Positions 1 to 64,000 of a stretch of DNA of 64,000 nucleotides are shown here, one piece after another. Position 1 is the first letter of the stretch. The number at the start of each line of letters is the position of its first letter. Source of the stretch: Corynebacterium incognita (GTDB taxonomy: Bacteria > Actinomycetota > Actinomycetes > Mycobacteriales > Mycobacteriaceae). The stretch lies in assembly GCF_014217255.1 (NCBI RefSeq), contig NZ_CP059404.1:1240001-1304000 (forward strand), read 5' to 3'. A program made the position numbers and the translations under genes. The notes under the pieces were generated by a model. The model had not been told where the DNA came from. It searched no databases and saw only the letters and a program-made list of their open reading frames with translations.

Positions 1-2
1 TC

Positions 3-1895
3 GAGCCCTCGGACGCCCGGCGCGTGTACCCCTGCTTTGACCAGCCGGACCTCAAGGCCTCGTTCGGCATTTCCCTCGACGTCCCCGAGGGCTGGGTGGC
101 GCTGACCAACGGCACCGACAAGCCAATGTCCACCTACCTCACCGCCCTGGCGGCGGGGCCCTACGTGTGCAAGAAGGACTCCTGGAACGACATCGAGCTC
201 GGCGCCTGGGCGCGCAAGTCCATGGCGGAGTACGTGGACGACGAGATCCTGGAGATCACCAAGCAAGGCCTGGAATTCTTCCACGAGGCCTACGATTTCC
301 CCTACCCGTGGGGCAAGTACGACTCCATCTTCGTGCCCGAATACAACCTCGGCGCAATGGAGAACCCAGGGCTGGTGACCTTCACCGAAAAGTACCTGTT
401 CCGCTCACAGGCCACCCGCGCCCAGCACGCCGCACGCGCCAACACCATCCTGCACGAGATGAGCCACATGTGGTTCGGCGACTTGGTTACCCCGCAGTGG
501 TGGGACGACCTGTGGCTCAAGGAGTCTTTCGCCGAGTTCATGGGCGCCGACGCCTCCGCGCACGCGACCCGCTACACCGAAGCCTGGGTCAACTTCGCGG
601 GCAACCGCAAGAACTGGGCGTACATGCAGGACCAGCTGCCCACCACGCACCCCATTAAGGCGGAGATCCCCGACGTGGACGCCGCACGCCAAAACTTTGA
701 CGGCATTACCTACGCCAAGGGCGCGGCCGTGCTCAAGCAGCTTGTCCACTTCGTCGGACGGGAGAACTTCTACGCCGGCGCCCGCGACTATTTCAAGGCA
801 CACCAGTTCGGATCCGCCACCTTCGCGGACCTGTTGGACTGCCTGTCCGCCCATACGGATCGCGATGTGCACGGATGGGCGAACCAGTGGCTCAAGACCA
901 CCGGTCCGGACACGCTGCAAGTGGTGGACAGCCAGATCCTGCCCACGCGCCTGCCGCACCGCATCGACGTCACGGTATTCGACGCCGACCTGCAACCCAC
1001 CACCGTGGACGTGGACGTGCCGGCGGCGGTCCCCGCCGGCGAGCTCGTGGTTCCCAACGACAACGACCACACCTACGCCAAGGTCGTCTTCGACGAGCGG
1101 TCCCTCGACACCATCCGCGAGCGGCTCTCCGCGCTTCCGGACATCACCCGCGCGGTCATCTGGACCGGCCTATGGAACCAGGTCCGCGACGCGGAGCTCG
1201 ATCCGCGCACCTACATCGACATCGTCTTGCGCCACGTGCGCGGGGAAAACATCACCATCGCCACCCAGGTGCTGGCCAATGCGCAGTTCGCGGTGTCCCA
1301 CTACGTTGACGTCCCCGATTTCGCGGAGCGTGTCTGGGCGCTTGTCGACGCCGCGGAGCCCGGCACCGACGAGCACCTCGTCCTGCTCCGCGCGGCGATT
1401 GCCGCGGGCGGCGTCGACAGGCTCAAGGCCTACGAGACCGAGGACACCGAGCTGCGCTGGGCTATCCTGCGCCGTCTGGCCGCGCACGGCGAGGAGGTGG
1501 ACGCCGCCGCCGAGCTGGAGCGCGACAACACGCTCACCGGCAAGGCCGAGTACCTCGGCGCCACCCTGACCGCGCCCACCATGGAGAACAAGGACAAGAT
1601 CTTCACCGAGATCACCACCCCAGGCAAATACTCGAACGCGGAGGTGGACTCGCTGGTGCAGGCATACAATGCGCCCGGCTCACAAGAACTACGGGCGCAG
1701 CTAACAGAGCGCTTCTTCACGGCGCTTCCCACCATCTGGGAGCAGCACCCCATCGAGATGGCCAACCGCTTCATTCGCGGGCTGTACCCGGATGACGATC
1801 GCAGCGTCGACGCCGAGGGCGCGCTGCGCCGCATCCTGCTGGAAGAACAGGATCACGTGCGCCGAACTCAGAAAATTCGCGCCGCTGCCAAATAG
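3..1895 (+). CDS. pepN: Aminopeptidase N, M1 family (5' end outside window)
   Basis: Zinc metallopeptidase that removes N-terminal residues from peptides in the cytoplasm. The frame is open to the left edge (codons from base 3 read EPSDARRVYPCFDQPD), so the start lies outside. Counting from the valine at base 24, the M1 exopeptidase motif GAMEN is at residues 110-114 and the zinc site HEMSH at 144-148 with its third ligand Glu167, 19 residues on, as the family requires. The C-terminal helical domain runs to the TAG stop. Compared with my memory of actinobacterial PepN, the stretch between VALTNG and MSTYLTAL, and again after DSWND, looks shorter by some tens of residues; both gaps are in frame. 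Family call is firm; whether the short N-terminal part is functional is unknown. Confidence 0.95.
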   Translation, partial: EPSDARRVYPCFDQPDLKASFGISLDVPEGWVALTNGTDKPMSTYLTALAAGPYVCKKDSWNDIELGAWARKSMAEYVDDEILEITKQGLEFFHEAYDFPYPWGKYDSIFVPEYNLGAMENPGLVTFTEKYLFRSQATRAQHAARANTILHEMSHMWFGDLVTPQWWDDLWLKESFAEFMGADASAHATRYTEAWVNFAGNRKNWAYMQDQLPTTHPIKAEIPDVDAARQNFDGITYAKGAAVLKQLVHFVGRENFYAGARDYFKAHQFGSATFADLLDCLSAHTDRDVHGWANQWLKTTGPDTLQVVDSQILPTRLPHRIDVTVFDADLQPTTVDVDVPAAVPAGELVVPNDNDHTYAKVVFDERSLDTIRERLSALPDITRAVIWTGLWNQVRDAELDPRTYIDIVLRHVRGENITIATQVLANAQFAVSHYVDVPDFAERVWALVDAAEPGTDEHLVLLRAAIAAGGVDRLKAYETEDTELRWAILRRLAAHGEEVDAAAELERDNTLTGKAEYLGATLTAPTMENKDKIFTEITTPGKYSNAEVDSLVQAYNAPGSQELRAQLTERFFTALPTIWEQHPIEMANRFIRGLYPDDDRSVDAEGALRRILLEEQDHVRRTQKIRAAAK

Positions 1896-1913
1896 AGTGT
1901 GCAATTCCGCCTA

Positions 1914-1962
1914 GAAAAGTTGTCCCGCTTGGGTTGAAATAGAACTCAAGCAACAACTTTTC
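1914..1962 (+). terminator. Long stem-loop between pepN and sigM
   Basis: Arms gaaaagttgt (1914-1923) and acaacttttc (1953-1962) are perfect complements. An inner stem, gcttgggtt against aactcaagc, extends the hairpin with one G-U pair and leaves a short loop. It lies between the pepN stop and the sigM ribosome-binding site (ggggggaaa, 1964-1972), which stays outside the stem. It may end pepN transcription or be a protein-binding site or attenuator for sigM; the lack of a long T tract argues against a strong intrinsic terminator. Confidence 0.5.
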
Positions 1963-1976
1963 CGGGGGGAAAATTC

Positions 1977-2507
1977 GTGAGCATTGAAGATGCGCAATTA
2001 GTGGATCAATTCTTAAACGGGGACTCAAAGGCGTTTAGCGCGATCGTCGACAAGCATCGGGGGCGCCTCACCAAAGTCGCGCGGCGATACACCCGCAACG
2101 AGACCGACGCCCAAGACATCGTGCAAGAAGCCTTTTTCAAGGCCGCCCGCAGCATGGATACCTTCCGTCGAGACGCCAAGCTGAGCACCTGGCTGCACCG
2201 CATCGTGATGAATACGGGCTACGACTTCGTGCAAAAGGACAAGAAGCGGGACCTCGTGGGCTTCGACGCCATCGACGAAGAGCGCGACCCCACCTTTTCT
2301 TTCGACCCCACCTCACGCATCGAGGTCAGCCTCGAGGTGGCTGAGGCCCTCCATTCGCTCTCCGAACCGCAGCGCGACGCCCTGCTGCTGACAGAGGTCG
2401 CAGGATATTCCGCCCTCGATGCCGCCAGCATCCTCGGCGTCGCACCAGGCACCATCAAATCACGGCGGGCACGCGCCAAGGAAGCGTTAAAATCGGCCAT
2501 TTCTTGA
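1977..2507 (+). CDS. sigM: ECF RNA polymerase sigma factor SigM
   Basis: Extracytoplasmic-function sigma factor of 176 aa. The sigma-2 region (about residues 20-90) includes the core-binding stretch DAQDIVQEAFFKAAR, and the sigma-4 helix-turn-helix (about 120-170) ends in GTIKSRRARAKEAL. The GTG start follows a strong ribosome-binding site, ggggggaaa. The position directly before trxB-trxA matches mycobacterial and corynebacterial sigM, which is linked to disulfide and oxidative stress. In Mycobacterium tuberculosis an anti-sigma gene (rsmA) sits between sigM and trxB; here only 49 bases separate them, so no local anti-sigma factor is encoded. SigM probably drives the downstream thioredoxin genes, by inference from context. 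Confidence 0.9.
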   Translation: MSIEDAQLVDQFLNGDSKAFSAIVDKHRGRLTKVARRYTRNETDAQDIVQEAFFKAARSMDTFRRDAKLSTWLHRIVMNTGYDFVQKDKKRDLVGFDAIDEERDPTFSFDPTSRIEVSLEVAEALHSLSEPQRDALLLTEVAGYSALDAASILGVAPGTIKSRRARAKEALKSAIS

Positions 2508-2556
2508 CACAGGGGTAGACTTTGGGCGTTAACGCATCGACTAAAGAGGAGTTCTT

Positions 2557-3483
2557 GTGACCATTCACGACGTAGCCATCGTCGGTTCCGGCCCCGCCGG
2601 ATACACCGCGGCGCTGTACGCTGCACGTGCCGAACTCAACCCCATCGTCTTCGAGGGTTTTGAGTACGGCGGTGAATTGATGAACACCACCGAGGTGGAA
2701 AATTACCCCGGCTTCCAGAAGGGCATTATGGGCCCGGAGCTCATGGAGGAGATGCGCGCGCAGGCGATTCGCTTCGGCGCGGATCTGCGCATGGAGGAGG
2801 TGGACTCCATCGAGCTCGAGGGCGACGTCAAGCGCCTACACGTGGGCGACGAGGTCATTGAGGCCCGCACCGTTATCCTGGCCACCGGCGCCGCCCCGCG
2901 CCACCTGGGCATCCCGGGTGAGCAGGAGCTGACCGGCCGTGGCGTGTCCACCTGCGCAACCTGCGACGGATTCTTCTTCAAGGATCACCACATCGCCGTC
3001 GTCGGCGGCGGCGACTCCGCGATGGAGGAGGCCACGTTCCTCACCAAGTTCGCTGAGAGCGTGACCATTATCCACCGCTCCGAAAACTTCCGCGCCTCCA
3101 AGATCATGCTGGAGCGCGCCCAAGACAACGACAAGATCAAGTGGCTGACCAACACCACCGTCGAGCGCGTCATCGAGGCCGACGGCAAGGTCTCCGGGCT
3201 GGAGGTCAAGAACGTAGTGACGGGGGAGACCTCCACGCTGGACGCCACCGCCATGTTTGTGGCCATCGGCCACGATCCGCGTTCCGGATTCCTCAACGGT
3301 CAGGTGGAGCTTAACGACGCCGGCTATGTCACCGTCAACCACCCAAGCACCGCTACCTCGTTGCCGGGCGTGTTTGCCTGCGGTGACCTCGTAGACGACT
3401 ACTACCAGCAGGCCATCACCGCTGCGGGTTCCGGCTGCCGCGCGGCCATTGACGCGGAACATTTCCTCGCTGCGAACCGATAG
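2557..3483 (+). CDS. trxB: Thioredoxin reductase (NADPH)
   Basis: Flavoprotein that passes electrons from NADPH through FAD to thioredoxin. The 308-aa protein has the FAD-binding GSGPAG motif at residues 10-15, the redox-active CATC (Cys133, Cys136) and a second nucleotide-binding GGGDSA at about 150-155, all in the order of low-molecular-weight reductases; GVFACGDL near the C-terminus is the usual FAD-contact segment. The GTG start follows aaagaggag. trxA begins 8 bases after the stop, so the two are cotranscribed. A TTGACA-like hexamer at 2505-2510 overlaps the end of sigM, but no convincing -10 element follows it. Confidence 0.97.
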
Positions 3484-3491
3484 GAATAATC

Positions 3492-3815
3492 ATGAGCAAC
3501 ATTATTGATGTCACCACCGAGACCTTCCGCTCCTCAGTCGTGGATTCAGACAAACTGACCGTTGTGGATTTCTGGGCACCGTGGTGCGGACCGTGCAAGA
3601 AGCTGTCCCCACTGCTCGAAGAGATCTCCGACGAGATGGGCGATGACGTTCAGATCGCCAAGGTCAACGTGGACGAAGAGCGCAACCTGGGCGCCATGTT
3701 CCAGATCATGTCCATCCCCACGGTGCTCATCTTCAAGGATGGAGAAAAGGTCTCCGAATTCACGGGACTTCGCCCCAAGGCCAGCATCGTGGCGGCCATT
3801 GAAAAACACAAATAG
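3492..3815 (+). CDS. trxA: Thioredoxin
   Basis: Small dithiol oxidoreductase of 107 aa that reduces protein disulfides and is recycled by the preceding TrxB. The active site WCGPC is at residues 31-35, after the conserved VVDFWAP strand, and the cis-proline segment SIPTVLIF follows in the second half of the fold. Length and layout are those of a single-domain cytosolic thioredoxin. It lies 8 bases after trxB and 46 bases before cwlM, as in other actinobacteria, where the homologue is often called trxC. ATG start. Confidence 0.97.
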   Translation: MSNIIDVTTETFRSSVVDSDKLTVVDFWAPWCGPCKKLSPLLEEISDEMGDDVQIAKVNVDEERNLGAMFQIMSIPTVLIFKDGEKVSEFTGLRPKASIVAAIEKHK

Positions 3816-3861
3816 CTGCTAATCTGGGAACACGTTAAACAGTAGAAAGGGAAGGGGACAA

Positions 3862-5043
3862 GTGAGCCGCAACCTTAGCGTAGGTGACTCCAGTGCGCGC
3901 GTCGCTGAAGCACGAGCGACCCTCGCGCGCATCGGTCGTCTTTCTGACTACCAGGGCGAGGTCACCGATTGGAAGACCCAGAAGTTCAGCGAAGAAGACA
4001 AGTACTTCGACCAGTCGCTCGCTGACGCTCTGAAGGCCTTCCAGCAGTCCCGGGGCATCGTGCCCTCCGGCGACATCGACGATCTCACCCTGCGCGAGTT
4101 GCGGCACGCGTCCTATACCCTGGGCGCGCGCGTGCTGTCCTTCCAGCCCAACAACGAGCTGGTGGGCGACGACGTCTCCCAACTGCAGCAGCAGCTCCAG
4201 GAGCTGGGCTTTTACCCCAACCGGATCGATGGTCGCTTCGGGCAGCACACCCGCGCCGCACTCCAGGCCTACCAGCTCAACGCGGGTCTGAAGTCCGACG
4301 GCGTCTGCGGCCCGAACACCATCCGTGGCCTGTCGCTGCTCGGCCGCCGCATCACGGGCGGTTCCGCCCAGGCCATTCATGAGCGTGAACGCGTACGTTC
4401 CGCGGGCCCGATGCTGGCGGGTAAGCGCGTGGTCTTGGACCCGGGCCTCGGAGGCTCCAACAAGGGCCGGATCGTCCGCGGCCGCTTCGGTGACATCACC
4501 GAGGAGGAAATCCTCTGGGATCTGGCTACCCGCATCGAGGGCCGCATGATCGCCGCCGGGATGGAGACTATCTTCTCCCGCCCGCGGATGGATGATCCTT
4601 CCATGAAGGAGCGCGCGGAAATTGCCAACGCTTTCGGCGCGGATCTCATGCTGTCGCTGGCCTGCGACCACTACCCGAACGACAAAGCCAATGGCGTGGC
4701 CAGCTTCTACTTTGGCTCCGAGCACGGCGCCTCATCCATGATCGGCGAGACCCTCTCGGGCTTCATCCAGCGCGAAATCGTCGCCCGCACCAACCTGGGC
4801 AACTGTCGCAACCACGGCCGCACCTGGGAAATCCTGCGTCTGACCAAGATGCCGGTGGTCCAGCTGTTTGCCGGCTATCTCAGCAACCCCGGTGACGTCG
4901 CGGCGCTAACCACCCCATCGGTCCGCGATGAAATCGCGGAGTCCGTGGTGGTGGCCGTCAAGCGCCTCTACCTGCTGGATCAGGATGACTTTGCCACCGG
5001 CACGTACGCCTTCGCGGACCTGCTGAAGGCGGAACGCGCCTAG
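3862..5043 (+). CDS. cwlM: CwlM-type peptidoglycan amidase homologue, probably catalytically dead
   Basis: A 393-aa protein with two N-terminal peptidoglycan-binding repeats (about residues 5-80 and 100-160) and a C-terminal amidase_3 domain (about 185-375). There is no signal peptide, so it should be cytoplasmic. In active amidases the zinc ligands are His in DPGHGG, Glu and His in SxHxN; here the first reads DPGLGG (Leu196) and the second SLACD (Ala267). The catalytic Glu of the VELGFLSN motif is Phe336 in QLFAGYLSN. In mycobacteria CwlM regulates MurA when phosphorylated by PknB, and a pknB gene lies about 28 kb away. The GTG start follows gaaggggac. Its end overlaps the convergent parB by 4 bases. 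Confidence 0.9.
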
Positions 5044-6020
5044 TTGCCTTCGATGAGCGCCATGATGCGCTCAAAGTCTTCCTGGTTGCCAAATTCGACG
5101 ACCATCTTGCCCTTGCGCTTGCCCATGGTGACCGTGACCTTCGTGTCCCACTTATCGGCCAGGCGCTCCGCCGTGTGCGTGAAGTACTCCGGCTGCGGCA
5201 CCGGGGCTGCCTTCGTCTTCGGCTTCTCGCCGCGCTTGAGTAAGGTGACTGCCTCCTCGGTGGCGCGGACTGACAGGCCCTCAGCGACAACGCGATCAGC
5301 GATGAGCTTCATGTCCTCCTGATCCTCCAGGCCCAACAGGGCACGAGCGTGACCGGAAGACAGTACGCCCGCGGCCACGCGGCGCTGCACATCCACGGGC
5401 AGGCGCAGCAGGCGCAAAGTATTGGTCACCTGGGGGCGGGAGCGACCCAGACGATCCGCGAGTTCCTCCTGGGTAGCGCCGAATTCTTCCAGCAACTGCT
5501 GGTAGGCATGCGCCTCTTCTAGGGGGTTGAGCTGGACGCGGTGGATGTTTTCCAGCAAGGCGTCGCGCAGCAGATCGTCATCGCCCGTATCCCGCACGAT
5601 GGCCGGGATGGTGGACAGACCCGCCTTGGAGGCAGCGCGCCAACGACGCTCGCCCATGATGAGCTCGAAGCCCTGCTTCGCCGGACGCACCACGATCGGC
5701 TGCAGGAGGCCGAACTCCTTGATCGAGTGCACGAGCTCCGCGAGGTCGTCCTCATCGAAGACGGTGCGCGGCTGCTTCGGGTTAGGGGAGATGTCCCCGA
5801 TCGCTACTTCGCGGTAGGTCGCGCCAATGGCGCGCGGCATCGCGGCTTTCTTCTTGCCACCAGTGGCGATGGTCGGCGCACCCGGGACTGCTTTGCCCTT
5901 GCCGAAAATGACGTCGGAAGCGTCGTTGCCGATCCCCGGCTTGCGCTGCGGGGCGTCCGGGCCCGAAGGGATGAGCGCGGCCAGGCCTTTACCCAGCCCA
6001 CCTTGTTTCTTATCAGCCAT
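5040..6020 (-). CDS. parB: Chromosome-partitioning protein ParB
   Basis: DNA-binding CTP-dependent clamp that loads at parS sites near oriC and directs chromosome segregation with ParA. The 326-aa protein has the N-terminal nuclease-like domain with ISPNPKQPR and GERRWRAA, then the helix-turn-helix ([20 protein letters not shown]) and a C-terminal dimerisation segment. The N-terminus is rich in Lys/Ala, typical of corynebacterial ParB. ATG start with aaggataaac in front. It begins 3 bases after the parA stop and ends in a 4-base overlap with convergent cwlM. No perfect parS site was found by eye in this window. Confidence 0.97.
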
Positions 6021-6022
6021 GT

Positions 6023-6871
6023 TTATCCTTCCAGCTCAGCAAAAATCTCGGGGCTCACGCCAATTGGTCCCGTGGTGTGGTGCGGCACGTAGTCACCGCG
6101 GGAATCCAGCTCCCGGGCCGCGGCCACATAGGCCCGTGCGCCCGAGGATGAGGGATCGAACTCGATCACAGACTTGCCGTAGCCCGGGGCCTCCGATACC
6201 CGTACGGAACGAGGGATCACATTACCCAACACCACGGCTCCAAATTGGTTCCGGACCTCGTCCGCCACCTGCTCGGAGAGTCTGGTGCGCGCGTCATACA
6301 TGGTCAGCAGCACCGCCGAAATGTGCAGGTCCTCGTTGATGTGCTCCCGAATCATCGTGATGTTATTAAGCAGCTGACCCACGCCCTCCAGTGCGTAGTA
6401 CTCGCACTGAATCGGGATGATCACTTCCTCCACGCACGTCATGGCGTTGATGGTAAGCAGGCCCAGCGACGGCGGGCAGTCGATGAAGACGTACTCGAAA
6501 CCGTGAGTGTCCATGAAGCCGTTATGCAGGGCGTCGTAAAGCCGGAACTCACGACGCACCAAGGACACCATTTCGATCTCCGCACCGGCCAAATCAATGG
6601 TCGCCGGAATGCAGTAGAGATTGTCCGTAAAGGCGGACTTCTGCATGGCCTCCTCGGCGGTCTTATCGCCCAGGAGTACCTCATAGGAGGACGGGGTGCC
6701 GGTACGGTGTTCGGCGCCCACCGCGGTGGAAGCATTGCCCTGGGGGTCCACATCGATCACAAGGACCTTCTTGCCTGCCGCAGCCATGGCGGCCGCGAGG
6801 TTAACCGCAGACGTGGTCTTGCCAACACCGCCCTTTTGGTTGGCGATCGTGATCAATCGTGGTGAAGTCAT
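6023..6871 (-). CDS. parA: Chromosome-partitioning ATPase ParA
   Basis: Walker-type ATPase that moves ParB-bound origins along the nucleoid. The deviant Walker A motif KGGVGKTT is at residues 13-20 of the ATG form, followed by [14 protein letters not shown] and the FIDCPPSLG switch region. ATG at 6871 gives the normal [15 protein letters not shown] beginning; in-frame GTG codons at 6880 and 6877 would add only 2-3 residues. It follows rsmG by about 10 bases and precedes parB by 3, so rsmG-parA-parB is one operon. Confidence 0.96.
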
Positions 6872-6881
6872 GCCCACCACT

Positions 6882-7469
6882 CTAGTTCACGCGGGGGACA
6901 CGGATAACCGTGGTTCCGTCCACCACTTCTACCGTGGCTTTTCCGCCGCCGGCCTTCTGGATGTCCTTGGCATCGCGCGCCAGTTCCTCGTGCACAGACT
7001 CACCCTTCATGGCGATCATCTCGCCGCCCTTGCGCACGAGCGGCAAGGACCACCTGGCCAGCTTGCCCAGCGGGGCGACGGCGCGAGAGGTCACGATGTC
7101 AAAGCCCTTGGCCGGAACCTCCTCGGCGCGGCCGCGGACCACGGTCACGTTGTCCAGACCCAGCTGCTCCTTAACCTCCCCGAGGTAGGTCGAGCGCTTC
7201 AGCAGTGGTTCGATGAGCGTGATGTCCAGGTCCGGACGCGCAATGGCGAGCGGGATACCCGGCAGGCCGGCACCCGAACCGACGTCGGCAATGCGCGCGC
7301 CTTCCGGCATGAGCGAATTGATGACGGCGCAGTTGACCAGGTGGCGCTCCCACAGGCGGGGAACCTCGCGCGGGCCAATGAATCCGCGCACGGAACCCAC
7401 CTCAGCCAAAGACTGATGGTAAGCCTGCGCCAGGGAGAAGCGTTCCCCGAATACTTCCTCAGGCATCAT
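6882..7469 (-). CDS. rsmG: 16S rRNA (guanine-N7)-methyltransferase RsmG
   Basis: SAM-dependent enzyme (GidB) that methylates N7 of G527 in 16S rRNA; loss gives low-level streptomycin resistance in other bacteria. The 195-aa protein has the SAM-binding [15 protein letters not shown] motif (about residues 61-75), the acidic ribose-binding segment LIEPLLKR and the SRAVAPL region expected for the family. ATG start. It begins 3 bases downstream of the yidC stop and leads directly into parA. Confidence 0.96.
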
Positions 7470-7472
7470 GTG

Positions 7473-8426
7473 TTATCCCTGCTTACGCTGCTTCTTGGAA
7501 CGCTTATCGGCCTTCCGGGCGCCGGGCTTCGGCGCGGTTGTACGCTTGGCCTCGATCTTCGCCTGCTCCTCAGCCTCTTCCTCGCGGTCCATTATCGCGT
7601 AAACCACACGAGACTGCACCGTGGTCCACACGGTGTTGGCGAACATGTAGAACAGCAAACCAATGGACCAGATGAACGCACCCGAGATGACCATGATGGG
7701 CATGAACCAGAGCATCATCTTGTTCATCATTTCCATCTGTTGCTGCATCATCTGTGCATTTTCACCGGTGGGCTGCGACACCTTACCGGCAGCCTTGCGC
7801 GCCTGCTGGCGCGACTGCATCATGCGCGCGTTCACGTGGGTGAGCACCGCAATCACCAAAACCAGCGGGATAATGATCATGGCCACCTGGGTGGTGTCCA
7901 CGTTTTCCAAGAGCTTGGTGTTTCCGCGCAAAGTCGCGGAGAGCGGCACTCCGCCGACACGTGCGTCCAGGAAGGACTGCACGTCTTCCGGCTTAAAGAT
8001 GTAGTTCGCAGTCTCACGGTTGGCCTCGACGGACATGTTGCCGGTGCGCTCGCCCGTGCGGTCGAAAGAACGAACGACGTGGAACAGACCAATGAACATC
8101 GGCATCTGCGCGATAAGCGGCAGACAGCCGGCCATGGGGCGGAAGTTCTCTTCCTTATAGATGCGCTGCATCTCCTCGGCAGCTTTGGTGCGATCGTTCT
8201 TGTAGCGGTCGCGCACCGCCTGGATCTTCGGCTGGATCTCCTGCATCTTGCGGGAGGAGCGCATCTGGTTGATGGTCGGCTTGACCAGCAGGGCCTTCAG
8301 GGTCCAGGTCATGAGAACGATGGCGAGGATCCAGGTGAAACCGGAGTTCTCGTCCATCACGAAGCTCAACACCTCGCGCCAGAACCACAAAAGGGCCGAG
8401 ATAGGCCAATAGATGATATTAAGCAC
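7473..8426 (-). CDS. yidC: Membrane protein insertase YidC
   Basis: Inserts and folds membrane proteins, alone or with SecYEG. The 317-aa protein starts with a hydrophobic segment, lacks the large periplasmic domain of Gram-negative YidC and has the usual core: a cytoplasmic coiled hairpin (KMQEIQPKIQAVRDRYKNDR), then MAGCLPLIAQMPMFIGLF and three more membrane segments. The C-terminal tail is rich in Lys/Arg (ARKADKRSKKQRKQ), as in ribosome-binding YidC tails. The GTG start follows agaggaataac. Downstream of yidD in the rpmH operon. Confidence 0.96.
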   Translation of the reverse strand: MLNIIYWPISALLWFWREVLSFVMDENSGFTWILAIVLMTWTLKALLVKPTINQMRSSRKMQEIQPKIQAVRDRYKNDRTKAAEEMQRIYKEENFRPMAGCLPLIAQMPMFIGLFHVVRSFDRTGERTGNMSVEANRETANYIFKPEDVQSFLDARVGGVPLSATLRGNTKLLENVDTTQVAMIIIPLVLVIAVLTHVNARMMQSRQQARKAAGKVSQPTGENAQMMQQQMEMMNKMMLWFMPIMVISGAFIWSIGLLFYMFANTVWTTVQSRVVYAIMDREEEAEEQAKIEAKRTTAPKPGARKADKRSKKQRKQG

Positions 8427-8432
8427 TGTGAG

Positions 8433-8714
8433 TTATTCCTCTGTCTTGATTACTTCAGCAACCGGATCGAACCCACCCGGGTGCCATGGACCGCACTTGG
8501 CTAGCCGCGCTACCGACAGTGCGGTACCGCGAAGAACACCATTGCGACTATATGCTTCCAGCGCGTAGGCGCTGCACGTCGGTTCGAAACGACACGTCGA
8601 CACCATCTTAAGGGGTGAGAGATACCTTTGGTAGCCGCGCAGCACCTTGACCGCCAGCGTGGCGACGCCGCGGGCCTCCGGAATTTCTTCCCCGGCACTG
8701 TTGCGGTAGGTCAC
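8433..8714 (-). CDS. yidD: YidD, membrane protein insertion efficiency factor
   Basis: Small DUF37-family protein of 93 aa that aids YidC-dependent insertion. The hallmark sequence [10 protein letters not shown] followed by [14 protein letters not shown] and [13 protein letters not shown] is present, with all conserved cysteines. The GTG start (8714) overlaps the rnpA stop by 4 bases, so the two are translationally coupled. yidC begins 6 bases after its stop. Confidence 0.95.
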
Positions 8715-9058
8715 GACTTTTTGACCGCCTTGGACAGCGCCTTCTCGACGTCGCGACGCAACTCCTCACTGGACGCCGATCCCGCCGGACCAAGCGCGCG
8801 AATGACCACGTCAAGCGTCGGCGGATACCCCGGGGTAAGGCTCATGAAAACATGCCGAAGCCGCCGGGAGGTGCGGTGACGAATCACGGCATTCCCGACG
8901 GCCTTCGAAACAATAAGGCCACAACGCGGCCCGGACGCATCCACGGCCGGATTGTGGCTGACGTGCACCACCACTGTGCGGGAACCCGCCTTGGTGCCGC
9001 CCTTCATCACTCGGGAAAATTCCGCGGGTGAGGACAGCTTGTGTTGGTGTGCGAGCAC
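8711..9058 (-). CDS. rnpA: Ribonuclease P protein component
   Basis: Basic protein subunit that helps the RNase P RNA cleave 5' leaders of tRNA precursors. The 115-aa protein has the N-terminal [16 protein letters not shown] and the RNR-type signature region [20 protein letters not shown], both conserved. The GTG start is 4 bases after the rpmH stop. It overlaps yidD by 4 bases in the rpmH-rnpA-yidD-yidC arrangement. Confidence 0.95.
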
Positions 9059-9062
9059 GAAA

Positions 9063-9206
9063 CTAAGCGGTCAGCTTAGAACGACCCTTTTTGCGACGTG
9101 CAGCGACAATCGCACGGCCTGCGCGGGTGCGCATGCGGGTGCGGAAACCGTGCTTACGTGCGCGACGACGGTTGTTCGGCTGGAAAGTCCGTTTACCCTT
9201 TGCCAC
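9063..9206 (-). CDS. rpmH: 50S ribosomal protein L34
   Basis: A 47-aa ribosomal protein read directly from the minus strand: it starts [18 protein letters not shown] and contains [14 protein letters not shown] before ending KGRSKLTA. The GTG start follows the ribosome-binding site caaggagattt. It heads the rpmH-rnpA-yidD-yidC-rsmG-parA-parB run transcribed away from oriC, divergent from dnaA. Confidence 0.97.
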
Positions 9207-9763
9207 GGTAAATCTCCTTGAAATCTCAAATTAAAAGTGAGCGCTGCTCACTGCGAATAATGTGCTGCCTGCGCGGTTGCGCGCGGCGGAACTTCACTAC
9301 AGCGTTGGCGCTGCAATAGACCATCACAGATTACGCGAGGGTAGGCCCATCCAACAAATCGACACTCGGGTACACCCAGAATTACAAGCCTGTGTTTTTG
9401 CGCAGGTTACCGGGGTGTTTCCGGATCCATCCTGCGGTTAAGGATGGGGTAAAGAATCCGGGATAAAACCCGAGTTTTCAATTGTTAGACATCGCGAGCC
9501 TTCCGCGGGTAACAATGTCTAATTAGTACCAGCGATCTGTGGATAACCCTCAATTGTCAGTTGAGAGTTTTCGCATTGTCGCTGCATAACCCAATAATTT
9601 CCCGCAATTTCGTTTATCCACAACACCCATACTAGGCTGTGGATAAATGGCTTTTTCACACCTGTGGATAACCCTGTGGAGCACAAGGTAACGCCGTAAA
9701 TTTGGGTGTGGAGGAAGCAGTGAATTTCACGTTACGGACCGGAAAACGAGGCCTGAAGCAATA
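9207..9763. other. oriC: Replication origin region, rpmH-dnaA part of oriC
   Basis: A 557-base gene-free region between divergent rpmH and dnaA. Four perfect DnaA boxes (TTATCCACA or its complement) lie at 9538-9546 (minus), 9614-9622 (plus), 9638-9646 (minus) and 9663-9671 (minus), with a weaker copy at about 9675. AT-rich sequence surrounds them (for example 9585-9620). An inverted repeat, TTAGACAT (9485-9492) with ATGTCTAA (9515-9522), lies just upstream. Promoters for rpmH and dnaA must also be here but were not pinned down. Gene context plus box density make this the origin. Confidence 0.93.
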
Positions 9764-11182
9764 GTGTCAGACAGCGCTGCAACTCTCGATCACACGTGGC
9801 GAACCGTGGTGGAGGATCTCCTTCACCAAGCAGATCGCCCCGATTCCGCCGTACCTACTTTCACGCATACTCAGCGCGCATATCTCCAGCTCACGCGCCC
9901 AATCCTGCTAGCAGACGGCTACGCGTTGCTCGCTACCCAAAGCGCCGACGCCAAGAAAGTACTCGAGGACAGCCTGGCCGTCCACATCACCAAGGCACTC
10001 AGTGATCACATGGGGCGGCCGTGCTCCGTCGCATTTACCCTGGAGACACCTTCCGAGCCCGATCCGGGCCCAGAACAGGGGTGGGAGCCTGTGGACACTC
10101 CACCGCCGGCCCGCTTGCCGCGTGAGGTTCCGGCACACGATTCCAACCGGGAAAAGTCGCTCAACCCGAAGCACACGTTTGAAAACTTCGTGATCGGCTC
10201 CTCCAACCGTTTCGCGCACGGCGCGGCGGTCGCCGTCGCCGAGCAACCCGCCCGTGCCTATAACCCGCTGTTCATCTGGGGCGGTTCCGGCCTGGGCAAA
10301 ACCCACCTCCTGCACGCCGCCGGCAATTACGCCCAGGTGCTACAGCCGAACCTGCGTGTCAAGTACGTCTCCAGTGAAGAATTCACGAACGACTTCATCA
10401 ACTCCATGCGCGATGACCGCCAGGAGTCTTTCAAGCGGCGCTACCGCAACCTAGACATCCTCATGGTCGACGACGTCCAGTTCCTCGAAGGCAAAGAATC
10501 CACCCAGGAGGAGTTCTTCCACACCTTCAACGCGCTGCACCAGGCGAACAAGCAGATCATTTTGTCCTCCGATCGCCCCACCAAGCAGCTGACCACGCTT
10601 GAGGATCGCCTGCGAACCCGATTCGAAGGTGGATTGATCACAGACATCCAGCCGCCGGACCTGGAAACCCGCATCGCCATCCTCATGAAGAAAGCTGCCG
10701 CGGACGGCACTCGCATTGATCGCTCGGTCCTGGAGCTCATCGCTTCTCGCTTCGAGACCTCCATCCGCGAACTCGAAGGCGCGCTAATCCGCGTATCCGC
10801 CTACTCCTCCTTGGTCAACGAACCCATCAGCATGGAAATGGCAGAAATTGCCCTGCGGGATCTCGCACCGGAGTCCGGGGCCTTCAACATCACGGCCGGA
10901 GCAATCATCGAGACGACCGCGGAGTTCTTCAACCTCGACGTCTCCACCCTCACCGGCACCGGCAAGAAGCGGGCCATCTCGCACGCCCGCCAGCTCGCGA
11001 TGTATCTGTGCCGTGAACTCACCGAACTTTCCCTGCCCAAGATTGGCGAGGAGTTCGGCGGTAAGGACCACACCACGGTCATTTACGCGGAGCGCAAGAT
11101 CCGCAAGGAAATGACAGAAAACCGCAACACCTACGATGAGATTCAAACGCTCACGCAGATGATAAAAACTAGGGGCCAATAG
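9764..11182 (+). CDS. dnaA: Chromosomal replication initiator DnaA
   Basis: AAA+ ATPase that binds DnaA boxes and opens oriC. The 472-aa protein has domain I (about 1-90), a proline-rich linker (95-130), Walker A GGSGLGKT at 173-180, Walker B ILMVDDVQF, the sensor-II region and C-terminal domain IV with the signature GKDHTTVIYAERKI. The GTG start is 98 bases after the last strong upstream DnaA box, suggesting autoregulation. A clear intrinsic terminator follows the stop, so dnaA is transcribed apart from dnaN. Confidence 0.98.
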   Translation: MSDSAATLDHTWRTVVEDLLHQADRPDSAVPTFTHTQRAYLQLTRPILLADGYALLATQSADAKKVLEDSLAVHITKALSDHMGRPCSVAFTLETPSEPDPGPEQGWEPVDTPPPARLPREVPAHDSNREKSLNPKHTFENFVIGSSNRFAHGAAVAVAEQPARAYNPLFIWGGSGLGKTHLLHAAGNYAQVLQPNLRVKYVSSEEFTNDFINSMRDDRQESFKRRYRNLDILMVDDVQFLEGKESTQEEFFHTFNALHQANKQIILSSDRPTKQLTTLEDRLRTRFEGGLITDIQPPDLETRIAILMKKAAADGTRIDRSVLELIASRFETSIRELEGALIRVSAYSSLVNEPISMEMAEIALRDLAPESGAFNITAGAIIETTAEFFNLDVSTLTGTGKKRAISHARQLAMYLCRELTELSLPKIGEEFGGKDHTTVIYAERKIRKEMTENRNTYDEIQTLTQMIKTRGQ

Positions 11183-11188
11183 CCCGCT

Positions 11189-11219
11189 GACCTTCCCCGT
11201 GTTGGGAAGGTCTTTTTTT
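11189..11219 (+). terminator. Intrinsic terminator of dnaA
   Basis: Perfect 9-bp stem gaccttccc (11189-11197) and gggaaggtc (11204-11212) with loop cgtgtt, followed by a run of T to 11219. It begins 7 bases after the dnaA stop codon. Confidence 0.92.
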
Positions 11220-11627
11220 ATCCACAGGGTTGTCCACACCTGTGTAATTACGCCGATGTAATTCATGAGCTTGCCCACAAAAGGGCTTTTCACATGCACT
11301 GATTCCCTGTGGGGAGCGCTGTGATCAATCAGTGAACAAATCCGGCACACCTGTGGAGAACTCGACACCCGACTTTGTTATCCACACCGCGAGGCAGAAT
11401 TACACATTTTGATCACAGGACAACCAACACCCACAAAAGCCACCACTACCTGCACCAAGATCGAAGATCCCACAGCTTCCACACCACTTATTACTGTTAC
11501 TACTGATCAAACTTGGTTTTCTTGGGAGAAATGGGATGTGTGAAAGAACCGCCCGCGATCTCATGTCTGGCCAATGTTGTAAGTTGTAAGAGTAAGAATC
11601 AGGCGAACAAGGAGCGGAAGAACTTAC
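11218..11627. other. DnaA-box region between dnaA and dnaN
   Basis: About 410 bases without a gene. Perfect DnaA boxes lie at 11218-11226 and 11378-11386; one-mismatch copies at 11230-11238 (ttgtccaca) and about 11351-11359 (tgtggagaa). The first box overlaps the T tract of the dnaA terminator. AT-rich stretches follow, and this side is a good candidate for the unwinding element. The dnaN promoter should be near 11575-11605, where TTGTAAG repeats and TAAGAAT occur, but no consensus pair is certain. Confidence 0.8.
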
Positions 11628-12812
11628 ATGAACTCAAACGTCTCATTTCGCGTAGCCAAGGATGATCTGGCTGCTGCAGTCGGCTGGGTTGCACGTTCTC
11701 TGCCCACCAAGGTCACGCAACCTGTTCTTCGCGCGATGGTGATTACCGCCGACGATGAGGGCCTGGAGTTCGCGGGCTTCGACTACGAGGTCTCCACCAA
11801 AGAGCGCCTCGCCGCCGAGATCGCCCAGCCGGGACGCTTCGCAGTCGCCGGCAAACTCATCTCCGAAATCGTCAACTCCTTGCCTAATAAGCCAGTGGAC
11901 TTCGAGGTCGACGAGAAGATCGCGCTGGTGACTTGTGGTTCTTCCCGCTTCGAGCTCCCTCTCATCCCGCTCGATGATTACCCGCAGCTCCCGGAGCTCC
12001 CGGAGGTCACCGGCACGATCAACCCGGCGCTGTTCCAGGAAGCCATCAAGCAGGTGGCCTCCGCCGCCGGCCGCGATGACACGCTGCCGATGCTCACGGG
12101 CATCCACATGGAAATCGACGGTCAGTCCTTGCGCTTCACCGCGACTGACCGTTTCCGCCTGGCCATCCGCAACGTCGAGTGGGAGCCCACCGCAGGCGAC
12201 GTCTCCGCCAAGCTGCTGGTCCCCGCGAAAACTCTTCAGGACGCCGCGAATTCCTTGGACACCTCGCTCAATGATCCCATCGAGATCGCGGTCGGCACCG
12301 GTGACAACCTCGGTGGCGACGGCCTGTTTGGTCTCCATGCCCGCTCTCGCCAGACCACCGCGCGCATGCTCGACGCCGACTTCCCGAACATCGCGCCGCT
12401 GCTGCCGAAGAGCCACACCTCGATCGCATCCGTGGAGATCGCTCCGCTGCAGGAAGCTATCCGCCGCGTGTCTTTGCTGACGGACCGCAATGCGCAAATT
12501 CGCATGCACTTCACCGAAGGCCAAGTCGTCCTTTCCGCGGGAAGCTCGGATTCCGGTAACGCCGAGGAAGCACTGCCGTGCGCCTTCACTGGCCGCGACG
12601 AGCTCATCATCGCTTTCAACCCCACCTACCTGCGTGACGGCCTGGGCGTCGTCCACACTGACCGCGTCGTGTTCGGCTTCACCGAGCCCTCACGACCCGC
12701 GATCATGATCCCGGAGCCGGAGGATCTGCCGGAGGCCGACGAGGACGGCAACTTCCCGTCGCCCGAGGTAGATTTCACCTACCTGCTGATGCCGGTGCGC
12801 CTGCCAGGCTAA
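11628..12812 (+). CDS. dnaN: DNA polymerase III beta sliding clamp
   Basis: Ring-shaped processivity clamp of 394 aa built from three similar domains; recognisable blocks include VLRAMVITADDEGLEFAGFDYEVS in the first and DTLPMLTGIHMEIDG at the start of the second. The C-terminal segment ends in FTYLLMPVRLPG, the conserved end that forms part of the peptide-binding pocket. The ATG start follows caaggagcggaag. recF starts on the base after its stop codon. Confidence 0.97.
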   Translation: MNSNVSFRVAKDDLAAAVGWVARSLPTKVTQPVLRAMVITADDEGLEFAGFDYEVSTKERLAAEIAQPGRFAVAGKLISEIVNSLPNKPVDFEVDEKIALVTCGSSRFELPLIPLDDYPQLPELPEVTGTINPALFQEAIKQVASAAGRDDTLPMLTGIHMEIDGQSLRFTATDRFRLAIRNVEWEPTAGDVSAKLLVPAKTLQDAANSLDTSLNDPIEIAVGTGDNLGGDGLFGLHARSRQTTARMLDADFPNIAPLLPKSHTSIASVEIAPLQEAIRRVSLLTDRNAQIRMHFTEGQVVLSAGSSDSGNAEEALPCAFTGRDELIIAFNPTYLRDGLGVVHTDRVVFGFTEPSRPAIMIPEPEDLPEADEDGNFPSPEVDFTYLLMPVRLPG

Positions 12813-13958
12813 ATGTTTATTCGCTCGCTCGATTTACGTGACTTCCGTTCGTGGCCTGAGCTGCGCTTAGAGCTCAAGCCGGGAGTCACGTTGTTCGTGG
12901 GCAGGAACGGTTACGGCAAGACCAATATCGTCGAAGCCGTGGGCTACATGGCGCACCTGGCGTCACATCGCGTCAACCACGACGCGCCGTTGGTCCGTCA
13001 AGGCGCAGACAACGCCCGAATTTCCCTCACCGCGGTCAACGAGGGGAGGGAACTCACCGGCCATCTGCTCATCAAGCCGCACGCCGGCAACCAGGCACAA
13101 ATCAACCGCACGCGACTCTCCACGCAACGGGAACTCCTCGGAGTAGTAAAAACCGTGCTCTTTTCCCCGGAGGATCTCGCCCTCGTGCGCGGCGAACCCG
13201 CGCAGCGCCGCCGCTACCTCGATCACATCATCGCCTCGCGCTTCCCGCGTCAGGCGGGCATCAAGGCGGACTACGATCGCGTGCTGAAGCAGCGCAATGC
13301 GTTACTGAAGTCGGCGTCGGCAAGCTTGCGCCGCGGGTACTCGGACGTCGAGGGCTCCGCGGCACTCGCCACCTTGGACGTGTGGGACGCGCAGCTCGCG
13401 CACCTGGGGGCACAAGTGGTGAAGCACCGCCTGGAGCTTGTCGACGACCTCGTGGAATTAGTGCCCCAGGCCTATCACGGTCTCGCGCCTGAGTCGCGTC
13501 CCGCGACGGTGGAATACAAGTCCACCATCGCTACCGACGACCGGGAGGTCCTCGAGGCTTTGTTGCTCGCGGAACTCGGACAGGCGAGAAGCAAGGAGAT
13601 CGATCGCGGAACCTCGCTGGTCGGGCCGCATCGCGACGACCTACTCCTGCACCTGGGGACCCAGCCGGCCAAAGGCTTCGCCAGCCACGGTGAGACCTGG
13701 TCCTACGCCATCGCGCTGCGATTGGCAGAATTCCACGTGTTATCTGAAGGATCGCAGCCGATCCTCATCCTCGACGATGTTTTCGCCGAGTTGGACGCAC
13801 GGCGTCGTCAGAAGCTTGCCGCCATGACCCACGACGTCGAGCAGGTGCTCATCACCGCAGCCGTCAACGAGGATCTCCCGGATAACCTCCCGGACAGCAC
13901 CCGCTTCGATATTGGCGTGAAAGACACGGATTCCGGCAGGGTATCGGTGATCGAGTGA
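12813..13958 (+). CDS. recF: DNA replication and repair protein RecF
   Basis: SMC-like ATPase that helps load RecA on gapped DNA. The 381-aa protein opens with [14 protein letters not shown] and has Walker [11 protein letters not shown] (about residues 30-39), the ABC-type signature region [12 protein letters not shown] and Walker [13 protein letters not shown]. The ATG immediately follows the dnaN TAA, with no gap, so translation is probably coupled. Its stop overlaps the start of the next gene. Confidence 0.97.
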
Positions 13959-14506
13959 TGGAGGATCTCATCACCGCAGCGTTTGAGACCGTGCGCAAGC
14001 GGATTCCGAACCCGCCGCACCTGAACCGGCCGTCGCGCAAGCAGTTGCAGCTTACCAGGGCGCGAGTCATCATCCCGGGGCTCGAGGAGCCGATGCCACT
14101 GCGCACCCGCGGTATTCCTACTGGGCCGGATGGCCGTCCGCGGCGTCGGCCGCACACCGTGCCGTCGCTGGGCTCGGCTCTCAAGAAAACCATCCGCACC
14201 GAGCATTGGGAAGAAGGCCTGGCGCAGGGGATCATCCTGGAGCAGTGGCCGGATATCGTGGGCGAGAAGATTGCGCAGCACACCCGCGTGGACCGCATTG
14301 ACAACACGGTCATTTATATTGAGTGCGACTCCACGGCGTGGAAGACCAACCTTGGTTATATGCAGCGACAGATCCTGCACAAAATCGCAGACAAGGTGGG
14401 TCCCGATAACTTCACTCAATTGAAGCTATTTGTGCCTAATATTCCGTCCTGGCGCAAGGGCAAGCTCCATGTAAAGGGTCGCGGCCCACGAGACACCTAC
14501 GGCTAA
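13955..14506 (+). CDS. dciA: DciA-type DUF721 protein, probable replicative helicase operator
   Basis: DUF721 protein of 183 aa (Rv0004 counterpart). DciA proteins assist the DnaB helicase at initiation in bacteria without DnaC. A basic, disordered N-terminal part ([24 protein letters not shown]) precedes the DUF721 core, including [17 protein letters not shown] and the strand-helix segment [19 protein letters not shown]. Start is GTG 13955 or ATG 13958; both overlap the recF stop. This gene order, recF-dciA-gyrB, is conserved in actinobacteria. Confidence 0.92.
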
Positions 14507-14565
14507 AAGCGCATTCTACGGCGCTCTAAGGTGTGTGAAATGCGCTCAAGTAGGTCCCCACGGTG

Positions 14566-14571
14566 TAGAAT
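14566..14571 (+). promoter_or_regulatory. Candidate -10 element for gyrB
   Basis: TAGAAT directly preceded by TG sits 47 bases before the gyrB GTG. The -35 region (around 14546-14551, TCAAGT) is poor. Upstream, AGCGCATT (14508-14515) and AATGCGCT (14539-14546) form an inverted repeat that could fold or bind a regulator; gyrase genes are often supercoiling-regulated. Confidence 0.45.
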
Positions 14572-14590
14572 AGCGGGAGTCTTAGAATGA

Positions 14591-17062
<2,472 letters not shown>

Positions 17063-17070
<8 letters not shown>

Positions 17071-17263
17071 GGGAAACCTCGATTCCGTAGAGCTTCAATA
17101 GGGTGGGGACCTGAGAGAGCACAGCCGCAGGCACGCCGACGATCAACGCGATGTCGAGAGGCGAAGAACCCGTGAGCGACGATCCACTCGACGCATGCGC
17201 CGTCGGAGCGCCGATTAACGATACTGCTACCAGTGCTGCTGCAAGCCTTTTTCTCTTAGTCAT
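17063..17263 (-). CDS. Small exported or membrane protein of unknown function
   Basis: From ATG 17263 the product is 66 aa. MTKRKRLAAALVAVSLIGAPTAHAS has a charged start, a hydrophobic core and an AHA-S cleavage site, so it looks like a signal peptide. A second hydrophobic stretch, LDIALIVGVPAAVLSQVP, follows, then a short tail. A longer frame upstream to 17341 has no credible start. It lies between the Doc-like gene (11 bases upstream) and the helical hypothetical gene (8-base overlap). No function is recognised. Confidence 0.6.
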
Positions 17264-17273
17264 AGGACTCAAT

Positions 17274-17534
17274 TTACCTGGACGCCCAATGCCGCGTGAG
17301 CACAGCAGAACACAATTGGGCAAACTTTTCGTTGCCGTCACTCAACGGCCGCAGCGCTACGATCACCTTCTCCAGCGCCTGCACCTGCTCGGCAGCCGTT
17401 CCATGAACCGCGATCCCATCGATCTTCGCATTCACCACGGCGGCAGCTGCGACGAGCGCGGAAAAGTCCACGATTACCACGTTCCGCCGCGCGCAAAACT
17501 CGCGCGCAATCAGCAGCAACTGCTCCGCCGTCAT
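17274..17534 (-). CDS. Doc/Fic-like toxin, short and degenerate
   Basis: An 86-aa protein whose N-terminus (AEQLLLIAREFC) and the segment LRPLSDGNEKFAQLCSAV resemble Doc toxins, which phosphorylate EF-Tu. The Fic core in Doc is H-x-F-x-D-x-N-K-R; here the catalytic His is Arg62, DGN (66-68) is kept, and the next residues are Glu-Lys. The protein is also shorter than the usual ~125 aa. It is therefore probably inactive or has a different role. ATG overlaps the stop of the upstream antitoxin-like gene (ATGA), a classic toxin-antitoxin layout. Family call is by eye. Confidence 0.55.
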   Translation of the reverse strand: MTAEQLLLIAREFCARRNVVIVDFSALVAAAAVVNAKIDGIAVHGTAAEQVQALEKVIVALRPLSDGNEKFAQLCSAVLTRHWASR

Positions 17535-17743
17535 GATCGTGCCCGGCGGATTTCGGCCTCGAGGTGGGCGCGGCCGTCGAGAAGCTCTCTGGCGAGCTCC
17601 TGGACCTGGGAATCACTGAGCGTTCGCGCGGCCGTGGACACGATAGCGCGCACCGCCGCCTCGTGTTTGGAGGTGCCGAGCGCCGACGCCAACACCGTCA
17701 GCGCGTGATCTTGTTGCGCAGTGAGTCGAAGGGTCATTGCCAT
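17531..17743 (-). CDS. Ribbon-helix-helix antitoxin-like regulator
   Basis: A 70-aa protein: MTLRLTAQQDHALTVLASAL, then a helix region with SKHEAAVRAIV and a C-terminal Leu/Glu-rich tail (VQELARELLDGRAHLEAEI). A short N-terminal strand followed by two helices is the CopG/Arc pattern. Start ATG 17743 (MAMTLRL) or 17737. The tail would be the toxin-binding part. It overlaps the Doc-like gene by 4 bases, and two direct repeats that look like its operator lie 8-28 bases upstream. A much longer open frame upstream on this strand is only a shadow of gyrA. Confidence 0.6.
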   Translation of the reverse strand: MAMTLRLTAQQDHALTVLASALGTSKHEAAVRAIVSTAARTLSDSQVQELARELLDGRAHLEAEIRRARS

Positions 17744-17750
17744 AGCCGCA

Positions 17751-17771
17751 TGATACCACTGTGATACCACT
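17751..17771 (-). promoter_or_regulatory. Direct-repeat operator of the antitoxin-like gene
   Basis: TGATACCACT occurs twice, at 17751-17760 and 17762-17771, offset by 11 bases, about one helical turn. On the gene's strand this reads AGTGGTATCA twice. It lies just upstream of the antitoxin start and 51 bases before gyrA on the other strand. Tandem half-sites with one-turn spacing are typical for RHH autorepressors. Confidence 0.6.
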
Positions 17772-17821
17772 TCCATGTCTAACAGCGCCGCAGACGCCCG
17801 AATAGCGTAAAATGGCCGGTT

Positions 17822-20344
<2,523 letters not shown>

Positions 20345-20347
20345 TCC

Positions 20348-20695
20348 ATGGCGCGACGAGAATTCACCATCACGCGGATTAGCCCGCTTTCCGCGTTCCG
20401 CGTTGGGCTCGCGTTCTCCGTCGTGGGGCTCATTGCCTGGCTTCTCGCGGTGTCCATCCTGTACTTCGGCATGGACCAGGCGGGCATCTGGGACTCCATC
20501 AACGGCCTCGTCACTGAGGTCGGCGGCACCTCCGCATTGTCGTACGGCATCGTGCTCTCTGCCGCCGCCCTCTTAGGCGCCGTGTGTGCTGTGTCCACGA
20601 CCATCCTGGCGCCCCTGCTCGCCCTCATTTACAACGCCGTCGTTGCCCTCTTCGGCGGTCTGGAAATTGAGTGGGAGGAAGAGCTTCACCAGTAG
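20348..20695 (+). CDS. DUF3566 transmembrane protein
   Basis: A 115-aa membrane protein with two hydrophobic segments (about residues 18-42 and 66-100) after a basic start, MARREFTITRISPLSAFRVG. DUF3566 proteins are found directly after gyrA in actinobacteria; their role is unknown. It follows gyrA by 3 bases and is surely cotranscribed. Two tRNA genes follow. Confidence 0.88.
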   Translation: MARREFTITRISPLSAFRVGLAFSVVGLIAWLLAVSILYFGMDQAGIWDSINGLVTEVGGTSALSYGIVLSAAALLGAVCAVSTTILAPLLALIYNAVVALFGGLEIEWEEELHQ

Positions 20696-20772
20696 CCCTA
20701 AATATAGCTACTGACCAGGCGATTTGTAATAGTGGCCGATGGGTATGTAAAGTTCATATTCGTTCCAAGCGC

Positions 20773-20849
20773 GGGCCTATAGCTCAGTCGGTTAGAGCGC
20801 ATCGCTGATAACGATGAGGTCGCTGGTTCGATTCCAGCTAGGCCCACCA
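20773..20849 (+). tRNA. tRNA-Ile (anticodon GAT)
   Basis: Full cloverleaf: acceptor gggccta pairs with taggccc, anticodon loop ctgataa gives GAT, T-arm ggttcgattcc. The CCA end is encoded (20847-20849). Classic Ile-Ala tRNA pair downstream of gyrA in corynebacteria. Confidence 0.97.
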
Positions 20850-20858
20850 GGAACGAAT

Positions 20859-20931
20859 GGGGCATTAGCTCAATTGGTAGAGCATCTGCTTTGCAAGCAG
20901 AAGGTCAGGAGTTCGATTCTCCTATGCTCCA
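20859..20931 (+). tRNA. tRNA-Ala (anticodon TGC), copy 1
   Basis: Acceptor ggggcat pairs with atgctcc (one G-U), anticodon loop tttgcaa gives TGC, T-arm ggagttcgattctcc. CCA is not encoded. It is 9 bases after tRNA-Ile and is identical over the whole gene to the copy at 24227. Confidence 0.97.
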
Positions 20932-20937
20932 CAGGTA

Positions 20938-20966
20938 AAACCTCGGACAATGGTCCGAGGTTTCTT
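20938..20966 (+). terminator. Terminator after tRNA-Ile/tRNA-Ala
   Basis: An 11-bp perfect stem, aaacctcggac (20938-20948) with gtccgaggttt (20953-20963), has loop aatg and a T-rich tail (tttcttgtatttt). Confidence 0.85.
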
Positions 20967-21023
20967 GTATTTTCAGACTATGAAGCTACGTGCAATCACT
21001 ATTCATGATGCAGAGGATATTTA

Positions 21024-22423
21024 GGGTTAAGTAGCAAAAAGTGTGTCTGCCGGCGTGTCGTCGGCATCGGGGGTTAGCGTAGTGGGCCTTTCCGGATTCT
21101 GATGTCGGGGTCGTAGGTGTCTGGGATAGTGTTGTCGTAGAAGGCTGGGCGTCCGGTTTCTTGGTCGGCTGCGTTGTGGTCTTCAGGTTCTAGGTCGTTG
21201 ACTTTGGCGAGTTGATCTAGTCCGAAGTTGCACTGCCTGGCGATTTGTAATGGGTCGTCAGGCAGTTGCGTTTTGCTGTGCAGCCACCACTCGAGCATGC
21301 GCCGTTGTCGCTCTCCTGAACGCCCTCTGTGTATTCGGGCTAAGAGCTTGAGTTGGGAGTTGATTGCTCCTTCCAGGCTGTTTGTCGTCGATGCCCATTG
21401 TGGGTTGATGGATTTCGGGTCGGGTTCGATGTAGGTAAACAAGAATCCTTTCTTCGATAGGTTCAGCAACGACATGTAGGCCTGGCGCACGCGTGGGTGG
21501 GTGTATTCCCAGGTTTTTGTGGCGGTGCGTCGGTCTTTGGGCAGTGGTGTCTTTTCGTTGAGGAAGTCGTGGTAGACCTGCCCGTATTCGTGTAGGTGGA
21601 CTGTCCATTGCGCTGCTTGTTCCGCTGTAGAAACAGCGGTGAGCTGTAGTGCTAGTTGGTAGATGGCTTGTCCTGCAGGGGTGCGTGGCCGGCTGGTGGT
21701 GTAGCGGCGTACGACGCGTTGTGCGTGGACGAGGCAGCGTTGAATTTTGGTGTTGGGCCACAGCTTTTTAATCGCGCTATATGCGCCGCGTCCGCCGTCC
21801 ATGACAACGCATAGCGGCGGCGCTAGTTGGCTGAGCAGTTCTAGGTAGGCCTGTGTTGATTCGGCTTTCGCCCAGTGCCAGGTGATGACATGGGTGCGGG
21901 TAGCGGCGATAAGCAGGCATCCTGCGGCGGTGTAGGTGCCGTCGATAAAGACCTGGTCAAAGATGCGTTCCGGGTCGACCGTGTTGGGGATGTCGATAAG
22001 CCACAACGGCCGGAAGCGTCGATCCATACTCCACCTGCTTAGCCCACGTTCCTGAGCGATGGCGCTAAGCGTTTTATGCGCGGTGACGTAGGCGTGGAAA
22101 TCGAGGAAATCTTGGGTGTGGCGCTTATCCGTCCTGGAACGTGTCAGGGATTGTCCGCAGCTGGGTGCGGTGCAGCGCCAGCGGGTTTTGCCTGCTTTTG
22201 TTGTGCCGTTTTTCTTCATCGCCCCTGCACAACCGGGACATCGTGGTCTGTTTGTAGTCACCGAACTAGCAAACAAGATCCGCTTACCACACCAGCTCGT
22301 CAGATCCCGGTATTGAACGAAAACGGAGGTGGAATAACGCCGCAGACGTTATTCCACCCTGATTTATCTACTCTTACCAGCATGTATCACGGTTTACTGG
22401 ACACACTTTTTGCTACTTAACCC
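21024..22423 (-). mobile_element. IS1249-like insertion sequence, copy 1 (IS256 group)
   Basis: 1400-bp element with perfect 24-bp terminal inverted repeats beginning GGGTTAAGTAGCAAAAAGTG. The 8-bp target duplication GATATTTA lies on both sides (21016-21023 and 22424-22431). One transposase gene fills it. It interrupts a GNAT gene. No difference from copy 2 was seen over its full length, so both copies are recent. IS1249 is known from Corynebacterium (composite transposon Tn5432). Confidence 0.95.
21074..22276 (-). CDS. IS1249-like transposase, copy 1
   Basis: DDE transposase, 400 aa. An N-terminal zinc ribbon (CPGC at 13-16, CTAPSC at 35-40) is followed by a helix-turn-helix near 70-90. The likely catalytic residues are Asp112 (IDGTY), Asp160 (MDGGRGA) and Glu302 (TNSLEGAIN); the RCLVHAQRVVRRYTT block between the last two is typical of this IS group. 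The start is a TTG at 22276 or a GTG 15 bases further in. The reading frame is complete, so it should be active. Confidence 0.93.
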   Translation of the reverse strand: MFASSVTTNRPRCPGCAGAMKKNGTTKAGKTRWRCTAPSCGQSLTRSRTDKRHTQDFLDFHAYVTAHKTLSAIAQERGLSRWSMDRRFRPLWLIDIPNTVDPERIFDQVFIDGTYTAAGCLLIAATRTHVITWHWAKAESTQAYLELLSQLAPPLCVVMDGGRGAYSAIKKLWPNTKIQRCLVHAQRVVRRYTTSRPRTPAGQAIYQLALQLTAVSTAEQAAQWTVHLHEYGQVYHDFLNEKTPLPKDRRTATKTWEYTHPRVRQAYMSLLNLSKKGFLFTYIEPDPKSINPQWASTTNSLEGAINSQLKLLARIHRGRSGERQRRMLEWWLHSKTQLPDDPLQIARQCNFGLDQLAKVNDLEPEDHNAADQETGRPAFYDNTIPDTYDPDIRIRKGPLR

Positions 22424-22847
22424 GATATTTACCTCACGTGCATCGATGCCGATACGCAGCGGTTCACGACAATCCCTGCGAACTACACGCGCGAGATGGC
22501 GACACAGTTCGCAAGCGAAGTCACTGACTCTCGCTGGGCCATCACCACACCAGAGTTTGGGGATCGCTACTGCGGCAACATTGAACTTCGGGCTATCGAC
22601 GCCACTACTGCTGACGTCGGCTACAGCACCTCACCGTGGGCGCGGGGGAGTGGGCTACAAACTGCGGCCCTACAACAAGTCGTTGAGATCGCGCGGGAAC
22701 GGAGATTCCACAACCTGTACTTGTGGGCTGACGTTGACAACGCTGCATCGAGACGCGTGGCGGAGAAGGCCGGCTTCTCCTTCGAAGGCCTTGATTCTGA
22801 GCGCCAGTGCCGCGAAGGGGTCAACACCGCAAAATATTCGCTTGACC

Positions 22848-24128
22848 TTAGCGCTGCACCTTCACGCGGACACCAGTTTCCGGGCGCGTGAGTATGCGCT
22901 TCCAGTCGAAGGTGAGGTCCTCCTGGTCGTCTGCAATCTTGATCTCGGGTTGGCAAAGCGCGGCAACGGTGATGGACAGCGCCGCGATGGCAATCTTCTC
23001 GCCGGGGCAGCGGTGTCCAGTCTTCACGTCCATGCCGCCTTGGGGAAGGAAACCGACGATGCTCTCGTAGTCGTCAACGCCCAGGAAGCGTTCCGGGTCG
23101 AAGGTGCCCGCGGCATGCCACGACTTGGGCCCGGTGTTCGTGTTGAGAATATCGATGAGCACCCGCTGGCCCTTATGGATAGGACAGCCAGAGACTTCCG
23201 TATCGTCCTTGGCAATGGCGGGCAGCATGGGCACGAAGGGTTTGGTACGGCGAACCTCTTGTGCGAACGCTACGGCCTCAGGGACGTCGATAAGCTGCCC
23301 ACCGGCAGCGCTTCGAATCCGCTCGATCCACGCCTGGTTCTCCACCAACGCGGCTGCGGCGAAGGCCGCAAAGCGGGACACCGCAACGGTGGGGCGGGTG
23401 AGGTTTTGAAGCTCAATGCCGGCCGTTTTGGCGTCGAGAAGCTCACCGTTTTCGTCCACAAAGCCCGCGACGTTAGCGGCGACGGAACCCTCAGGAACCT
23501 CCATGATGCCCGCACGGATCTGTTCGATGACGCCCTCTGCCCAGCTATCGAGGCGCTTGCGCTCGACCCAGGCAACGGGATTGGTCACCGGACGCCCGAA
23601 TGTGTCGAGCAGGCGGCTGTATTGCGCGGCGCGCTTGTTCATCTCGTCCTCGTCCATAGGCAGCCCAGCCCAACGAAATGCAGCACGGCCGAATGCGCGA
23701 GCGGCGTCGTCGTAGACGTTGCCCTCGTTGGTCTCCCACTCCTGGAGCATCTTTTCTACTTCTTCCGCGAGCAAGGGCTTAATCTCAGCGACGCGGGAAT
23801 CATCGTATGCCTGCGCGATCATCTGTTCCTTGCGCACGCGGTGTGCTTCGCCGTCGAGGCCGTGGATGGCGCCCTTGCCGAACAGCGGTCCGGACACAAA
23901 TGAAGGCATGGCGTTTTTGCGGACGAACTGTGCGGAGTCGTAGAAGGCGCGCACTCCTTCCTCGCCGCGGAGAATGGTCGTCTTTTTACCCAGCATAGAC
24001 ACGGTAATGGGGGTCTCGGAATCAGGGGAGAGACCTGCACGGCGACGAAGCTTGCCTGCGAAGAGGTAGCCGTCATTGAGGAAGTCGATTACTTTGTCTG
24101 GTGTCTTGAAAGTGGTGAGGTTAGGCAT
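22848..24128 (-). CDS. CYP152-type cytochrome P450, OleT-like fatty-acid peroxygenase/decarboxylase
   Basis: A 426-aa H2O2-using P450 from ATG 24128. The heme-binding loop is GFLPQGGMDVKTGHRCPGE with Cys374. CYP152 enzymes hold the fatty-acid carboxylate with an Arg-Pro pair, here Arg245-Pro246 (LTRP). The residue that in OleT is His85 (alkene-forming) and in P450-BSbeta is Gln85 (hydroxylating) is His89 in GAIHGLDG, six residues after Phe83, as in OleT. The product may thus be terminal alkenes plus hydroxy acids. It lies between two IS copies and no electron-transfer partner gene is near, as expected for a peroxygenase. An open frame to 24233 lacks a better start. Confidence 0.88.
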   Translation of the reverse strand: MPNLTTFKTPDKVIDFLNDGYLFAGKLRRRAGLSPDSETPITVSMLGKKTTILRGEEGVRAFYDSAQFVRKNAMPSFVSGPLFGKGAIHGLDGEAHRVRKEQMIAQAYDDSRVAEIKPLLAEEVEKMLQEWETNEGNVYDDAARAFGRAAFRWAGLPMDEDEMNKRAAQYSRLLDTFGRPVTNPVAWVERKRLDSWAEGVIEQIRAGIMEVPEGSVAANVAGFVDENGELLDAKTAGIELQNLTRPTVAVSRFAAFAAAALVENQAWIERIRSAAGGQLIDVPEAVAFAQEVRRTKPFVPMLPAIAKDDTEVSGCPIHKGQRVLIDILNTNTGPKSWHAAGTFDPERFLGVDDYESIVGFLPQGGMDVKTGHRCPGEKIAIAALSITVAALCQPEIKIADDQEDLTFDWKRILTRPETGVRVKVQR

Positions 24129-24152
24129 ATGCCCATTGTTACCAAAGGTTGC

Positions 24153-24163
24153 GACATTATGTC
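24153..24163 (-). promoter_or_regulatory. Palindrome upstream of the P450 gene
   Basis: GACATTATGTC, a perfect 11-base palindrome with TGC/GCA just outside, lies 25 bases upstream of the P450 ATG. TAACAAT between it and the gene could be a -10 element. Possible operator; the regulator is unknown. Confidence 0.35.
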
Positions 24164-24226
24164 TGGCAGCGCTCTGTACTGGGGTTTTGGAAGATTGAGC
24201 GGGCAGGACTAGAGTTATACGGCACT

Positions 24227-24299
24227 GGGGCATTAGCTCAATTGGTAGAGCATCTGCTTTGCAAGCAGAAGGTCAGGAGTTCGATTCTCCTATGCTCCA
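24227..24299 (+). tRNA. tRNA-Ala (anticodon TGC), copy 2
   Basis: All 73 bases are identical to the copy at 20859: acceptor ggggcat/atgctcc, anticodon TGC. Flanks differ (tactgg and agtaagg). It is transcribed divergently from the P450 gene. Its terminator has been split by IS copy 2. Confidence 0.97.
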
Positions 24300-24315
24300 C
24301 AGTAAGGGGCGGCTA

Positions 24316-25715
24316 GGGTTAAGTAGCAAAAAGTGTGTCTGCCGGCGTGTCGTCGGCATCGGGGGTTAGCGTAGTGGGCCTTTCCGGATTCTGATGTCGG
24401 GGTCGTAGGTGTCTGGGATAGTGTTGTCGTAGAAGGCTGGGCGTCCGGTTTCTTGGTCGGCTGCGTTGTGGTCTTCAGGTTCTAGGTCGTTGACTTTGGC
24501 GAGTTGATCTAGTCCGAAGTTGCACTGCCTGGCGATTTGTAATGGGTCGTCAGGCAGTTGCGTTTTGCTGTGCAGCCACCACTCGAGCATGCGCCGTTGT
24601 CGCTCTCCTGAACGCCCTCTGTGTATTCGGGCTAAGAGCTTGAGTTGGGAGTTGATTGCTCCTTCCAGGCTGTTTGTCGTCGATGCCCATTGTGGGTTGA
24701 TGGATTTCGGGTCGGGTTCGATGTAGGTAAACAAGAATCCTTTCTTCGATAGGTTCAGCAACGACATGTAGGCCTGGCGCACGCGTGGGTGGGTGTATTC
24801 CCAGGTTTTTGTGGCGGTGCGTCGGTCTTTGGGCAGTGGTGTCTTTTCGTTGAGGAAGTCGTGGTAGACCTGCCCGTATTCGTGTAGGTGGACTGTCCAT
24901 TGCGCTGCTTGTTCCGCTGTAGAAACAGCGGTGAGCTGTAGTGCTAGTTGGTAGATGGCTTGTCCTGCAGGGGTGCGTGGCCGGCTGGTGGTGTAGCGGC
25001 GTACGACGCGTTGTGCGTGGACGAGGCAGCGTTGAATTTTGGTGTTGGGCCACAGCTTTTTAATCGCGCTATATGCGCCGCGTCCGCCGTCCATGACAAC
25101 GCATAGCGGCGGCGCTAGTTGGCTGAGCAGTTCTAGGTAGGCCTGTGTTGATTCGGCTTTCGCCCAGTGCCAGGTGATGACATGGGTGCGGGTAGCGGCG
25201 ATAAGCAGGCATCCTGCGGCGGTGTAGGTGCCGTCGATAAAGACCTGGTCAAAGATGCGTTCCGGGTCGACCGTGTTGGGGATGTCGATAAGCCACAACG
25301 GCCGGAAGCGTCGATCCATACTCCACCTGCTTAGCCCACGTTCCTGAGCGATGGCGCTAAGCGTTTTATGCGCGGTGACGTAGGCGTGGAAATCGAGGAA
25401 ATCTTGGGTGTGGCGCTTATCCGTCCTGGAACGTGTCAGGGATTGTCCGCAGCTGGGTGCGGTGCAGCGCCAGCGGGTTTTGCCTGCTTTTGTTGTGCCG
25501 TTTTTCTTCATCGCCCCTGCACAACCGGGACATCGTGGTCTGTTTGTAGTCACCGAACTAGCAAACAAGATCCGCTTACCACACCAGCTCGTCAGATCCC
25601 GGTATTGAACGAAAACGGAGGTGGAATAACGCCGCAGACGTTATTCCACCCTGATTTATCTACTCTTACCAGCATGTATCACGGTTTACTGGACACACTT
25701 TTTGCTACTTAACCC
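24316..25715 (-). mobile_element. IS1249-like insertion sequence, copy 2
   Basis: 1400 bp with the same terminal repeats and no difference from copy 1 noticed. Its own 8-bp duplication is GGCGGCTA (24308-24315 and 25716-25723), different from that of copy 1, so this is an independent insertion and not the other end of a composite transposition. Same orientation as copy 1. It sits inside the left arm of the tRNA-Ala terminator. Confidence 0.95.
24366..25568 (-). CDS. IS1249-like transposase, copy 2
   Basis: 400-aa DDE transposase identical in sequence to the one at 21074: zinc ribbon, Asp112, Asp160 and Glu302 all intact. The start is again TTG (25568) or the GTG 15 bases inside. Identity of both genes points to recent duplication by replicative or cut-and-paste movement. 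Confidence 0.93.
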   Translation of the reverse strand: MFASSVTTNRPRCPGCAGAMKKNGTTKAGKTRWRCTAPSCGQSLTRSRTDKRHTQDFLDFHAYVTAHKTLSAIAQERGLSRWSMDRRFRPLWLIDIPNTVDPERIFDQVFIDGTYTAAGCLLIAATRTHVITWHWAKAESTQAYLELLSQLAPPLCVVMDGGRGAYSAIKKLWPNTKIQRCLVHAQRVVRRYTTSRPRTPAGQAIYQLALQLTAVSTAEQAAQWTVHLHEYGQVYHDFLNEKTPLPKDRRTATKTWEYTHPRVRQAYMSLLNLSKKGFLFTYIEPDPKSINPQWASTTNSLEGAINSQLKLLARIHRGRSGERQRRMLEWWLHSKTQLPDDPLQIARQCNFGLDQLAKVNDLEPEDHNAADQETGRPAFYDNTIPDTYDPDIRIRKGPLR

Positions 25716-25745
25716 GGCGGCTACGTTAAGTAGCTGCCTCTTTTT
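25716..25745 (+). terminator. Right part of the tRNA-Ala terminator, restored by the IS target duplication
   Basis: Without IS copy 2 the sequence after tRNA-Ala reads ggggcggctac-gttaa-gtagctgcctc-ttttt, an 11-bp stem with two G-U pairs and a T tail. The duplication places ggcggctac (25716-25724) again beside gtagctgcc (25730-25738), so a 9-bp version survives here, but separated from the tRNA by 1.4 kb. Confidence 0.75.
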
Positions 25746-25856
25746 GCATGTTTGCGCAGGTCAGCGTTGATGTCTAGGGGGTGTTATAGGGTGTTGGGCA
25801 AACAGGCGTTCGAGTCTGTTTTGTACTGACCATATCCTCGAGTGAGAGACCTGGAC

Positions 25857-27008
25857 ATGATCAATTATTATGCCCCCAACAATCCACTAAACCCCGTAAC
25901 CGTTGCCTATGCGGAGCTGCGCAGAGCGGAGTTTCAGTTCTGGATGGACAACCTGCCACATCCAGAAGACGATTTTGATGTGTGCTGCACGACGTTGGCG
26001 GTGGCAACAGGCCATTCCCCACGCAAGGTTAGCGCTATCATCATGGCGCTGTTTCGTCTGCGGCAGTTGCCGCAGTTGGCCGAGTTCCAAGACTTTTTGC
26101 TTCTAGACCTTGACCGGCTTATCACCATCGACCAAACGCTGGCGAAGTTGGGAACGCCAAAAAAGGAGCTTTTGGATCAGATGGATAGGCAGCTCGTCTC
26201 CTTCCTGACCCCGACCAAGCCCAACCAAATTCTGCCTTCGCGGGCGATGATCCGTAACAAGCTCAAAGAGCTGCTCCGTGGCCACATTGAACCTGAGGAG
26301 GCACCGAAACCTCGTTACTTCTGCGACGTGTGGGGAAACTCCGCAACACTGTCCCTTGAGTTGGATGTTGCTACCGCGGCGCTCGTAGATAAGCACATTG
26401 AGGACACGGCTAACGCCAACAAGCTCTCCCGCGCGGAAGCGATGATTCAGCTACTTACGGGCAATGCGAAGCCTCCGGCCCGGGTTGTGCTCCACACCTT
26501 CAAGGCTGTCGACGTCGAGGGCGCGCCCACCGTCATCCCGGGATTCGGCGTTGCCGACGAGATGGCGTTCACGCATACCCGAAAGTTGGATACCTTCCCA
26601 GTTGCCCGCGGTTACCGCACCCCACCCGTCATGGAGGCGTTCATCGAGGGCCGCGACGGCACCTGTCGCTGGCCGGGGTGCGAGCGTCCCGCACACCGTT
26701 GCCAGAAGGACCATCGAATCAATTACGCGGACGGAGGTGCTACTCACCCAGACAATCTCTTCAGCCTCTGCCAACACCACCACAACATCAAAACCGATGG
26801 GCGGGCGCACTACCTTGCGGATCCCGTGACTGGCGACGTCGTGTGGCTCTTTGAAGACGGCACCTGGGCGGCCACCGAGCCCACCGGCCCCATGGCCCCG
26901 AAGAATAAGCGGTGGGTGCAGACCGTGGCGGCGAAGATTAACCAGAGAAATGAGGTAGCAAAAAAGGAGCCCGCCCCGAAGGGCGAGCTCCAAGACATAC
27001 CGTTTTAG
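25857..27008 (+). CDS. HNH endonuclease domain protein (DUF222-like)
   Basis: A 383-aa protein with a C-terminal HNH nuclease fold (bases about 26665-26800): CRWPGC, then KDHRINYADGG, NLFSLCQHHHNIK. The two CxxC/CxxH pairs form a structural zinc site. The helical N-terminal two thirds resembles the DUF222 region found before HNH domains in many actinobacterial proteins, often in several genomic copies. Its role is unknown; proposals include mobile-element or phage-related nuclease. ATG 25857 has gagag 8 bases upstream; a GTG at 25842 is possible. It follows IS copy 2 and its end overlaps the convergent small gene by 4 bases. Confidence 0.85.
   Translation: MINYYAPNNPLNPVTVAYAELRRAEFQFWMDNLPHPEDDFDVCCTTLAVATGHSPRKVSAIIMALFRLRQLPQLAEFQDFLLLDLDRLITIDQTLAKLGTPKKELLDQMDRQLVSFLTPTKPNQILPSRAMIRNKLKELLRGHIEPEEAPKPRYFCDVWGNSATLSLELDVATAALVDKHIEDTANANKLSRAEAMIQLLTGNAKPPARVVLHTFKAVDVEGAPTVIPGFGVADEMAFTHTRKLDTFPVARGYRTPPVMEAFIEGRDGTCRWPGCERPAHRCQKDHRINYADGGATHPDNLFSLCQHHHNIKTDGRAHYLADPVTGDVVWLFEDGTWAATEPTGPMAPKNKRWVQTVAAKINQRNEVAKKEPAPKGELQDIPF
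26960..26991 (-). terminator. Minus-strand terminator inside the 3' end of the HNH gene
   Basis: On the minus strand, ggagctcgccc-ttcg-gggcgggctcc forms an 11-bp stem with one wobble, followed by TTTTTT. It would end transcription of the small gene at 27005-27208. The hairpin also encodes the C-terminal residues of the HNH protein. Confidence 0.8.
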
Positions 27009-27208
27009 CCGAGGAAGTAGTGCTCAATATCGGCGGGATCGATGGCGTGCTCGGTGCCGTTGATATCAGTGCTGCGAAAAACACTGGCGGTGTCAATGGC
27101 TTCGCGCAAAAGGTCGATCCGGTTTCGGTTGTCGCCCACATCGGCGCCGGCTCGGAAGTAAAGGGTCGTGCCGTTGGTGAGCTTGACTGTCAGGCCCTCG
27201 AATTCCAT
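27005..27208 (-). CDS. Small conserved hypothetical protein
   Basis: A 67-aa soluble protein, MEFEGLTVKLTNGTTLYFR..., with beta-strand-like N-terminal half and a helix with NRIDLLREAIDTA. No signal peptide, membrane segment or known motif. ATG 27208 has the ribosome-binding site gaggag at a spacing of 8; the in-frame GTG 9 bases upstream is less likely. A strong terminator follows inside the neighbouring HNH gene. No function is recognised. Confidence 0.7.
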   Translation of the reverse strand: MEFEGLTVKLTNGTTLYFRAGADVGDNRNRIDLLREAIDTASVFRSTDINGTEHAIDPADIEHYFLG

Positions 27209-27267
27209 GCAGGTCACTCCTCAAGAAAAGTGTTTTTCTCCATGGTATTACAGGAGCCTAATCGTCC

Positions 27268-27807
27268 CTAATCCTCGTCGAGTGCGTGTTTCGGGCCCTT
27301 GCGGTGTGCCTCCAGCTGTTCGTCGATGGAACCGAGAAGTTCCTCGTCGCGTTCGGTGACGGGTTCCTCGACCATGTCCGGGTACTCGGGATCGGATGCT
27401 GCCTGACGCTCAAGGAGATCGTCTTCAGTGGTGGAGGTGTAGACGAGGGTGGAGCCTTCGAAATCGTCGGTGCGTGGCGGCTCCTCTAGGGGCTCTTCGC
27501 GCTTCTTGAAGAAGTAGAAAGCGCCTCCGATAGCGGCACCCGCGGCGATGAGAAGTGCGGGGAGCCAGTAATTCTTCTTCTTTTTTGGCGGCAGCTCTTC
27601 TTTCTGCTTTTCCAGGCGGGCGTGGGCGGCGCGGGTGAGTGCGCCTGCCTCGCGACGGGTGGCTGGGAACATATCGTCGTCGACTGTTTCAACTGCTCCT
27701 GCCAGGGCGGAGTAAGCCTCCTGTGCCTTCTCCGCGCGGTATTCGTTGAAGCGGTTCCAGAGGGAAGCCGCGACATTGTACGTTGCCTTGAGCGTTGTCG
27801 GATTCAT
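27268..27807 (-). CDS. Single-pass membrane protein with acidic tail, unknown function
   Basis: A 179-aa protein. Residues 1-75 look helical and soluble (NRFNEYRAEKAQEAYSALAGA). A KKKK stretch is followed by one membrane helix (WLPALLIAAGAAIGGAFYFF, about 81-100) and a long tail rich in Glu, Asp and Pro. The short positive stretch before the helix suggests the N-terminal part is cytoplasmic. ATG start with aaggagt at good spacing. The next gene upstream, metF, is divergent. I recognise no named family. Confidence 0.7.
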   Translation of the reverse strand: MNPTTLKATYNVAASLWNRFNEYRAEKAQEAYSALAGAVETVDDDMFPATRREAGALTRAAHARLEKQKEELPPKKKKNYWLPALLIAAGAAIGGAFYFFKKREEPLEEPPRTDDFEGSTLVYTSTTEDDLLERQAASDPEYPDMVEEPVTERDEELLGSIDEQLEAHRKGPKHALDED

Positions 27808-27943
27808 TGTCGGTTACTCCTTAGTGTCGGGTGCCTCCAGCCTAGTGAAAACGGCCAAGGCGTGAAGCACGAATCATGAACTGCTCGGTCTATTTTATTC
27901 GTGAAGATTTCGCAGCACACAGCATTTCTCGCGCTCACAGCCC

Positions 27944-27971
27944 TGGACAAAACTAGACCGCTTGGTATGGT
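27944..27971 (+). promoter_or_regulatory. Candidate metF-metE promoter with a McbR-like half-palindrome
   Basis: TGGACA (27944-27949) and TATGGT (27966-27971) have a 16-base spacer. Inside it TAGAC-N6-GTATG (27954-27969) resembles the corynebacterial methionine repressor site TAGAC-N6-GTCTA, with the second half imperfect. metF starts 26 bases downstream. Confidence 0.45.
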
Positions 27972-27996
27972 TCTCCGCAGGTTGATTGGAGGAACC

Positions 27997-28890
27997 ATGG
28001 CCCCACGGATAAGCGCTTCGGCACCTTTGGACGAGTTGCCACAGCCCGCGCCACAACAGCAACGCGTCGGACTGTCGTTTGAAGTCATGCCGCCGCGACA
28101 AGACCACCCGGACGAGCTGTTGTCGGTATTGGAGTCATACGGCCCTGACTACGTGGCGGTGACCTCGTCGCGGCGTTCCGGTTGGTTGGAGGGAACGGCC
28201 AACTTCATCAGTGAGATTTCGGCGTCGTCGTCCATGCGGCCGCTCGCGCACCTTGCCTGTTCGGCGGGTTCCGAGGCGGAACTCCGGCATTGGACTGAGC
28301 GGCTTATCGATGCTGGTGTCCGCGGCTTCTTGGCGCTGCGGGGAGACTTGGTGCCGCAGCCGGGGTACTTACAGCATGCGGACGCGTTAGTACGGCTGAT
28401 TAGGCAGGTGGAGGGCGAGCAGGTGTCGCGGCTGGCGGCGGGCAGGCTTGCGGTTGCGGTGGCGTGTTACCCCAATGGCCACGAGGAATCAAAGACCCCG
28501 TCAGAGGACTTCGAGGTCCTGCTGGCCAAACAGCGGCTGGGGGCCGACCTCGCGCTGAGCCAACTCTTCTTTGAGGCCGAGGACTTCCTACGGTTCCGTG
28601 CCCGCGCGGATCTTTTTGGCATTCGTATTCCGCTGGTGCCCGGGGTCATGCCGATAACAAGTCTTCGCCGGCTCCAGCGAATGAGTGAGTTGACGGGCCT
28701 GGCGGTTCCACGGGACGTCGGAAAGCGAATGGAGGCCGTGGAAGGCACCGCGCGCGAGTACGACGTCGGCCTGGAGCTGACAGCGCAGCTGGTGCGCAGG
28801 CTGGTCCGCTCCGGGGTCACTGGCATTCACCTTTACACATTTAACAATCCGCAGGTCGTCCAGGACGTGCTGCAGCGGGTAGACATCTAG
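27997..28890 (+). CDS. metF: 5,10-methylenetetrahydrofolate reductase
   Basis: Flavoenzyme that makes 5-methyltetrahydrofolate, the methyl donor for methionine. From ATG 27997 (ribosome-binding site ttggagg) it has 297 aa in a TIM-barrel family layout: SFEVMPPRQDHPDEL at the start (catalytic Glu region), FLALRGD, GADLALSQLFFEAEDF, PLVPGVMPI and the C-terminal GIHLYTFNNPQVVQDVL. An open frame extends upstream to 27901 without a ribosome-binding site. metE follows 12 bases later, giving a two-step methionine module in which MetF feeds MetE. Confidence 0.92.
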   Translation: MAPRISASAPLDELPQPAPQQQRVGLSFEVMPPRQDHPDELLSVLESYGPDYVAVTSSRRSGWLEGTANFISEISASSSMRPLAHLACSAGSEAELRHWTERLIDAGVRGFLALRGDLVPQPGYLQHADALVRLIRQVEGEQVSRLAAGRLAVAVACYPNGHEESKTPSEDFEVLLAKQRLGADLALSQLFFEAEDFLRFRARADLFGIRIPLVPGVMPITSLRRLQRMSELTGLAVPRDVGKRMEAVEGTAREYDVGLELTAQLVRRLVRSGVTGIHLYTFNNPQVVQDVLQRVDI

Positions 28891-28902
28891 AAAGGAAGAA
28901 AA

Positions 28903-31059
28903 ATGGGTTTTCCACAGGTCACAATTGAGGGTTATCCGCGCATCGGGCGCAATCGCGAGTTGAAGCGAGCGCTGGAGAAGTACTGGAAGGGCGAGGTGTC
29001 GGAGGAGGAATTCGGCGCGGCGGTGCGGGCTTTGCGTCAGGATACTTATCGACGTCTCGTGGACTTGGGCTTGGACGAGGACTGCGCCATCCCGGCCGAC
29101 GTCGCGCTCTACGACCATGTTTTGGAAACGGCGCTGACGGTGGGTATTCACACAGCGGATTCGTTGGAGGAGGAATTTGTCCTTGCCCGAGGGAATGACG
29201 AGCGCGCACCCTTGGAGATGACAAAGTGGTTTGATACCAACTATCACTACATCGTCCCGGAGGTGGGCGGTGAGATTGTGCCGCGCCCGGAGCGGGTGCA
29301 AAAGATCCTCAACGAGACGGATGTGAAAGTGCGGCCGTACCTCGTGGGGCCCGTGACGCTGTTGGCGCTGTCGAAGGGTGAGGACCCGCTGAGCAGGCTT
29401 GACGACGTCGTGGCGGCGTACCGGGAGATCCTGAATGCGGTCGATGCCGAATGGTTCCAGTTCGCAGAACCTGCACTGGTCGCCGACTTCGCGCATGTGA
29501 GTGAAGAGGAGCTTGTGGCGGCGACGCGGAAGGCGTACGGGGAATTGGATGCTTCTCGACTATTTGTGTCGTTGCCGTACGGAAAAGCCGGGGCTGGCCT
29601 GGAGGCTCTGCTCGAGGCAGGCGTCGGTGCGATTGGTGTTGATCTCACGGACGCCGGTGAGGCCGCGCGGGTCAAGGAAATCTGGACCGATAAGACGCGT
29701 CTGGTCGCCGGACTCATCGATGGACGCAATGTGTGGGCCGCGGACCTGCGGGCGCGCCGAGAGGTGCTGGAAGGATTGGGCAATGCCTCGGTCAGCACGA
29801 CGGTGAGCCTACTGCACGTACCGCATTCGGTGGAAGGTGAGGACATTCCCGCGGACGTGGTGAACAAGCTGGCCTTTGCCGACGAGAAGATCGCGGAGCT
29901 GGTGGCGTTGCAGAAGGGGCCGTTAGAGGCGCCGGAGGCCTACGCGCAGGCGGACCGGGTGGCGGTGAAAAAGAAGGACGTGGAGGTGCGGATCGCGTCG
30001 GCGCGGACTCCGGCTTTTCCGGAACGCAAGGAAGCCCAGAAGGAGCTTGATCTGCCGTTACTTCCCACGACGACCATTGGTTCTTTCCCCCAAACCGGCG
30101 AGATTAGGGCGGCGCGGGCGGCGCATAGAAATGGCGAGTTGGATGACGCCCAGTACGAGCAGCGGCTGCGAGAAGAAATCGCTGGAGTCATCACGTTGCA
30201 GGAGCGCCTCGGGTTGGACGTCTTGGTGCACGGCGAGGCGGAGCGCAACGACATGGTGCAGTACTTCGCGGAGCAATTGGACGGGTTCGTCGTGACGCAA
30301 AACGGTTGGGTGCAGTCGTATGGATCTCGGTGCACGCGGCCGCCCATCGTGGTGGGGGATGTCTCGCGGCCGGCGCCGATGACAGTCAAGTGGGCCCAGT
30401 ACGCGCAGTCGCTGACGGACAAGCACGTCAAAGGCATGCTGACGGGCCCGGTGACTATTCTTGCCTGGAGTTTTCCGCGCGCGGACGTGCCGTTGGCGGT
30501 ATCGGCCGAGCAGATCGGAGCGGCGCTCGCGGAGGAGGTCAAGGACTTGGAGGACGCGGGCATCCAGATCATTCAGGTCGACGAACCGGCGCTGCGGGAG
30601 CTGCTGCCGCTGCGAAAGAACGAGAGAGCTGCCTACCTCGAATGGGCCTTGAACGCGTTTCGGTCGGTGCACGCCCAGGCACGACCGACCACGCAAATCC
30701 ACACGCACCTGTGCTATTCGGAGTTCGGAGAGATCATCGACGCGGTGGCAGCGCTGGACGCGGATGTGACGTCGATTGAGGCGGCACGATCCCGGATGGA
30801 GCTGTTGGAAGACCTCAATGACACCTTCGTTTCTGACATCGGCCCGGGTATCTACGATATTCATTCACCACGGGTTCCCGGCGTGGCGGAGCTGGTGGAA
30901 CTCATCAATGCGGCCTTAAGGTCCGTGGATGAAGAGCGCCTGTGGATCAACCCGGACTGCGGGTTGAAGACGCGCGGTTACGCGGAAACCGAGGCCGCGC
31001 TGCGCAACCTGGTGCTCGCGCGCGACGAGGTTTTGTATACTCGGGGACATGAGCATTAA
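28903..31059 (+). CDS. metE: Cobalamin-independent methionine synthase
   Basis: Transfers the methyl group of 5-methyltetrahydrofolate (polyglutamate) to homocysteine. The 718-aa protein has the N-terminal half with [19 protein letters not shown] and the catalytic half from [10 protein letters not shown]; zinc ligands appear in [13 protein letters not shown] and in [10 protein letters not shown]. The family is usually about 750 aa. The ATG start follows gaaaggaag. Its last codons overlap the ppiA start, and the ppiA promoter lies within its 3' end. Confidence 0.96.
31036..31041 (+). promoter_or_regulatory. -10 element of a probably leaderless ppiA promoter
   Basis: TGTATACT: TATACT, with TG directly before, lies inside the end of metE. 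The ppiA ATG (31049) is 7 bases after the hexamer, exactly where transcription would start, so ppiA mRNA would have no 5' leader. There is no ribosome-binding site at a useful distance (only cgggg close to the ATG). Confidence 0.6.
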
Positions 31060-31570
31060 GACTGCAACTGCAACGATGCACACCAACTTGGGTGACATTG
31101 TCATTGACCTGTTCGGCAACCACGCGCCCGTGACTGTGGAGAACTTCGTCGGCCTGGCGAAGGGCGAGAAGGAGTACTCCACCCAGAACGCTAAGGGTGA
31201 GCAGACCGGCCCGTTCTACGATGGCGCGATCTTCCACCGCATCATCGAGGGCTTCATGATTCAGGGCGGTGACCCGACTGGCACCGGCCGTGGTGGCCCG
31301 GGCTACCAGTTCGCGGACGAGTTCCACCCGGAGCTGCAGTTCGATCGCCCTTACCTGCTGGCCATGGCTAACGCGGGTCCGGGCACCAACGGTTCCCAGT
31401 TCTTCATCACTGTGGCTCCGACCCCGCACCTGAACAATGCGCACACCATCTTTGGTGAGGTCACCGACGAGGAGTCCAAGAAGGTTGTGGACAAGATCGC
31501 CACGGTGGACACGGACCGCATGGACCGCCCGCATAAGGACGTAGTGATCGAGTCCATCGACATTGCGTAG
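31049..31570 (+). CDS. ppiA: Peptidyl-prolyl cis-trans isomerase, cyclophilin type
   Basis: Cytoplasmic cyclophilin, 173 aa, that speeds proline isomerisation during folding. Motifs in order: [45 protein letters not shown] (catalytic Arg), [16 protein letters not shown] and HTIFGEV. No signal peptide. It overlaps metE by 11 bases in another frame. A strong terminator follows. The place between gyrA and the crgA-pknB block is the usual one in actinobacteria; metF-metE beside it is not universal. Confidence 0.96.
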
Positions 31571-31576
31571 TAATCT

Positions 31577-31604
31577 CCCGCACCTTCGGGTGCGGGATTT
31601 TTTT
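31577..31604 (+). terminator. Terminator of ppiA
   Basis: Stem cccgcacc (31577-31584) and ggtgcggg (31589-31596) with tetraloop ttcg, then a seven-T run. The rhomboid gene starts at once after it. Confidence 0.95.
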
Positions 31605-32141
31605 GTGTGCGCGGGGATTATTTTCTCCTGCGTTGTAATTTTTGGGGTGTCGGCCTTCCAGGCCGGCACTGTGCTTGGCGACGTCCATCGATCGTGGACG
31701 GTGCAGCACCTCCAGGTGTGGGGTGGACATTTTCACTGGTGGACTCTGCTGACGAGCGGGTTCGTGCATCTTAACTTGTCGCACCTCTCGGTCAACATGA
31801 TCATGTTGGCGCTCATCGGGCCTTTCCTGGAGCGCCGCCTCGGTCACCTGAGGTTTGCGGTGGCCTACCTGGTGGGGTTAGTGGGCTCTGCCGGGGTGGT
31901 GGCGGTGATGGACTCGTCGCCGACGGTGGGGGCGTCGGGGGCGCTATTCGCGTTGATGGTGCTGCTGTTGCGCGTGCACGGGGAGCCGCGGGCGCCGTTG
32001 GCGTTATTGGGGGCGAATCTGGTGTACACCTTCGTGGGTGACGGCGTGTCGCTCTGGGGACACCTCGGAGGTTTGCTATGGGGGATTGTTCTGTTGGCCT
32101 GCGGTTTGGGGAAAACCTCGGCGTGTTATCCACGGGCCTAA
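31605..32141 (+). CDS. Rhomboid-family intramembrane serine protease
   Basis: Polytopic membrane protease, about 178 aa. The catalytic serine is in GASGAL and the histidine in GHLGGLLWG of the last helix; HLNLSHLSVNMIML contains the conserved HxxxN motif. The start is uncertain: GTG 31605 keeps the first membrane segment (CAGIIFSCVVIFGV) but abuts the T run of the ppiA terminator; GTG 31647 is an alternative that loses it. A homologue next to ppiA is common in actinobacteria. The substrate is unknown. Confidence 0.87.
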   Translation: MCAGIIFSCVVIFGVSAFQAGTVLGDVHRSWTVQHLQVWGGHFHWWTLLTSGFVHLNLSHLSVNMIMLALIGPFLERRLGHLRFAVAYLVGLVGSAGVVAVMDSSPTVGASGALFALMVLLLRVHGEPRAPLALLGANLVYTFVGDGVSLWGHLGGLLWGIVLLACGLGKTSACYPRA

Positions 32142-32349
32142 AGGGCCCTAGTTATCCACAAAAGTTATCCACAGTGTGGATAACTACATCTGTGTAGTTT
32201 CCCGGATGAGTGTTTGAAAGAACGGATGTCTTTCCAGGTAAAACAGTATCTATAGAACGTTTTTCGGGTCTTGTGGAATGGTGGAGCGGTTCATTCAGTG
32301 TCTGTGGACAACGCGTGATTTCACAGAAGTTTCCACACCCTGTGGATAA
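32126..32349. other. DnaA-box cluster outside oriC
   Basis: Perfect DnaA boxes at 32152-32160 and 32165-32173 (plus), 32175-32183 and 32341-32349 (minus); one-mismatch boxes at 32126-32134 and 32303-32311. The second and third form a perfect 23-base palindrome (32163-32185). The 271-base space between the convergent rhomboid and crgA genes holds nothing else except the crgA terminator. The density equals that of oriC itself. Confidence 0.85.
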
Positions 32350-32365
32350 CTTTTCTCCCAGCATG

Positions 32366-32398
32366 TAAAAATCCCCTTGTGAAAACTCACAAGGGGAT
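32366..32398 (-). terminator. Terminator of crgA
   Basis: Perfect 12-bp stem atccccttgtga (32371-32382) and tcacaaggggat (32387-32398), loop aaac; on the minus strand it is followed by TTTTT. Confidence 0.9.
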
Positions 32399-32412
32399 GT
32401 GGGGCGTGGTGG

Positions 32413-32685
32413 CTACTTCCAGCCCATCGTCATCAGTAGGCCGATGATGAACAACCCGAAGCCGATGCCGTAGTTCCAGGGGCCGAGCTCCTGCATGAAC
32501 GAAATCTGTTCGCCAGCAAGGTAGTTGACCACAAGGTACAACAGGCCCAGCAACATGAGAGCGAACATCACCACGAGGTACCACTTCGGGGTGCCCTCGG
32601 CGTTGATCTTGACTGGGGTCCGGTTACTACTGCTTCCGCCGGAGATGGGGGAAGAGGAGGATTCGTTAATTTGTGCCTTTGGCAT
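32413..32685 (-). CDS. crgA: Cell-division protein CrgA
   Basis: Small divisome membrane protein, 90 aa, that helps recruit peptidoglycan synthesis proteins to the septum. After a polar Ser-rich N-terminus there are two membrane helices ([22 protein letters not shown] and [20 protein letters not shown]) joined by a short loop, the family pattern with WK at the end. ATG start with gaggac upstream. It follows pknB in the same direction after about 66 bases and has its own terminator. Confidence 0.93.
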
Positions 32686-32751
32686 GGTGTCCTCTTAACT
32701 TAATCGATTGTGTCGCAATGATGTCATCACTTTAGCAGCTCTCATCAGCTG

Positions 32752-34659
32752 TTAGGGAACCAACTTATCGAGGTCGAACTTCCAGTAGCGCACGGTGATG
32801 TCCGCGTCCTTGCGGATCGTTTCACCGGAATCGGGACTGGTGACGGCGATGAGGCCTTCGTCGATAAGCGCGCCCGTGCCCACGGGTTTGCCGGACTGGA
32901 GGGAGCCTGACCACCCCTCGGCCTTGAGCTTGCTTTCCGCAGATTCCGTGGTGGAGCGGACGAGATCGGGCATCTGCATGAGCATGTTGTTGGAAACCTC
33001 AACGGTGATTTCGGTGCCCTTCGGAACCTCCGACCCTTCCTGAGAAGCGCTGAGGACTTGGTCCTCAGGCTTGGTGGAATCGGTGGCCACCTTGGTGGCC
33101 TCGAGGCCGGCCTCTTCGAGCGCCTGCTTGGCGTCGGTCCAACCCATACCGGAGACCGAGGGGACGGTGACTTTTTCCTCCCCGCGCGAGATAGTGATGG
33201 TGACCTGGGAACCCTTGGCAGATTCCTCCCCAGCCTCGGGGGATTGTTTGATGACGGTGCCCCGTGGTGCTGAGTCGGAATACGTGCGGGAGACGTTCTG
33301 GTTGAGCTTGAGCCCCACCTCGCGAAGTGCCTCCGAGGCCTCCTGGGTATTCATACCGCTGAGATCCGGAACCTCGGTGGTTTCTTCACCGGTAGAGATG
33401 GTGACGGTGACCGAAGAATCCTTCTGCACCTTCGACCCAGCGGCGGGGGAGATGGAGATCGCGCGGCCCTCCTCGATGGAGGGGCTCGGGCTTTCTTTTG
33501 TGGTTACCTTAAGCCCAAGCTTGCGAAGATCGGCGATGACCTCGTCCTTTTCGCGGTCCTTGACGTCGGGGATCTCCACCATGTTGGAAGTCTGCTTGGT
33601 TTTGGCGTCAGGGGAATCCGGCGCGGAGTTAGAGGCGCTGGTTGCGGTCCCGTCGTTCTGGAAGAAGTCCCACGCGAAGTAGCCGACGGTTCCCAACAGC
33701 GCGAGAGAGAGGAGCACCGCCAGCGTGGTGGTGCCGGAGGAGGCTTGGTCTTCTTGCTTTTGTGGTGGTGGCGGCGGCGTTTCGTCGACGTGAACGGCGG
33801 CGGCATTGGTGATGTTGCCGGAGGCGAGGCGCTTGAGATCGTCGCCCATTTCGAACGCGGCCTGGTAGCGATCGGCCGGATGCTTGGCCATGGCAGTGAG
33901 CACGACGGCGTCGATGTTGATCTTTTCGGTATTGCTCAGCGGCGCGGAGATATGGTGCGACGGCGGGGTCGGCTCCTCCTGGACGTGCTGGTAGGCGACG
34001 GCAAACGGGGTCTCGCCCTGGAAGGGGGTGCGGCCGGTGACCGCCTCGTAGAGCACGCAGCCCAAGGCATAGACGTCGGAGCGAGCATCGGCGGCGTTGC
34101 CGCGGGCCTGCTCCGGGGAGAGGTACTGTGCGGTACCAATGACTGCGGAGGTCTGCGTCATTGCGGAGGTGGAGTCATCGAGCGCGCGGGCGATGCCGAA
34201 GTCCATGACCTTCACCTGGCCGGTGTTGGTGATCATGATGTTTGCCGGCTTGATGTCGCGGTGGATGATACCTGCCTCGTGCGAGGACTGCAGGGCCTGG
34301 CACACCGGTTCCAGCAGTTCAGCGGCGGCGTCGGGGGCGAGTGGGCCGTCCTCGCGGACGATGTCGCGCAAGGTGCGGCCGAAAACGCGCTCCATGACGA
34401 TGTACGGGATGGCGATGCCGTCGATGGTGTCTTCGCCGGTGTCGTACACGGCCACGATGTTGGGGTGGTTCAGGCGCCCGGAGTTCTGGGCCTCCTTGCG
34501 GAAGCGTTCGCGGAAGCTGACGTCCCGCGCCATTTCCTGGCGCAGCATCTTCACGGCGACGGTGCGGCCGAGCAGGGTGTCCTGCGCGGCGAAGACCTCG
34601 GACATGCCGCCGTTGCCGATGACCTCGGCGAGTTCGTAGCGTCCAGCCAGGGTCGTCAT
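32752..34659 (-). CDS. pknB: Serine/threonine protein kinase PknB with PASTA repeats
   Basis: Membrane kinase, 635 aa, that senses peptidoglycan fragments and controls wall synthesis. Kinase domain residues 1-275: glycine loop GNGGMSEV, Lys37, HRD 133-135 and DFG 153-155. A proline-rich linker and membrane helix (about 312-331) lead to four extracellular PASTA repeats from about 362 to 630. The ATG follows the pknA stop without a gap. Substrates in relatives include CwlM, FhaA and PbpA-associated proteins, several of which are encoded here. Confidence 0.97.
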   Translation of the reverse strand: MTTLAGRYELAEVIGNGGMSEVFAAQDTLLGRTVAVKMLRQEMARDVSFRERFRKEAQNSGRLNHPNIVAVYDTGEDTIDGIAIPYIVMERVFGRTLRDIVREDGPLAPDAAAELLEPVCQALQSSHEAGIIHRDIKPANIMITNTGQVKVMDFGIARALDDSTSAMTQTSAVIGTAQYLSPEQARGNAADARSDVYALGCVLYEAVTGRTPFQGETPFAVAYQHVQEEPTPPSHHISAPLSNTEKINIDAVVLTAMAKHPADRYQAAFEMGDDLKRLASGNITNAAAVHVDETPPPPPQKQEDQASSGTTTLAVLLSLALLGTVGYFAWDFFQNDGTATSASNSAPDSPDAKTKQTSNMVEIPDVKDREKDEVIADLRKLGLKVTTKESPSPSIEEGRAISISPAAGSKVQKDSSVTVTISTGEETTEVPDLSGMNTQEASEALREVGLKLNQNVSRTYSDSAPRGTVIKQSPEAGEESAKGSQVTITISRGEEKVTVPSVSGMGWTDAKQALEEAGLEATKVATDSTKPEDQVLSASQEGSEVPKGTEITVEVSNNMLMQMPDLVRSTTESAESKLKAEGWSGSLQSGKPVGTGALIDEGLIAVTSPDSGETIRKDADITVRYWKFDLDKLVP

Positions 34660-36114
34660 TTAGACCCCTCCCAACTCGGGGTAGTAGTACTCTAAGTCCG
34701 TGGGGATGTCGATGGCGGCCTCAGATTCGGGCACCGTGACTTCCTCCTCGACGGGCGTGGGGGTTTCGGGTGCTTCTTGAGTGGGGGTGTCCGGCGTGGG
34801 CGTGGGGGTGTCGGGCGTGGTGGTCTTTTCCTTGGTCGGCGAAGGCTTCGGGGTGGTGGTCTTCTTCTTAGGCTTCTCCGACGTTTCCTCTTCTGGTGTC
34901 TCTTCGACGCTGGTCACGGTGGTCTTCGCGGGTTCAGTAGGCTCTTGCTTCTCGACGCTCGTGGGTTCCTTGCGCTTGGTGGTGGGCCCGGAGGACGCGG
35001 TCTCAGTCTCGGTGATGACCTCGGTGATAATGCTCGGTTCGGCGGGCGCGGGCTCGTCGGAGTTCTTGGCGAACAGCCAGATGCCGCCGCCTGCCAGGCC
35101 AGCAAGCAGCAGCGCGATAAGGACGCCGTTACCGAAGCTCTTGGCGGGCGACGCGGGCTTGGTGGTTGTGGGCTGGGTGGTCTTTCCCAGCATCTCCGTG
35201 GCCTCGTTGGGCGAGGGCTCCGGGGCGCGGGTGGCTAGTGCTGCGGACTTGGGCTGCGGCGGGCGCTGCCCGTCGCGGACGGCGGCGACGGCGTGGGTGA
35301 GCTCGTTGCCGTCGGCGAAGCGGGTGGTGGGATCCTTACGCAGCGTGATGCCGATCAACTCGCGGGTAGGGGCTGAGATCGTGGTCGCCAGGGCCTCTGG
35401 CGCCTGGTTGATGTGTGCAAGCGCTACGGAGATGGAGCTGTCGCCGGTGAACGGACGCTCGCCGGCGAGCATCTCGTAACCGACGACGCCGAGGGAGTAG
35501 ACGTCGGACGCCGCGGTGACGTCATGGCCCTGCGCCTGTTCCGGGGATACGTACTGGGCCGTGCCCACGACCATGCCGGTGCGGGTGAGGGGGACGGCGG
35601 CGGCGGCTTTGGCGATGCCGAAGTCAGTGATTTTAACCTGACCGTTCTGCGTGATGAGCAGGTTGCCCGGCTTGATGTCGCGGTGGACTAGATCCATGCG
35701 GTGGATGATCGACAGGCCGTGGGCGGCCTGCTCGAGGACGTCGAGGGCGAGGGCCTCGGGCAGCTTGCCTTCGCGCGACAGGAGATCTGCCAGCGATTCG
35801 CCCCGGACATACTCCATGGCCATGAAGCAGAAAGTGTGGCCGGAGGGATCGGTGAGCTCGCGATAGTCGTAGGTGCGCACGACGTTGTCGGAGTCGATGG
35901 ACTCGGCGGACTTGGCCTCGTTGCGGAAGCGGCCCAAGAATTCGGTGTTATCGCTGAACTCGGGTCGCAGGACCTTGATGGCGACCTCGCGGTTGTTGGC
36001 GTGATCGTCGGCAAGCCAGACCGTGGACATGCCGCCGTGGCCGATGATCCACTGCAGCTCATAGTCCTCACCGATCAGGTTCTGGAGGTAGGCCTTGTTG
36101 TCAGTTGAAGCCAT
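34660..36114 (-). CDS. pknA: Serine/threonine protein kinase PknA
   Basis: Transmembrane kinase of 484 aa acting with PknB on cell shape and division. Kinase motifs: glycine loop GHGGMSTV, Lys47, HRD 144-146 and DFG 164-166. The membrane helix (NGVLIALLLAGLAGGGIWLF, about 330-350) precedes a long Pro/Thr/Glu-rich outer tail with repeats such as TPTPDTPT. There are no PASTA repeats, as usual for PknA. ATG overlaps the pbpA stop by one base (TAATG). Confidence 0.96.
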   Translation of the reverse strand: MASTDNKAYLQNLIGEDYELQWIIGHGGMSTVWLADDHANNREVAIKVLRPEFSDNTEFLGRFRNEAKSAESIDSDNVVRTYDYRELTDPSGHTFCFMAMEYVRGESLADLLSREGKLPEALALDVLEQAAHGLSIIHRMDLVHRDIKPGNLLITQNGQVKITDFGIAKAAAAVPLTRTGMVVGTAQYVSPEQAQGHDVTAASDVYSLGVVGYEMLAGERPFTGDSSISVALAHINQAPEALATTISAPTRELIGITLRKDPTTRFADGNELTHAVAAVRDGQRPPQPKSAALATRAPEPSPNEATEMLGKTTQPTTTKPASPAKSFGNGVLIALLLAGLAGGGIWLFAKNSDEPAPAEPSIITEVITETETASSGPTTKRKEPTSVEKQEPTEPAKTTVTSVEETPEEETSEKPKKKTTTPKPSPTKEKTTTPDTPTPTPDTPTQEAPETPTPVEEEVTVPESEAAIDIPTDLEYYYPELGGV

Positions 36115-37547
36115 TAGTTACCTCCCGTTGCCTGTCGTAGCATGGCGCGCCCAATCGGTGCCGAGACCTTGCCGCCGGTGGCGGACTGGCCCAAGCTGCC
36201 GCCGTCTTTCACGACGACGGCGACCGCGACGTCTTTGTTTGGATCATAGGCCACGTACCACGTGTGCGGGGGAAGGCCGTCGCCGTGCTCGGCCGTGCCG
36301 GTCTTGGAATAGAAGCCGTTGCCGTCGAAGCCGGCGGTGTTTTCCTCCGAGGATCGCATGAGCGACGCCAGGGTGGCGGCGGTGTCTTCGCCGATCTCCT
36401 TGGACGCAACCTTCGGCTTAGTCTCCTTGAGCGTCTTGAGCTCGGAGTTGGTCACCTTGGACACGAGGTACGGGGTCATGCGGGTGCCGTTGTTCGCCAC
36501 AGTTCCGGCCATGACGGCGGCCTGGAGCGCGGACATGGTGACGTCGCGCTGTCCGATGGCGGACTGGCCCAAGGCGGCGTCGTCAGGCAGATCGCCCAGG
36601 GAGCCGGAGGCGGAGTCGATGCCGAGGTCGTAGCGCTCGCTGATGCCGAAGCCCTTCGCGGCGTCGACAAGCTTGTCCTTGCCAGCCGCGATGCCCATCT
36701 CTACGAATGCAGTGTTGCAGGACAGGGAGAATGCCGTGCGCAGGGAGACCTGCTGGGAGCCGCCGCACACCTGGGCGTCGTAGTTGGTGAGCTGGGTGTT
36801 GGTGTTCGGCAGCGTGATCTCGGCGGCGCCGGTGAACGTGGTGTCCGGGGTGGCGCCGTTTTCAATGCCGGCCGCGGTGGTGACGATCTTGAAGATCGAG
36901 CCCGGGGGAAGGGTTTCCGCGGTGGCGTGGTTGAGCAGCGCGTTGCCCGGGGCGTTGGTGATCTCCTGCCACGCGTTCTCGGCGGTGGCGTTGTCCGCGA
37001 GCGGCCCAGAGGAATAGCCCGGCGTGGAGGCGAGGGCGAGGACCTCGCCGGTAGACGGGCGGATGGCGGCGGCTGCGCCCTGGTAGCCGTTGTTGACCAG
37101 CTGATCGTAGGAGAACTGCTGGAGGTTCGGGTCTAAGGTGATTTCCACGTTCGCGCCCTCGTTGGGCTTGCCGGACAGCTTCTGCAACCAGTTGGACGTC
37201 AGCAGCGAAGGATCGGTGCCGTTAAGCAGATCGTTTTGGGAATGTTCCAGCTGGGCGGCGCCGTAGATTTCGGACAGGTAGCCGGTGACGGGGCCGAACG
37301 CGGGCGAGTCCGTGGGGTAGGAGCGGGTAAAGGTGCCGTCGGCGTTTTCGATCGACTGGGCGAGTACCTGCCCGCCGGCGGAGATCTGGCCGCGCGGGGT
37401 GGTCTGGAGCTCGAAATAGTTGCGCTTGTTCAGCTCGTTCTTGGCGAATTTGTCGTCGGAGAACGCGTGGATATTCGTCAGGTTCACCAGGAGGATGAGC
37501 GTCAGCAGCAGGCCAAAGATGGCCGTGAAGCGAATCGACTTATTCAT
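36114..37547 (-). CDS. pbpA: Penicillin-binding protein PbpA (class B transpeptidase)
   Basis: Peptidoglycan transpeptidase of 477 aa with one N-terminal membrane anchor (about residues 8-26). Penicillin-binding motifs: SxxK as SIFK (Ser217, Lys220), SxN as SCN in LSCNTAF and KTG in YSKTGTAEHG. It works with RodA, whose gene overlaps its start by 8 bases. Linkage to pknA and pknB suggests control by these kinases. Confidence 0.96.
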   Translation of the reverse strand: MNKSIRFTAIFGLLLTLILLVNLTNIHAFSDDKFAKNELNKRNYFELQTTPRGQISAGGQVLAQSIENADGTFTRSYPTDSPAFGPVTGYLSEIYGAAQLEHSQNDLLNGTDPSLLTSNWLQKLSGKPNEGANVEITLDPNLQQFSYDQLVNNGYQGAAAAIRPSTGEVLALASTPGYSSGPLADNATAENAWQEITNAPGNALLNHATAETLPPGSIFKIVTTAAGIENGATPDTTFTGAAEITLPNTNTQLTNYDAQVCGGSQQVSLRTAFSLSCNTAFVEMGIAAGKDKLVDAAKGFGISERYDLGIDSASGSLGDLPDDAALGQSAIGQRDVTMSALQAAVMAGTVANNGTRMTPYLVSKVTNSELKTLKETKPKVASKEIGEDTAATLASLMRSSEENTAGFDGNGFYSKTGTAEHGDGLPPHTWYVAYDPNKDVAVAVVVKDGGSLGQSATGGKVSAPIGRAMLRQATGGN

Positions 37548-38847
37548 TGAGTGCCTCCTCCTTCAGTGGTCGGCGCGCGGAATTGGAGATGCGCAGCAGT
37601 AGGGCGATCAGGATGTAGTTGGCCATGAGCGAAGAGCCACCCGCCGACATGAACGGCGTGGTCAGGCCGGTCATGGGCAGCAGCGCCGAGATGCCGCCGG
37701 TGACCACGAAGATCTGGATCGCAATGGTCAGCGACAGACCCGCGGCCACGAGCTTGCCGTAGGAGTCACGCACCTTGAGCGCGGTGGTGAAGCCGCGGGA
37801 GACGATGATGGCGAACAGCACCAGCACGGCGGCCAGGCCGATAAGGCCCAGCTCCTCGCCGATGGCGGACAGGATGAAGTCCGAGTGCGCCACGGGGACC
37901 ACGTGCGGGTAGCCGTGGCCCAGGCCGGTACCGGAGACGCCGCCCCAGCTCATGCCGAACAGCGCCTGGGAGAGCTGGTAGCCGCCATTGTCATAGTTAC
38001 CCAGCGGGTCCAGGAAGTTGGAGAAGCGCGCCTGGATCTTCGACGAGATCATGTAGATGCCCGAGCCGCCGATGAAGACCAGGATCATGCCAATGATGAG
38101 CCAGGAGGTGCGGCCGGTGGCCATGTACATCATGCCCAGCACGGTAGAAAACAGCAGTAGCGCCGGGCCGAAGTCGTTGGAGATCGCCATGACGACGATC
38201 GCGATGCCCCACACCACCAGGATGGGCGCGAGGTCGCGCAGGCGCGGCAGGCTGATACCGAGGAAACGATAGCCCGCCACGGTGAACAGGGAGCGCTTCT
38301 GCACAAGCAGCATGGCGAAGAACAGCAGGAGGAGGATCTTGGAGAACTCGCCCGGCTGGACGCTGAAAGGCCCGAGCCAGATCCAGATGCGGGCCTCCGC
38401 GTCCGGTGGCTGTGGCCAGACCAGCGGGAGCGCCAGCAGCACCAAGCCCACCGCGCCGAGGAGGTAGGAGTACTTGGTCAGCGACTTGTGATCGCGGAGG
38501 AACGCCAGGACCAGGACGAAGAGTACGACGCCGACGACGGTCCACATCACCTGGCGGGGCGCCATGCCCCAGTCGGTCTCGACGTCGATGCGCGCCAGCA
38601 TGACGATGCCGATGCCGTTGAGCAGGGCGACGACGGGCAAGATGATCTGGTCGGCATAGGGCGCGAATACACTCAGCGCCAGATGGGCGACGGTAAAGAC
38701 GCCAATATAGCCGCCAATGAGCCCGAGCATCTCGGCGGTGATCGCGTTGTCCTGGGACATCTCCAGGCTCACCAGCATGATGGAGAAGATGGCGGTAGCC
38801 AGCAGGAGGAAGCCGAATTCTACCGGGCGGAATCGGAAATTCTTCAC
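37540..38847 (-). CDS. rodA: FtsW/RodA/SpoVE-family peptidoglycan glycosyltransferase
   Basis: SEDS polymerase that extends glycan strands from lipid II. The 435-aa protein has about ten to twelve membrane helices; recognisable SEDS blocks are FSVQPGEFSKILLLLF, GLGHGYPHVVPVAHSDFI and the C-terminal GLTTPFMSAGGSSLMANY. Its start overlaps pstP by 4 bases and its end overlaps pbpA, so the SEDS-PBP pair is coupled. Confidence 0.96.
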   Translation of the reverse strand: MKNFRFRPVEFGFLLLATAIFSIMLVSLEMSQDNAITAEMLGLIGGYIGVFTVAHLALSVFAPYADQIILPVVALLNGIGIVMLARIDVETDWGMAPRQVMWTVVGVVLFVLVLAFLRDHKSLTKYSYLLGAVGLVLLALPLVWPQPPDAEARIWIWLGPFSVQPGEFSKILLLLFFAMLLVQKRSLFTVAGYRFLGISLPRLRDLAPILVVWGIAIVVMAISNDFGPALLLFSTVLGMMYMATGRTSWLIIGMILVFIGGSGIYMISSKIQARFSNFLDPLGNYDNGGYQLSQALFGMSWGGVSGTGLGHGYPHVVPVAHSDFILSAIGEELGLIGLAAVLVLFAIIVSRGFTTALKVRDSYGKLVAAGLSLTIAIQIFVVTGGISALLPMTGLTTPFMSAGGSSLMANYILIALLLRISNSARRPLKEEALNE

Positions 38848-40181
38848 TCTGCCTCCCTACAATCCACTCCCGGCGACTTCAGGTCGCCTTTCTTCTTGTC
38901 CTTGTCATCTCCGCTCACGCACACCGGAAGGGCGTTCTCGGCGAGGCGCGTGAGCTGCGCCTGGATCTCGTCGTAGCTGCCCGAGGGCAGCGACTTGGCG
39001 CTTTCGCGAACGGATGGCTGTAGGTCCTGCAGCGTAAACGACGTGCAGTCCGCCTCCGGCTCCACCAGCTGGACCGAGCCCTCCTTGGTCAGGCACGAGT
39101 CTTGGTAGACCTTGTTGAGGTCCTTGCCGAAGATGGAGAAGTCCGCGCCCTGGCGGATGACCAGGGAATCCTCGGCCTCTACGGACACGTAGTAGTTATT
39201 GGCCAGGTAGTTTTTGGCCCACAGCCCGCCGCCGGTCAGTGCGGCGAGAACGACGATGGCGAGGACGAGAGGGACCCAGCGGAATCTTTTGGGCTCCTCG
39301 TCGTCGTCGACCTCGTCGACCTTGGGCTCGATGACCTGCGGGCGGTTCTGCAGGGCGGCGGCGCGGCTGGCCGCGGTGTCCGGGCGAGAGGATTCCAGAT
39401 GGTCCTTGTTGACGTTGAGCGCGCCCGCCATCACCGGGGCGGTGGTGGGGCGCGGGTTGTTGTGCGCCTCGACGACGTCCGCGACCACCACGGTCACGTT
39501 GTCCGGCCCGCCGGAGCGCAGCGCCAGCTCCACGAGCTTGCGCGCCGCGGTGTCGGGCGTGCCCTCGGCCAAGGTTGTTTCGATGGTCGACGCCGTCACC
39601 GGATCGGACAGGCCGTCCGAGCACAGCAGGATGCGATCGCCCGGCTGGGCGTCCAGCAGAAAGAGGGTCGGATCCACTGGGTGGCCCGCATAGGCCTTGA
39701 GGATGATTGATTTTTGTGGGTGCGAGGACACCTCGTCCGGGTCCAGCTGGCCCTCGTCGACGAGCTTTTGCACGTAGGTGTCGTCGATGGTGAACTGCTC
39801 GAGCGTGCCGCCGCGCAGCCGGTAGCCGCGCGAATCGCCCACGTGGCACACACCGAACTGCGTGCCGTCAAACATCATGGCGATGCACGTGGTGCCCATG
39901 CCCTCGGTTTCCGGGTGGGTCTTCACGTGCTCAGCGATGGAGGCATTCGCATCGTCTGCGGCCGAGCCCACGAGCGCGAGCATGTCATTGTCCTCGGGGT
40001 CCCGGTCCAGGTGCTCGAGGTGGGACACCATCATCTGGGACGCCACTTCACCCGCGGCGTGGCCGCCCATGCCGTCGGCAAGCACCAGCAGGTGCGGGCC
40101 GGCGTAGGCGGCGTCCTCGTTATTGGAGCGCACGAGCCCGGTATCGGACGCGGCGGTGAAGTTCAGCTGCAGCGCGGTCAT
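38844..40181 (-). CDS. pstP: Serine/threonine protein phosphatase PstP (PP2C)
   Basis: Metal-dependent phosphatase that reverses PknA/PknB phosphorylation. The 445-aa protein has the PP2C core (about 1-235): SNNEDAAYAGPHLLVLADGMGGHAAGE in two metal-binding blocks, CHVGDSRGYRL, LLCSDGLSD and GGPDNVTVVVADV. A linker and a membrane helix (about 303-325, VPLVLAIVVLAALTGGGLW) lead to an outer domain with cysteines. Overlaps fhaB and rodA by 4 bases each. Confidence 0.96.
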   Translation of the reverse strand: MTALQLNFTAASDTGLVRSNNEDAAYAGPHLLVLADGMGGHAAGEVASQMMVSHLEHLDRDPEDNDMLALVGSAADDANASIAEHVKTHPETEGMGTTCIAMMFDGTQFGVCHVGDSRGYRLRGGTLEQFTIDDTYVQKLVDEGQLDPDEVSSHPQKSIILKAYAGHPVDPTLFLLDAQPGDRILLCSDGLSDPVTASTIETTLAEGTPDTAARKLVELALRSGGPDNVTVVVADVVEAHNNPRPTTAPVMAGALNVNKDHLESSRPDTAASRAAALQNRPQVIEPKVDEVDDDEEPKRFRWVPLVLAIVVLAALTGGGLWAKNYLANNYYVSVEAEDSLVIRQGADFSIFGKDLNKVYQDSCLTKEGSVQLVEPEADCTSFTLQDLQPSVRESAKSLPSGSYDEIQAQLTRLAENALPVCVSGDDKDKKKGDLKSPGVDCREAE

Positions 40182-40621
40182 GGCACCAGCCTCACGATGG
40201 AACGGCCGAACTTAATGTCTGTGTTCGCCGTGATGCGCTCGGCCTGATCGATGCGGGTTCCACCGACAAATGTGCCGTTACGGGATTCGAGGTCCTCGAC
40301 GAACCATTCGGATCCGCGGCGAAACAGGCGGGCGTGCCGGGAGGACGCGAAGTCGTCGCCCAGCACGAAGTCACAGTCATTGGCGCGGCCGACGACGATT
40401 TCTTCTAACGCGCCCAATGGCATGTGCGAGCCCTTGAGCGGGCCCTCCACAATCGCGATGGTTTTGGGCGTTTCTTTGCGCAGCGGGGCCTTCTTGGTGG
40501 CGGCCTGCGTACCCGCGGCCTTGTTCGTGTCCTTGCGCATGGCGTTGAGCGCGAACAGGATGAAGAGCCACAGCGCCACGAGCAGGGCGATGCGCAACAC
40601 AAGCATCAGGACAGAGTCCAT
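40178..40621 (-). CDS. fhaB: FHA-domain protein FhaB (FipA-type)
   Basis: A 147-aa protein with an N-terminal membrane helix (VLRIALLVALWLFILFAL) and a C-terminal FHA domain that binds phosphothreonine: VGRANDCDF, SSRHARL, EDLESRNGTFVGG. In mycobacteria this protein links division factors with PknA/PknB signalling. ATG start; it is 11 bases after fhaA and overlaps pstP by 4 bases. Confidence 0.94.
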   Translation of the reverse strand: MDSVLMLVLRIALLVALWLFILFALNAMRKDTNKAAGTQAATKKAPLRKETPKTIAIVEGPLKGSHMPLGALEEIVVGRANDCDFVLGDDFASSRHARLFRRGSEWFVEDLESRNGTFVGGTRIDQAERITANTDIKFGRSIVRLVP

Positions 40622-40631
40622 GGTGTCCTTC

Positions 40632-41513
40632 CTAGCCCTCGGGCTGGTTGATGCGGACCTCGATGTTGGAATGACCGACGGTGATCACGTCGCCGTCGGC
40701 AAGCAACCAATTGTCCACCGGCGTCTCGTTGACCGTGGTGCCGTTGGTGGATTCCAAGTCTACGAGCACCGCATCGTGCCCGTTCCACATAATTTCCGCG
40801 TGTTCGCGCGATACTCCGGTATCTGGCAGGCGGAAGTTAGCGTCGTTGGAGCGGCCAATAATATTAGAGCCCTCCTGCACCAGGTAGGTGCGCGACGAGC
40901 CGTCTTGCAGGAGTAACGACACCACAGGGCCGCGCGCATCCTCGCTTGCCGACGCCCCCTGATCCATCACGCTGGCTTTATCTTCCGGCTTCTGCTGGAC
41001 AAACGCAGTGGTGGCGGCGTCTGCATCGTTGTATGGCTGATTCATGTGGGTATTCTCCTGTTCCGTGGACTGTACCGGCGCTGCGTCGTCTTCTGGGTCG
41101 TGCACGATGGCCTCGAAACCCGTGTCATCCTCGGGCTCCGGATCGGCGTATGAGTTGACTCGCAGCTGACCGGTACGCAGTCCCGACTCCTCCGCGATGC
41201 GGACGACGACGGGGCCCTCAAGCGCCCACCCGTGGTTACGGATGAAGCGCCCTAACGTATCGGCGAAATTAAACGGCAAATCTTGGTCCTGCGACAAGTT
41301 CTCCAGGTCCTTGGAGGACACTCCGACCGCGAAGACGTTGGGGACAAAGACGAGCCCTTCTTCGTCCGCGGCGAGGTTGTCCTGGATTTCTTGCTTGAGC
41401 AGTTCCTCGATCTCTTCCGGCACCACCTTGCCGCCAAAGACGTAGGCCATGGCGTTATCGAGGCCGCGCTGCATGGCGGAGTCGAGCTTGGCGAAGCGTG
41501 CCATCACTGACAT
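40632..41513 (-). CDS. fhaA: FHA-domain protein FhaA with DUF3662 domain
   Basis: A 293-aa protein: N-terminal DUF3662 (about 1-125, MARFAKLDSAMQRGLDNAMA, VPEEIEELLKQEIQDN), an acidic linker, and a C-terminal FHA domain (about 205-285; IIGRSNDANF, SREHAEIMW, DLESTNGTTVN). FhaA binds phosphorylated MviN/MurJ and other PknB targets. ATG 41513 follows cgaggt; an ATG three codons later is possible. The open frame further upstream covers the tRNA-Leu and is not coding. First gene of the operon. Confidence 0.94.
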   Translation of the reverse strand: MSVMARFAKLDSAMQRGLDNAMAYVFGGKVVPEEIEELLKQEIQDNLAADEEGLVFVPNVFAVGVSSKDLENLSQDQDLPFNFADTLGRFIRNHGWALEGPVVVRIAEESGLRTGQLRVNSYADPEPEDDTGFEAIVHDPEDDAAPVQSTEQENTHMNQPYNDADAATTAFVQQKPEDKASVMDQGASASEDARGPVVSLLLQDGSSRTYLVQEGSNIIGRSNDANFRLPDTGVSREHAEIMWNGHDAVLVDLESTNGTTVNETPVDNWLLADGDVITVGHSNIEVRINQPEG

Positions 41514-41567
41514 TGCCGGACCTCGATTCTTGTAGGGATGTGGAAGCGTTGTGGTTAAACCTTGTCC

Positions 41568-41573
41568 ATTATA
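41568..41573 (-). promoter_or_regulatory. -10 element of the fhaA-pknB operon
   Basis: Perfect TATAAT on the minus strand, 54 bases before the fhaA ATG. The -35 region is not well conserved. The gap from fhaA to tRNA-Leu (41514-41739) holds nothing else that I can see. Confidence 0.6.
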
Positions 41574-41739
41574 GGTGGCCACTACCCTTATAACGTAGCC
41601 AGCGCCCGGCAGGTTCCCCGGATTGCAACCGATTTGTTGCCTGGCAAGACGCTGTTTTAGCTGGCGATTTGGTGTTTTTAAGCGATTCGCGCTATCTTTA
41701 ACGAGTTGCCACGGACCCCCTGGGTTCGTTTCACACCCA

Positions 41740-41824
41740 GCCCGGGTGGCGGAATTGGCAGACGCGCTGGCTTCAGGTGCCAGTGTCCTTATAGGACGTG
41801 CGGGTTCAAGTCCCGCCCCGGGCA
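41740..41824 (+). tRNA. tRNA-Leu (anticodon CAG)
   Basis: 85 bases: acceptor gcccggg pairs with cccgggc, anticodon stem ctggc/gccag with loop ttcaggt (CAG), long variable arm, T-arm cgggttcaagtcccg. Discriminator A; CCA is not encoded. Confidence 0.97.
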
Positions 41825-41850
41825 CAACGAGCAGTTGAACAAACTGCACC

Positions 41851-41896
41851 ACCGGAAGTAACAAACTCGAAAGGGTATGCTACCTCCGGTTTCTTT
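41851..41896 (+). terminator. Candidate terminator of tRNA-Leu, hit by an IS
   Basis: Arms accggaagta (41851-41860) and tacctccggt (41881-41890) pair at 9 of 10 positions, followed by ttcttt. The IS entered the T tract; without it the tail reads tttcttttgttt. The loop of 20 bases is long. Confidence 0.6.
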
Positions 41897-43284
41897 GGCT
41901 TAAACGACAGAAAGTGTGTCTGGCTCGGCGTGTCGCGTGGGGGTTAGATTTGGCCTTTCTGGATGCCGATTGAGTGGGTGTAGTCGGTGTCGATAGCGTT
42001 GTCGTAGAGGGCTGGTCGTCCTGTTTCGTGGTCGGCTTGGTTCTCGTGTTGGGTCAGGGTGGAAACTTTGGCGAGTTGGTCCTGGCCCCAGTTGGACTGC
42101 CTGGCGATTCGTGCTGGATCGTCGGGCAGTTCGGTTTTTAAGTAGAGCCACCAATCCAGCATCCGGCGTTGTCGTTCGCCTGATCTTCCGCGGTGTGTTC
42201 TGGCAAGTAGTTTGATCTGGGAGTTGATGCCGCCTTCAAGGCTGTTGGTGGTGGATTTAATCCGGTTTTTCTCCAGCACACCTTCTGGTGGGGTGAGGTA
42301 GACAAACAGCAGGTCGGAGCGCCAGAGGTGGTTGAGGCTGTTGTAGGCCTTGCGCACGTTGTGATGTGTCCACGTGCGGGTCCATGTACCTGTTTTAGGG
42401 TCTTTGACCGTGGTTTTCTCGTCCATCCAGGAACGGTAGATCGTGGAGAATTCGTGCAGTTGCGCACCCCATGCTGCTGCTTGGTCCAGGGTGGTGATCC
42501 GGGTCAGTTTCAGCGCCAGTCGGTAGATGGTGCGCCCAGCATCAGTGCGGGGACGTGAGGTGGTGTAGCGGCGTACCACGCGTTGGGCGTGCACGAGGCA
42601 ACGCTGGATTTTCGTGGTGGGCCAGCACTTTTTGATCGCGCTAAACGCTCCCTGGCCGCCATCGATAACGGCGATAAGTGGGGCTTCGATGCGCTCGAGA
42701 AGTCGTTGGTAGTCGCGCGTGGTTTCGTGTTTGCACCAGTGCCAGGCGATGACATGGTCGATAGTGGCGGCAATGATCAAACAGCCGCCGGCGGTATATG
42801 TGCCGTCTAGAAACACCTGGTCGTAGACCCGCCCGATGTGTCCGATGGTTGGATCGGGTACGTCAACGAGCCAGAAGGGTTCGAAGCGGCGTTGCAGTGT
42901 GCGCGGCGAGCATCCCACACGGCTGGCAATGGTATCGAGGCTGGCGCCAGTGGTCAGGTGGTCAATGAAGGCGGTAAAACCCGTGGAATTGGTGATGTCG
43001 ATCCGGCGCTTCACACGCGACGCGCCGCAGTGTTTGCATCGCCACCTGGTAGTTCCTTTGCTGGTGGTGTCGTTGCGTTTCATCTCACCGCCGCAGTGGC
43101 AGCGTGGTTGGTTCTTTGACATTGTGACACCACACCACGCCGCATGTAGCACATCACTGCTGCCACACCGTGGATTTACCGTCCCGGAGCCAGATATATG
43201 CTCCCGGAGCATATACTTCTCTGAAACCTAGAGGTCAACCACTACAAATCACCGAATCCAGACACACTTTCTGTCGTTTAACCC
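41897..43284 (-). mobile_element. IS256-group insertion sequence, related to IS1249 but distinct
   Basis: 1388 bp. Ends GGCTTAAACGACAGAAAGTG (left) and the same with GGG at the right, each continuing to TGTGTCTGG. The 8-bp duplication GTTTCTTT flanks it (41889-41896 and 43285-43292). One transposase gene. The ends and protein differ from the elements at 21024 and 24316. Confidence 0.93.
41944..43122 (-). CDS. IS1249-like transposase, second type
   Basis: 392 aa from ATG 43122, homologous to but clearly different from the two transposases at 21-25.6 kb. It has the N-terminal zinc ribbon (CHCGG, RWRCKHCG), Asp106 in LDGTY, Asp154 in IDGGQGA and Glu in TNSLEGGIN; the block IQRCLVHAQRVVRRYTTSRPRT is shared with the other type. 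The frame extends to 43212 upstream over a promoter-like palindrome (gctcccggagc), so the ATG is preferred. Complete, probably active. Confidence 0.92.
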   Translation of the reverse strand: MSKNQPRCHCGGEMKRNDTTSKGTTRWRCKHCGASRVKRRIDITNSTGFTAFIDHLTTGASLDTIASRVGCSPRTLQRRFEPFWLVDVPDPTIGHIGRVYDQVFLDGTYTAGGCLIIAATIDHVIAWHWCKHETTRDYQRLLERIEAPLIAVIDGGQGAFSAIKKCWPTTKIQRCLVHAQRVVRRYTTSRPRTDAGRTIYRLALKLTRITTLDQAAAWGAQLHEFSTIYRSWMDEKTTVKDPKTGTWTRTWTHHNVRKAYNSLNHLWRSDLLFVYLTPPEGVLEKNRIKSTTNSLEGGINSQIKLLARTHRGRSGERQRRMLDWWLYLKTELPDDPARIARQSNWGQDQLAKVSTLTQHENQADHETGRPALYDNAIDTDYTHSIGIQKGQI

Positions 43285-43323
43285 GTTTCTTTTGTTTCCC
43301 GGTTACTGAGGGGCGAGGATTGC

Positions 43324-43823
43324 GGGTTAAGTAGCAAAAGTGTGTCTCTCGGCGTGTCGTCGGTAGATACACTTCTTTTATCAGAGGGGGCCTTTTCTGA
43401 TGTCGATGTTGTGTTGGTATTCGCATCCGATAGCCTTGTCATAGAGGGCTGGGCGTCCGTTTTCGTTATCGGCGGCGTTGAGGTCTTCTGGTTCTAGATC
43501 GGTAACTTTGGCGAGTTGATCTAGTCCAAAATTGCACTGCCTGGCGATCTGTAGTGGGTCGTTAGGCAGTTGTGTTTTAGCATTGAGCCCCATTCCAGCA
43601 TTTTGCGTTGTCGTTCTTCGCTTCGCCCTCGGTGCATTCTTGCTAAGAGCTTCAGTTGGACTAAAGCTTGCTCGCTAGGTCGGGGTTGGGGCGGGTGTAC
43701 TTTTAACGCTGGCCGTGTGTTGTCGAGGGATAGGAAGAGCAGCTTAGTTCGGGCTTGTGGCAGGCTCTTGAGTCCGAGCAATACGGCGAGCGGCTGTCCA
43801 CATGTTAATCGGAGTGGACCCAC
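43324..43823 (-). pseudogene. Decayed IS1249-like remnant
   Basis: The left end gggttaagtagcaaaa-gtgtgtc (43324 on) is the first-type IS terminus with one A lost. Two overlapping broken frames match the transposase C-terminus: LPNDPLQIARQCNFGLDQLAKVTDLEPED and, shifted, QLKLLARMHRGRSEERQRKMLEW. Further upstream (about 43670-43820) only weak similarity is left. Frameshifts and the missing right end and N-terminus show it is dead. It lies 39 bases beyond the complete IS. Confidence 0.8.
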
Positions 43824-43879
43824 CTGCCTCTACCGGAGGGTTTGCGTGTGATGTTGCGGCGAGGGCAACTTTGTGATTC

Positions 43880-43898
43880 TATATCAATCATGGATATA
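43880..43898 (+). promoter_or_regulatory. Palindrome upstream of padR, candidate operator
   Basis: TATATC-AATCATG-GATATA, perfect 6-bp arms with a 7-base centre, 28-35 bases before the probable padR start. PadR regulators usually bind AT-rich palindromes in their own promoters. Confidence 0.5.
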
Positions 43899-43926
43899 TC
43901 ATTTAATGATCCTTGTTGGCGGGGTG

Positions 43927-44256
43927 GTGTTGTTGGCACGAAGTTCCGGGTTTAGAAGTGGAGAGTTGGCTGATACTGCAGTGCATGTTTTGTTGGCGCT
44001 CGTGCGGCCTCGACATGGTTATGCCGTGATGCAATTCCTTGAAGAACAAAGCCATGGGGCAATTTCATTGGGACCTGCATCGCTGTATAGCACCTTGAAG
44101 AAGTTGTCCGAGGCTGGATTCATTACAGAGTTGGAAAACGACCAGAATCGGCGCGTGTATCAACTCTCTGAGACTGGGCAAAAGATTTTAGGGCGCAATA
44201 TTGAACGTCGGCGTCAACTTCTGGCGATGGCTGATCAAATTTTGGAGGAAGTATGA
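43927..44256 (+). CDS. PadR-family transcriptional regulator
   Basis: Winged-helix repressor of about 109 aa: ELADTAVHVLLALVRPRHGYAVMQFLEEQ, LGPASLYSTLKKLSEAGFI (recognition helix) and NRRVYQLSETGQKIL (wing), then a short C-terminal helix. Start among GTG 43924, GTG 43927 and TTG 43933; sequence before it is not family-like. Its TGA overlaps the next gene's ATG. PadR-DUF2812 pairs are common in Gram-positives and usually self-regulate; signals are unknown. Confidence 0.87.
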   Translation: MLLARSSGFRSGELADTAVHVLLALVRPRHGYAVMQFLEEQSHGAISLGPASLYSTLKKLSEAGFITELENDQNRRVYQLSETGQKILGRNIERRRQLLAMADQILEEV

Positions 44257-44759
44257 AAACGGTAAAGCTGAGTGGCGGGATGGCTTTTAGCCAGGACAGG
44301 GAGCTCGAGACATTTTCGCGCATGGCTGCTCGAGGAAAACGGTTGGTTGGTCTTGGTGCGCTGGGGCATGGCTGGAGCTTTGAAGATGCAGAACCTGAGC
44401 AGGCAGTATTTGATGTGGCCTATGAGTCTGAACCAGACTCCGGATACTTTGAACTGTTCGACAAGGCGGGGTGGACCCCTGTGCTTTCTCATGGGAATAT
44501 GCATGTCTTCAAAGCTGCGCCGGGTACTCCGCCTGTTCATACCACGGTTGAGTCGCAGCGCGACGAGTTGGTTGCTTTGCGCAATTTTTTTGCGCGCTAT
44601 GCTGTCGTCCCGGTCGGGGTTTTCGTTATTGTTGGCGTGCTGACATCCATTGTGGATTGGAATGAGTGGGTTGAGTTCGGTCTGCTTTTCGTGGCCTTCA
44701 TTCCGTTGGTCTATGCCGTGATGCCGTTGATTGCCTATACGGTGAAGTTGTCCAGGTGA
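44253..44759 (+). CDS. DUF2812 membrane protein
   Basis: 168-aa protein paired with PadR. The N-terminal part (residues 15-95) has the DUF2812 pattern: ELETFSRMAARGKRL, GWSFEDAEPEQAVFDVAYE, FELFDKAGWTPVLSHGNMHVFKA. Two membrane helices follow (about 113-133 and 141-163). The ATG overlaps the padR stop (ATGA). Function unknown; such proteins are presumed partners or targets of the regulator in envelope stress. Confidence 0.85.
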   Translation: MKTVKLSGGMAFSQDRELETFSRMAARGKRLVGLGALGHGWSFEDAEPEQAVFDVAYESEPDSGYFELFDKAGWTPVLSHGNMHVFKAAPGTPPVHTTVESQRDELVALRNFFARYAVVPVGVFVIVGVLTSIVDWNEWVEFGLLFVAFIPLVYAVMPLIAYTVKLSR

Positions 44760-44793
44760 CTTGGTTAAGGATCGCGCTGGAATATTCTGAACA

Positions 44794-45503
44794 TCAATGG
44801 GGGTTGCCAGTGCGGTGAGTGAAACCGGAGCGCAGTAGTTCAGGGCTGTGGTTCTCCTGCTTGTGGACAGGGAGGAAAGTTGGATCGTTTTGCAGCTTGA
44901 GCACATAAGCTGTGTGAGTACCATCTGTCATGGCAAGTTGATGCGCTCGGCGGGCAAGGACAAAAAATGTTGGGTAAACGATAGCGGCTGATGAGGCTAG
45001 GGGGACGTAGGCCCACCATGCCTGTGTATCGAGCATGAGGTTCCATGTAAAGTGTCCAGCAAATGCAAGCCCAAGGAAGCCTCCGGCATAGCCGATTCGT
45101 TTGGGCCGGGACCATCCGGCAGCAAAGAGCGCCCAGCCAAGTACCCAGCCAGCGATACCGGTGAATACTACGAGGAGGCATGTTCCGGCGGCAATACGCA
45201 GGAGCCTGGTGTTCCAAAGTCTGCCCTAGTCGGAGACTGGGTCTGTAAGAGCACCCATGAAGCCGTAGAAGATGTATTCTGCGGTTTCGAAGCCGAGGCC
45301 AACTACGGCGCTGCCGAGGAATCCGTGCCATGGGCGGTGCAGTTCACGGAATGTGACCAACAGTAGGAACAGTCCGAGTGCTTTTGCGAGTTCTTCTGGA
45401 TATGCGCCACCCACAGAGGCACCGAGTGCATCCCACTGCCATTAGTCGATAATGCCGGACCAACTTGGCCCGACCATAAAGGCTATCCCGAGTTTTAAGC
45501 GCG
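44794..45503 (-). pseudogene. PrsW-family intramembrane protease, disrupted
   Basis: Read on the minus strand, one frame carries PrsW hallmarks: PEELAKALGLFLLL (EExxK motif), GSAVVGLGFETAEYIFYGF, and after a stop FAGHFTWNLMLDTQAWW (His motif). It is interrupted by TAG at 45226-45228 and TAA a few codons before WQWDALG (near 45439-45441), and the N-terminal part is missing. At least two inactivating changes. It starts to fade near 45500. An intact, different PrsW gene is at 60052. Confidence 0.8.
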
Positions 45504-45710
45504 GTGTTCGGCGTGAGCCGATGCTCTACATCTCGCTCGCCCTGTGGGTGGCCTCGACTAACCTTTCAATCCAAGAGTCATTCGAGCGGAAAACCGCAAG
45601 CCAAGAATCAATGGCACGACTCCGCATGGTTCGTGAGGACACCGGCCGTGACCTTGCCAAAGTCCCGCCGCGGACTTAAAGCCTGGGACATAGTCTTAAA
45701 CGTATGTTCT

Positions 45711-45745
45711 AATGCTCACCTGGCCTTTGCTAGGTGGGCATTTTT
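45711..45745 (+). terminator. Stem-loop with T tail
   Basis: aatgctcacct (45711-45721) pairs with aggtgggcatt (45732-45742), one G-U, then TTT. It has no obvious gene upstream and is perhaps the relict of a lost gene or RNA. Confidence 0.65.
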
Positions 45746-45929
45746 CATGTCCTTCCTTTGTGCTATGCGCTCTCGCCGACCGGTGAGGTGGTGATTCTAG
45801 GGCCGTATTTGTTCCAATAAGGGTGAAGGTGTGGGCGGAATTAATTCTCGGGAGATTTCGTATCCACAGGTCGGGAGAGGCTTCTTGAAAATCCGTGTTG
45901 AGCAGCCATCGTGAACATCACACAACATT

Positions 45930-45952
45930 GCTCCGCTGCGGCGGGGCTTTTT
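45930..45952 (+). terminator. Stem-loop with T tail
   Basis: gctccgc (45930-45936) pairs with gcggggc (45941-45947), one G-U, loop tgcg, then TTTTT. Confidence 0.65.
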
Positions 45953-45997
45953 CGTTTTTACTTACCCCTTGGGACGTGGGTGCGCTGGCGGAAAATT

Positions 45998-46062
45998 TAC
46001 GTAGCGAGCGCAAGCTGGAAGAAATCGGCGTCTGAGAGCACGAGTTGCGCTCGCAATGTAAA
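45998..46062. repeat. Short inverted-repeat element, copy A
   Basis: ttac-gta-gcgagcgcaa (45998-46013 approx.) pairs with ttgcgctcgc-aat-gtaa (46045-46062 approx.). The core 10-bp arms are perfect, the centre is about 31 bases. It resembles the element at 54173-54228 in arms, spacing and outer ttac/gta. Confidence 0.6.
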
Positions 46063-46097
46063 AGTGGGTTATGTGTCCAAGAAGTAGGGTTTTAATC

Positions 46098-47747
46098 ATG
46101 AACCCTATTGACTATGTGCGCTGGATGGGAATTGCCGCGTGGACGTGCGGAGCAGAGATTCCGCGGCGTTCGGTGGTGGTGGCGCCGGGGCCGGTGCCGG
46201 GGCGAATCGTCATTCAGTCCACTGGGGGAAACGCTCAAGTATTGACCGGCATCGAGCGCGAACACATGCACATTCAATGGTTGCTTGGCGGCGCGCCTCG
46301 CGATGAAGGTGCGCTGGACTACGTCTACCACCAGCAGTTAAACATCACGACGCCGGAGGATTGTGACGGGACCTTCGCGGTTGTCGACGTCGCTCGTGTG
46401 GGCGCGCAAGACTACAGCCCGGAGGCGTCGCTGGAGCTCGCACGCCGTTATGGCAGCACGGAAGCAGGCGCTAGGTTAGCGGAGCACATCCCGTCCTGGA
46501 ACAGGGCAGAGCCGCTGGGGCTGCTTGCGCTGGCCGTGCGCGAGTATTTCACGGAAGCTGTAGTCCGCGAGCGCACGAGGGAATTCGTCCGAGCCGCGGG
46601 AGTCTTAGGCTGTGGGCGCCTCGCATATAGCGTGACGAGTTCGTCATCGCCGATGACGCTGCATGCGCTTGCCGGGGAGCCGCTGTTTAGCCGCGACGTC
46701 GTGGAGCACCTCATTGAACGGGCGCAGGTGTTTGCGAATACGTTCGGAAGCGAGGTTGATTGCCACGGAGCATTCCCAGAACTGAGCCTCCACACGGAGT
46801 TTCCTGCCACAGTGCATGAACCGGACGCGGAGGGTATTGCGATTTCGCTGTACCGGATCCCGCTGAGTGCGGATATGCTGCCGGCGCCGTGGGTGGGCGA
46901 GGAGCACAACGTGATCCTGCACCGCGATCCCCACAGCGACAGTGTTCAGGCGCGCGCGTTTGTTCCGGGGGAGAGCATCGTTGATCAGAGGATTCATGTG
47001 GGTGGCTATCTCGACTCCGCTGCGGTTGTCGCTGAAATGCAACAAGACAGCATGGCGGCGGATCCGCACGGGCTTGGTGCGCACGCCACCAAGGAGGTGT
47101 TGTGGGAATCGCTGGCTACCTGGGGGCAGGCGGCCGCTGGTGCTGTGCACGCGGTGCGGGCCAATAACGTGACACGGGTGGGTGATTCGATAGACCAGCC
47201 ACTAATGGCCATCGAGGTGTCACCGCAGGCGCCGGCGGGTGCCGTGGCGCACGACGTGTGCGACGTCCTCGATGCTTTGGGAGTCGGCGCATCGGTGGAT
47301 TTTCCCGTGCAGGTGGTCTCAGAGCCGATCCCGCGCTCGGAAGGGTTGCCCGCCCTGTGGCCGCGGGCGCTGGGCGCTCGGCAGCTCGCTGTGACGGATC
47401 GAGCACTCGCTTTAGCGGCGGTGCGTGCAGTGGTGCGCGAGACGCGTGCGTCATGGGTCGGCGTGCGGCACGAGCGGGATGTGGATGGCGAACACCGCAT
47501 CATGGTGGCGGTGGCGGGGGAGAGCAGCGGCGAGCTCGAGCGGTTGGTGCACGCGAGCGTCGCGTCGAGCTTTCCCGGCGCCCAGGTGACGTGCGAGGTC
47601 ATCGATGCCAGCGCGCTTAACGACGCCGCCGCGTGGATCACCGCCGCGGGCTACCATCCGGTATCCGGGTATTTGCCTGCCTTCATGCAGCTTGAGCGCT
47701 ACGCGATGCCCGGCGCGCCGTACGGTTGTGCTTCGGCGACGATGTAG
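46098..47747 (+). CDS. Large hypothetical protein
   Basis: A 549-aa soluble protein from ATG 46098, with no signal peptide, membrane helix or motif I know. GC-rich codon use matches the chromosome, and the frame is fully open, so it is real. Segments worth testing are the N-terminal MNPIDYVRWMGIAAWTCGAE, SLYRIPLSADMLPAPWVGEE, and the C-terminal ITAAGYHPVSGYLPAFMQLE. The ribosome-binding site is weak (gtaggg). Next to a repeat element and a decayed region upstream; the secreted C39-like gene follows convergently. Function not known. Confidence 0.72.
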   Translation: MNPIDYVRWMGIAAWTCGAEIPRRSVVVAPGPVPGRIVIQSTGGNAQVLTGIEREHMHIQWLLGGAPRDEGALDYVYHQQLNITTPEDCDGTFAVVDVARVGAQDYSPEASLELARRYGSTEAGARLAEHIPSWNRAEPLGLLALAVREYFTEAVVRERTREFVRAAGVLGCGRLAYSVTSSSSPMTLHALAGEPLFSRDVVEHLIERAQVFANTFGSEVDCHGAFPELSLHTEFPATVHEPDAEGIAISLYRIPLSADMLPAPWVGEEHNVILHRDPHSDSVQARAFVPGESIVDQRIHVGGYLDSAAVVAEMQQDSMAADPHGLGAHATKEVLWESLATWGQAAAGAVHAVRANNVTRVGDSIDQPLMAIEVSPQAPAGAVAHDVCDVLDALGVGASVDFPVQVVSEPIPRSEGLPALWPRALGARQLAVTDRALALAAVRAVVRETRASWVGVRHERDVDGEHRIMVAVAGESSGELERLVHASVASSFPGAQVTCEVIDASALNDAAAWITAAGYHPVSGYLPAFMQLERYAMPGAPYGCASATM

Positions 47748-47876
47748 TGGGCGTCGGCAAGCATGTGCTGCAACGAGCGCAACGAACCCGTTGGCGAGGT
47801 TGCGGGCACTAATGCCCGTGCGGCTGCTCTCTAGTCGAAGGTTGTCTCGAGCAGAGCTCAATGTCGAGGGGCGGTG

Positions 47877-48518
47877 CTACATGGTGTAGACCCACGGGGT
47901 GTTGCCCTCAGCGGACTGGGTGATGATGTTGGTCAGCTGCTGCTCGGTGGCCTGGTAAGAAGCTTCCTCGACCTTGAGCGGATCGTTGACGGTAAACGTC
48001 TGGGTCTCGGAGTTGTAGCCCGAGATGTAGACGTAGTGGCCGAAACCGGGGCGCGCCTTCTCGTTTGCGATGACGCCGGTTGTGGTGAGGATGATGGCGC
48101 TCTTGCCGTCCTTGATGTCCTGGATGGCGTTGGTGGCATTGGCGCCCAGGTACTGGGTGCCGGAGACACCGCGGGCATTGAGGATGTTGATCATGTCCGG
48201 GGTCTGGAGGTAGCCGGAGAGGTTGCCGCGGATGTCGGTCATGGCCTGGGCTTGGCTCTCGGCGGTGTAGCTGTCGGGGAGGTTACCACCGTTTTGCAGC
48301 AGTGCCATCAAGATGGTCGCGGGCCCGCAGTCAATCCATTCGGTGCCCTGGTCCTGGTCCTGGTTGATGTACTGGAACTTATGCGCGGTGGCGGCGCTTG
48401 CGGTGGCAGCACCGAACTGTGGGGTTGGGGTGGTGTCGGGGGCGGGGGCAAATCCGCCGGCTGCAGTAGCGGCAACGAGTACGCCGGCGGTGATTGTGCG
48501 CTTGAAGTGAGCAAACAT
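47877..48518 (-). CDS. Secreted C39-like cysteine peptidase
   Basis: 213 aa from ATG 48518 (ribosome-binding site caggagattt). Signal peptide about 1-42 with a cleavage region near ATASAATA. The mature part is a papain-like C39_2 fold: Cys64 in DCGPATILMAL, His161 in GFGHYVYISGYN and Asp179 in VNDP. A KFQYINQDQDQGTEW opening is typical. Secreted members are of unknown target; C39 enzymes in ABC exporters cut leader peptides after GG, but here there is no transporter nearby. Confidence 0.85.
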   Translation of the reverse strand: MFAHFKRTITAGVLVAATAAGGFAPAPDTTPTPQFGAATASAATAHKFQYINQDQDQGTEWIDCGPATILMALLQNGGNLPDSYTAESQAQAMTDIRGNLSGYLQTPDMINILNARGVSGTQYLGANATNAIQDIKDGKSAIILTTTGVIANEKARPGFGHYVYISGYNSETQTFTVNDPLKVEEASYQATEQQLTNIITQSAEGNTPWVYTM

Positions 48519-48907
48519 TGAAATCTCCTGGTAGGTCGGACTCTGGTTGGGGTACCCCACTGGCTGATAGGCAGCATCGCGATAGCGGGATAGCCAGACC
48601 GTATAACACGAAGATTATGTGTGCTAGGCGACGGCGGGTGTCGGCTTCCTGGGATCTCATTTGTCGATTCAAATAGCTCAGTGGGAAGATCTTCATGATG
48701 CGGTGGGGTGATGGACTGTGGTGATGGTGGTGGCGGCCAACAAATTACTTGCGCGTTGAACGAAAAAGAATTTTGGCCCATACAACTGGGAAAACGTCAA
48801 TTAAGCGTCTCATTTAGTGGGATTATTCTTCGCGCTGCAGAATCATAACCGCGGTGTTATTGTTCTTGCGTTCCGCACTCACAGGTACGAAGAAAGGACC
48901 CACAACC
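48519..48907. other. Divergent promoter region between the C39-like gene and phoD
   Basis: 389 bases with no credible gene. It must hold both promoters; TATAAC (around 48602) and AT-rich sequence near 48740-48850 are candidates, but I could not choose a -35/-10 pair. Confidence 0.5.
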
Positions 48908-50470
48908 TTGTCTGATCACCACCTCAGTCGCCGGAGTTTGTTGAAGCTTGCCGGCCTTAGCACCGCCACCATCGCGGCGGGAATCGCTGCGCCCGCGCAC
49001 GGGCAGGGATCGTCCACGGCGTCGAGTAGCTCCTCGCGCACGTGGGGCAAGGATTTGTTCGGGCTCGGCGTCGCATCCGGCACCCCGCGCTCGGATTCCA
49101 TGATTTTGTGGACCCGCCTCGCCCCGGAGCCCCTGGCGGAGGACGGCCACGCCGGAATGCCCCTCAAGGACGTCCGGGTGAAGTGGGAAGTAGCCAGTGC
49201 GGAGGACAAGGACTTTGCTCACCCCGTCGCCCACGGCGAAGCCATGGCGCAGCCTGACCTCGCACACTCGGTGCACCCGCAAGTCACCGGGCTGGAACCC
49301 CGCACTGACTATATTTATCGCTTCCACGCGCAAGGGTCTACGAGCCCCGTCGGTCATTTCCGCACCCTGCCCGCGCCGGGCAAGGACGTGGACAACTTCA
49401 CCTTCACGGTGGCCTCGTGCCAGGCCTGGTACCACGGCCACTACACCGCGTGGAAGCACATGGTGGAGGAAGAAGACCTGGATCTCGTGTTCTTCGTCGG
49501 CGACTACATCTACGAGTACGCCATCCTGGAAGGCGACAACCTGTGGCGCCACGGTGCACAGGTGCCCGAGCAATTCCAGCACGTAGTGCAGACCCTCGAG
49601 CAGTACCGCTTGCGGTATTCCTTGTTTAAGTCCGATAAGCACCTCCAGGCCGCGCACGCCGCGCACCCTTTCATCGTGATCTGGGATGACCACGAGGTGG
49701 AAAACAATCACGCCGGTCTGTGGTCGGAGAAGGGCACCACCGCGGAACACTTTGCCTATCAGCGTGCCGCCGCCTACCGCGCGTTCTATGAAAACACCCC
49801 AGTCGCGCCTGAGGCTTTCCCGGAGGGGCCGAACTCGCAGATCTACAACTCCTTTGACGTGGGCAACCTCCTGCGCTTCGTGAACGTTGATACCCGCCAA
49901 TACCGTTCCGCGGTTCCGGATGATGAGACCCAGACTGCTGATCGCAACATCCTCGGCGAGGAGCAGGAAGCTTGGATGACCGAGCGGTTCCAGACGTCGC
50001 CGGCCACGTGGAATGTGCTCACCAACAGTGTCGTGGTCGCGCCTATCGCCGACGACAAGATTGACATGTGGGACGGCTTCCCGGCTTCTCGACGCCGCCT
50101 CCTTGACCTCTTCCGCGAGATCAGCAACCCGGTGGTGCTCACCGGTGACATCCATCAGCACTGCGCCGCGGAGTTGTGGGATGACACGAGCGATCCGGAG
50201 TCCTCGCTCGGCGTCGAGCTCATTGCGACGTCGATAGCCTCCGACGGCGACGGCCAGGCTGGCAGCACGAGTGACGATTGGCTCGCGCACGACTACGTCA
50301 AGGACATGGATAAGCGCCGCGGTTATATCCGCGTTGATGTCACCCCGGACCGCCTGGATTCCGAGTTCGTGGTGGTCCCCTACGTTGAGGCCGACGATCG
50401 CGCACCCCGCGAGGTTGCCTTCGCCTACACCACGCCTGCCGGCTCCCACCGACTTGAAAAGGAGAACTAA
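48908..50470 (+). CDS. phoD: PhoD-like alkaline phosphatase/phosphodiesterase, Tat-exported
   Basis: 520 aa from TTG 48908 (gaaagga upstream). A twin-arginine signal, SRRSLLKLAG (Arg8-Arg9), directs the folded enzyme across the membrane. PhoD metal-site motifs: VASCQAW, LVFFVGDYIYEYA, IWDDHEVENNHAG and VLTGDIHQH. An N-terminal Ig-like domain (FGLGVASGTPRSDSMILWTRL) precedes the catalytic part. PhoD enzymes free phosphate from phosphodiesters such as teichoic acids, using Fe/Ca. An open frame begins upstream at 48854, but TTG gives the proper signal length. A partner gene follows after 3 bases. Confidence 0.92.
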   Translation: MSDHHLSRRSLLKLAGLSTATIAAGIAAPAHGQGSSTASSSSSRTWGKDLFGLGVASGTPRSDSMILWTRLAPEPLAEDGHAGMPLKDVRVKWEVASAEDKDFAHPVAHGEAMAQPDLAHSVHPQVTGLEPRTDYIYRFHAQGSTSPVGHFRTLPAPGKDVDNFTFTVASCQAWYHGHYTAWKHMVEEEDLDLVFFVGDYIYEYAILEGDNLWRHGAQVPEQFQHVVQTLEQYRLRYSLFKSDKHLQAAHAAHPFIVIWDDHEVENNHAGLWSEKGTTAEHFAYQRAAAYRAFYENTPVAPEAFPEGPNSQIYNSFDVGNLLRFVNVDTRQYRSAVPDDETQTADRNILGEEQEAWMTERFQTSPATWNVLTNSVVVAPIADDKIDMWDGFPASRRRLLDLFREISNPVVLTGDIHQHCAAELWDDTSDPESSLGVELIATSIASDGDGQAGSTSDDWLAHDYVKDMDKRRGYIRVDVTPDRLDSEFVVVPYVEADDRAPREVAFAYTTPAGSHRLEKEN

Positions 50471-50473
50471 GAG

Positions 50474-51280
50474 ATGCGCACCCCAAAGGTTTCTTCAGTG
50501 AGTGCCGAGCCTCAGCTCATGGCCAACCGCGTGGAGTGGGAGCCCCTGGGCTTCTCGACGCCCCTGGATCACTACCGCGTCGAAGGGCACAGCGGCTCTG
50601 GCTGGACGTTACTGGGCAAGACGATCTTCCCCTTTTTCCTGCACGACCGCCTCGATCCGCAGGGGGAGAAGTGGAAGTATCGCGTCATCGTCGTCGACGC
50701 CGCGGGCAACACGTCAGGTCCCTCCCGCCCGGTCCGCGCGGCGTCGCTACGCTCGGCAACCACCGGGACGAAGCTCGCGGCGCTGGGTGAGTTTGACCTC
50801 CGCGCCTCGGAGTTCCAGTTCGCGCCCCAGGGCTACAAGAAGATCGCGGAGGCCTATCCCGACGGTGAGATCAGCATTGGCGCCGACGCCACCGCCGAGG
50901 ACGTCCCGTACCTGCTTCCCGGTCCGAAGGATAAATGGGGCGGTAAGAAGTCCTACACCCTGCATTGGGACTTTGATGTTGCTGACAAGGACATTTCGCG
51001 GGCCAACACGGTGCTGGCGCTGTGGGTCATCGACACGACCAAGCTGGGCGGGACGCTGGAGCTGAAGGTCAATGACTTCACCACGTCACTTGAGCTTCCT
51101 CAAGGCGGCACTGCCGGTTCTAAGAACGACGACGCGCACACCGCCACCGCCCTGAAACCCGCGGCCTTCGAAATCCCGCTTCCCGACGGCACCTTGGCGC
51201 CCGGCCACAACACCCTCACCGCCACCCTCGCCGAGGGCGCCTGGCTCGCGTGGGATGCGGTCGGGTTCTTCACGGTCTAG
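50474..51280 (+). CDS. PhoD-linked protein with FN3-like and jelly-roll-like domains
   Basis: 268 aa, no signal peptide. Residues 1-95 look like a fibronectin-III or lyase-associated beta domain (VEWEPLGFSTPLDHYRVE, WKYRVIVVDAAGNTSGPS). Residues 100-268 resemble the last domain of rhamnogalacturonan lyases (YTLHWDFDVADKD, ANTVLALWVIDTT, LELKVND, PGHNTLTATLAEG). These are carbohydrate-binding beta-sandwiches; no catalytic motif is seen. ATG with aaggag 9 bases upstream; 3 bases after phoD, so cotranscribed. It may leave the cell bound to PhoD. Call is from pattern only. Overlaps the convergent response-regulator gene by 4 bases. Confidence 0.7.
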   Translation: MRTPKVSSVSAEPQLMANRVEWEPLGFSTPLDHYRVEGHSGSGWTLLGKTIFPFFLHDRLDPQGEKWKYRVIVVDAAGNTSGPSRPVRAASLRSATTGTKLAALGEFDLRASEFQFAPQGYKKIAEAYPDGEISIGADATAEDVPYLLPGPKDKWGGKKSYTLHWDFDVADKDISRANTVLALWVIDTTKLGGTLELKVNDFTTSLELPQGGTAGSKNDDAHTATALKPAAFEIPLPDGTLAPGHNTLTATLAEGAWLAWDAVGFFTV

Positions 51281-51957
51281 CGCAAGGAGTCACGGCACCT
51301 AGTCAACAGCTGCGAGGAGCGGAAAGGCTCGACGAGGTAGCCGAACGCGCGCGCCAGGTCGAGAGCCAGTGCCGTGCGGTCAGGCGCGTGCATCTTCCGC
51401 AACAGCGTGGAGACGTGGTTCTTGACCGTGCCTTCGGCCAGGAAGAGCGCGGCGGCGATGTCTTTGTTGTTCTTGCCCTGGGCAACAAGTTCGGCCACCT
51501 GCTTCTCCGCGTGGGTCAACGTAGTAACGCCGGACTGGGGTGCACGCGAACGGTGCAGAAAGCGAGCGATGCGCGGGTCTAACACGATGCCGCCCGCGGA
51601 CACAGCGGCCACCGCGTCGGCGAGATCTTCCGCGCTGATGTCCTTGAGCACGTACCCGGCAGCTCCCGACTCCATGAGGGAACGGACTAGTGACTCATCG
51701 TCAAAAGTGGTCAGCACGATGACGGGCACGTCGGGATGATGCTGAGCGCAGGTCTTGACTACGTCCAGGCCAGAGAACCGCGGCATTACGGCATCGGTGA
51801 CAACCACGTCGGGGGAATGCGTTGAGATGAGAGCACTTATCCGCGCCCCATCCGTGGTGGTGGCCACCACATCGCAGGTGTCAATCGTGTCAAAGATGAG
51901 GCTGAGCCCGCGCAGCAACATCTCATGGTCATCGATGAGGATAATGCGTTTAGGCAT
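51277..51957 (-). CDS. NarL/LuxR-type response regulator
   Basis: 226 aa. Receiver domain (1-120): acidic pocket LIDDHE, phosphorylated Asp55 in VVVTDAVMPR, Thr and Lys at the usual places (VLTTFDD, YVLKDI). LuxR HTH (about 148-205): LTHAEKQVAELVAQGKNNKDIAAAL, VKNHVSTLLRKM. ATG 51957; it overlaps the kinase gene by 8 bases, kinase first. Together they form a two-component system; the target may include the divergent CPBP gene beyond the kinase. Confidence 0.94.
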   Translation of the reverse strand: MPKRIILIDDHEMLLRGLSLIFDTIDTCDVVATTTDGARISALISTHSPDVVVTDAVMPRFSGLDVVKTCAQHHPDVPVIVLTTFDDESLVRSLMESGAAGYVLKDISAEDLADAVAAVSAGGIVLDPRIARFLHRSRAPQSGVTTLTHAEKQVAELVAQGKNNKDIAAALFLAEGTVKNHVSTLLRKMHAPDRTALALDLARAFGYLVEPFRSSQLLTRCRDSLR

Positions 51958-53167
51958 GAGCTCCCTCCCGGGTAGCTGATGAGTTCAAGGGCAGGGAAAT
52001 GGTGAGCGCAAATCCGTCATCGATGCCACCATGACTGGAGACCTTCAAGCTACCGCCGAGCACGGCTGCTCGATGACTCAGTGAACGCAGACCAAAACCT
52101 TGTGTAGCTGTGTCGTCCCCGGGGCCGTTGTCGGCGATGCGTAAGACAAGCTGGTCGTCGATAAGCACATCAATGTCTACTTCCGATACCCCGTGCCCGT
52201 GACGGATGACGTTGGTCAGCGCCTCCTGCGTGGCGGCGAGGAGGAAGTGATCCATGGTGGAAGGGATGGCGCTTACCCGTTCCGGTTCCTCGATGGTGAG
52301 GTTGACGGTGAGCGCGGTCGAAGAAAACGACGAGCTGAGCGACTGCAAGGCCGAGACGAAGGACTCGGACTCCAGCTGGATGGGGTGCAGGGCGCGCACG
52401 ACCATGCGCATGTCATCGAGCGCGTCCACAGTGTTGCGGCGAGCTTGGGCGAGTTCAGACTGTGCCTTGTCGACGTCTTTTCCCATCACTCGGCAGGCAT
52501 AGTCCAGGCTGAGGATGACTGCGGTGAGGCGGTGCCCGAGGCCGTCGTGAAGCGAGGACGCGATGCGCTCTCGTTCCTCCGCGAGGGTTAGCTCACGCTG
52601 TCTTGCTAAGGCCTGGCGGAGCTGATCATTGGTGATACGCAATTGCTCGGCATGGGCCTGTTTCTTCAGCGCGTCTTCCGCCGCCGTATACGTGATCCTG
52701 GTGAGCGTGATACCAACGGCGACCATGAACCCGGTTGCCAAGACTTCGGTGGCCACCTGTCCCCACTCGGAACCAATCGCGATATGGACGCCTCCGACGA
52801 GGGCGGTGGGGATCACGCCGTAGATGATGCTTGCCCGAAAAGAGATGCTTAGTCCGACAATCACGACACCCAAACACACGACCACTAAGGAAGAGGGGTT
52901 GTTGGCGGTCGCGAACACTGCGAGTACTGCGACGGCAACTACGACGGCCGCTGCCTGCTGTTTCTCACCTTTTGCCACGCACTGGCGCCACACGTAGAAA
53001 CTGAGAAGGTATACCGCCAGCGTGACTAGGTGGACGTTCCAGGCGAAGGCGTGTTCGTACGGCCCTCCGAAGAGCATCATGGCCGCGGCGAGCGGCACTA
53101 GATGTTCGAGGAACGGCAACGCAATCGCGGCGGGGGACTTGGTCGGGGTCGGGGAGGAAGGCTTCAC
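51950..53167 (-). CDS. Sensor histidine kinase, HisKA_3 type
   Basis: 405 aa. Five to six N-terminal membrane helices (about 18-160) with short loops, so sensing is within the membrane. A coiled-coil with ALARQRELTLAEERERIASSLHDGLGHRL has phospho-His207. The ATPase end has VIRHGHGVSEVDIDV and RIADNGPGDD...FGLRSLSHRA. ATG start. The 107-base gap to the divergent CPBP gene carries the promoters. The signal is unknown; similar kinases in actinobacteria sense antibiotics or wall stress. Confidence 0.93.
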   Translation of the reverse strand: MKPSSPTPTKSPAAIALPFLEHLVPLAAAMMLFGGPYEHAFAWNVHLVTLAVYLLSFYVWRQCVAKGEKQQAAAVVVAVAVLAVFATANNPSSLVVVCLGVVIVGLSISFRASIIYGVIPTALVGGVHIAIGSEWGQVATEVLATGFMVAVGITLTRITYTAAEDALKKQAHAEQLRITNDQLRQALARQRELTLAEERERIASSLHDGLGHRLTAVILSLDYACRVMGKDVDKAQSELAQARRNTVDALDDMRMVVRALHPIQLESESFVSALQSLSSSFSSTALTVNLTIEEPERVSAIPSTMDHFLLAATQEALTNVIRHGHGVSEVDIDVLIDDQLVLRIADNGPGDDTATQGFGLRSLSHRAAVLGGSLKVSSHGGIDDGFALTISLPLNSSATREGAHA

Positions 53168-53274
53168 AAGAGCAACTCTATAACCGCAGGACCATGACGT
53201 GGGTCATGACTTTTTCTCTCGGGTCGTGACTGCAGTTACTGTTCCATTGACCTCACGGTTTCTAGGTTGAGGCT

Positions 53275-54171
53275 ATGCACAAAACAGCGATATCTCAGCC
53301 CCGGCTCCCCATCACGTGGTGGGGACTGGTAATCCGTGCCTTCGTGGCAGTCTTCTTCATGTTCGTCTCCAACTTTGTCCGCGTCCCATTGCATCAGGTG
53401 GTAACCCGCGAGCGCGAGGACGCCATGGGCCTCTTGAGTACCTCCGGAATCTTCATGGTCACTCCACTCGTCGCGATCGTTCTGGTCGTTCTGTGGGTAC
53501 GGTTCGTGGAGTGTAGGCCCTTGACCGCCGTCGGCCTCCCCGGGTGGCGGCGGATTCTGCCGGGCCTTGCGGGCGGGACCGCCGTGGTTGCCCTCCCCAT
53601 GACCTGCGCCTGGCTCATTGCCCGAAGCGTGGGCGACGGTGGCGCTGCGGCCGCCGAAGGCTTCGATTCCGCGGGCATGGCGGCCGCATTCGTAGTTTTT
53701 GCGCTGGTGCGGTCTTATTTCCTTCAAGGTATCCCGGAAGAACTGCTGTTTCGCGGCTGGTTGTTTTCCACCACTGCGGACAGGCCGTTGTTCACAGTCG
53801 GCTGGACGACGATCGCGTTCACCCTGCCGCACCTCCTTTCTGCCGGCGGGCAGGAGAGCGCTATGGACTTTGTCATTTACCTCATCCTGCCGCTGGGCAT
53901 GGGAATCGTCGGCGGTGCGGTGGTGGTGTGGAAGGGTAGCTTCTGGTGGGCCGCCGGCACCCATGGCGGCATGCATGCGATAATGGCGCTCCTCGGGTTC
54001 CTCCTTCCCATGGAGCTCAACAACACCGCCATCGTCGCGTTGGGTATCGCCAACATTGTGACGGGCATTGTGGTTTTAGGATGGCTGCGCCAACACCCTA
54101 AAGGCGAGCAGACCTTTGGTAGCGAATCAAGCTCTCCAACAGCTGTGCCAAAGTCTGGACGTGGAATTTAG
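53275..54171 (+). CDS. CPBP-family intramembrane protease
   Basis: 298 aa, about eight membrane helices. Conserved motifs: EExxxR in IPEELLFRGWL (Glu155, Glu156, Arg160), His186 in TLPHLLSA and His230/His234 in THGGMHAIM. This is the Abi/CAAX-protease fold (Rce1-like). In Gram-positives such proteins are linked to bacteriocin immunity or to processing of membrane proteins. The ATG is divergent from the kinase gene, suggesting control by that two-component system. Confidence 0.9.
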   Translation: MHKTAISQPRLPITWWGLVIRAFVAVFFMFVSNFVRVPLHQVVTREREDAMGLLSTSGIFMVTPLVAIVLVVLWVRFVECRPLTAVGLPGWRRILPGLAGGTAVVALPMTCAWLIARSVGDGGAAAAEGFDSAGMAAAFVVFALVRSYFLQGIPEELLFRGWLFSTTADRPLFTVGWTTIAFTLPHLLSAGGQESAMDFVIYLILPLGMGIVGGAVVVWKGSFWWAAGTHGGMHAIMALLGFLLPMELNNTAIVALGIANIVTGIVVLGWLRQHPKGEQTFGSESSSPTAVPKSGRGI

Positions 54172-54172
54172 T

Positions 54173-54228
54173 TACTGAGCGCAAGTCGCCGATTTTTGGC
54201 CCGTAAAAGGCTGACTTGCGCTCACAAC
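54173..54228. repeat. Short inverted-repeat element, copy B
   Basis: tgagcgcaagtc (54176-54187) and gacttgcgctca (54213-54224) are perfect 12-bp arms with a 25-base centre. ttac before and gta after match copy A at 45998. It starts just after the CPBP stop codon (54169-54171), so it could also act as a terminator. Confidence 0.65.
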
Positions 54229-54311
54229 GTAGATTTTTAATCAATCGCAGTGCGCCCGGCAGCACGCATTGTAGGGTGAAAACAAGAGGCACCGAGACCC
54301 GGGAGATCGCC

Positions 54312-54452
54312 GTGACCACCTTTGCCAGTGTTGTCAACGTAGCCATCGTGCTCATCGCCATCCCCGCCGGGATCATGCAGCGCCGCATCTCCCAACGCGC
54401 AGAAGACGCCGACCCCGAAGCCCCGCCAGGCCGCCTTGGACGTGCAGCGTGA
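54312..54452 (+). CDS. Possible small membrane protein
   Basis: GTG 54312 has gggaga 5 bases upstream. The 46-aa product has one membrane helix (FASVVNVAIVLIAIPAGIM) and a charged tail (QRRISQRAEDADPE). No homologue is recalled. The good ribosome-binding site and clean hydrophobic helix support it, but it is short. Confidence 0.4.
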   Translation: MTTFASVVNVAIVLIAIPAGIMQRRISQRAEDADPEAPPGRLGRAA

Positions 54453-54476
54453 CATCGATAGGGGACGGGCGGGCTT

Positions 54477-55373
54477 TTAGCTGCTCCGCGCCGGGAGCCA
54501 GCAGATCGCCCCGGCGGCGATCCCCATTGCCACCGCGCCGAGCACTCCGACGGGTGGGGCGATGAGGTTGTTGGCGTCAGCGAGCCCCAGAACGAATGCG
54601 CCGGCGAGGCCGTTGAACGCGCCGTGCACAATTGCCGCCGCGGCCACGGTGCCGGTGCGCTCGCGGACCCAGGACAGCAGGAACGAAAACGGCGTGGTGA
54701 ACAGCACGAACAGCGGGATGCCTACCGCCCAGTTCGGGCCGTAGTTATGCCCCAGCATGATGAGCGGGGCGTGCCACAGCCCCCACAGCACACCAATGAG
54801 TAGGTTCGCGCGCACATAGCCGAGCGGCCGCAACAGCTCAAGCAGGACTCCGCGCCAGCCGTACTCTTCGCCGAAGGCCAGTACGCCGTTGATGGTGAGC
54901 CCGGCGATCATCGCCTGCACGAAAGTGCCCGCCAGGAACACCCAGAACTGAATCGACGGCGCGCCGGGCGCGAACGCGGAGAGGTCAACGTCGGCTTGCA
55001 CCGTCCCGCCGCCCGGCACCGCGCCGCTGACGAACGTCATCGCGGTCATCGCCAGAGTAATAAGGAGCATAACAAGCACGCTCCACAGCAGCACCTGGCC
55101 CAGGCCACGCTTCCAGCGCACCCGAAACGCCTTCCAGTTGGCCACGGCCAGAAATCCCTGCCCGCGACGCCATTCCACCACGACACCGGCCACCGCAGGC
55201 ATCAACATCGTCACCATCGCGCCGATGCCCATGGCCAGCGGGCGTGCGCTCACTGGCACCAGGGCGATGAGCCCCGCGATGACCGCCGCGCCGCCCAACG
55301 CGATGGCGTAAAAGAGTGCGACGGATGACCACTCAATGTGTTGTTTGGCGTGATGGGGAGAGGAGGTTTTCAT
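54477..55373 (-). CDS. CPBP-family intramembrane protease (second)
   Basis: 298 aa, several membrane helices. Motifs: EExxxR in GEEYGWRGVLL (Glu169, Glu170, Arg174), His201 in LWHAPLIMLGHNY and HGAFNG near the C-terminus. It differs from the one at 53275 and is closer to the CAAX amino-terminal protease type with a longer N-terminal region. ATG 55373. The next gene upstream on this strand is the YciI-like one, separated by a large inverted repeat. Confidence 0.9.
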   Translation of the reverse strand: MKTSSPHHAKQHIEWSSVALFYAIALGGAAVIAGLIALVPVSARPLAMGIGAMVTMLMPAVAGVVVEWRRGQGFLAVANWKAFRVRWKRGLGQVLLWSVLVMLLITLAMTAMTFVSGAVPGGGTVQADVDLSAFAPGAPSIQFWVFLAGTFVQAMIAGLTINGVLAFGEEYGWRGVLLELLRPLGYVRANLLIGVLWGLWHAPLIMLGHNYGPNWAVGIPLFVLFTTPFSFLLSWVRERTGTVAAAAIVHGAFNGLAGAFVLGLADANNLIAPPVGVLGAVAMGIAAGAICWLPARSS

Positions 55374-55387
55374 TCTCCTAGACTAAC

Positions 55388-55456
55388 CTCCCCAACTTTG
55401 ACGCATTTGCCCGGCCGCGGGCGTGAAATTCGGGCAAACGTGTCAAAGTCGGGGAG
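55388..55456. repeat. 69-base imperfect palindrome
   Basis: Left arm 55388-55413 (ctccccaactttgacgcatt...) and right arm 55431-55456 pair at 22 of 26 positions around a 17-base centre. It lies between the YciI-like stop and the CPBP start. It may be a MITE-like or REP-like element, a terminator, or a regulator site. Confidence 0.65.
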
Positions 55457-55469
55457 TGCAAGCTTGTGC

Positions 55470-55814
55470 TTAGCCCTGCAGCGCGCGGACCTCAACGGTC
55501 TGCCCGCACGCGGCGGCGGCCTGAGCGGCGAGCTCGGCGGCTGCGGCGTCGGTGTCCGCGGTGACTACCCAGAACCCGCCGAGGTAGGGGCCGGGGCCGG
55601 CGGGGCCGTCGGCAAGCGTGCCGTCCGGGTGCGCGCGGCGGGCGGACTCCGGGGGATTGAGCCCGCCGGCGAAGACGAAGGCGGCGCTGTCCATCAGCAT
55701 CTGGTTAAACGCGTCGACCTTGGCAAAGGCCTCTTGCATTTCTTCTTCCGTCGCGTACGCACCCGTCGCGTGGACGCCGGGATCGTGGAAGACGCTGAGC
55801 ATGTACTGGGCCAT
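55470..55814 (-). CDS. YCII-domain protein
   Basis: 114 aa of the YciI-related fold (DGPF-type): MAQYMLSVFHDPGVH, FAGGLNPPESA, DGTLADGPAGPGPYLGGFWVVTA, then DAAAAELAAQAAAACG. Members are small dimeric proteins, sometimes linked to sigma factors, with no firm function. ATG start. It is 9 bases downstream of the ABC-F gene, probably in the same operon. Confidence 0.85.
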   Translation of the reverse strand: MAQYMLSVFHDPGVHATGAYATEEEMQEAFAKVDAFNQMLMDSAAFVFAGGLNPPESARRAHPDGTLADGPAGPGPYLGGFWVVTADTDAAAAELAAQAAAACGQTVEVRALQG

Positions 55815-55823
55815 GGGGGCTCC

Positions 55824-57380
55824 TTAGGGCTGAAGGTTGGGACCAAGGGTCCGACCGGGGTGAAGGCGTTGGGACAACTCTTCATCGTGGGTGACAAAGA
55901 GCAGCGCCCCGCGCCAGTGATGCAGCGCCGTGGACAGGGCCTCCACGCCATCGATGTCGAGGTGGTTGGTCGGCTCGTCCAGAATGAGCAGACTTGGCAT
56001 CGGGGAGCGGAACGTCGCGTGCGCTAGGGCTAAGCGTAGACGCTCACCACCGGAGAGCGCTGCGATGGGCTTCTGGGCATCGTCGCCAATAAAGAGCAGC
56101 CGTGCTGCGTGTGCGTGCGCGGCGGAGGGGTCGGCACCCGGGCGGGCGTCGCGAATGTGTTCAATGACCGTGGCGTGGGAGTTGGGGAAGGCGATGTCCT
56201 GCTCCACGGCGGCGTAGGGGACGCAGATGGCACCGGAATCGCGCAGCGCTCGCAGGAGCGTGGACTTGCCGGAGCCGTTCGGCCCGGCGATGCGAACCCG
56301 CTCCGGGCCAACGAGTTGGAGGCGTGCGGTGTCGACGTAATCGAGTACCACGCGTCCGGCGGGCAGGTGCGGGTCAGGCAGCTCGAGGCGGAGGAGTTCG
56401 TCTTTGCGGATGGCGGAGTCGGTGGCGGCTACCTGGGCGGCGGCCTGGTCGACGGCGGCGTCATGCAGCCGGTGTTGCTTGCCGGCTGTAGTCTCCGCGG
56501 ATTGCTTGCGCAGTCCCGCGACCAGTGGAGGGAACTTCTTATTGCGCTGATCGCGCTGCCCCGCCTTGGCGTTGCGCGCAGCGGCGATCTGTGCGGCCTG
56601 CCGCTGTGCCTTCTGGGTCTTCAGCTCATTGCGGGCGGTGGCGTGGGCTTGGAGCGCCGCGTGTTGCTCGGCGGCGATGGCGTCGCGGTAGTGACTGTAC
56701 GGCCCACCAAAGTGGCGGATGTGCCCGTGGTGGAGTTCGTAGATCGAATCCATCAGTTCGAGGAACTCGAGGTCGTGGCTGATGGCAAATACGCAGCGCC
56801 CGCCGCTGGCATAGCTGGTCAGGGCGTCGAAAAGCCAGGCTCGTGCGGACTGGTCCAGGTTGGAGGTGGGCTCGTCCAGCAGTAACACCTGCGGCCGGGC
56901 GCGCAGTTGCGCGAGCACGGCAATGGCGGTGCGCTCCCCGCCGGATAAGGTGCGCAAGGGCCTATCGACGTCGTCAGGCACACCCGCCCGCGCGAGCGCG
57001 GCGCGGGTGGTGTCGAGGACGTCCCAGTTGTCGCCGACCGTGTCGAAATCAGCAGCAGTGCCGATTCCCGCCTCGATGCGGGCAAGGGCGTCGCGGATGT
57101 CGGTGATGCCGAGCGTATCGGAGATGGTTATCGCCGCGACGGCGGCAGGAAACTGCGGGAGGTAGCCCACCTCTCCGGCGGTGATGGTGCCCCCGGTGGG
57201 GCGCAACAAGCCCGCGATAAGTGTGAAGAGCGTGGACTTGCCCGCGCCATTGGCACCGACCAGGGCATGCAGTCCCGGAGGCACGGTGAAGCTCAAGTCA
57301 TTGAACAGATTGGGCCCGGCAGGGAAGGCCCACGTCAGTGAAGCAACGGTCAACGAGGGCTTTGCTGAGGAACTAGGCAA
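55824..57380 (-). CDS. ABC-F family ATP-binding protein
   Basis: 518 aa with two ATPase domains and no membrane segment, so a cytosolic ABC-F protein acting on the ribosome rather than a transporter. First Walker A GANGAGKST (42-50), signature LSGGERTA and LLLDEPTSNLD; second Walker A AGPNGSGKST, LSGGERLR and LILDEPTNHLD. Basic linker KTQKAQRQAAQIAAARNAK between them. Some members protect ribosomes from antibiotics. TTG 57380 with agga six bases earlier. The 5' leader contains a short peptide ORF that can mask this ribosome-binding site. Confidence 0.9.
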   Translation of the reverse strand: MPSSSAKPSLTVASLTWAFPAGPNLFNDLSFTVPPGLHALVGANGAGKSTLFTLIAGLLRPTGGTITAGEVGYLPQFPAAVAAITISDTLGITDIRDALARIEAGIGTAADFDTVGDNWDVLDTTRAALARAGVPDDVDRPLRTLSGGERTAIAVLAQLRARPQVLLLDEPTSNLDQSARAWLFDALTSYASGGRCVFAISHDLEFLELMDSIYELHHGHIRHFGGPYSHYRDAIAAEQHAALQAHATARNELKTQKAQRQAAQIAAARNAKAGQRDQRNKKFPPLVAGLRKQSAETTAGKQHRLHDAAVDQAAAQVAATDSAIRKDELLRLELPDPHLPAGRVVLDYVDTARLQLVGPERVRIAGPNGSGKSTLLRALRDSGAICVPYAAVEQDIAFPNSHATVIEHIRDARPGADPSAAHAHAARLLFIGDDAQKPIAALSGGERLRLALAHATFRSPMPSLLILDEPTNHLDIDGVEALSTALHHWRGALLFVTHDEELSQRLHPGRTLGPNLQP

Positions 57381-57384
57381 GAGG

Positions 57385-57454
57385 GATCTCCTAAAGCAAT
57401 AGAAAGCGAAGGTGGCGGCTAACTATTGGGAGATCTTCACTGGCGTAACCCCTT
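57385..57454 (-). promoter_or_regulatory. Leader-peptide translational attenuator of the ABC-F gene
   Basis: On the minus strand a leader ORF, GTG AAG ATC TCC CAA TAG (57440-57423), codes MKISQ and has AAGGGG (57454-57449) 8 bases upstream. Its bases gatctcc-caatag (57435-57423) pair with ctattg (57402-57397) and ggagatc (57391-57385), 13 bp with one 5-base bulge and a 20-base loop. GGAG of the ABC-F ribosome-binding site is in the stem. A ribosome on the leader would free it. A -10-like TATAAA is at 57482-57477. Confidence 0.65.
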
Positions 57455-57499
57455 GATGTTGAAGCGGAATGCTGGTTTTATATTAGTGGTTTTTGCTGG

Positions 57500-58198
57500 T
57501 TATAGCAATAGATTTTTGCCGTGGCGTGCCCCGCCGAGCACAGCGATGGCGATGTGGACGCGGTTGCTGCCGCCGATTTTGTGAAGAATGTTTTTCACGT
57601 GGGTTTTGACGGTGGTCGTGGAGATGAACAGGCTTTCCGCGATGGCGGTGTTATCGAGGCCTTGCGCGATGAGCTGGGCGATCTCGCGTTCGCGGGGGCT
57701 CAAATAGGCGAGTTGGTCCGGCTGAATTCTGTCCGTTGCCGGCGTGGTCGGCGCGTCTTGCCTAGCGGGATCCACAGGCCGGGCGAGTGCCAACAGATTG
57801 GACACTACGTCGGGGCTGAGCATCTGCTGGCCCGCGGCAGCAGCGCGGATAGCGGAGACGAGGGCCTCCGGGCCCGTGGACTTGAGGAGGAAACCCACCG
57901 CGCCGGCGCGCAACGCGTCCACGATGAAGGTGTCGGTATCAAAAGCCGTCAACATGATGATCGGGAGATCCTTGTCAATCGTGTGCAGGGCCGCGGTGGC
58001 CGCAATCCCGTCCATGACGGGCATGCGGATATCCATGAGCACAATATCGGGACGCGCCCGGGAGATGACTTCCACGGCGTCTTTGCCATTGCTAGCTTCC
58101 GCTACGACGGTGACATCGTCGGTACCGTCCAGGATGATTTTAATACCTTTACGCAGGGCTTCTTCGTCGTCGACGAGCGCGACTGTCAGTGGGGTCAT
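57500..58198 (-). CDS. NarL/LuxR-type response regulator
   Basis: 232 aa from ATG 58198 (gaaggaaaa upstream). Receiver: LVDDEE, Asp56 in VLMDIRMPVMDG, LTAFD, FLLKST. DNA-binding HTH near the end: LSPREREIAQLIAQGLDNTAIAE, TVKTHVKNILHKIG. Pair of the kinase gene, whose stop overlaps its start (ATGA). Downstream lies the ABC-F gene, possibly also read from this operon, although a separate promoter seems to overlap the end of this gene. Confidence 0.94.
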   Translation of the reverse strand: MTPLTVALVDDEEALRKGIKIILDGTDDVTVVAEASNGKDAVEVISRARPDIVLMDIRMPVMDGIAATAALHTIDKDLPIIMLTAFDTDTFIVDALRAGAVGFLLKSTGPEALVSAIRAAAAGQQMLSPDVVSNLLALARPVDPARQDAPTTPATDRIQPDQLAYLSPREREIAQLIAQGLDNTAIAESLFISTTTVKTHVKNILHKIGGSNRVHIAIAVLGGARHGKNLLL

Positions 58199-59466
58199 TT
58201 TTCCTTCTTCATCGTGTGGGTGGGCAGGGTCAACGTCCAAGAAAAGTCCGTGGCGGAGGAATCCACGGTGAAGTCTGCGCCGACGAGGCGGGCGCGTTCG
58301 TCCAAGCCAATGAGTCCGTAGCCACCGCTTGGCGACGCCGTGTCTTGTGCCGGCATGCGGTTACTCATGGTGACGGTGAGCCCACCTGGTCGCGTGGCGA
58401 CGTCGATAATGATCTTCGTTCCCGGGGCGTGTTTGCGCGCGTTGGTGAGTCCCTCCTGGACGGCGTAACCCAACGTGTGGACCAGGATCGTGGGCAGGGC
58501 GTCAAGTGTGTCGGCGGTGGCAGGGTCGTCAAAACGCAATGCGACACGGGCCCCGGATGCGCGGGCGCGGTCCACGAGATCGTAGAGGGTGGCGCGGGGA
58601 TCCACGCGGTCGTCGAAACGCAGGGTCTGCAGGACTGAGCGCAGATCCTGCACCGCTTGTTCCGCCTCCTCCTGAATGGTGGCCGCGGACTGCTGGATAG
58701 TTGTTGGGTCCAGGGTGGTGTTGTACTTGAGGCCGCCGGCATAGACGGAGATGAGGCTGAGCCGGTGGGAGAGAGAATCGTGCATGTTGCGGGCGATGTT
58801 GTCCCGTTCTTCCTGCCGGGCTTGATCCTGCAGGCGAGTGATGTCTTCTTGAGCGCGCTGTGCCTGCGCGAGGAGTTTTGACTGCCTTTCCCGGCGGTTG
58901 GCGCGAGCGAGTCCGAAGACGAGCCCGGGAAGAATGAAAACGCTCCACAGCAGCAGTAATGCCGCGGTGGCTGGTCCGGGCATGTCGAAGAATGAAGGCT
59001 CATAAAGGCGCACCAGGAGGGATGTAGTGAGCACCAAAGTTCCGGTGAAGGACCACCTCAGGCTGCCTCGGGAGGTTAAGGAAATAAAGACGATAGCCAG
59101 GCTTAGTCGCAGGGGGTTGAGCCCGGCGGTGGCCAGATATGCCACCGCCGCGATGAGCGTGGCGGGCGAGCCGGGGTAAGACTGTGCGGGATCGTATTCG
59201 CGCGGCACGTGCCGCAGCGCCAGCGGGAGCACCAGCCAGCTTCCCAGGGTGGCAAGGACGATGATCGCGATGGCGGTGAGGATGGGATCGGTCCATTCCT
59301 CGTTTACTGAGGCGCGGTCGGCGGCAACAAAGTGGTAGATCAAAGCGGCACTATCGCCCACAATGGCAGCAGTGAGCAGAAAGACTCGCTTGTAGGCGGA
59401 GTGGCCATGGCGGTCGTTTATCTCCGCACGCAGGGTATGCCGCTTCCACCACCGTCGAATAACCAT
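58195..59466 (-). CDS. Sensor histidine kinase, HisKA_3 type
   Basis: 423 aa. N-terminal membrane domain with about six helices (25-185), then a coiled coil rich in Gln/Arg (SKLLAQAQRAQEDITRLQDQARQEERDNIARN) and phospho-His229 in MHDSLSHRLSLI. The ATPase end has GLTNARKHAPGTKIIIDV and GYGLIGLDERARLVGA. ATG 59466, divergent from the gene at 59554. Forms a two-component system with the next gene. The layout (kinase-regulator-ABC-F) suggests response to a ribosome- or membrane-active compound; inferred only. Confidence 0.93.
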   Translation of the reverse strand: MVIRRWWKRHTLRAEINDRHGHSAYKRVFLLTAAIVGDSAALIYHFVAADRASVNEEWTDPILTAIAIIVLATLGSWLVLPLALRHVPREYDPAQSYPGSPATLIAAVAYLATAGLNPLRLSLAIVFISLTSRGSLRWSFTGTLVLTTSLLVRLYEPSFFDMPGPATAALLLLWSVFILPGLVFGLARANRRERQSKLLAQAQRAQEDITRLQDQARQEERDNIARNMHDSLSHRLSLISVYAGGLKYNTTLDPTTIQQSAATIQEEAEQAVQDLRSVLQTLRFDDRVDPRATLYDLVDRARASGARVALRFDDPATADTLDALPTILVHTLGYAVQEGLTNARKHAPGTKIIIDVATRPGGLTVTMSNRMPAQDTASPSGGYGLIGLDERARLVGADFTVDSSATDFSWTLTLPTHTMKKEK

Positions 59467-59553
59467 GCCTTCTACGTTAGCCAGAACCTGTCTGTGAGAA
59501 ATCCTCCCCAGGGAGGAAGAGCCGCGGCACGGATCTTTCTAGTTTTAGGTGCC

Positions 59554-60051
59554 ATGGATGTTCAAGATACGCAGATACAGAAGAAGACCGCAGCGCTGGT
59601 CGCTCTCGCCGCACTGGTACTCGGCGGCGTTGTCGCCACGAGTGAGGCGATGCCAGAACGCACGCCGCAACAGCGCGGGAGCAGTGATGTGCATTTCAAA
59701 GGCTTGTCGATCCCTGGGAAGCAGTGTTCAGAAGGCCCCGGGTTTACGGCGGACGCACCGAAATGGAAGTGCGGGGACACGTCCGTGCGGAGTAATTCAG
59801 GCACGGTGAAAGAAGACGCCGATCTAGCCATGGTCGTTGCCCGTCAGCATCGGTTTTTCCGCGGTGACTCTGAGCTCCCAGTTGCGCTGGCCAAAGAACG
59901 CAGCTCGGGACTGTGGGTGCTTGACGACGGCGAACGCGTGACCGTGGCCGCGCGGAAAGCTGGAGCAGGGAACGCCACCGTGTGTGGGCTGCACTTTGAC
60001 GGGCCGCACTCCCGCGCCCTGGCAGACAACGTGGTGAAGGAGGACAAGTAG
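59554..60051 (+). CDS. Membrane-anchored or secreted protein paired with PrsW
   Basis: 165 aa from ATG 59554; the open frame before it is not coding. A membrane helix or signal sequence (KKTAALVALAALVLGGVVA, residues 9-27) is followed by an outer domain with cysteines in KQCSEGPGF, PKWKCGDTS and ATVCGLHF. No known family. Its stop (60049-60051) is followed at once by the PrsW ATG. This linkage suggests that it is a substrate or partner of that protease. A T-rich tagtttt about 10 bases before the ATG could make the mRNA nearly leaderless. Confidence 0.65.
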   Translation: MDVQDTQIQKKTAALVALAALVLGGVVATSEAMPERTPQQRGSSDVHFKGLSIPGKQCSEGPGFTADAPKWKCGDTSVRSNSGTVKEDADLAMVVARQHRFFRGDSELPVALAKERSSGLWVLDDGERVTVAARKAGAGNATVCGLHFDGPHSRALADNVVKEDK

Positions 60052-60885
60052 ATGCGACAGGTACATGTCTCCTTTCTGCGTTGGGGATTCGTCATACTGT
60101 TGGCTGCGGGACTCGTGGTGACAACCCGAAGCCTTATCAACGATCCCCGTACCGCGGTGGGCATGACGTTTTCAGTGGGACTCGCCGTCATCGTGCTGGC
60201 ATTGACGTGGCTGTTGTTACGCCGCCACCCGGCGTTGCCTCAGGGATCACGCTGGGTGCCCATTGGGTTGGGGCTGGCGTGGGGCCTAGCGTGCTCGGGT
60301 CCTGCGGTGTTTTTTAACACGGCCGCGTCGAAAATCTTGGACAAGGTGGACCTGTACTGGCTGGAAGCAGCCGCGTACTCTCCCGTGAACGAGGAGACGC
60401 TCAAAGTAGTCGGTGTGGCGCTCATCTGCGCGGGCTTTGTTAAGCTTCACCGCGCCATTGAGGCTGTGCCTATCGGTATTGCGGTGGGCGTGGGATTTAC
60501 CGCCGGTGAAAACCCGCATTTTATCGCTGACCGCGTCATCAAGGACCTGGACAGCGATGTTATCGGCGCGGTAAGCGCCACAGTGATCCGTATTCTCACT
60601 GGTCCGTTTGGGCATTCGGTCTACACTGGGTTGGCCGCCTTCGGCGTAGGGGTGTTGGTGTGCCGTACCGGTGCGCTCCGCAGCGTCCTGGGGTGGTGGT
60701 TTCTGGCGTTCGCTGTGCACACGGCGGGTAACCTTGCCTCGACGCTGGCCGGCATCGCCCCAGACGACGGCGTCCTGTGGATTATCTTTGGCAGGGTAAT
60801 AGTGGGGTGGGTTCTAGCAGTATGGCTTTACTTGCGCAGTCGTAAGCTCGGTGCCCGCCCCGCTGAGCGGAACCACTCACTGTGA
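60052..60885 (+). CDS. PrsW-family intramembrane metalloprotease
   Basis: 277 aa, eight or so membrane helices. PrsW hallmarks: EExxK-type PVNEETLKVVGV (Glu114, Glu115), GVGFTAGENPHF (Glu153), GPFGHSVYTG (His188) and AVHTAGN (His223). PrsW in Bacillus cuts the anti-sigma factor RsiW; the actinobacterial targets are unknown. The ATG is on the base after the preceding stop, so the two genes are translationally coupled. DUF4126 gene follows 12 bases later. Confidence 0.88.
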   Translation: MRQVHVSFLRWGFVILLAAGLVVTTRSLINDPRTAVGMTFSVGLAVIVLALTWLLLRRHPALPQGSRWVPIGLGLAWGLACSGPAVFFNTAASKILDKVDLYWLEAAAYSPVNEETLKVVGVALICAGFVKLHRAIEAVPIGIAVGVGFTAGENPHFIADRVIKDLDSDVIGAVSATVIRILTGPFGHSVYTGLAAFGVGVLVCRTGALRSVLGWWFLAFAVHTAGNLASTLAGIAPDDGVLWIIFGRVIVGWVLAVWLYLRSRKLGARPAERNHSL

Positions 60886-60897
60886 TTAACTAATTCC

Positions 60898-61491
60898 ATG
60901 GCTTTATCCACCGCTATCGGCTTGGCCACGTCCGCCGGCCTGAACGCTTATATCCCGCTGCTGGTCTACGGGCTCTTGGCGCGCTTCACCGACTTTGTCA
61001 CCCTGCCCGAGGGCTGGATGTGGCTGAGCGATCCGATCCTGCTCACCATCGTCGGCGTGCTGCTGGCCATCGAGTTCGTGGCGGACAAGATCCCGGCGGT
61101 GGACTCGGTCAATGACATCATCCAGACCGCCATTCGGCCCACGTCCGGCGGGCTGATGTTCGCGTCCGCGCTGGATACGCAGATGGTGGCGGATGGCTCA
61201 GTGTTCTCCGACGGCAAGACGTGGGTGCTCATCGTGGTGGGCATCGCGATTTCTTTTGCCATGCACTTCCTCAAGTCCACCTCGCGCCCGGTGATCAACG
61301 CCTCTACCGTGGGCGTGGGCGCGCCAGTGGTCTCCACGACGGAGAACGTGGTGACCGCCGCGCTGACGGGCGCAGCCATCTTTGCCCCCGTGTTGGTGTT
61401 CATCATCCTCGCGGTGTTCCTGGGTGTGGCCTGGTGGTTTGTGACGAAGGTGCGGAAGTTGATGAGGCGTCGAGAAGCGTCCGTGGCGTAG
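60898..61491 (+). CDS. DUF4126 membrane protein
   Basis: 197 aa with several membrane helices. The N-terminal MALSTAIGLATSAGLNAYIPLLVYGLLARF and the blocks FVADKIPAVDSVNDIIQTAIRP and GAALD-like GGLMFASAL are typical of DUF4126, found in many bacteria with unknown function. ATG start. Probably in one operon with the PrsW gene. Confidence 0.85.
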   Translation: MALSTAIGLATSAGLNAYIPLLVYGLLARFTDFVTLPEGWMWLSDPILLTIVGVLLAIEFVADKIPAVDSVNDIIQTAIRPTSGGLMFASALDTQMVADGSVFSDGKTWVLIVVGIAISFAMHFLKSTSRPVINASTVGVGAPVVSTTENVVTAALTGAAIFAPVLVFIILAVFLGVAWWFVTKVRKLMRRREASVA

Positions 61492-61528
61492 CACTTATTA
61501 ATTAAACCTTTATGTATTGTAGGTTGCC

Positions 61529-61891
61529 ATGACAGAGGAAAAGGAACCCGAGCGCAAGGGCAAAGATTGGACCTTGCCATGCGTGCTCATCGCATGGCTG
61601 TTTCTGATGCCCGTGGCAGTACACATGCTTGTCGACGCCCCCTTGGCCGGCTGGCTCATCGTCATTCTGGTGGGCCTGGGTTGCGCCGTCGTGGGCGCGG
61701 TCGACGGTTATCGTTTCCGCGCCAGTCTGACCCTGCCGCTGTTGGTGGCGCTGGTGTTCTGGGCGACGGTGGCGCTGTACTACAACGAAGGCACGTGGTG
61801 GTACGTGCCCATCTTCGGCCTGCTGACGTGGTTCGCGGCGAAGATAGGGGAGAAGCGCCCCGGGAGCCGACGCGTCCGCGAGGGGTTCTAA
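61529..61891 (+). CDS. Small membrane protein of unknown function
   Basis: 120 aa with a charged N-terminus (MTEEKEPERKGKDW), about four hydrophobic segments from residue 16 to 108 and a basic tail (GEKRPGSRRVREG). No family recognised. ATG 61529. 3 bases before the next gene. The 37-base space before it is AT-rich (ttattaattaaa). Confidence 0.68.
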   Translation: MTEEKEPERKGKDWTLPCVLIAWLFLMPVAVHMLVDAPLAGWLIVILVGLGCAVVGAVDGYRFRASLTLPLLVALVFWATVALYYNEGTWWYVPIFGLLTWFAAKIGEKRPGSRRVREGF

Positions 61892-61894
61892 CCC

Positions 61895-62758
61895 ATGGAG
61901 ACCTGGACGCTGCACCACCCGGAGCGCGGCACCATCGCCGTGCACAGTGGGTTCGACGCGGAATTCCTGGAACGCTACCCCGACTGGCCGCGGCCTGACG
62001 AAGATGCGAAAACTGAAGGCACCGATCCCGGCGTGGATGCCGGTTTACGCGAGCGGCTGGAAGCCTGGGCGGATAACCCAACGAGGCGACTGGTCATCGA
62101 GGTCAATGGCGAGCCGGTGCGCCGCTACGAGTCCGTGCAGAACGGGCGCCTCCCGCTGCAGAAGCACCTGGGTGAATCGCTGGAGACCCCCGGCACAATG
62201 GTGGGTCGGGACAAGCCACACCTGAAACTGACCAAGAACCTCTTCGGCGACATCCTGGACATCGACTACCGCGAGGGCGACGCGGTCGTGGAATTCGACG
62301 CACCCCCGGGCTCGCGCGGCGAAAAGCGCAAACAGGCGATGGAGGAGTCCGCTACCAAGCGGCTGCTCTACCCGATGCTCGCCGGGCTCGGCAAAGGTGG
62401 CTGGGCGCTGTTCGCGCTGGTGGTCATGCCGATCCTGGGCCGCATTCTGGAGCCCATTATTGACTGGCTGTTGAGTTTTCTGCCCGACTGGGACATGCCG
62501 GATCTGCCCTCGCCGCCGCAGATCACGCTGCCCACGCTGGACTTCCCAGACATCGTTCTGCCCGTTCTCCAGGTGCCGGAATTCGAGCTTCCCCAGGCCC
62601 CCGACTGGGTCCTGTTCCTGCTGGAATACTCCAAAATTTGGGTGCCCATCCTCCTCGGCATCGCCTTCGGCATCATTGCCCTGCGCAATCACAAGAAGTC
62701 CGAGCGGATCAAGCAGGAGTGGGAGGCGCGGGGCGTCGAGAAGCCGGGGCAGGACTAG
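61895..62758 (+). CDS. Hypothetical protein with two membrane regions and Pro-rich repeat linker
   Basis: 287 aa. Residues 1-150 are soluble and acidic (LEAWADNPTRRLVIEVNGEP, NLFGDILDIDYREGDAVVEF). A membrane region at about 158-195 and another at 237-264 are separated by a linker of repeated short LP/DFP/VPEF strands (residues 200-233). The ATG is 3 bases after the previous stop. Its end meets the convergent NUDIX-LOG gene directly. No function recognised; the linker probably forms an extended outer loop. Confidence 0.7.
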   Translation: METWTLHHPERGTIAVHSGFDAEFLERYPDWPRPDEDAKTEGTDPGVDAGLRERLEAWADNPTRRLVIEVNGEPVRRYESVQNGRLPLQKHLGESLETPGTMVGRDKPHLKLTKNLFGDILDIDYREGDAVVEFDAPPGSRGEKRKQAMEESATKRLLYPMLAGLGKGGWALFALVVMPILGRILEPIIDWLLSFLPDWDMPDLPSPPQITLPTLDFPDIVLPVLQVPEFELPQAPDWVLFLLEYSKIWVPILLGIAFGIIALRNHKKSERIKQEWEARGVEKPGQD

Positions 62759-63721
62759 CTACTTCGACCACTTCGGCTTCGGCGGCGTCCAGGTGCGCAG
62801 GGTTGTGGCTAGTTCGGCGACGCTGTCTGCGACGATGAGGTGCTCGCGGTCGGTGGCACGGATGAAGCCCTGTTCCACCATGTGATCGACCATGTCAACG
62901 AGCGGCTGCCAGAACTGGGAGCCGAAGAGCACCACCGGCTTGGAGTGCAGGCCGAGCTGGAGCGCGGTCCACTCATTGAACAACTCGTCCAGGGTGCCGG
63001 TGCCGCCAGGCAGCGCCACGAAGACGTCGCCGAGCTCGCCCATGCGCTGCTTGCGCTCGGACATGGTGCCCACGACCTCCAGCTCCGTGAGCCCGGCGTG
63101 TGCGATCTCGTCGCTGACAAGGTGTTCCGGGATAATGCCGATGGCCGTGCCGCCGGCTTCCAGGCAGGCGTCGGCAACCGCGCCCATGAGCCCCGCCTTG
63201 CCGCCGCCGTAAATGAGCGACATGTTGTTGTCCGCCAGGCCGCGGCCGAGCTCTTGCGCCAGGCGCAGGTTGTCCGGGTTGGTGCCGATCGCCGCGCCGG
63301 TAAAGACGGTGACCGCGGTGCGGGCCTGGACGTCGAGGGCGGGGAAGACGTTCTCCCGCAGCATGGGTGCGAGATCGTCGGTGAGCTGCATCGGATCGCG
63401 CCACGAGGTCTCCTCGATTTCCGCGGCGGGCTGCGGGATGATGCGGGTGGTGGCGGTGTAAACGGTGCTGATGAGCTGGTGATCCGGCTCGTTGGCCGCG
63501 GGTGCGGTGAACTCGCCCAGCAGCGTCAGGTCTTCTGGGCGCAGGTGCGCGCCGATCTCCTCGGCAACCTCGCGGATGGCGGTGTCCATAGCGGATTCCC
63601 CGGCCTCCGGCTTGCCGCCCGGCAGCATGAACTTGTCCGTGCCCCGCTTGCGGACTGTCAACACCTTGCCTGCGTCATCGCGGAAGACCACTGCGGACAC
63701 GGTGATGATGGGCTGGCTCAT
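62759..63721 (-). CDS. NUDIX hydrolase fused to a LOG-type (TIGR00730) protein
   Basis: 320 aa from ATG 63721. The N-terminal half (about 1-130) is a NUDIX domain with a complete box from Gly36: GKPEAGES, then REVAEEIG. The C-terminal half (about 136-315) is a LOG fold: GTNPDNLRLAQELGRGLAD, YGGGKAGLMG, MSERKQRM and PGGTGTLDE (238-246). LOG enzymes cut nucleoside monophosphates such as cytokinin ribotides to base and ribose phosphate; NUDIX enzymes could make the monophosphate first. Divergent from the CHY gene. Confidence 0.9.
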   Translation of the reverse strand: MSQPIITVSAVVFRDDAGKVLTVRKRGTDKFMLPGGKPEAGESAMDTAIREVAEEIGAHLRPEDLTLLGEFTAPAANEPDHQLISTVYTATTRIIPQPAAEIEETSWRDPMQLTDDLAPMLRENVFPALDVQARTAVTVFTGAAIGTNPDNLRLAQELGRGLADNNMSLIYGGGKAGLMGAVADACLEAGGTAIGIIPEHLVSDEIAHAGLTELEVVGTMSERKQRMGELGDVFVALPGGTGTLDELFNEWTALQLGLHSKPVVLFGSQFWQPLVDMVDHMVEQGFIRATDREHLIVADSVAELATTLRTWTPPKPKWSK

Positions 63722-63812
63722 AGGTCTGGAATGCTCCTTGGGTGTTGATGGACCGCGGGGGAAGTTAGCGGATACCAGTGTAGCGCCCGTTGCCGCCGTA
63801 CACTGTGGAGTC

Positions 63813-64000
63813 ATGGACGCTAAGAACGCGACAGTGCGCGGGGTGGCGGTGGACGCCATGGGCCGGTGCGCGCACTACCGATCGGTGCGCGACGTGGTGG
63901 CCAACAAGTGCGCGACGTGCGGGGAATACTGGGCGTGCCACGCCTGCCACGAGGAGTTGGCGGACCATCCCTTCGGGCGCATGGATGTGGCGGCTGCCGA
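63813..64000 (+). CDS. CHY-type zinc-finger protein (3' end outside window)
   Basis: ATG 63813 with gtggagtc in front opens a frame that runs off the window. It contains RCAHYRSVRDVVANKC, CATCGEYWACHACHEEL and DHPFG, the Cys/His spacing of CHY zinc fingers. Known bacterial CHY proteins are short; eukaryotic relatives are part of ubiquitin ligases. Function in bacteria is unknown. 91 bases from the divergent NUDIX-LOG gene. Confidence 0.82.
   Translation, partial: MDAKNATVRGVAVDAMGRCAHYRSVRDVVANKCATCGEYWACHACHEELADHPFGRMDVAAA

What the first reader, a model, noticed from the sequence alone, without database searches (positions are those of the whole stretch)
57380..57499. Leader-peptide translational attenuator in front of an ABC-F gene
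Seen: a 5-codon ORF (MKISQ, 57440-57423 minus) with its own AAGGGG at ideal spacing. Its sequence gatctcc-caatag is the complement, with one 5-base bulge, of ctattg-cttta-ggagatc, which contains the ABC-F ribosome-binding site six bases before the TTG start. Known: erm and some ABC-F resistance genes are induced when an antibiotic stalls the ribosome on a leader ORF and frees the masked site. Inference: this gene is induced by a ribosome-targeting drug. The leader is very short, and the adjacent two-component system adds a second control layer.
Basis: partly seen in the sequence, partly recalled or inferred. Interest (0 to 1): 0.82.

Follow-up and report, generated by a model that had tools for sequence, protein, structure and literature searches.

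The report
Short-leader attenuator of a ribosome-protection gene
A five-codon decoy gene sits in front of a likely antibiotic-protection gene and its RNA folds over that gene's ribosome-binding site, so a drug-stalled ribosome should switch the gene on; many distant relatives keep the same arrangement with quite different sequences, which suggests that evolution has maintained it.

Summary
In detail: GTG-AAG-ATC-TCC-CAA-TAG (57440-57423, minus) has its own AAGGGG, and its codons form 13 base pairs, with one 5-nt bulge, with the ABC-F ribosome-binding site (-18 kcal/mol, z -3.5). Alone this is weak: 4 of 320 genes sampled from this genome, this one included, reach as many uORF:RBS pairs. Comparison decides it. 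In 95 of 98 rows (the window and 97 relatives, 36-52% identical proteins) a 3-17-codon leader could be assigned. Over 46 dissimilar representatives leaders pair better with their own RBS than with others' (0 of 20000 permutations; shuffled and shifted controls far weaker). A ribosome on the uORF start lowers the modelled cost of opening the RBS in 44 of 46. The gene groups with Dietzia genes, in a wider clade that contains genes with the published TiaA leader. Best reading: a translational attenuator induced by start-codon-stalling drugs (lincosamides, streptogramin A, pleuromutilins) rather than macrolides. The neighbouring two-component system is not a conserved partner. Side result: in two clades (30 of 30 rows) the uORF looks leaderless. 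A new member of a known kind; drug induction untested.

The parts
57423..57440 (-). uORF (leader), GTG AAG ATC TCC CAA TAG, peptide MKISQ
   Evidence: leaders of 3-17 codons assigned in 95 of 98 rows
57449..57454 (-). Shine-Dalgarno of the uORF, AAGGGG, 8 nt before GTG
   Evidence: anti-SD duplex -7.4 kcal/mol
57423..57435 (-). 5' arm of the masking hairpin, inside the uORF
57385..57402 (-). 3' arm (CTATTG + 5-nt bulge + GGAGATC), holds the ABC-F Shine-Dalgarno 57392-57388
55824..57380 (-). ABC-F ATPase gene, TTG start, 518 aa
   Evidence: two ABC_tran stretches; NCBIfam NF000355 286 bits, below its cut-off 380; tree
57480..57508 (-). weak candidate promoter TTGCTA-17-TAATAT, overlaps the response regulator's stop codon
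   Evidence: 8 of 12 consensus bases; not in the scan, which asks for 9
57500..58240 (-). NarL-type response regulator gene directly upstream (neighbour, probably not part of the switch)
   Evidence: orthologues not linked to ABC-F
58195..59466 (-). HisKA_3 sensor kinase gene (neighbour)

Best explanation
A ribosome-operated translational attenuator. Shown by sequence: a five-codon uORF with its own SD; all 13 paired bases of the 5' arm lie in the uORF and pair with the region holding the SD of the ABC-F gene; no terminator found. Inferred: with no drug, ribosomes cross the uORF in a moment and the hairpin re-forms, so the TTG-started ABC-F is made only at low level. A drug that freezes the ribosome at or just after the uORF start codon leaves it over the 5' arm (footprint to about +16; the arm lies at +5 to +17), the ABC-F SD is freed, and the protein, of the ribosome-protection type, is made and clears the drug. 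Because position matters and peptide sequence does not, the sensed drugs should be those that stop early elongation anywhere: lincosamides, streptogramin A, pleuromutilins. Likelihood: leader-operated masking about 0.85; that drug class rather than macrolides about 0.65.
For: Hairpin as stated. Family test: own leader:RBS duplex -20.4 vs -15.1 kcal/mol for swapped partners over 46 representatives, 0 of 20000 permutations reach it; double-centred effect -5.19 vs -1.62 (sd 0.36, 30 dinucleotide shuffles) and -1.39 to +0.59 for real stretches further upstream; still -3.74 vs -1.49 and -0.79 with a fixed window and no choice of uORF, -3.52 without the window's own row. Stall model: cost of opening the RBS falls from 11.5 to 6.7 kcal/mol in the window, mean 13.8 to 6.45, lower in 44 of 46, by 2 kcal or more in 39. 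Within clades start, stop and length of the uORF hold while inner codons change: ATG-AAY-(ATC/AGC/AAC/CGC/GCC)-TGA in 14 of 14 Gordonia rows; five codons GTG...AGG-TGA with codons 2-4 variable in 8 of 9 Dietzia rows (the ninth, L087, has another leader); TAA/TAG exchange in the MKI clade of 21. The gene groups with Dietzia rows (100/99) inside a clade (97/99) that also holds rows with leader MVGDDDISG/MAGDDDISG; MVGDDDISG is the tiaA leader shown to be stalled at its start codon by LSAP drugs (PMC12421871).
Against: No close relative's DNA could be read: the nearest protein (98%, P0001) is on a contig I could not fetch and the other listed ones are <=52% identical, so this exact hairpin has no direct covariation test. 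In one genome about 1% of genes show as many pairs. The simulated stall frees the window's RBS only partly (mean accessibility 0.40 to 0.50). In the Dietzia row L079 the folded stretch is no more stable than shuffles (z 0.09), and of 98 rows 13 have an MFE z-score of 0 or above. Three of 98 rows have no ATG/GTG leader that I could name. In some rows the chosen leader pairs poorly with the chosen start (L012, L013, L050), and a narrow automatic test finds no uORF:RBS pairs in 39 of 98; I attribute many of these to longer leaders or pairing just behind the stop codon, which that test excludes. The protein is below NCBIfam's cut-off for a ribosomal-protection ABC-F.
Confidence: 0.82

Rival explanations
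1. Macrolide-type arrest leader (ErmCL/MsrDL-like): the nascent MKISQ peptide itself stalls the ribosome with a macrolide.
For: Same overall anatomy as erm leaders; msrD, another ABC-F gene, is regulated in response to macrolides (PMC10314930, search listing and abstract start only; that its leader is short is recalled).
Against: Leader peptides have nothing in common between clades (MKISQ, MLDPR, MNI, MLS, MLIRRVFA) while the RNA pairing persists, so the selected thing seems to be RNA and ribosome position. The tiaA/are5sc uORFs were not stalled by erythromycin (PMC12421871).
Confidence: 0.1
2. A plain RBS-masking hairpin (for example temperature- or coupling-controlled) in which the uORF plays no part and is a chance ORF.
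For: Short ATG/GTG ORFs are common in such leaders (many loci list unrelated ones); 4 of 320 genes show similar pairing.
Against: Start, stop and length of the uORF are kept within clades while inner codons vary; most uORFs have either a good SD or a -10 box at the leaderless distance; the tiaA leader is translated and drug-stalled in vitro (PMC12421871).
Confidence: 0.07
3. Control mainly by the adjacent two-component system (read-through from the kinase/regulator operon or binding of the regulator).
For: Same strand, 59 nt between the regulator's stop codon and the uORF start; no strong own promoter found.
Against: The kinase has matches in 45 of 242 Corynebacterium genomes, own included; of the 20 loci fetched, 19 are from other genomes and show no such ABC-F in the about 4 kb held; a PrsW-like gene lies divergent from the kinase in 10 of the 20, the window's included.
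Confidence: 0.12
4. Chance complementarity with no regulatory role in this genome, for example a horizontally acquired gene whose attenuator has decayed.
For: Long branch of the window protein (0.91, 0.84); TTG start; about 1% background rate.
Against: 13 pairs confined to the uORF and the RBS region, good uORF SD, ORF intact, z -3.5.
Confidence: 0.08

Closest known systems
tiaA and are5sc leaders of Streptomyces coelicolor (ARE5 ABC-F; PMC12421871, passages read)
   Same: Very short uORF (MVGDDDISG; MLV) before an ABC-F gene; stall at the uORF start codon; for tiaA only the translational fusion was regulated. Relatives with the MVGDDDISG/MAGDDDISG leader fall in the same wider clade as the window gene.
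   Different: Different leader sequence and length; in the window the uORF itself is the masking arm, starting 60 nt before the gene, with no terminator found; the tiaA/are5sc 5'UTRs are 194 and 232 nt with predicted terminator/anti-terminator forms.
cplR leader uORF(MRI), Clostridioides difficile (PMC10201436, passages read)
   Same: Three-codon uORF; translational attenuation by SD masking found sufficient to suppress expression without drug.
   Different: Also has an intrinsic terminator; ARE1 protein; other phylum.
vmlR leader uORF(MIN), Bacillus subtilis (PMC9226507, passages read)
   Same: Tripeptide uORF needed for lincomycin induction; toeprint 16 nt past the A of AUG; an SD-masking hairpin SL-4.
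   Different: Transcription termination is a main layer; uORF (SL-1) and SD-masking stem (SL-4) are separate elements.
lmrC attenuator, Streptomyces lincolnensis (PMC8546547, passages read)
   Same: ARE5 ABC-F induced by lincosamide, streptogramin A and pleuromutilin through ribosome-mediated attenuation.
   Different: Transcriptional, premature terminator; in a biosynthesis cluster.
ermC leader (ErmCL), described in PMC10219788 (passage read)
   Same: Translational unmasking of an SD by a stalled ribosome.
   Different: Erythromycin-inducible, depends on the nascent peptide (recalled); here the peptide is 5 residues and not conserved across clades.

Membership tests
Ribosome-mediated translational attenuator | Translatable uORF with initiation signal upstream of the gene | tested here: met
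   GTG...TAG with AAGGGG, anti-SD duplex -7.4 kcal/mol; translation itself not shown
Ribosome-mediated translational attenuator | Gene's SD masked by a stem that a ribosome on the uORF would open | tested here: met
   prediction only; co-varying arms in the family
Ribosome-mediated translational attenuator | No intrinsic terminator in the leader | tested here: met
   (simple consensus scan): none on the minus strand between 57500 and 57380
Ribosome-mediated translational attenuator | Drug-dependent stalling and induction | not testable with these tools
   needs toeprinting and a reporter
ARE5 / TiaA-like ABC-F | Groups with ARE5 proteins in a tree | tested here: inconclusive
   same wider clade (97/99) as rows with the TiaA leader, but no reference LmrC, TiaA or Are5sc sequence was available, so the label rests on the leader
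ARE5 / TiaA-like ABC-F | TiaA-type leader MVGDDDISG | tested here: not met
   leader is MKISQ
ARE5 / TiaA-like ABC-F | Protects against lincosamide, streptogramin A or pleuromutilin | not testable with these tools
   needs susceptibility data
NCBIfam NF000355 ribosomal protection-like ABC-F | Score over the curated cut-off 380 bits | tested here: not met
   286.1 bits, residues 26-506
ErmCL-type macrolide arrest leader | Conserved arrest peptide | tested here: not met
   5 codons; no shared peptide across clades

The most novel reading that the evidence does not exclude
One attenuator design in Mycobacteriales ABC-F genes has evolved freely in leader sequence while the leader:RBS complementarity is kept by coupled change, and it exists in two initiation modes: SD-led uORFs (window, Dietzia, Gordonia) and leaderless uORFs, where the -10 box sits 6-9 nt before the uORF start so that the mRNA begins with the 3-5-codon sensor itself (Corynebacterium MKI clade 21 of 21, Tsukamurella MLS clade 9 of 9). 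A drug-stalled 70S on the 5'-terminal start codon would then be the switch.
Probability: 0.6. Interest if true: 0.68.

Novelty: new member of a known kind. Interest (0 to 1): 0.5.

Why it matters
It explains how a possibly acquired ABC-F gene in Corynebacterium can stay silent until a ribosome drug arrives, and predicts which drugs induce it. At family level it indicates that the selected feature is RNA complementarity and ribosome position, not leader peptide sequence, which is what a start-codon-stalling sensor predicts. The leaderless versions offer a minimal setting to ask how drugs act on leaderless initiation.

Tried and rejected
Genome-contig scan with the ABC-F protein: 13 remote loci (Collinsella etc.), of no use. 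Plasmid scan: 51 records, all <60% identical; three fetched (one Tsukamurella, two Streptomyces). Control genomes for NF000355 include no Streptomyces. Rfam: only four tRNAs in the window at gathering thresholds. PDB sequence search: general ABC-Fs only, no subfamily call. Structure prediction and fold search were not run: the ABC-F assignment is clear from sequence. MFE z-scores of the 98 rows (mean -1.70; 85 below 0, 35 below -2) were kept as weak support only, since rows are related. The raw presence of a short ORF upstream was rejected as evidence, because unrelated ones are common.

Rows and choices: 110 rows were oriented; 12 paralogous or remote ones were dropped, leaving 98: the window's own row and 97 relatives. 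Of the 87 genomes matching, 34 are among these rows (30 loci from that call, 4 more). Leaders were picked by me from the candidate list by position and likeness within clades; one search repeats the pairing test without that choice (95 of 98 rows with enough upstream DNA, 45 representatives). They are inferences.

Full report
What is there. On the minus strand, 59 nt behind the stop codon of a NarL-type response regulator, lies GTG AAG ATC TCC CAA TAG (57440-57423), preceded by AAGGGG (57454-57449). Twenty bases after its stop codon begins CTATTG-CTTTA-GGAGATC (57402-57385), which carries the SD of a 518-aa ABC-F gene starting at TTG 57380. All 5'-arm bases are uORF bases. The simple scan finds no terminator in the leader, and there is only a weak promoter candidate, TTGCTA-17-TAATAT.

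Is it more than chance? From this genome alone, barely: among 320 ORFs of at least 150 aa in 400 kb of other stretches plus the window, 36 had some uORF:RBS pairing and 4, including this one, had 13 or more pairs.

Relatives. The nearest protein is 98% identical but nameless and without accessible DNA; the other listed ones are at most 52% identical. At E<=1e-80, 57 of 242 genomes of the genus (Corynebacterium by inference, see Tried and rejected), the own one included, carry such a protein. I looked at the upstream DNA of 98 rows, the window's own and 97 relatives. A leader of 3-17 codons could be assigned in 95: MKI[F/R/H/S][S/A], eight-codon and some longer leaders in Corynebacterium, MN-x in Gordonia, MLS in Tsukamurella, mostly five-codon leaders ending in R in Dietzia, MAGDDDISG further out. 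Within clades the start, the stop and the length are mostly fixed while inner codons differ. Leader types largely follow the protein tree.

Co-variation. Taking the leader (uORF plus up to 20 nt) and the RBS segment from 46 dissimilar representatives, leaders bind their own RBS better than the others' (-20.4 vs -15.1 kcal/mol; 0 of 20000 permutations). Base composition explains only part of it: dinucleotide-shuffled leaders give -1.62 (sd 0.36) against -5.19 for the real ones on a double-centred scale, and real stretches 60-400 nt further up give -1.39 to +0.59. With a fixed window and no choice of uORF the effect is -3.74 against -1.49 and -0.79 for shifted windows, and -3.52 without the window's own row. 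Not every row agrees: L012, L013 and L050 pair poorly, and in the Dietzia row L079 overall stability equals that of shuffles. The representatives are still related by descent, so the permutation count is not a strict probability.

Mechanism. Blocking the footprint of a ribosome with the uORF start codon in its P site (to +16, as in the vmlR toeprint, PMC9226507) lowers the cost of opening the RBS from 13.8 to 6.45 kcal/mol on average, in 44 of 46 rows; in the window from 11.5 to 6.7. A ribosome anywhere on a 5-codon ORF covers most of the arm, so the switch would read how long the uORF is occupied. That fits drugs which freeze ribosomes at initiation or the first peptide bonds. [quoted passage not shown] the authors note that a strong RBS in their transcriptional reporter may have interfered (PMC12421871, passages read). 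Genes carrying that leader or its close variant (L151, L152, L008, L010, L012) fall in the same wider clade as the window gene (97/99); the window gene itself groups with Dietzia rows (100/99). The step from this to 'the window gene is induced by these drugs' is inference.

The two-component system. The kinase has matches in 45 of 242 Corynebacterium genomes, own included. In all 20 loci fetched (the window's own included) a response regulator follows the kinase, and a PrsW-like gene lies divergent from it in 10 of the 20; in the window that neighbour is at 60052-60885. None of the 19 other loci shows this kind of ABC-F in the about 4 kb held; 17 of the 20 have another gene, convergent, behind the regulator, which has no match in the window. 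So the ABC-F was probably inserted behind a pre-existing TCS. Read-through transcription remains possible.

Leaderless uORFs (side finding). In 33 of 95 rows a TANNNT hexamer ends 6-9 nt before the uORF start, against 141 of 11598 other ATG/GTG triplets in the same loci and 0 of 95 ABC-F starts; it is 21 of 21 in the MKI clade and 9 of 9 in the MLS clade. The anti-SD duplex of those 30 rows has a median of -3.0 kcal/mol (range -7.3 to +1.4) against -8.8 in the other 65. The rows within a clade are related, so this is a small number of independent events. A third of C. glutamicum mRNAs are leaderless (PMC3890552, passages read). I found no description of leaderless uORF sensors for ABC-F genes, nor of ABC-F leaders in Corynebacterium, Dietzia, Gordonia or Tsukamurella, in the searches (mostly titles and abstract starts; no preprints are held, and the supplements of PMC12421871, which list leader conservation, were not read).

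Verdict. Observation confirmed; interpretation right in kind, to be narrowed in drug class and stripped of the TCS layer. A new member of a known kind, with an apparently unreported leaderless variant in its relatives.

Noticed in passing
L009, L015, L033-L039, L069-L071, L095, L096, L098, L100, L102, L106, L108-L111 and others (uORF starts): A -10-like TANNNT lies 6-9 nt before the uORF start in whole clades (MKI 21 of 21, MLS 9 of 9), suggesting that the uORF is leaderless.
   Followed up: partly
window 57500-60885 and L131-L149: Conserved kinase/regulator pair, in 10 of 20 fetched loci divergent from a PrsW-like gene; in the window an ABC-F follows the regulator where 17 of 20 loci have a convergent small gene.
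   Followed up: partly
window 43122 (minus) and L171 4460: A 392-aa ORF with the same upstream uORF (MWQQ) and the same folding energy occurs at both places, so probably a repeated gene, perhaps a mobile element.
   Followed up: no
L006, upstream of the ABC-F: No ATG/GTG leader found, but a TTG-started three-codon ORF (TTG AAG CAC TGA) beside sequence complementary to the RBS region.
   Followed up: no
L151 3004-6468: Two ABC-F genes in tandem on a Streptomyces plasmid, the first with the exact TiaA leader.
   Followed up: no
window 20773-20932: tRNA-Ile/tRNA-Ala pair without any rRNA match in the window at gathering thresholds.
   Followed up: no
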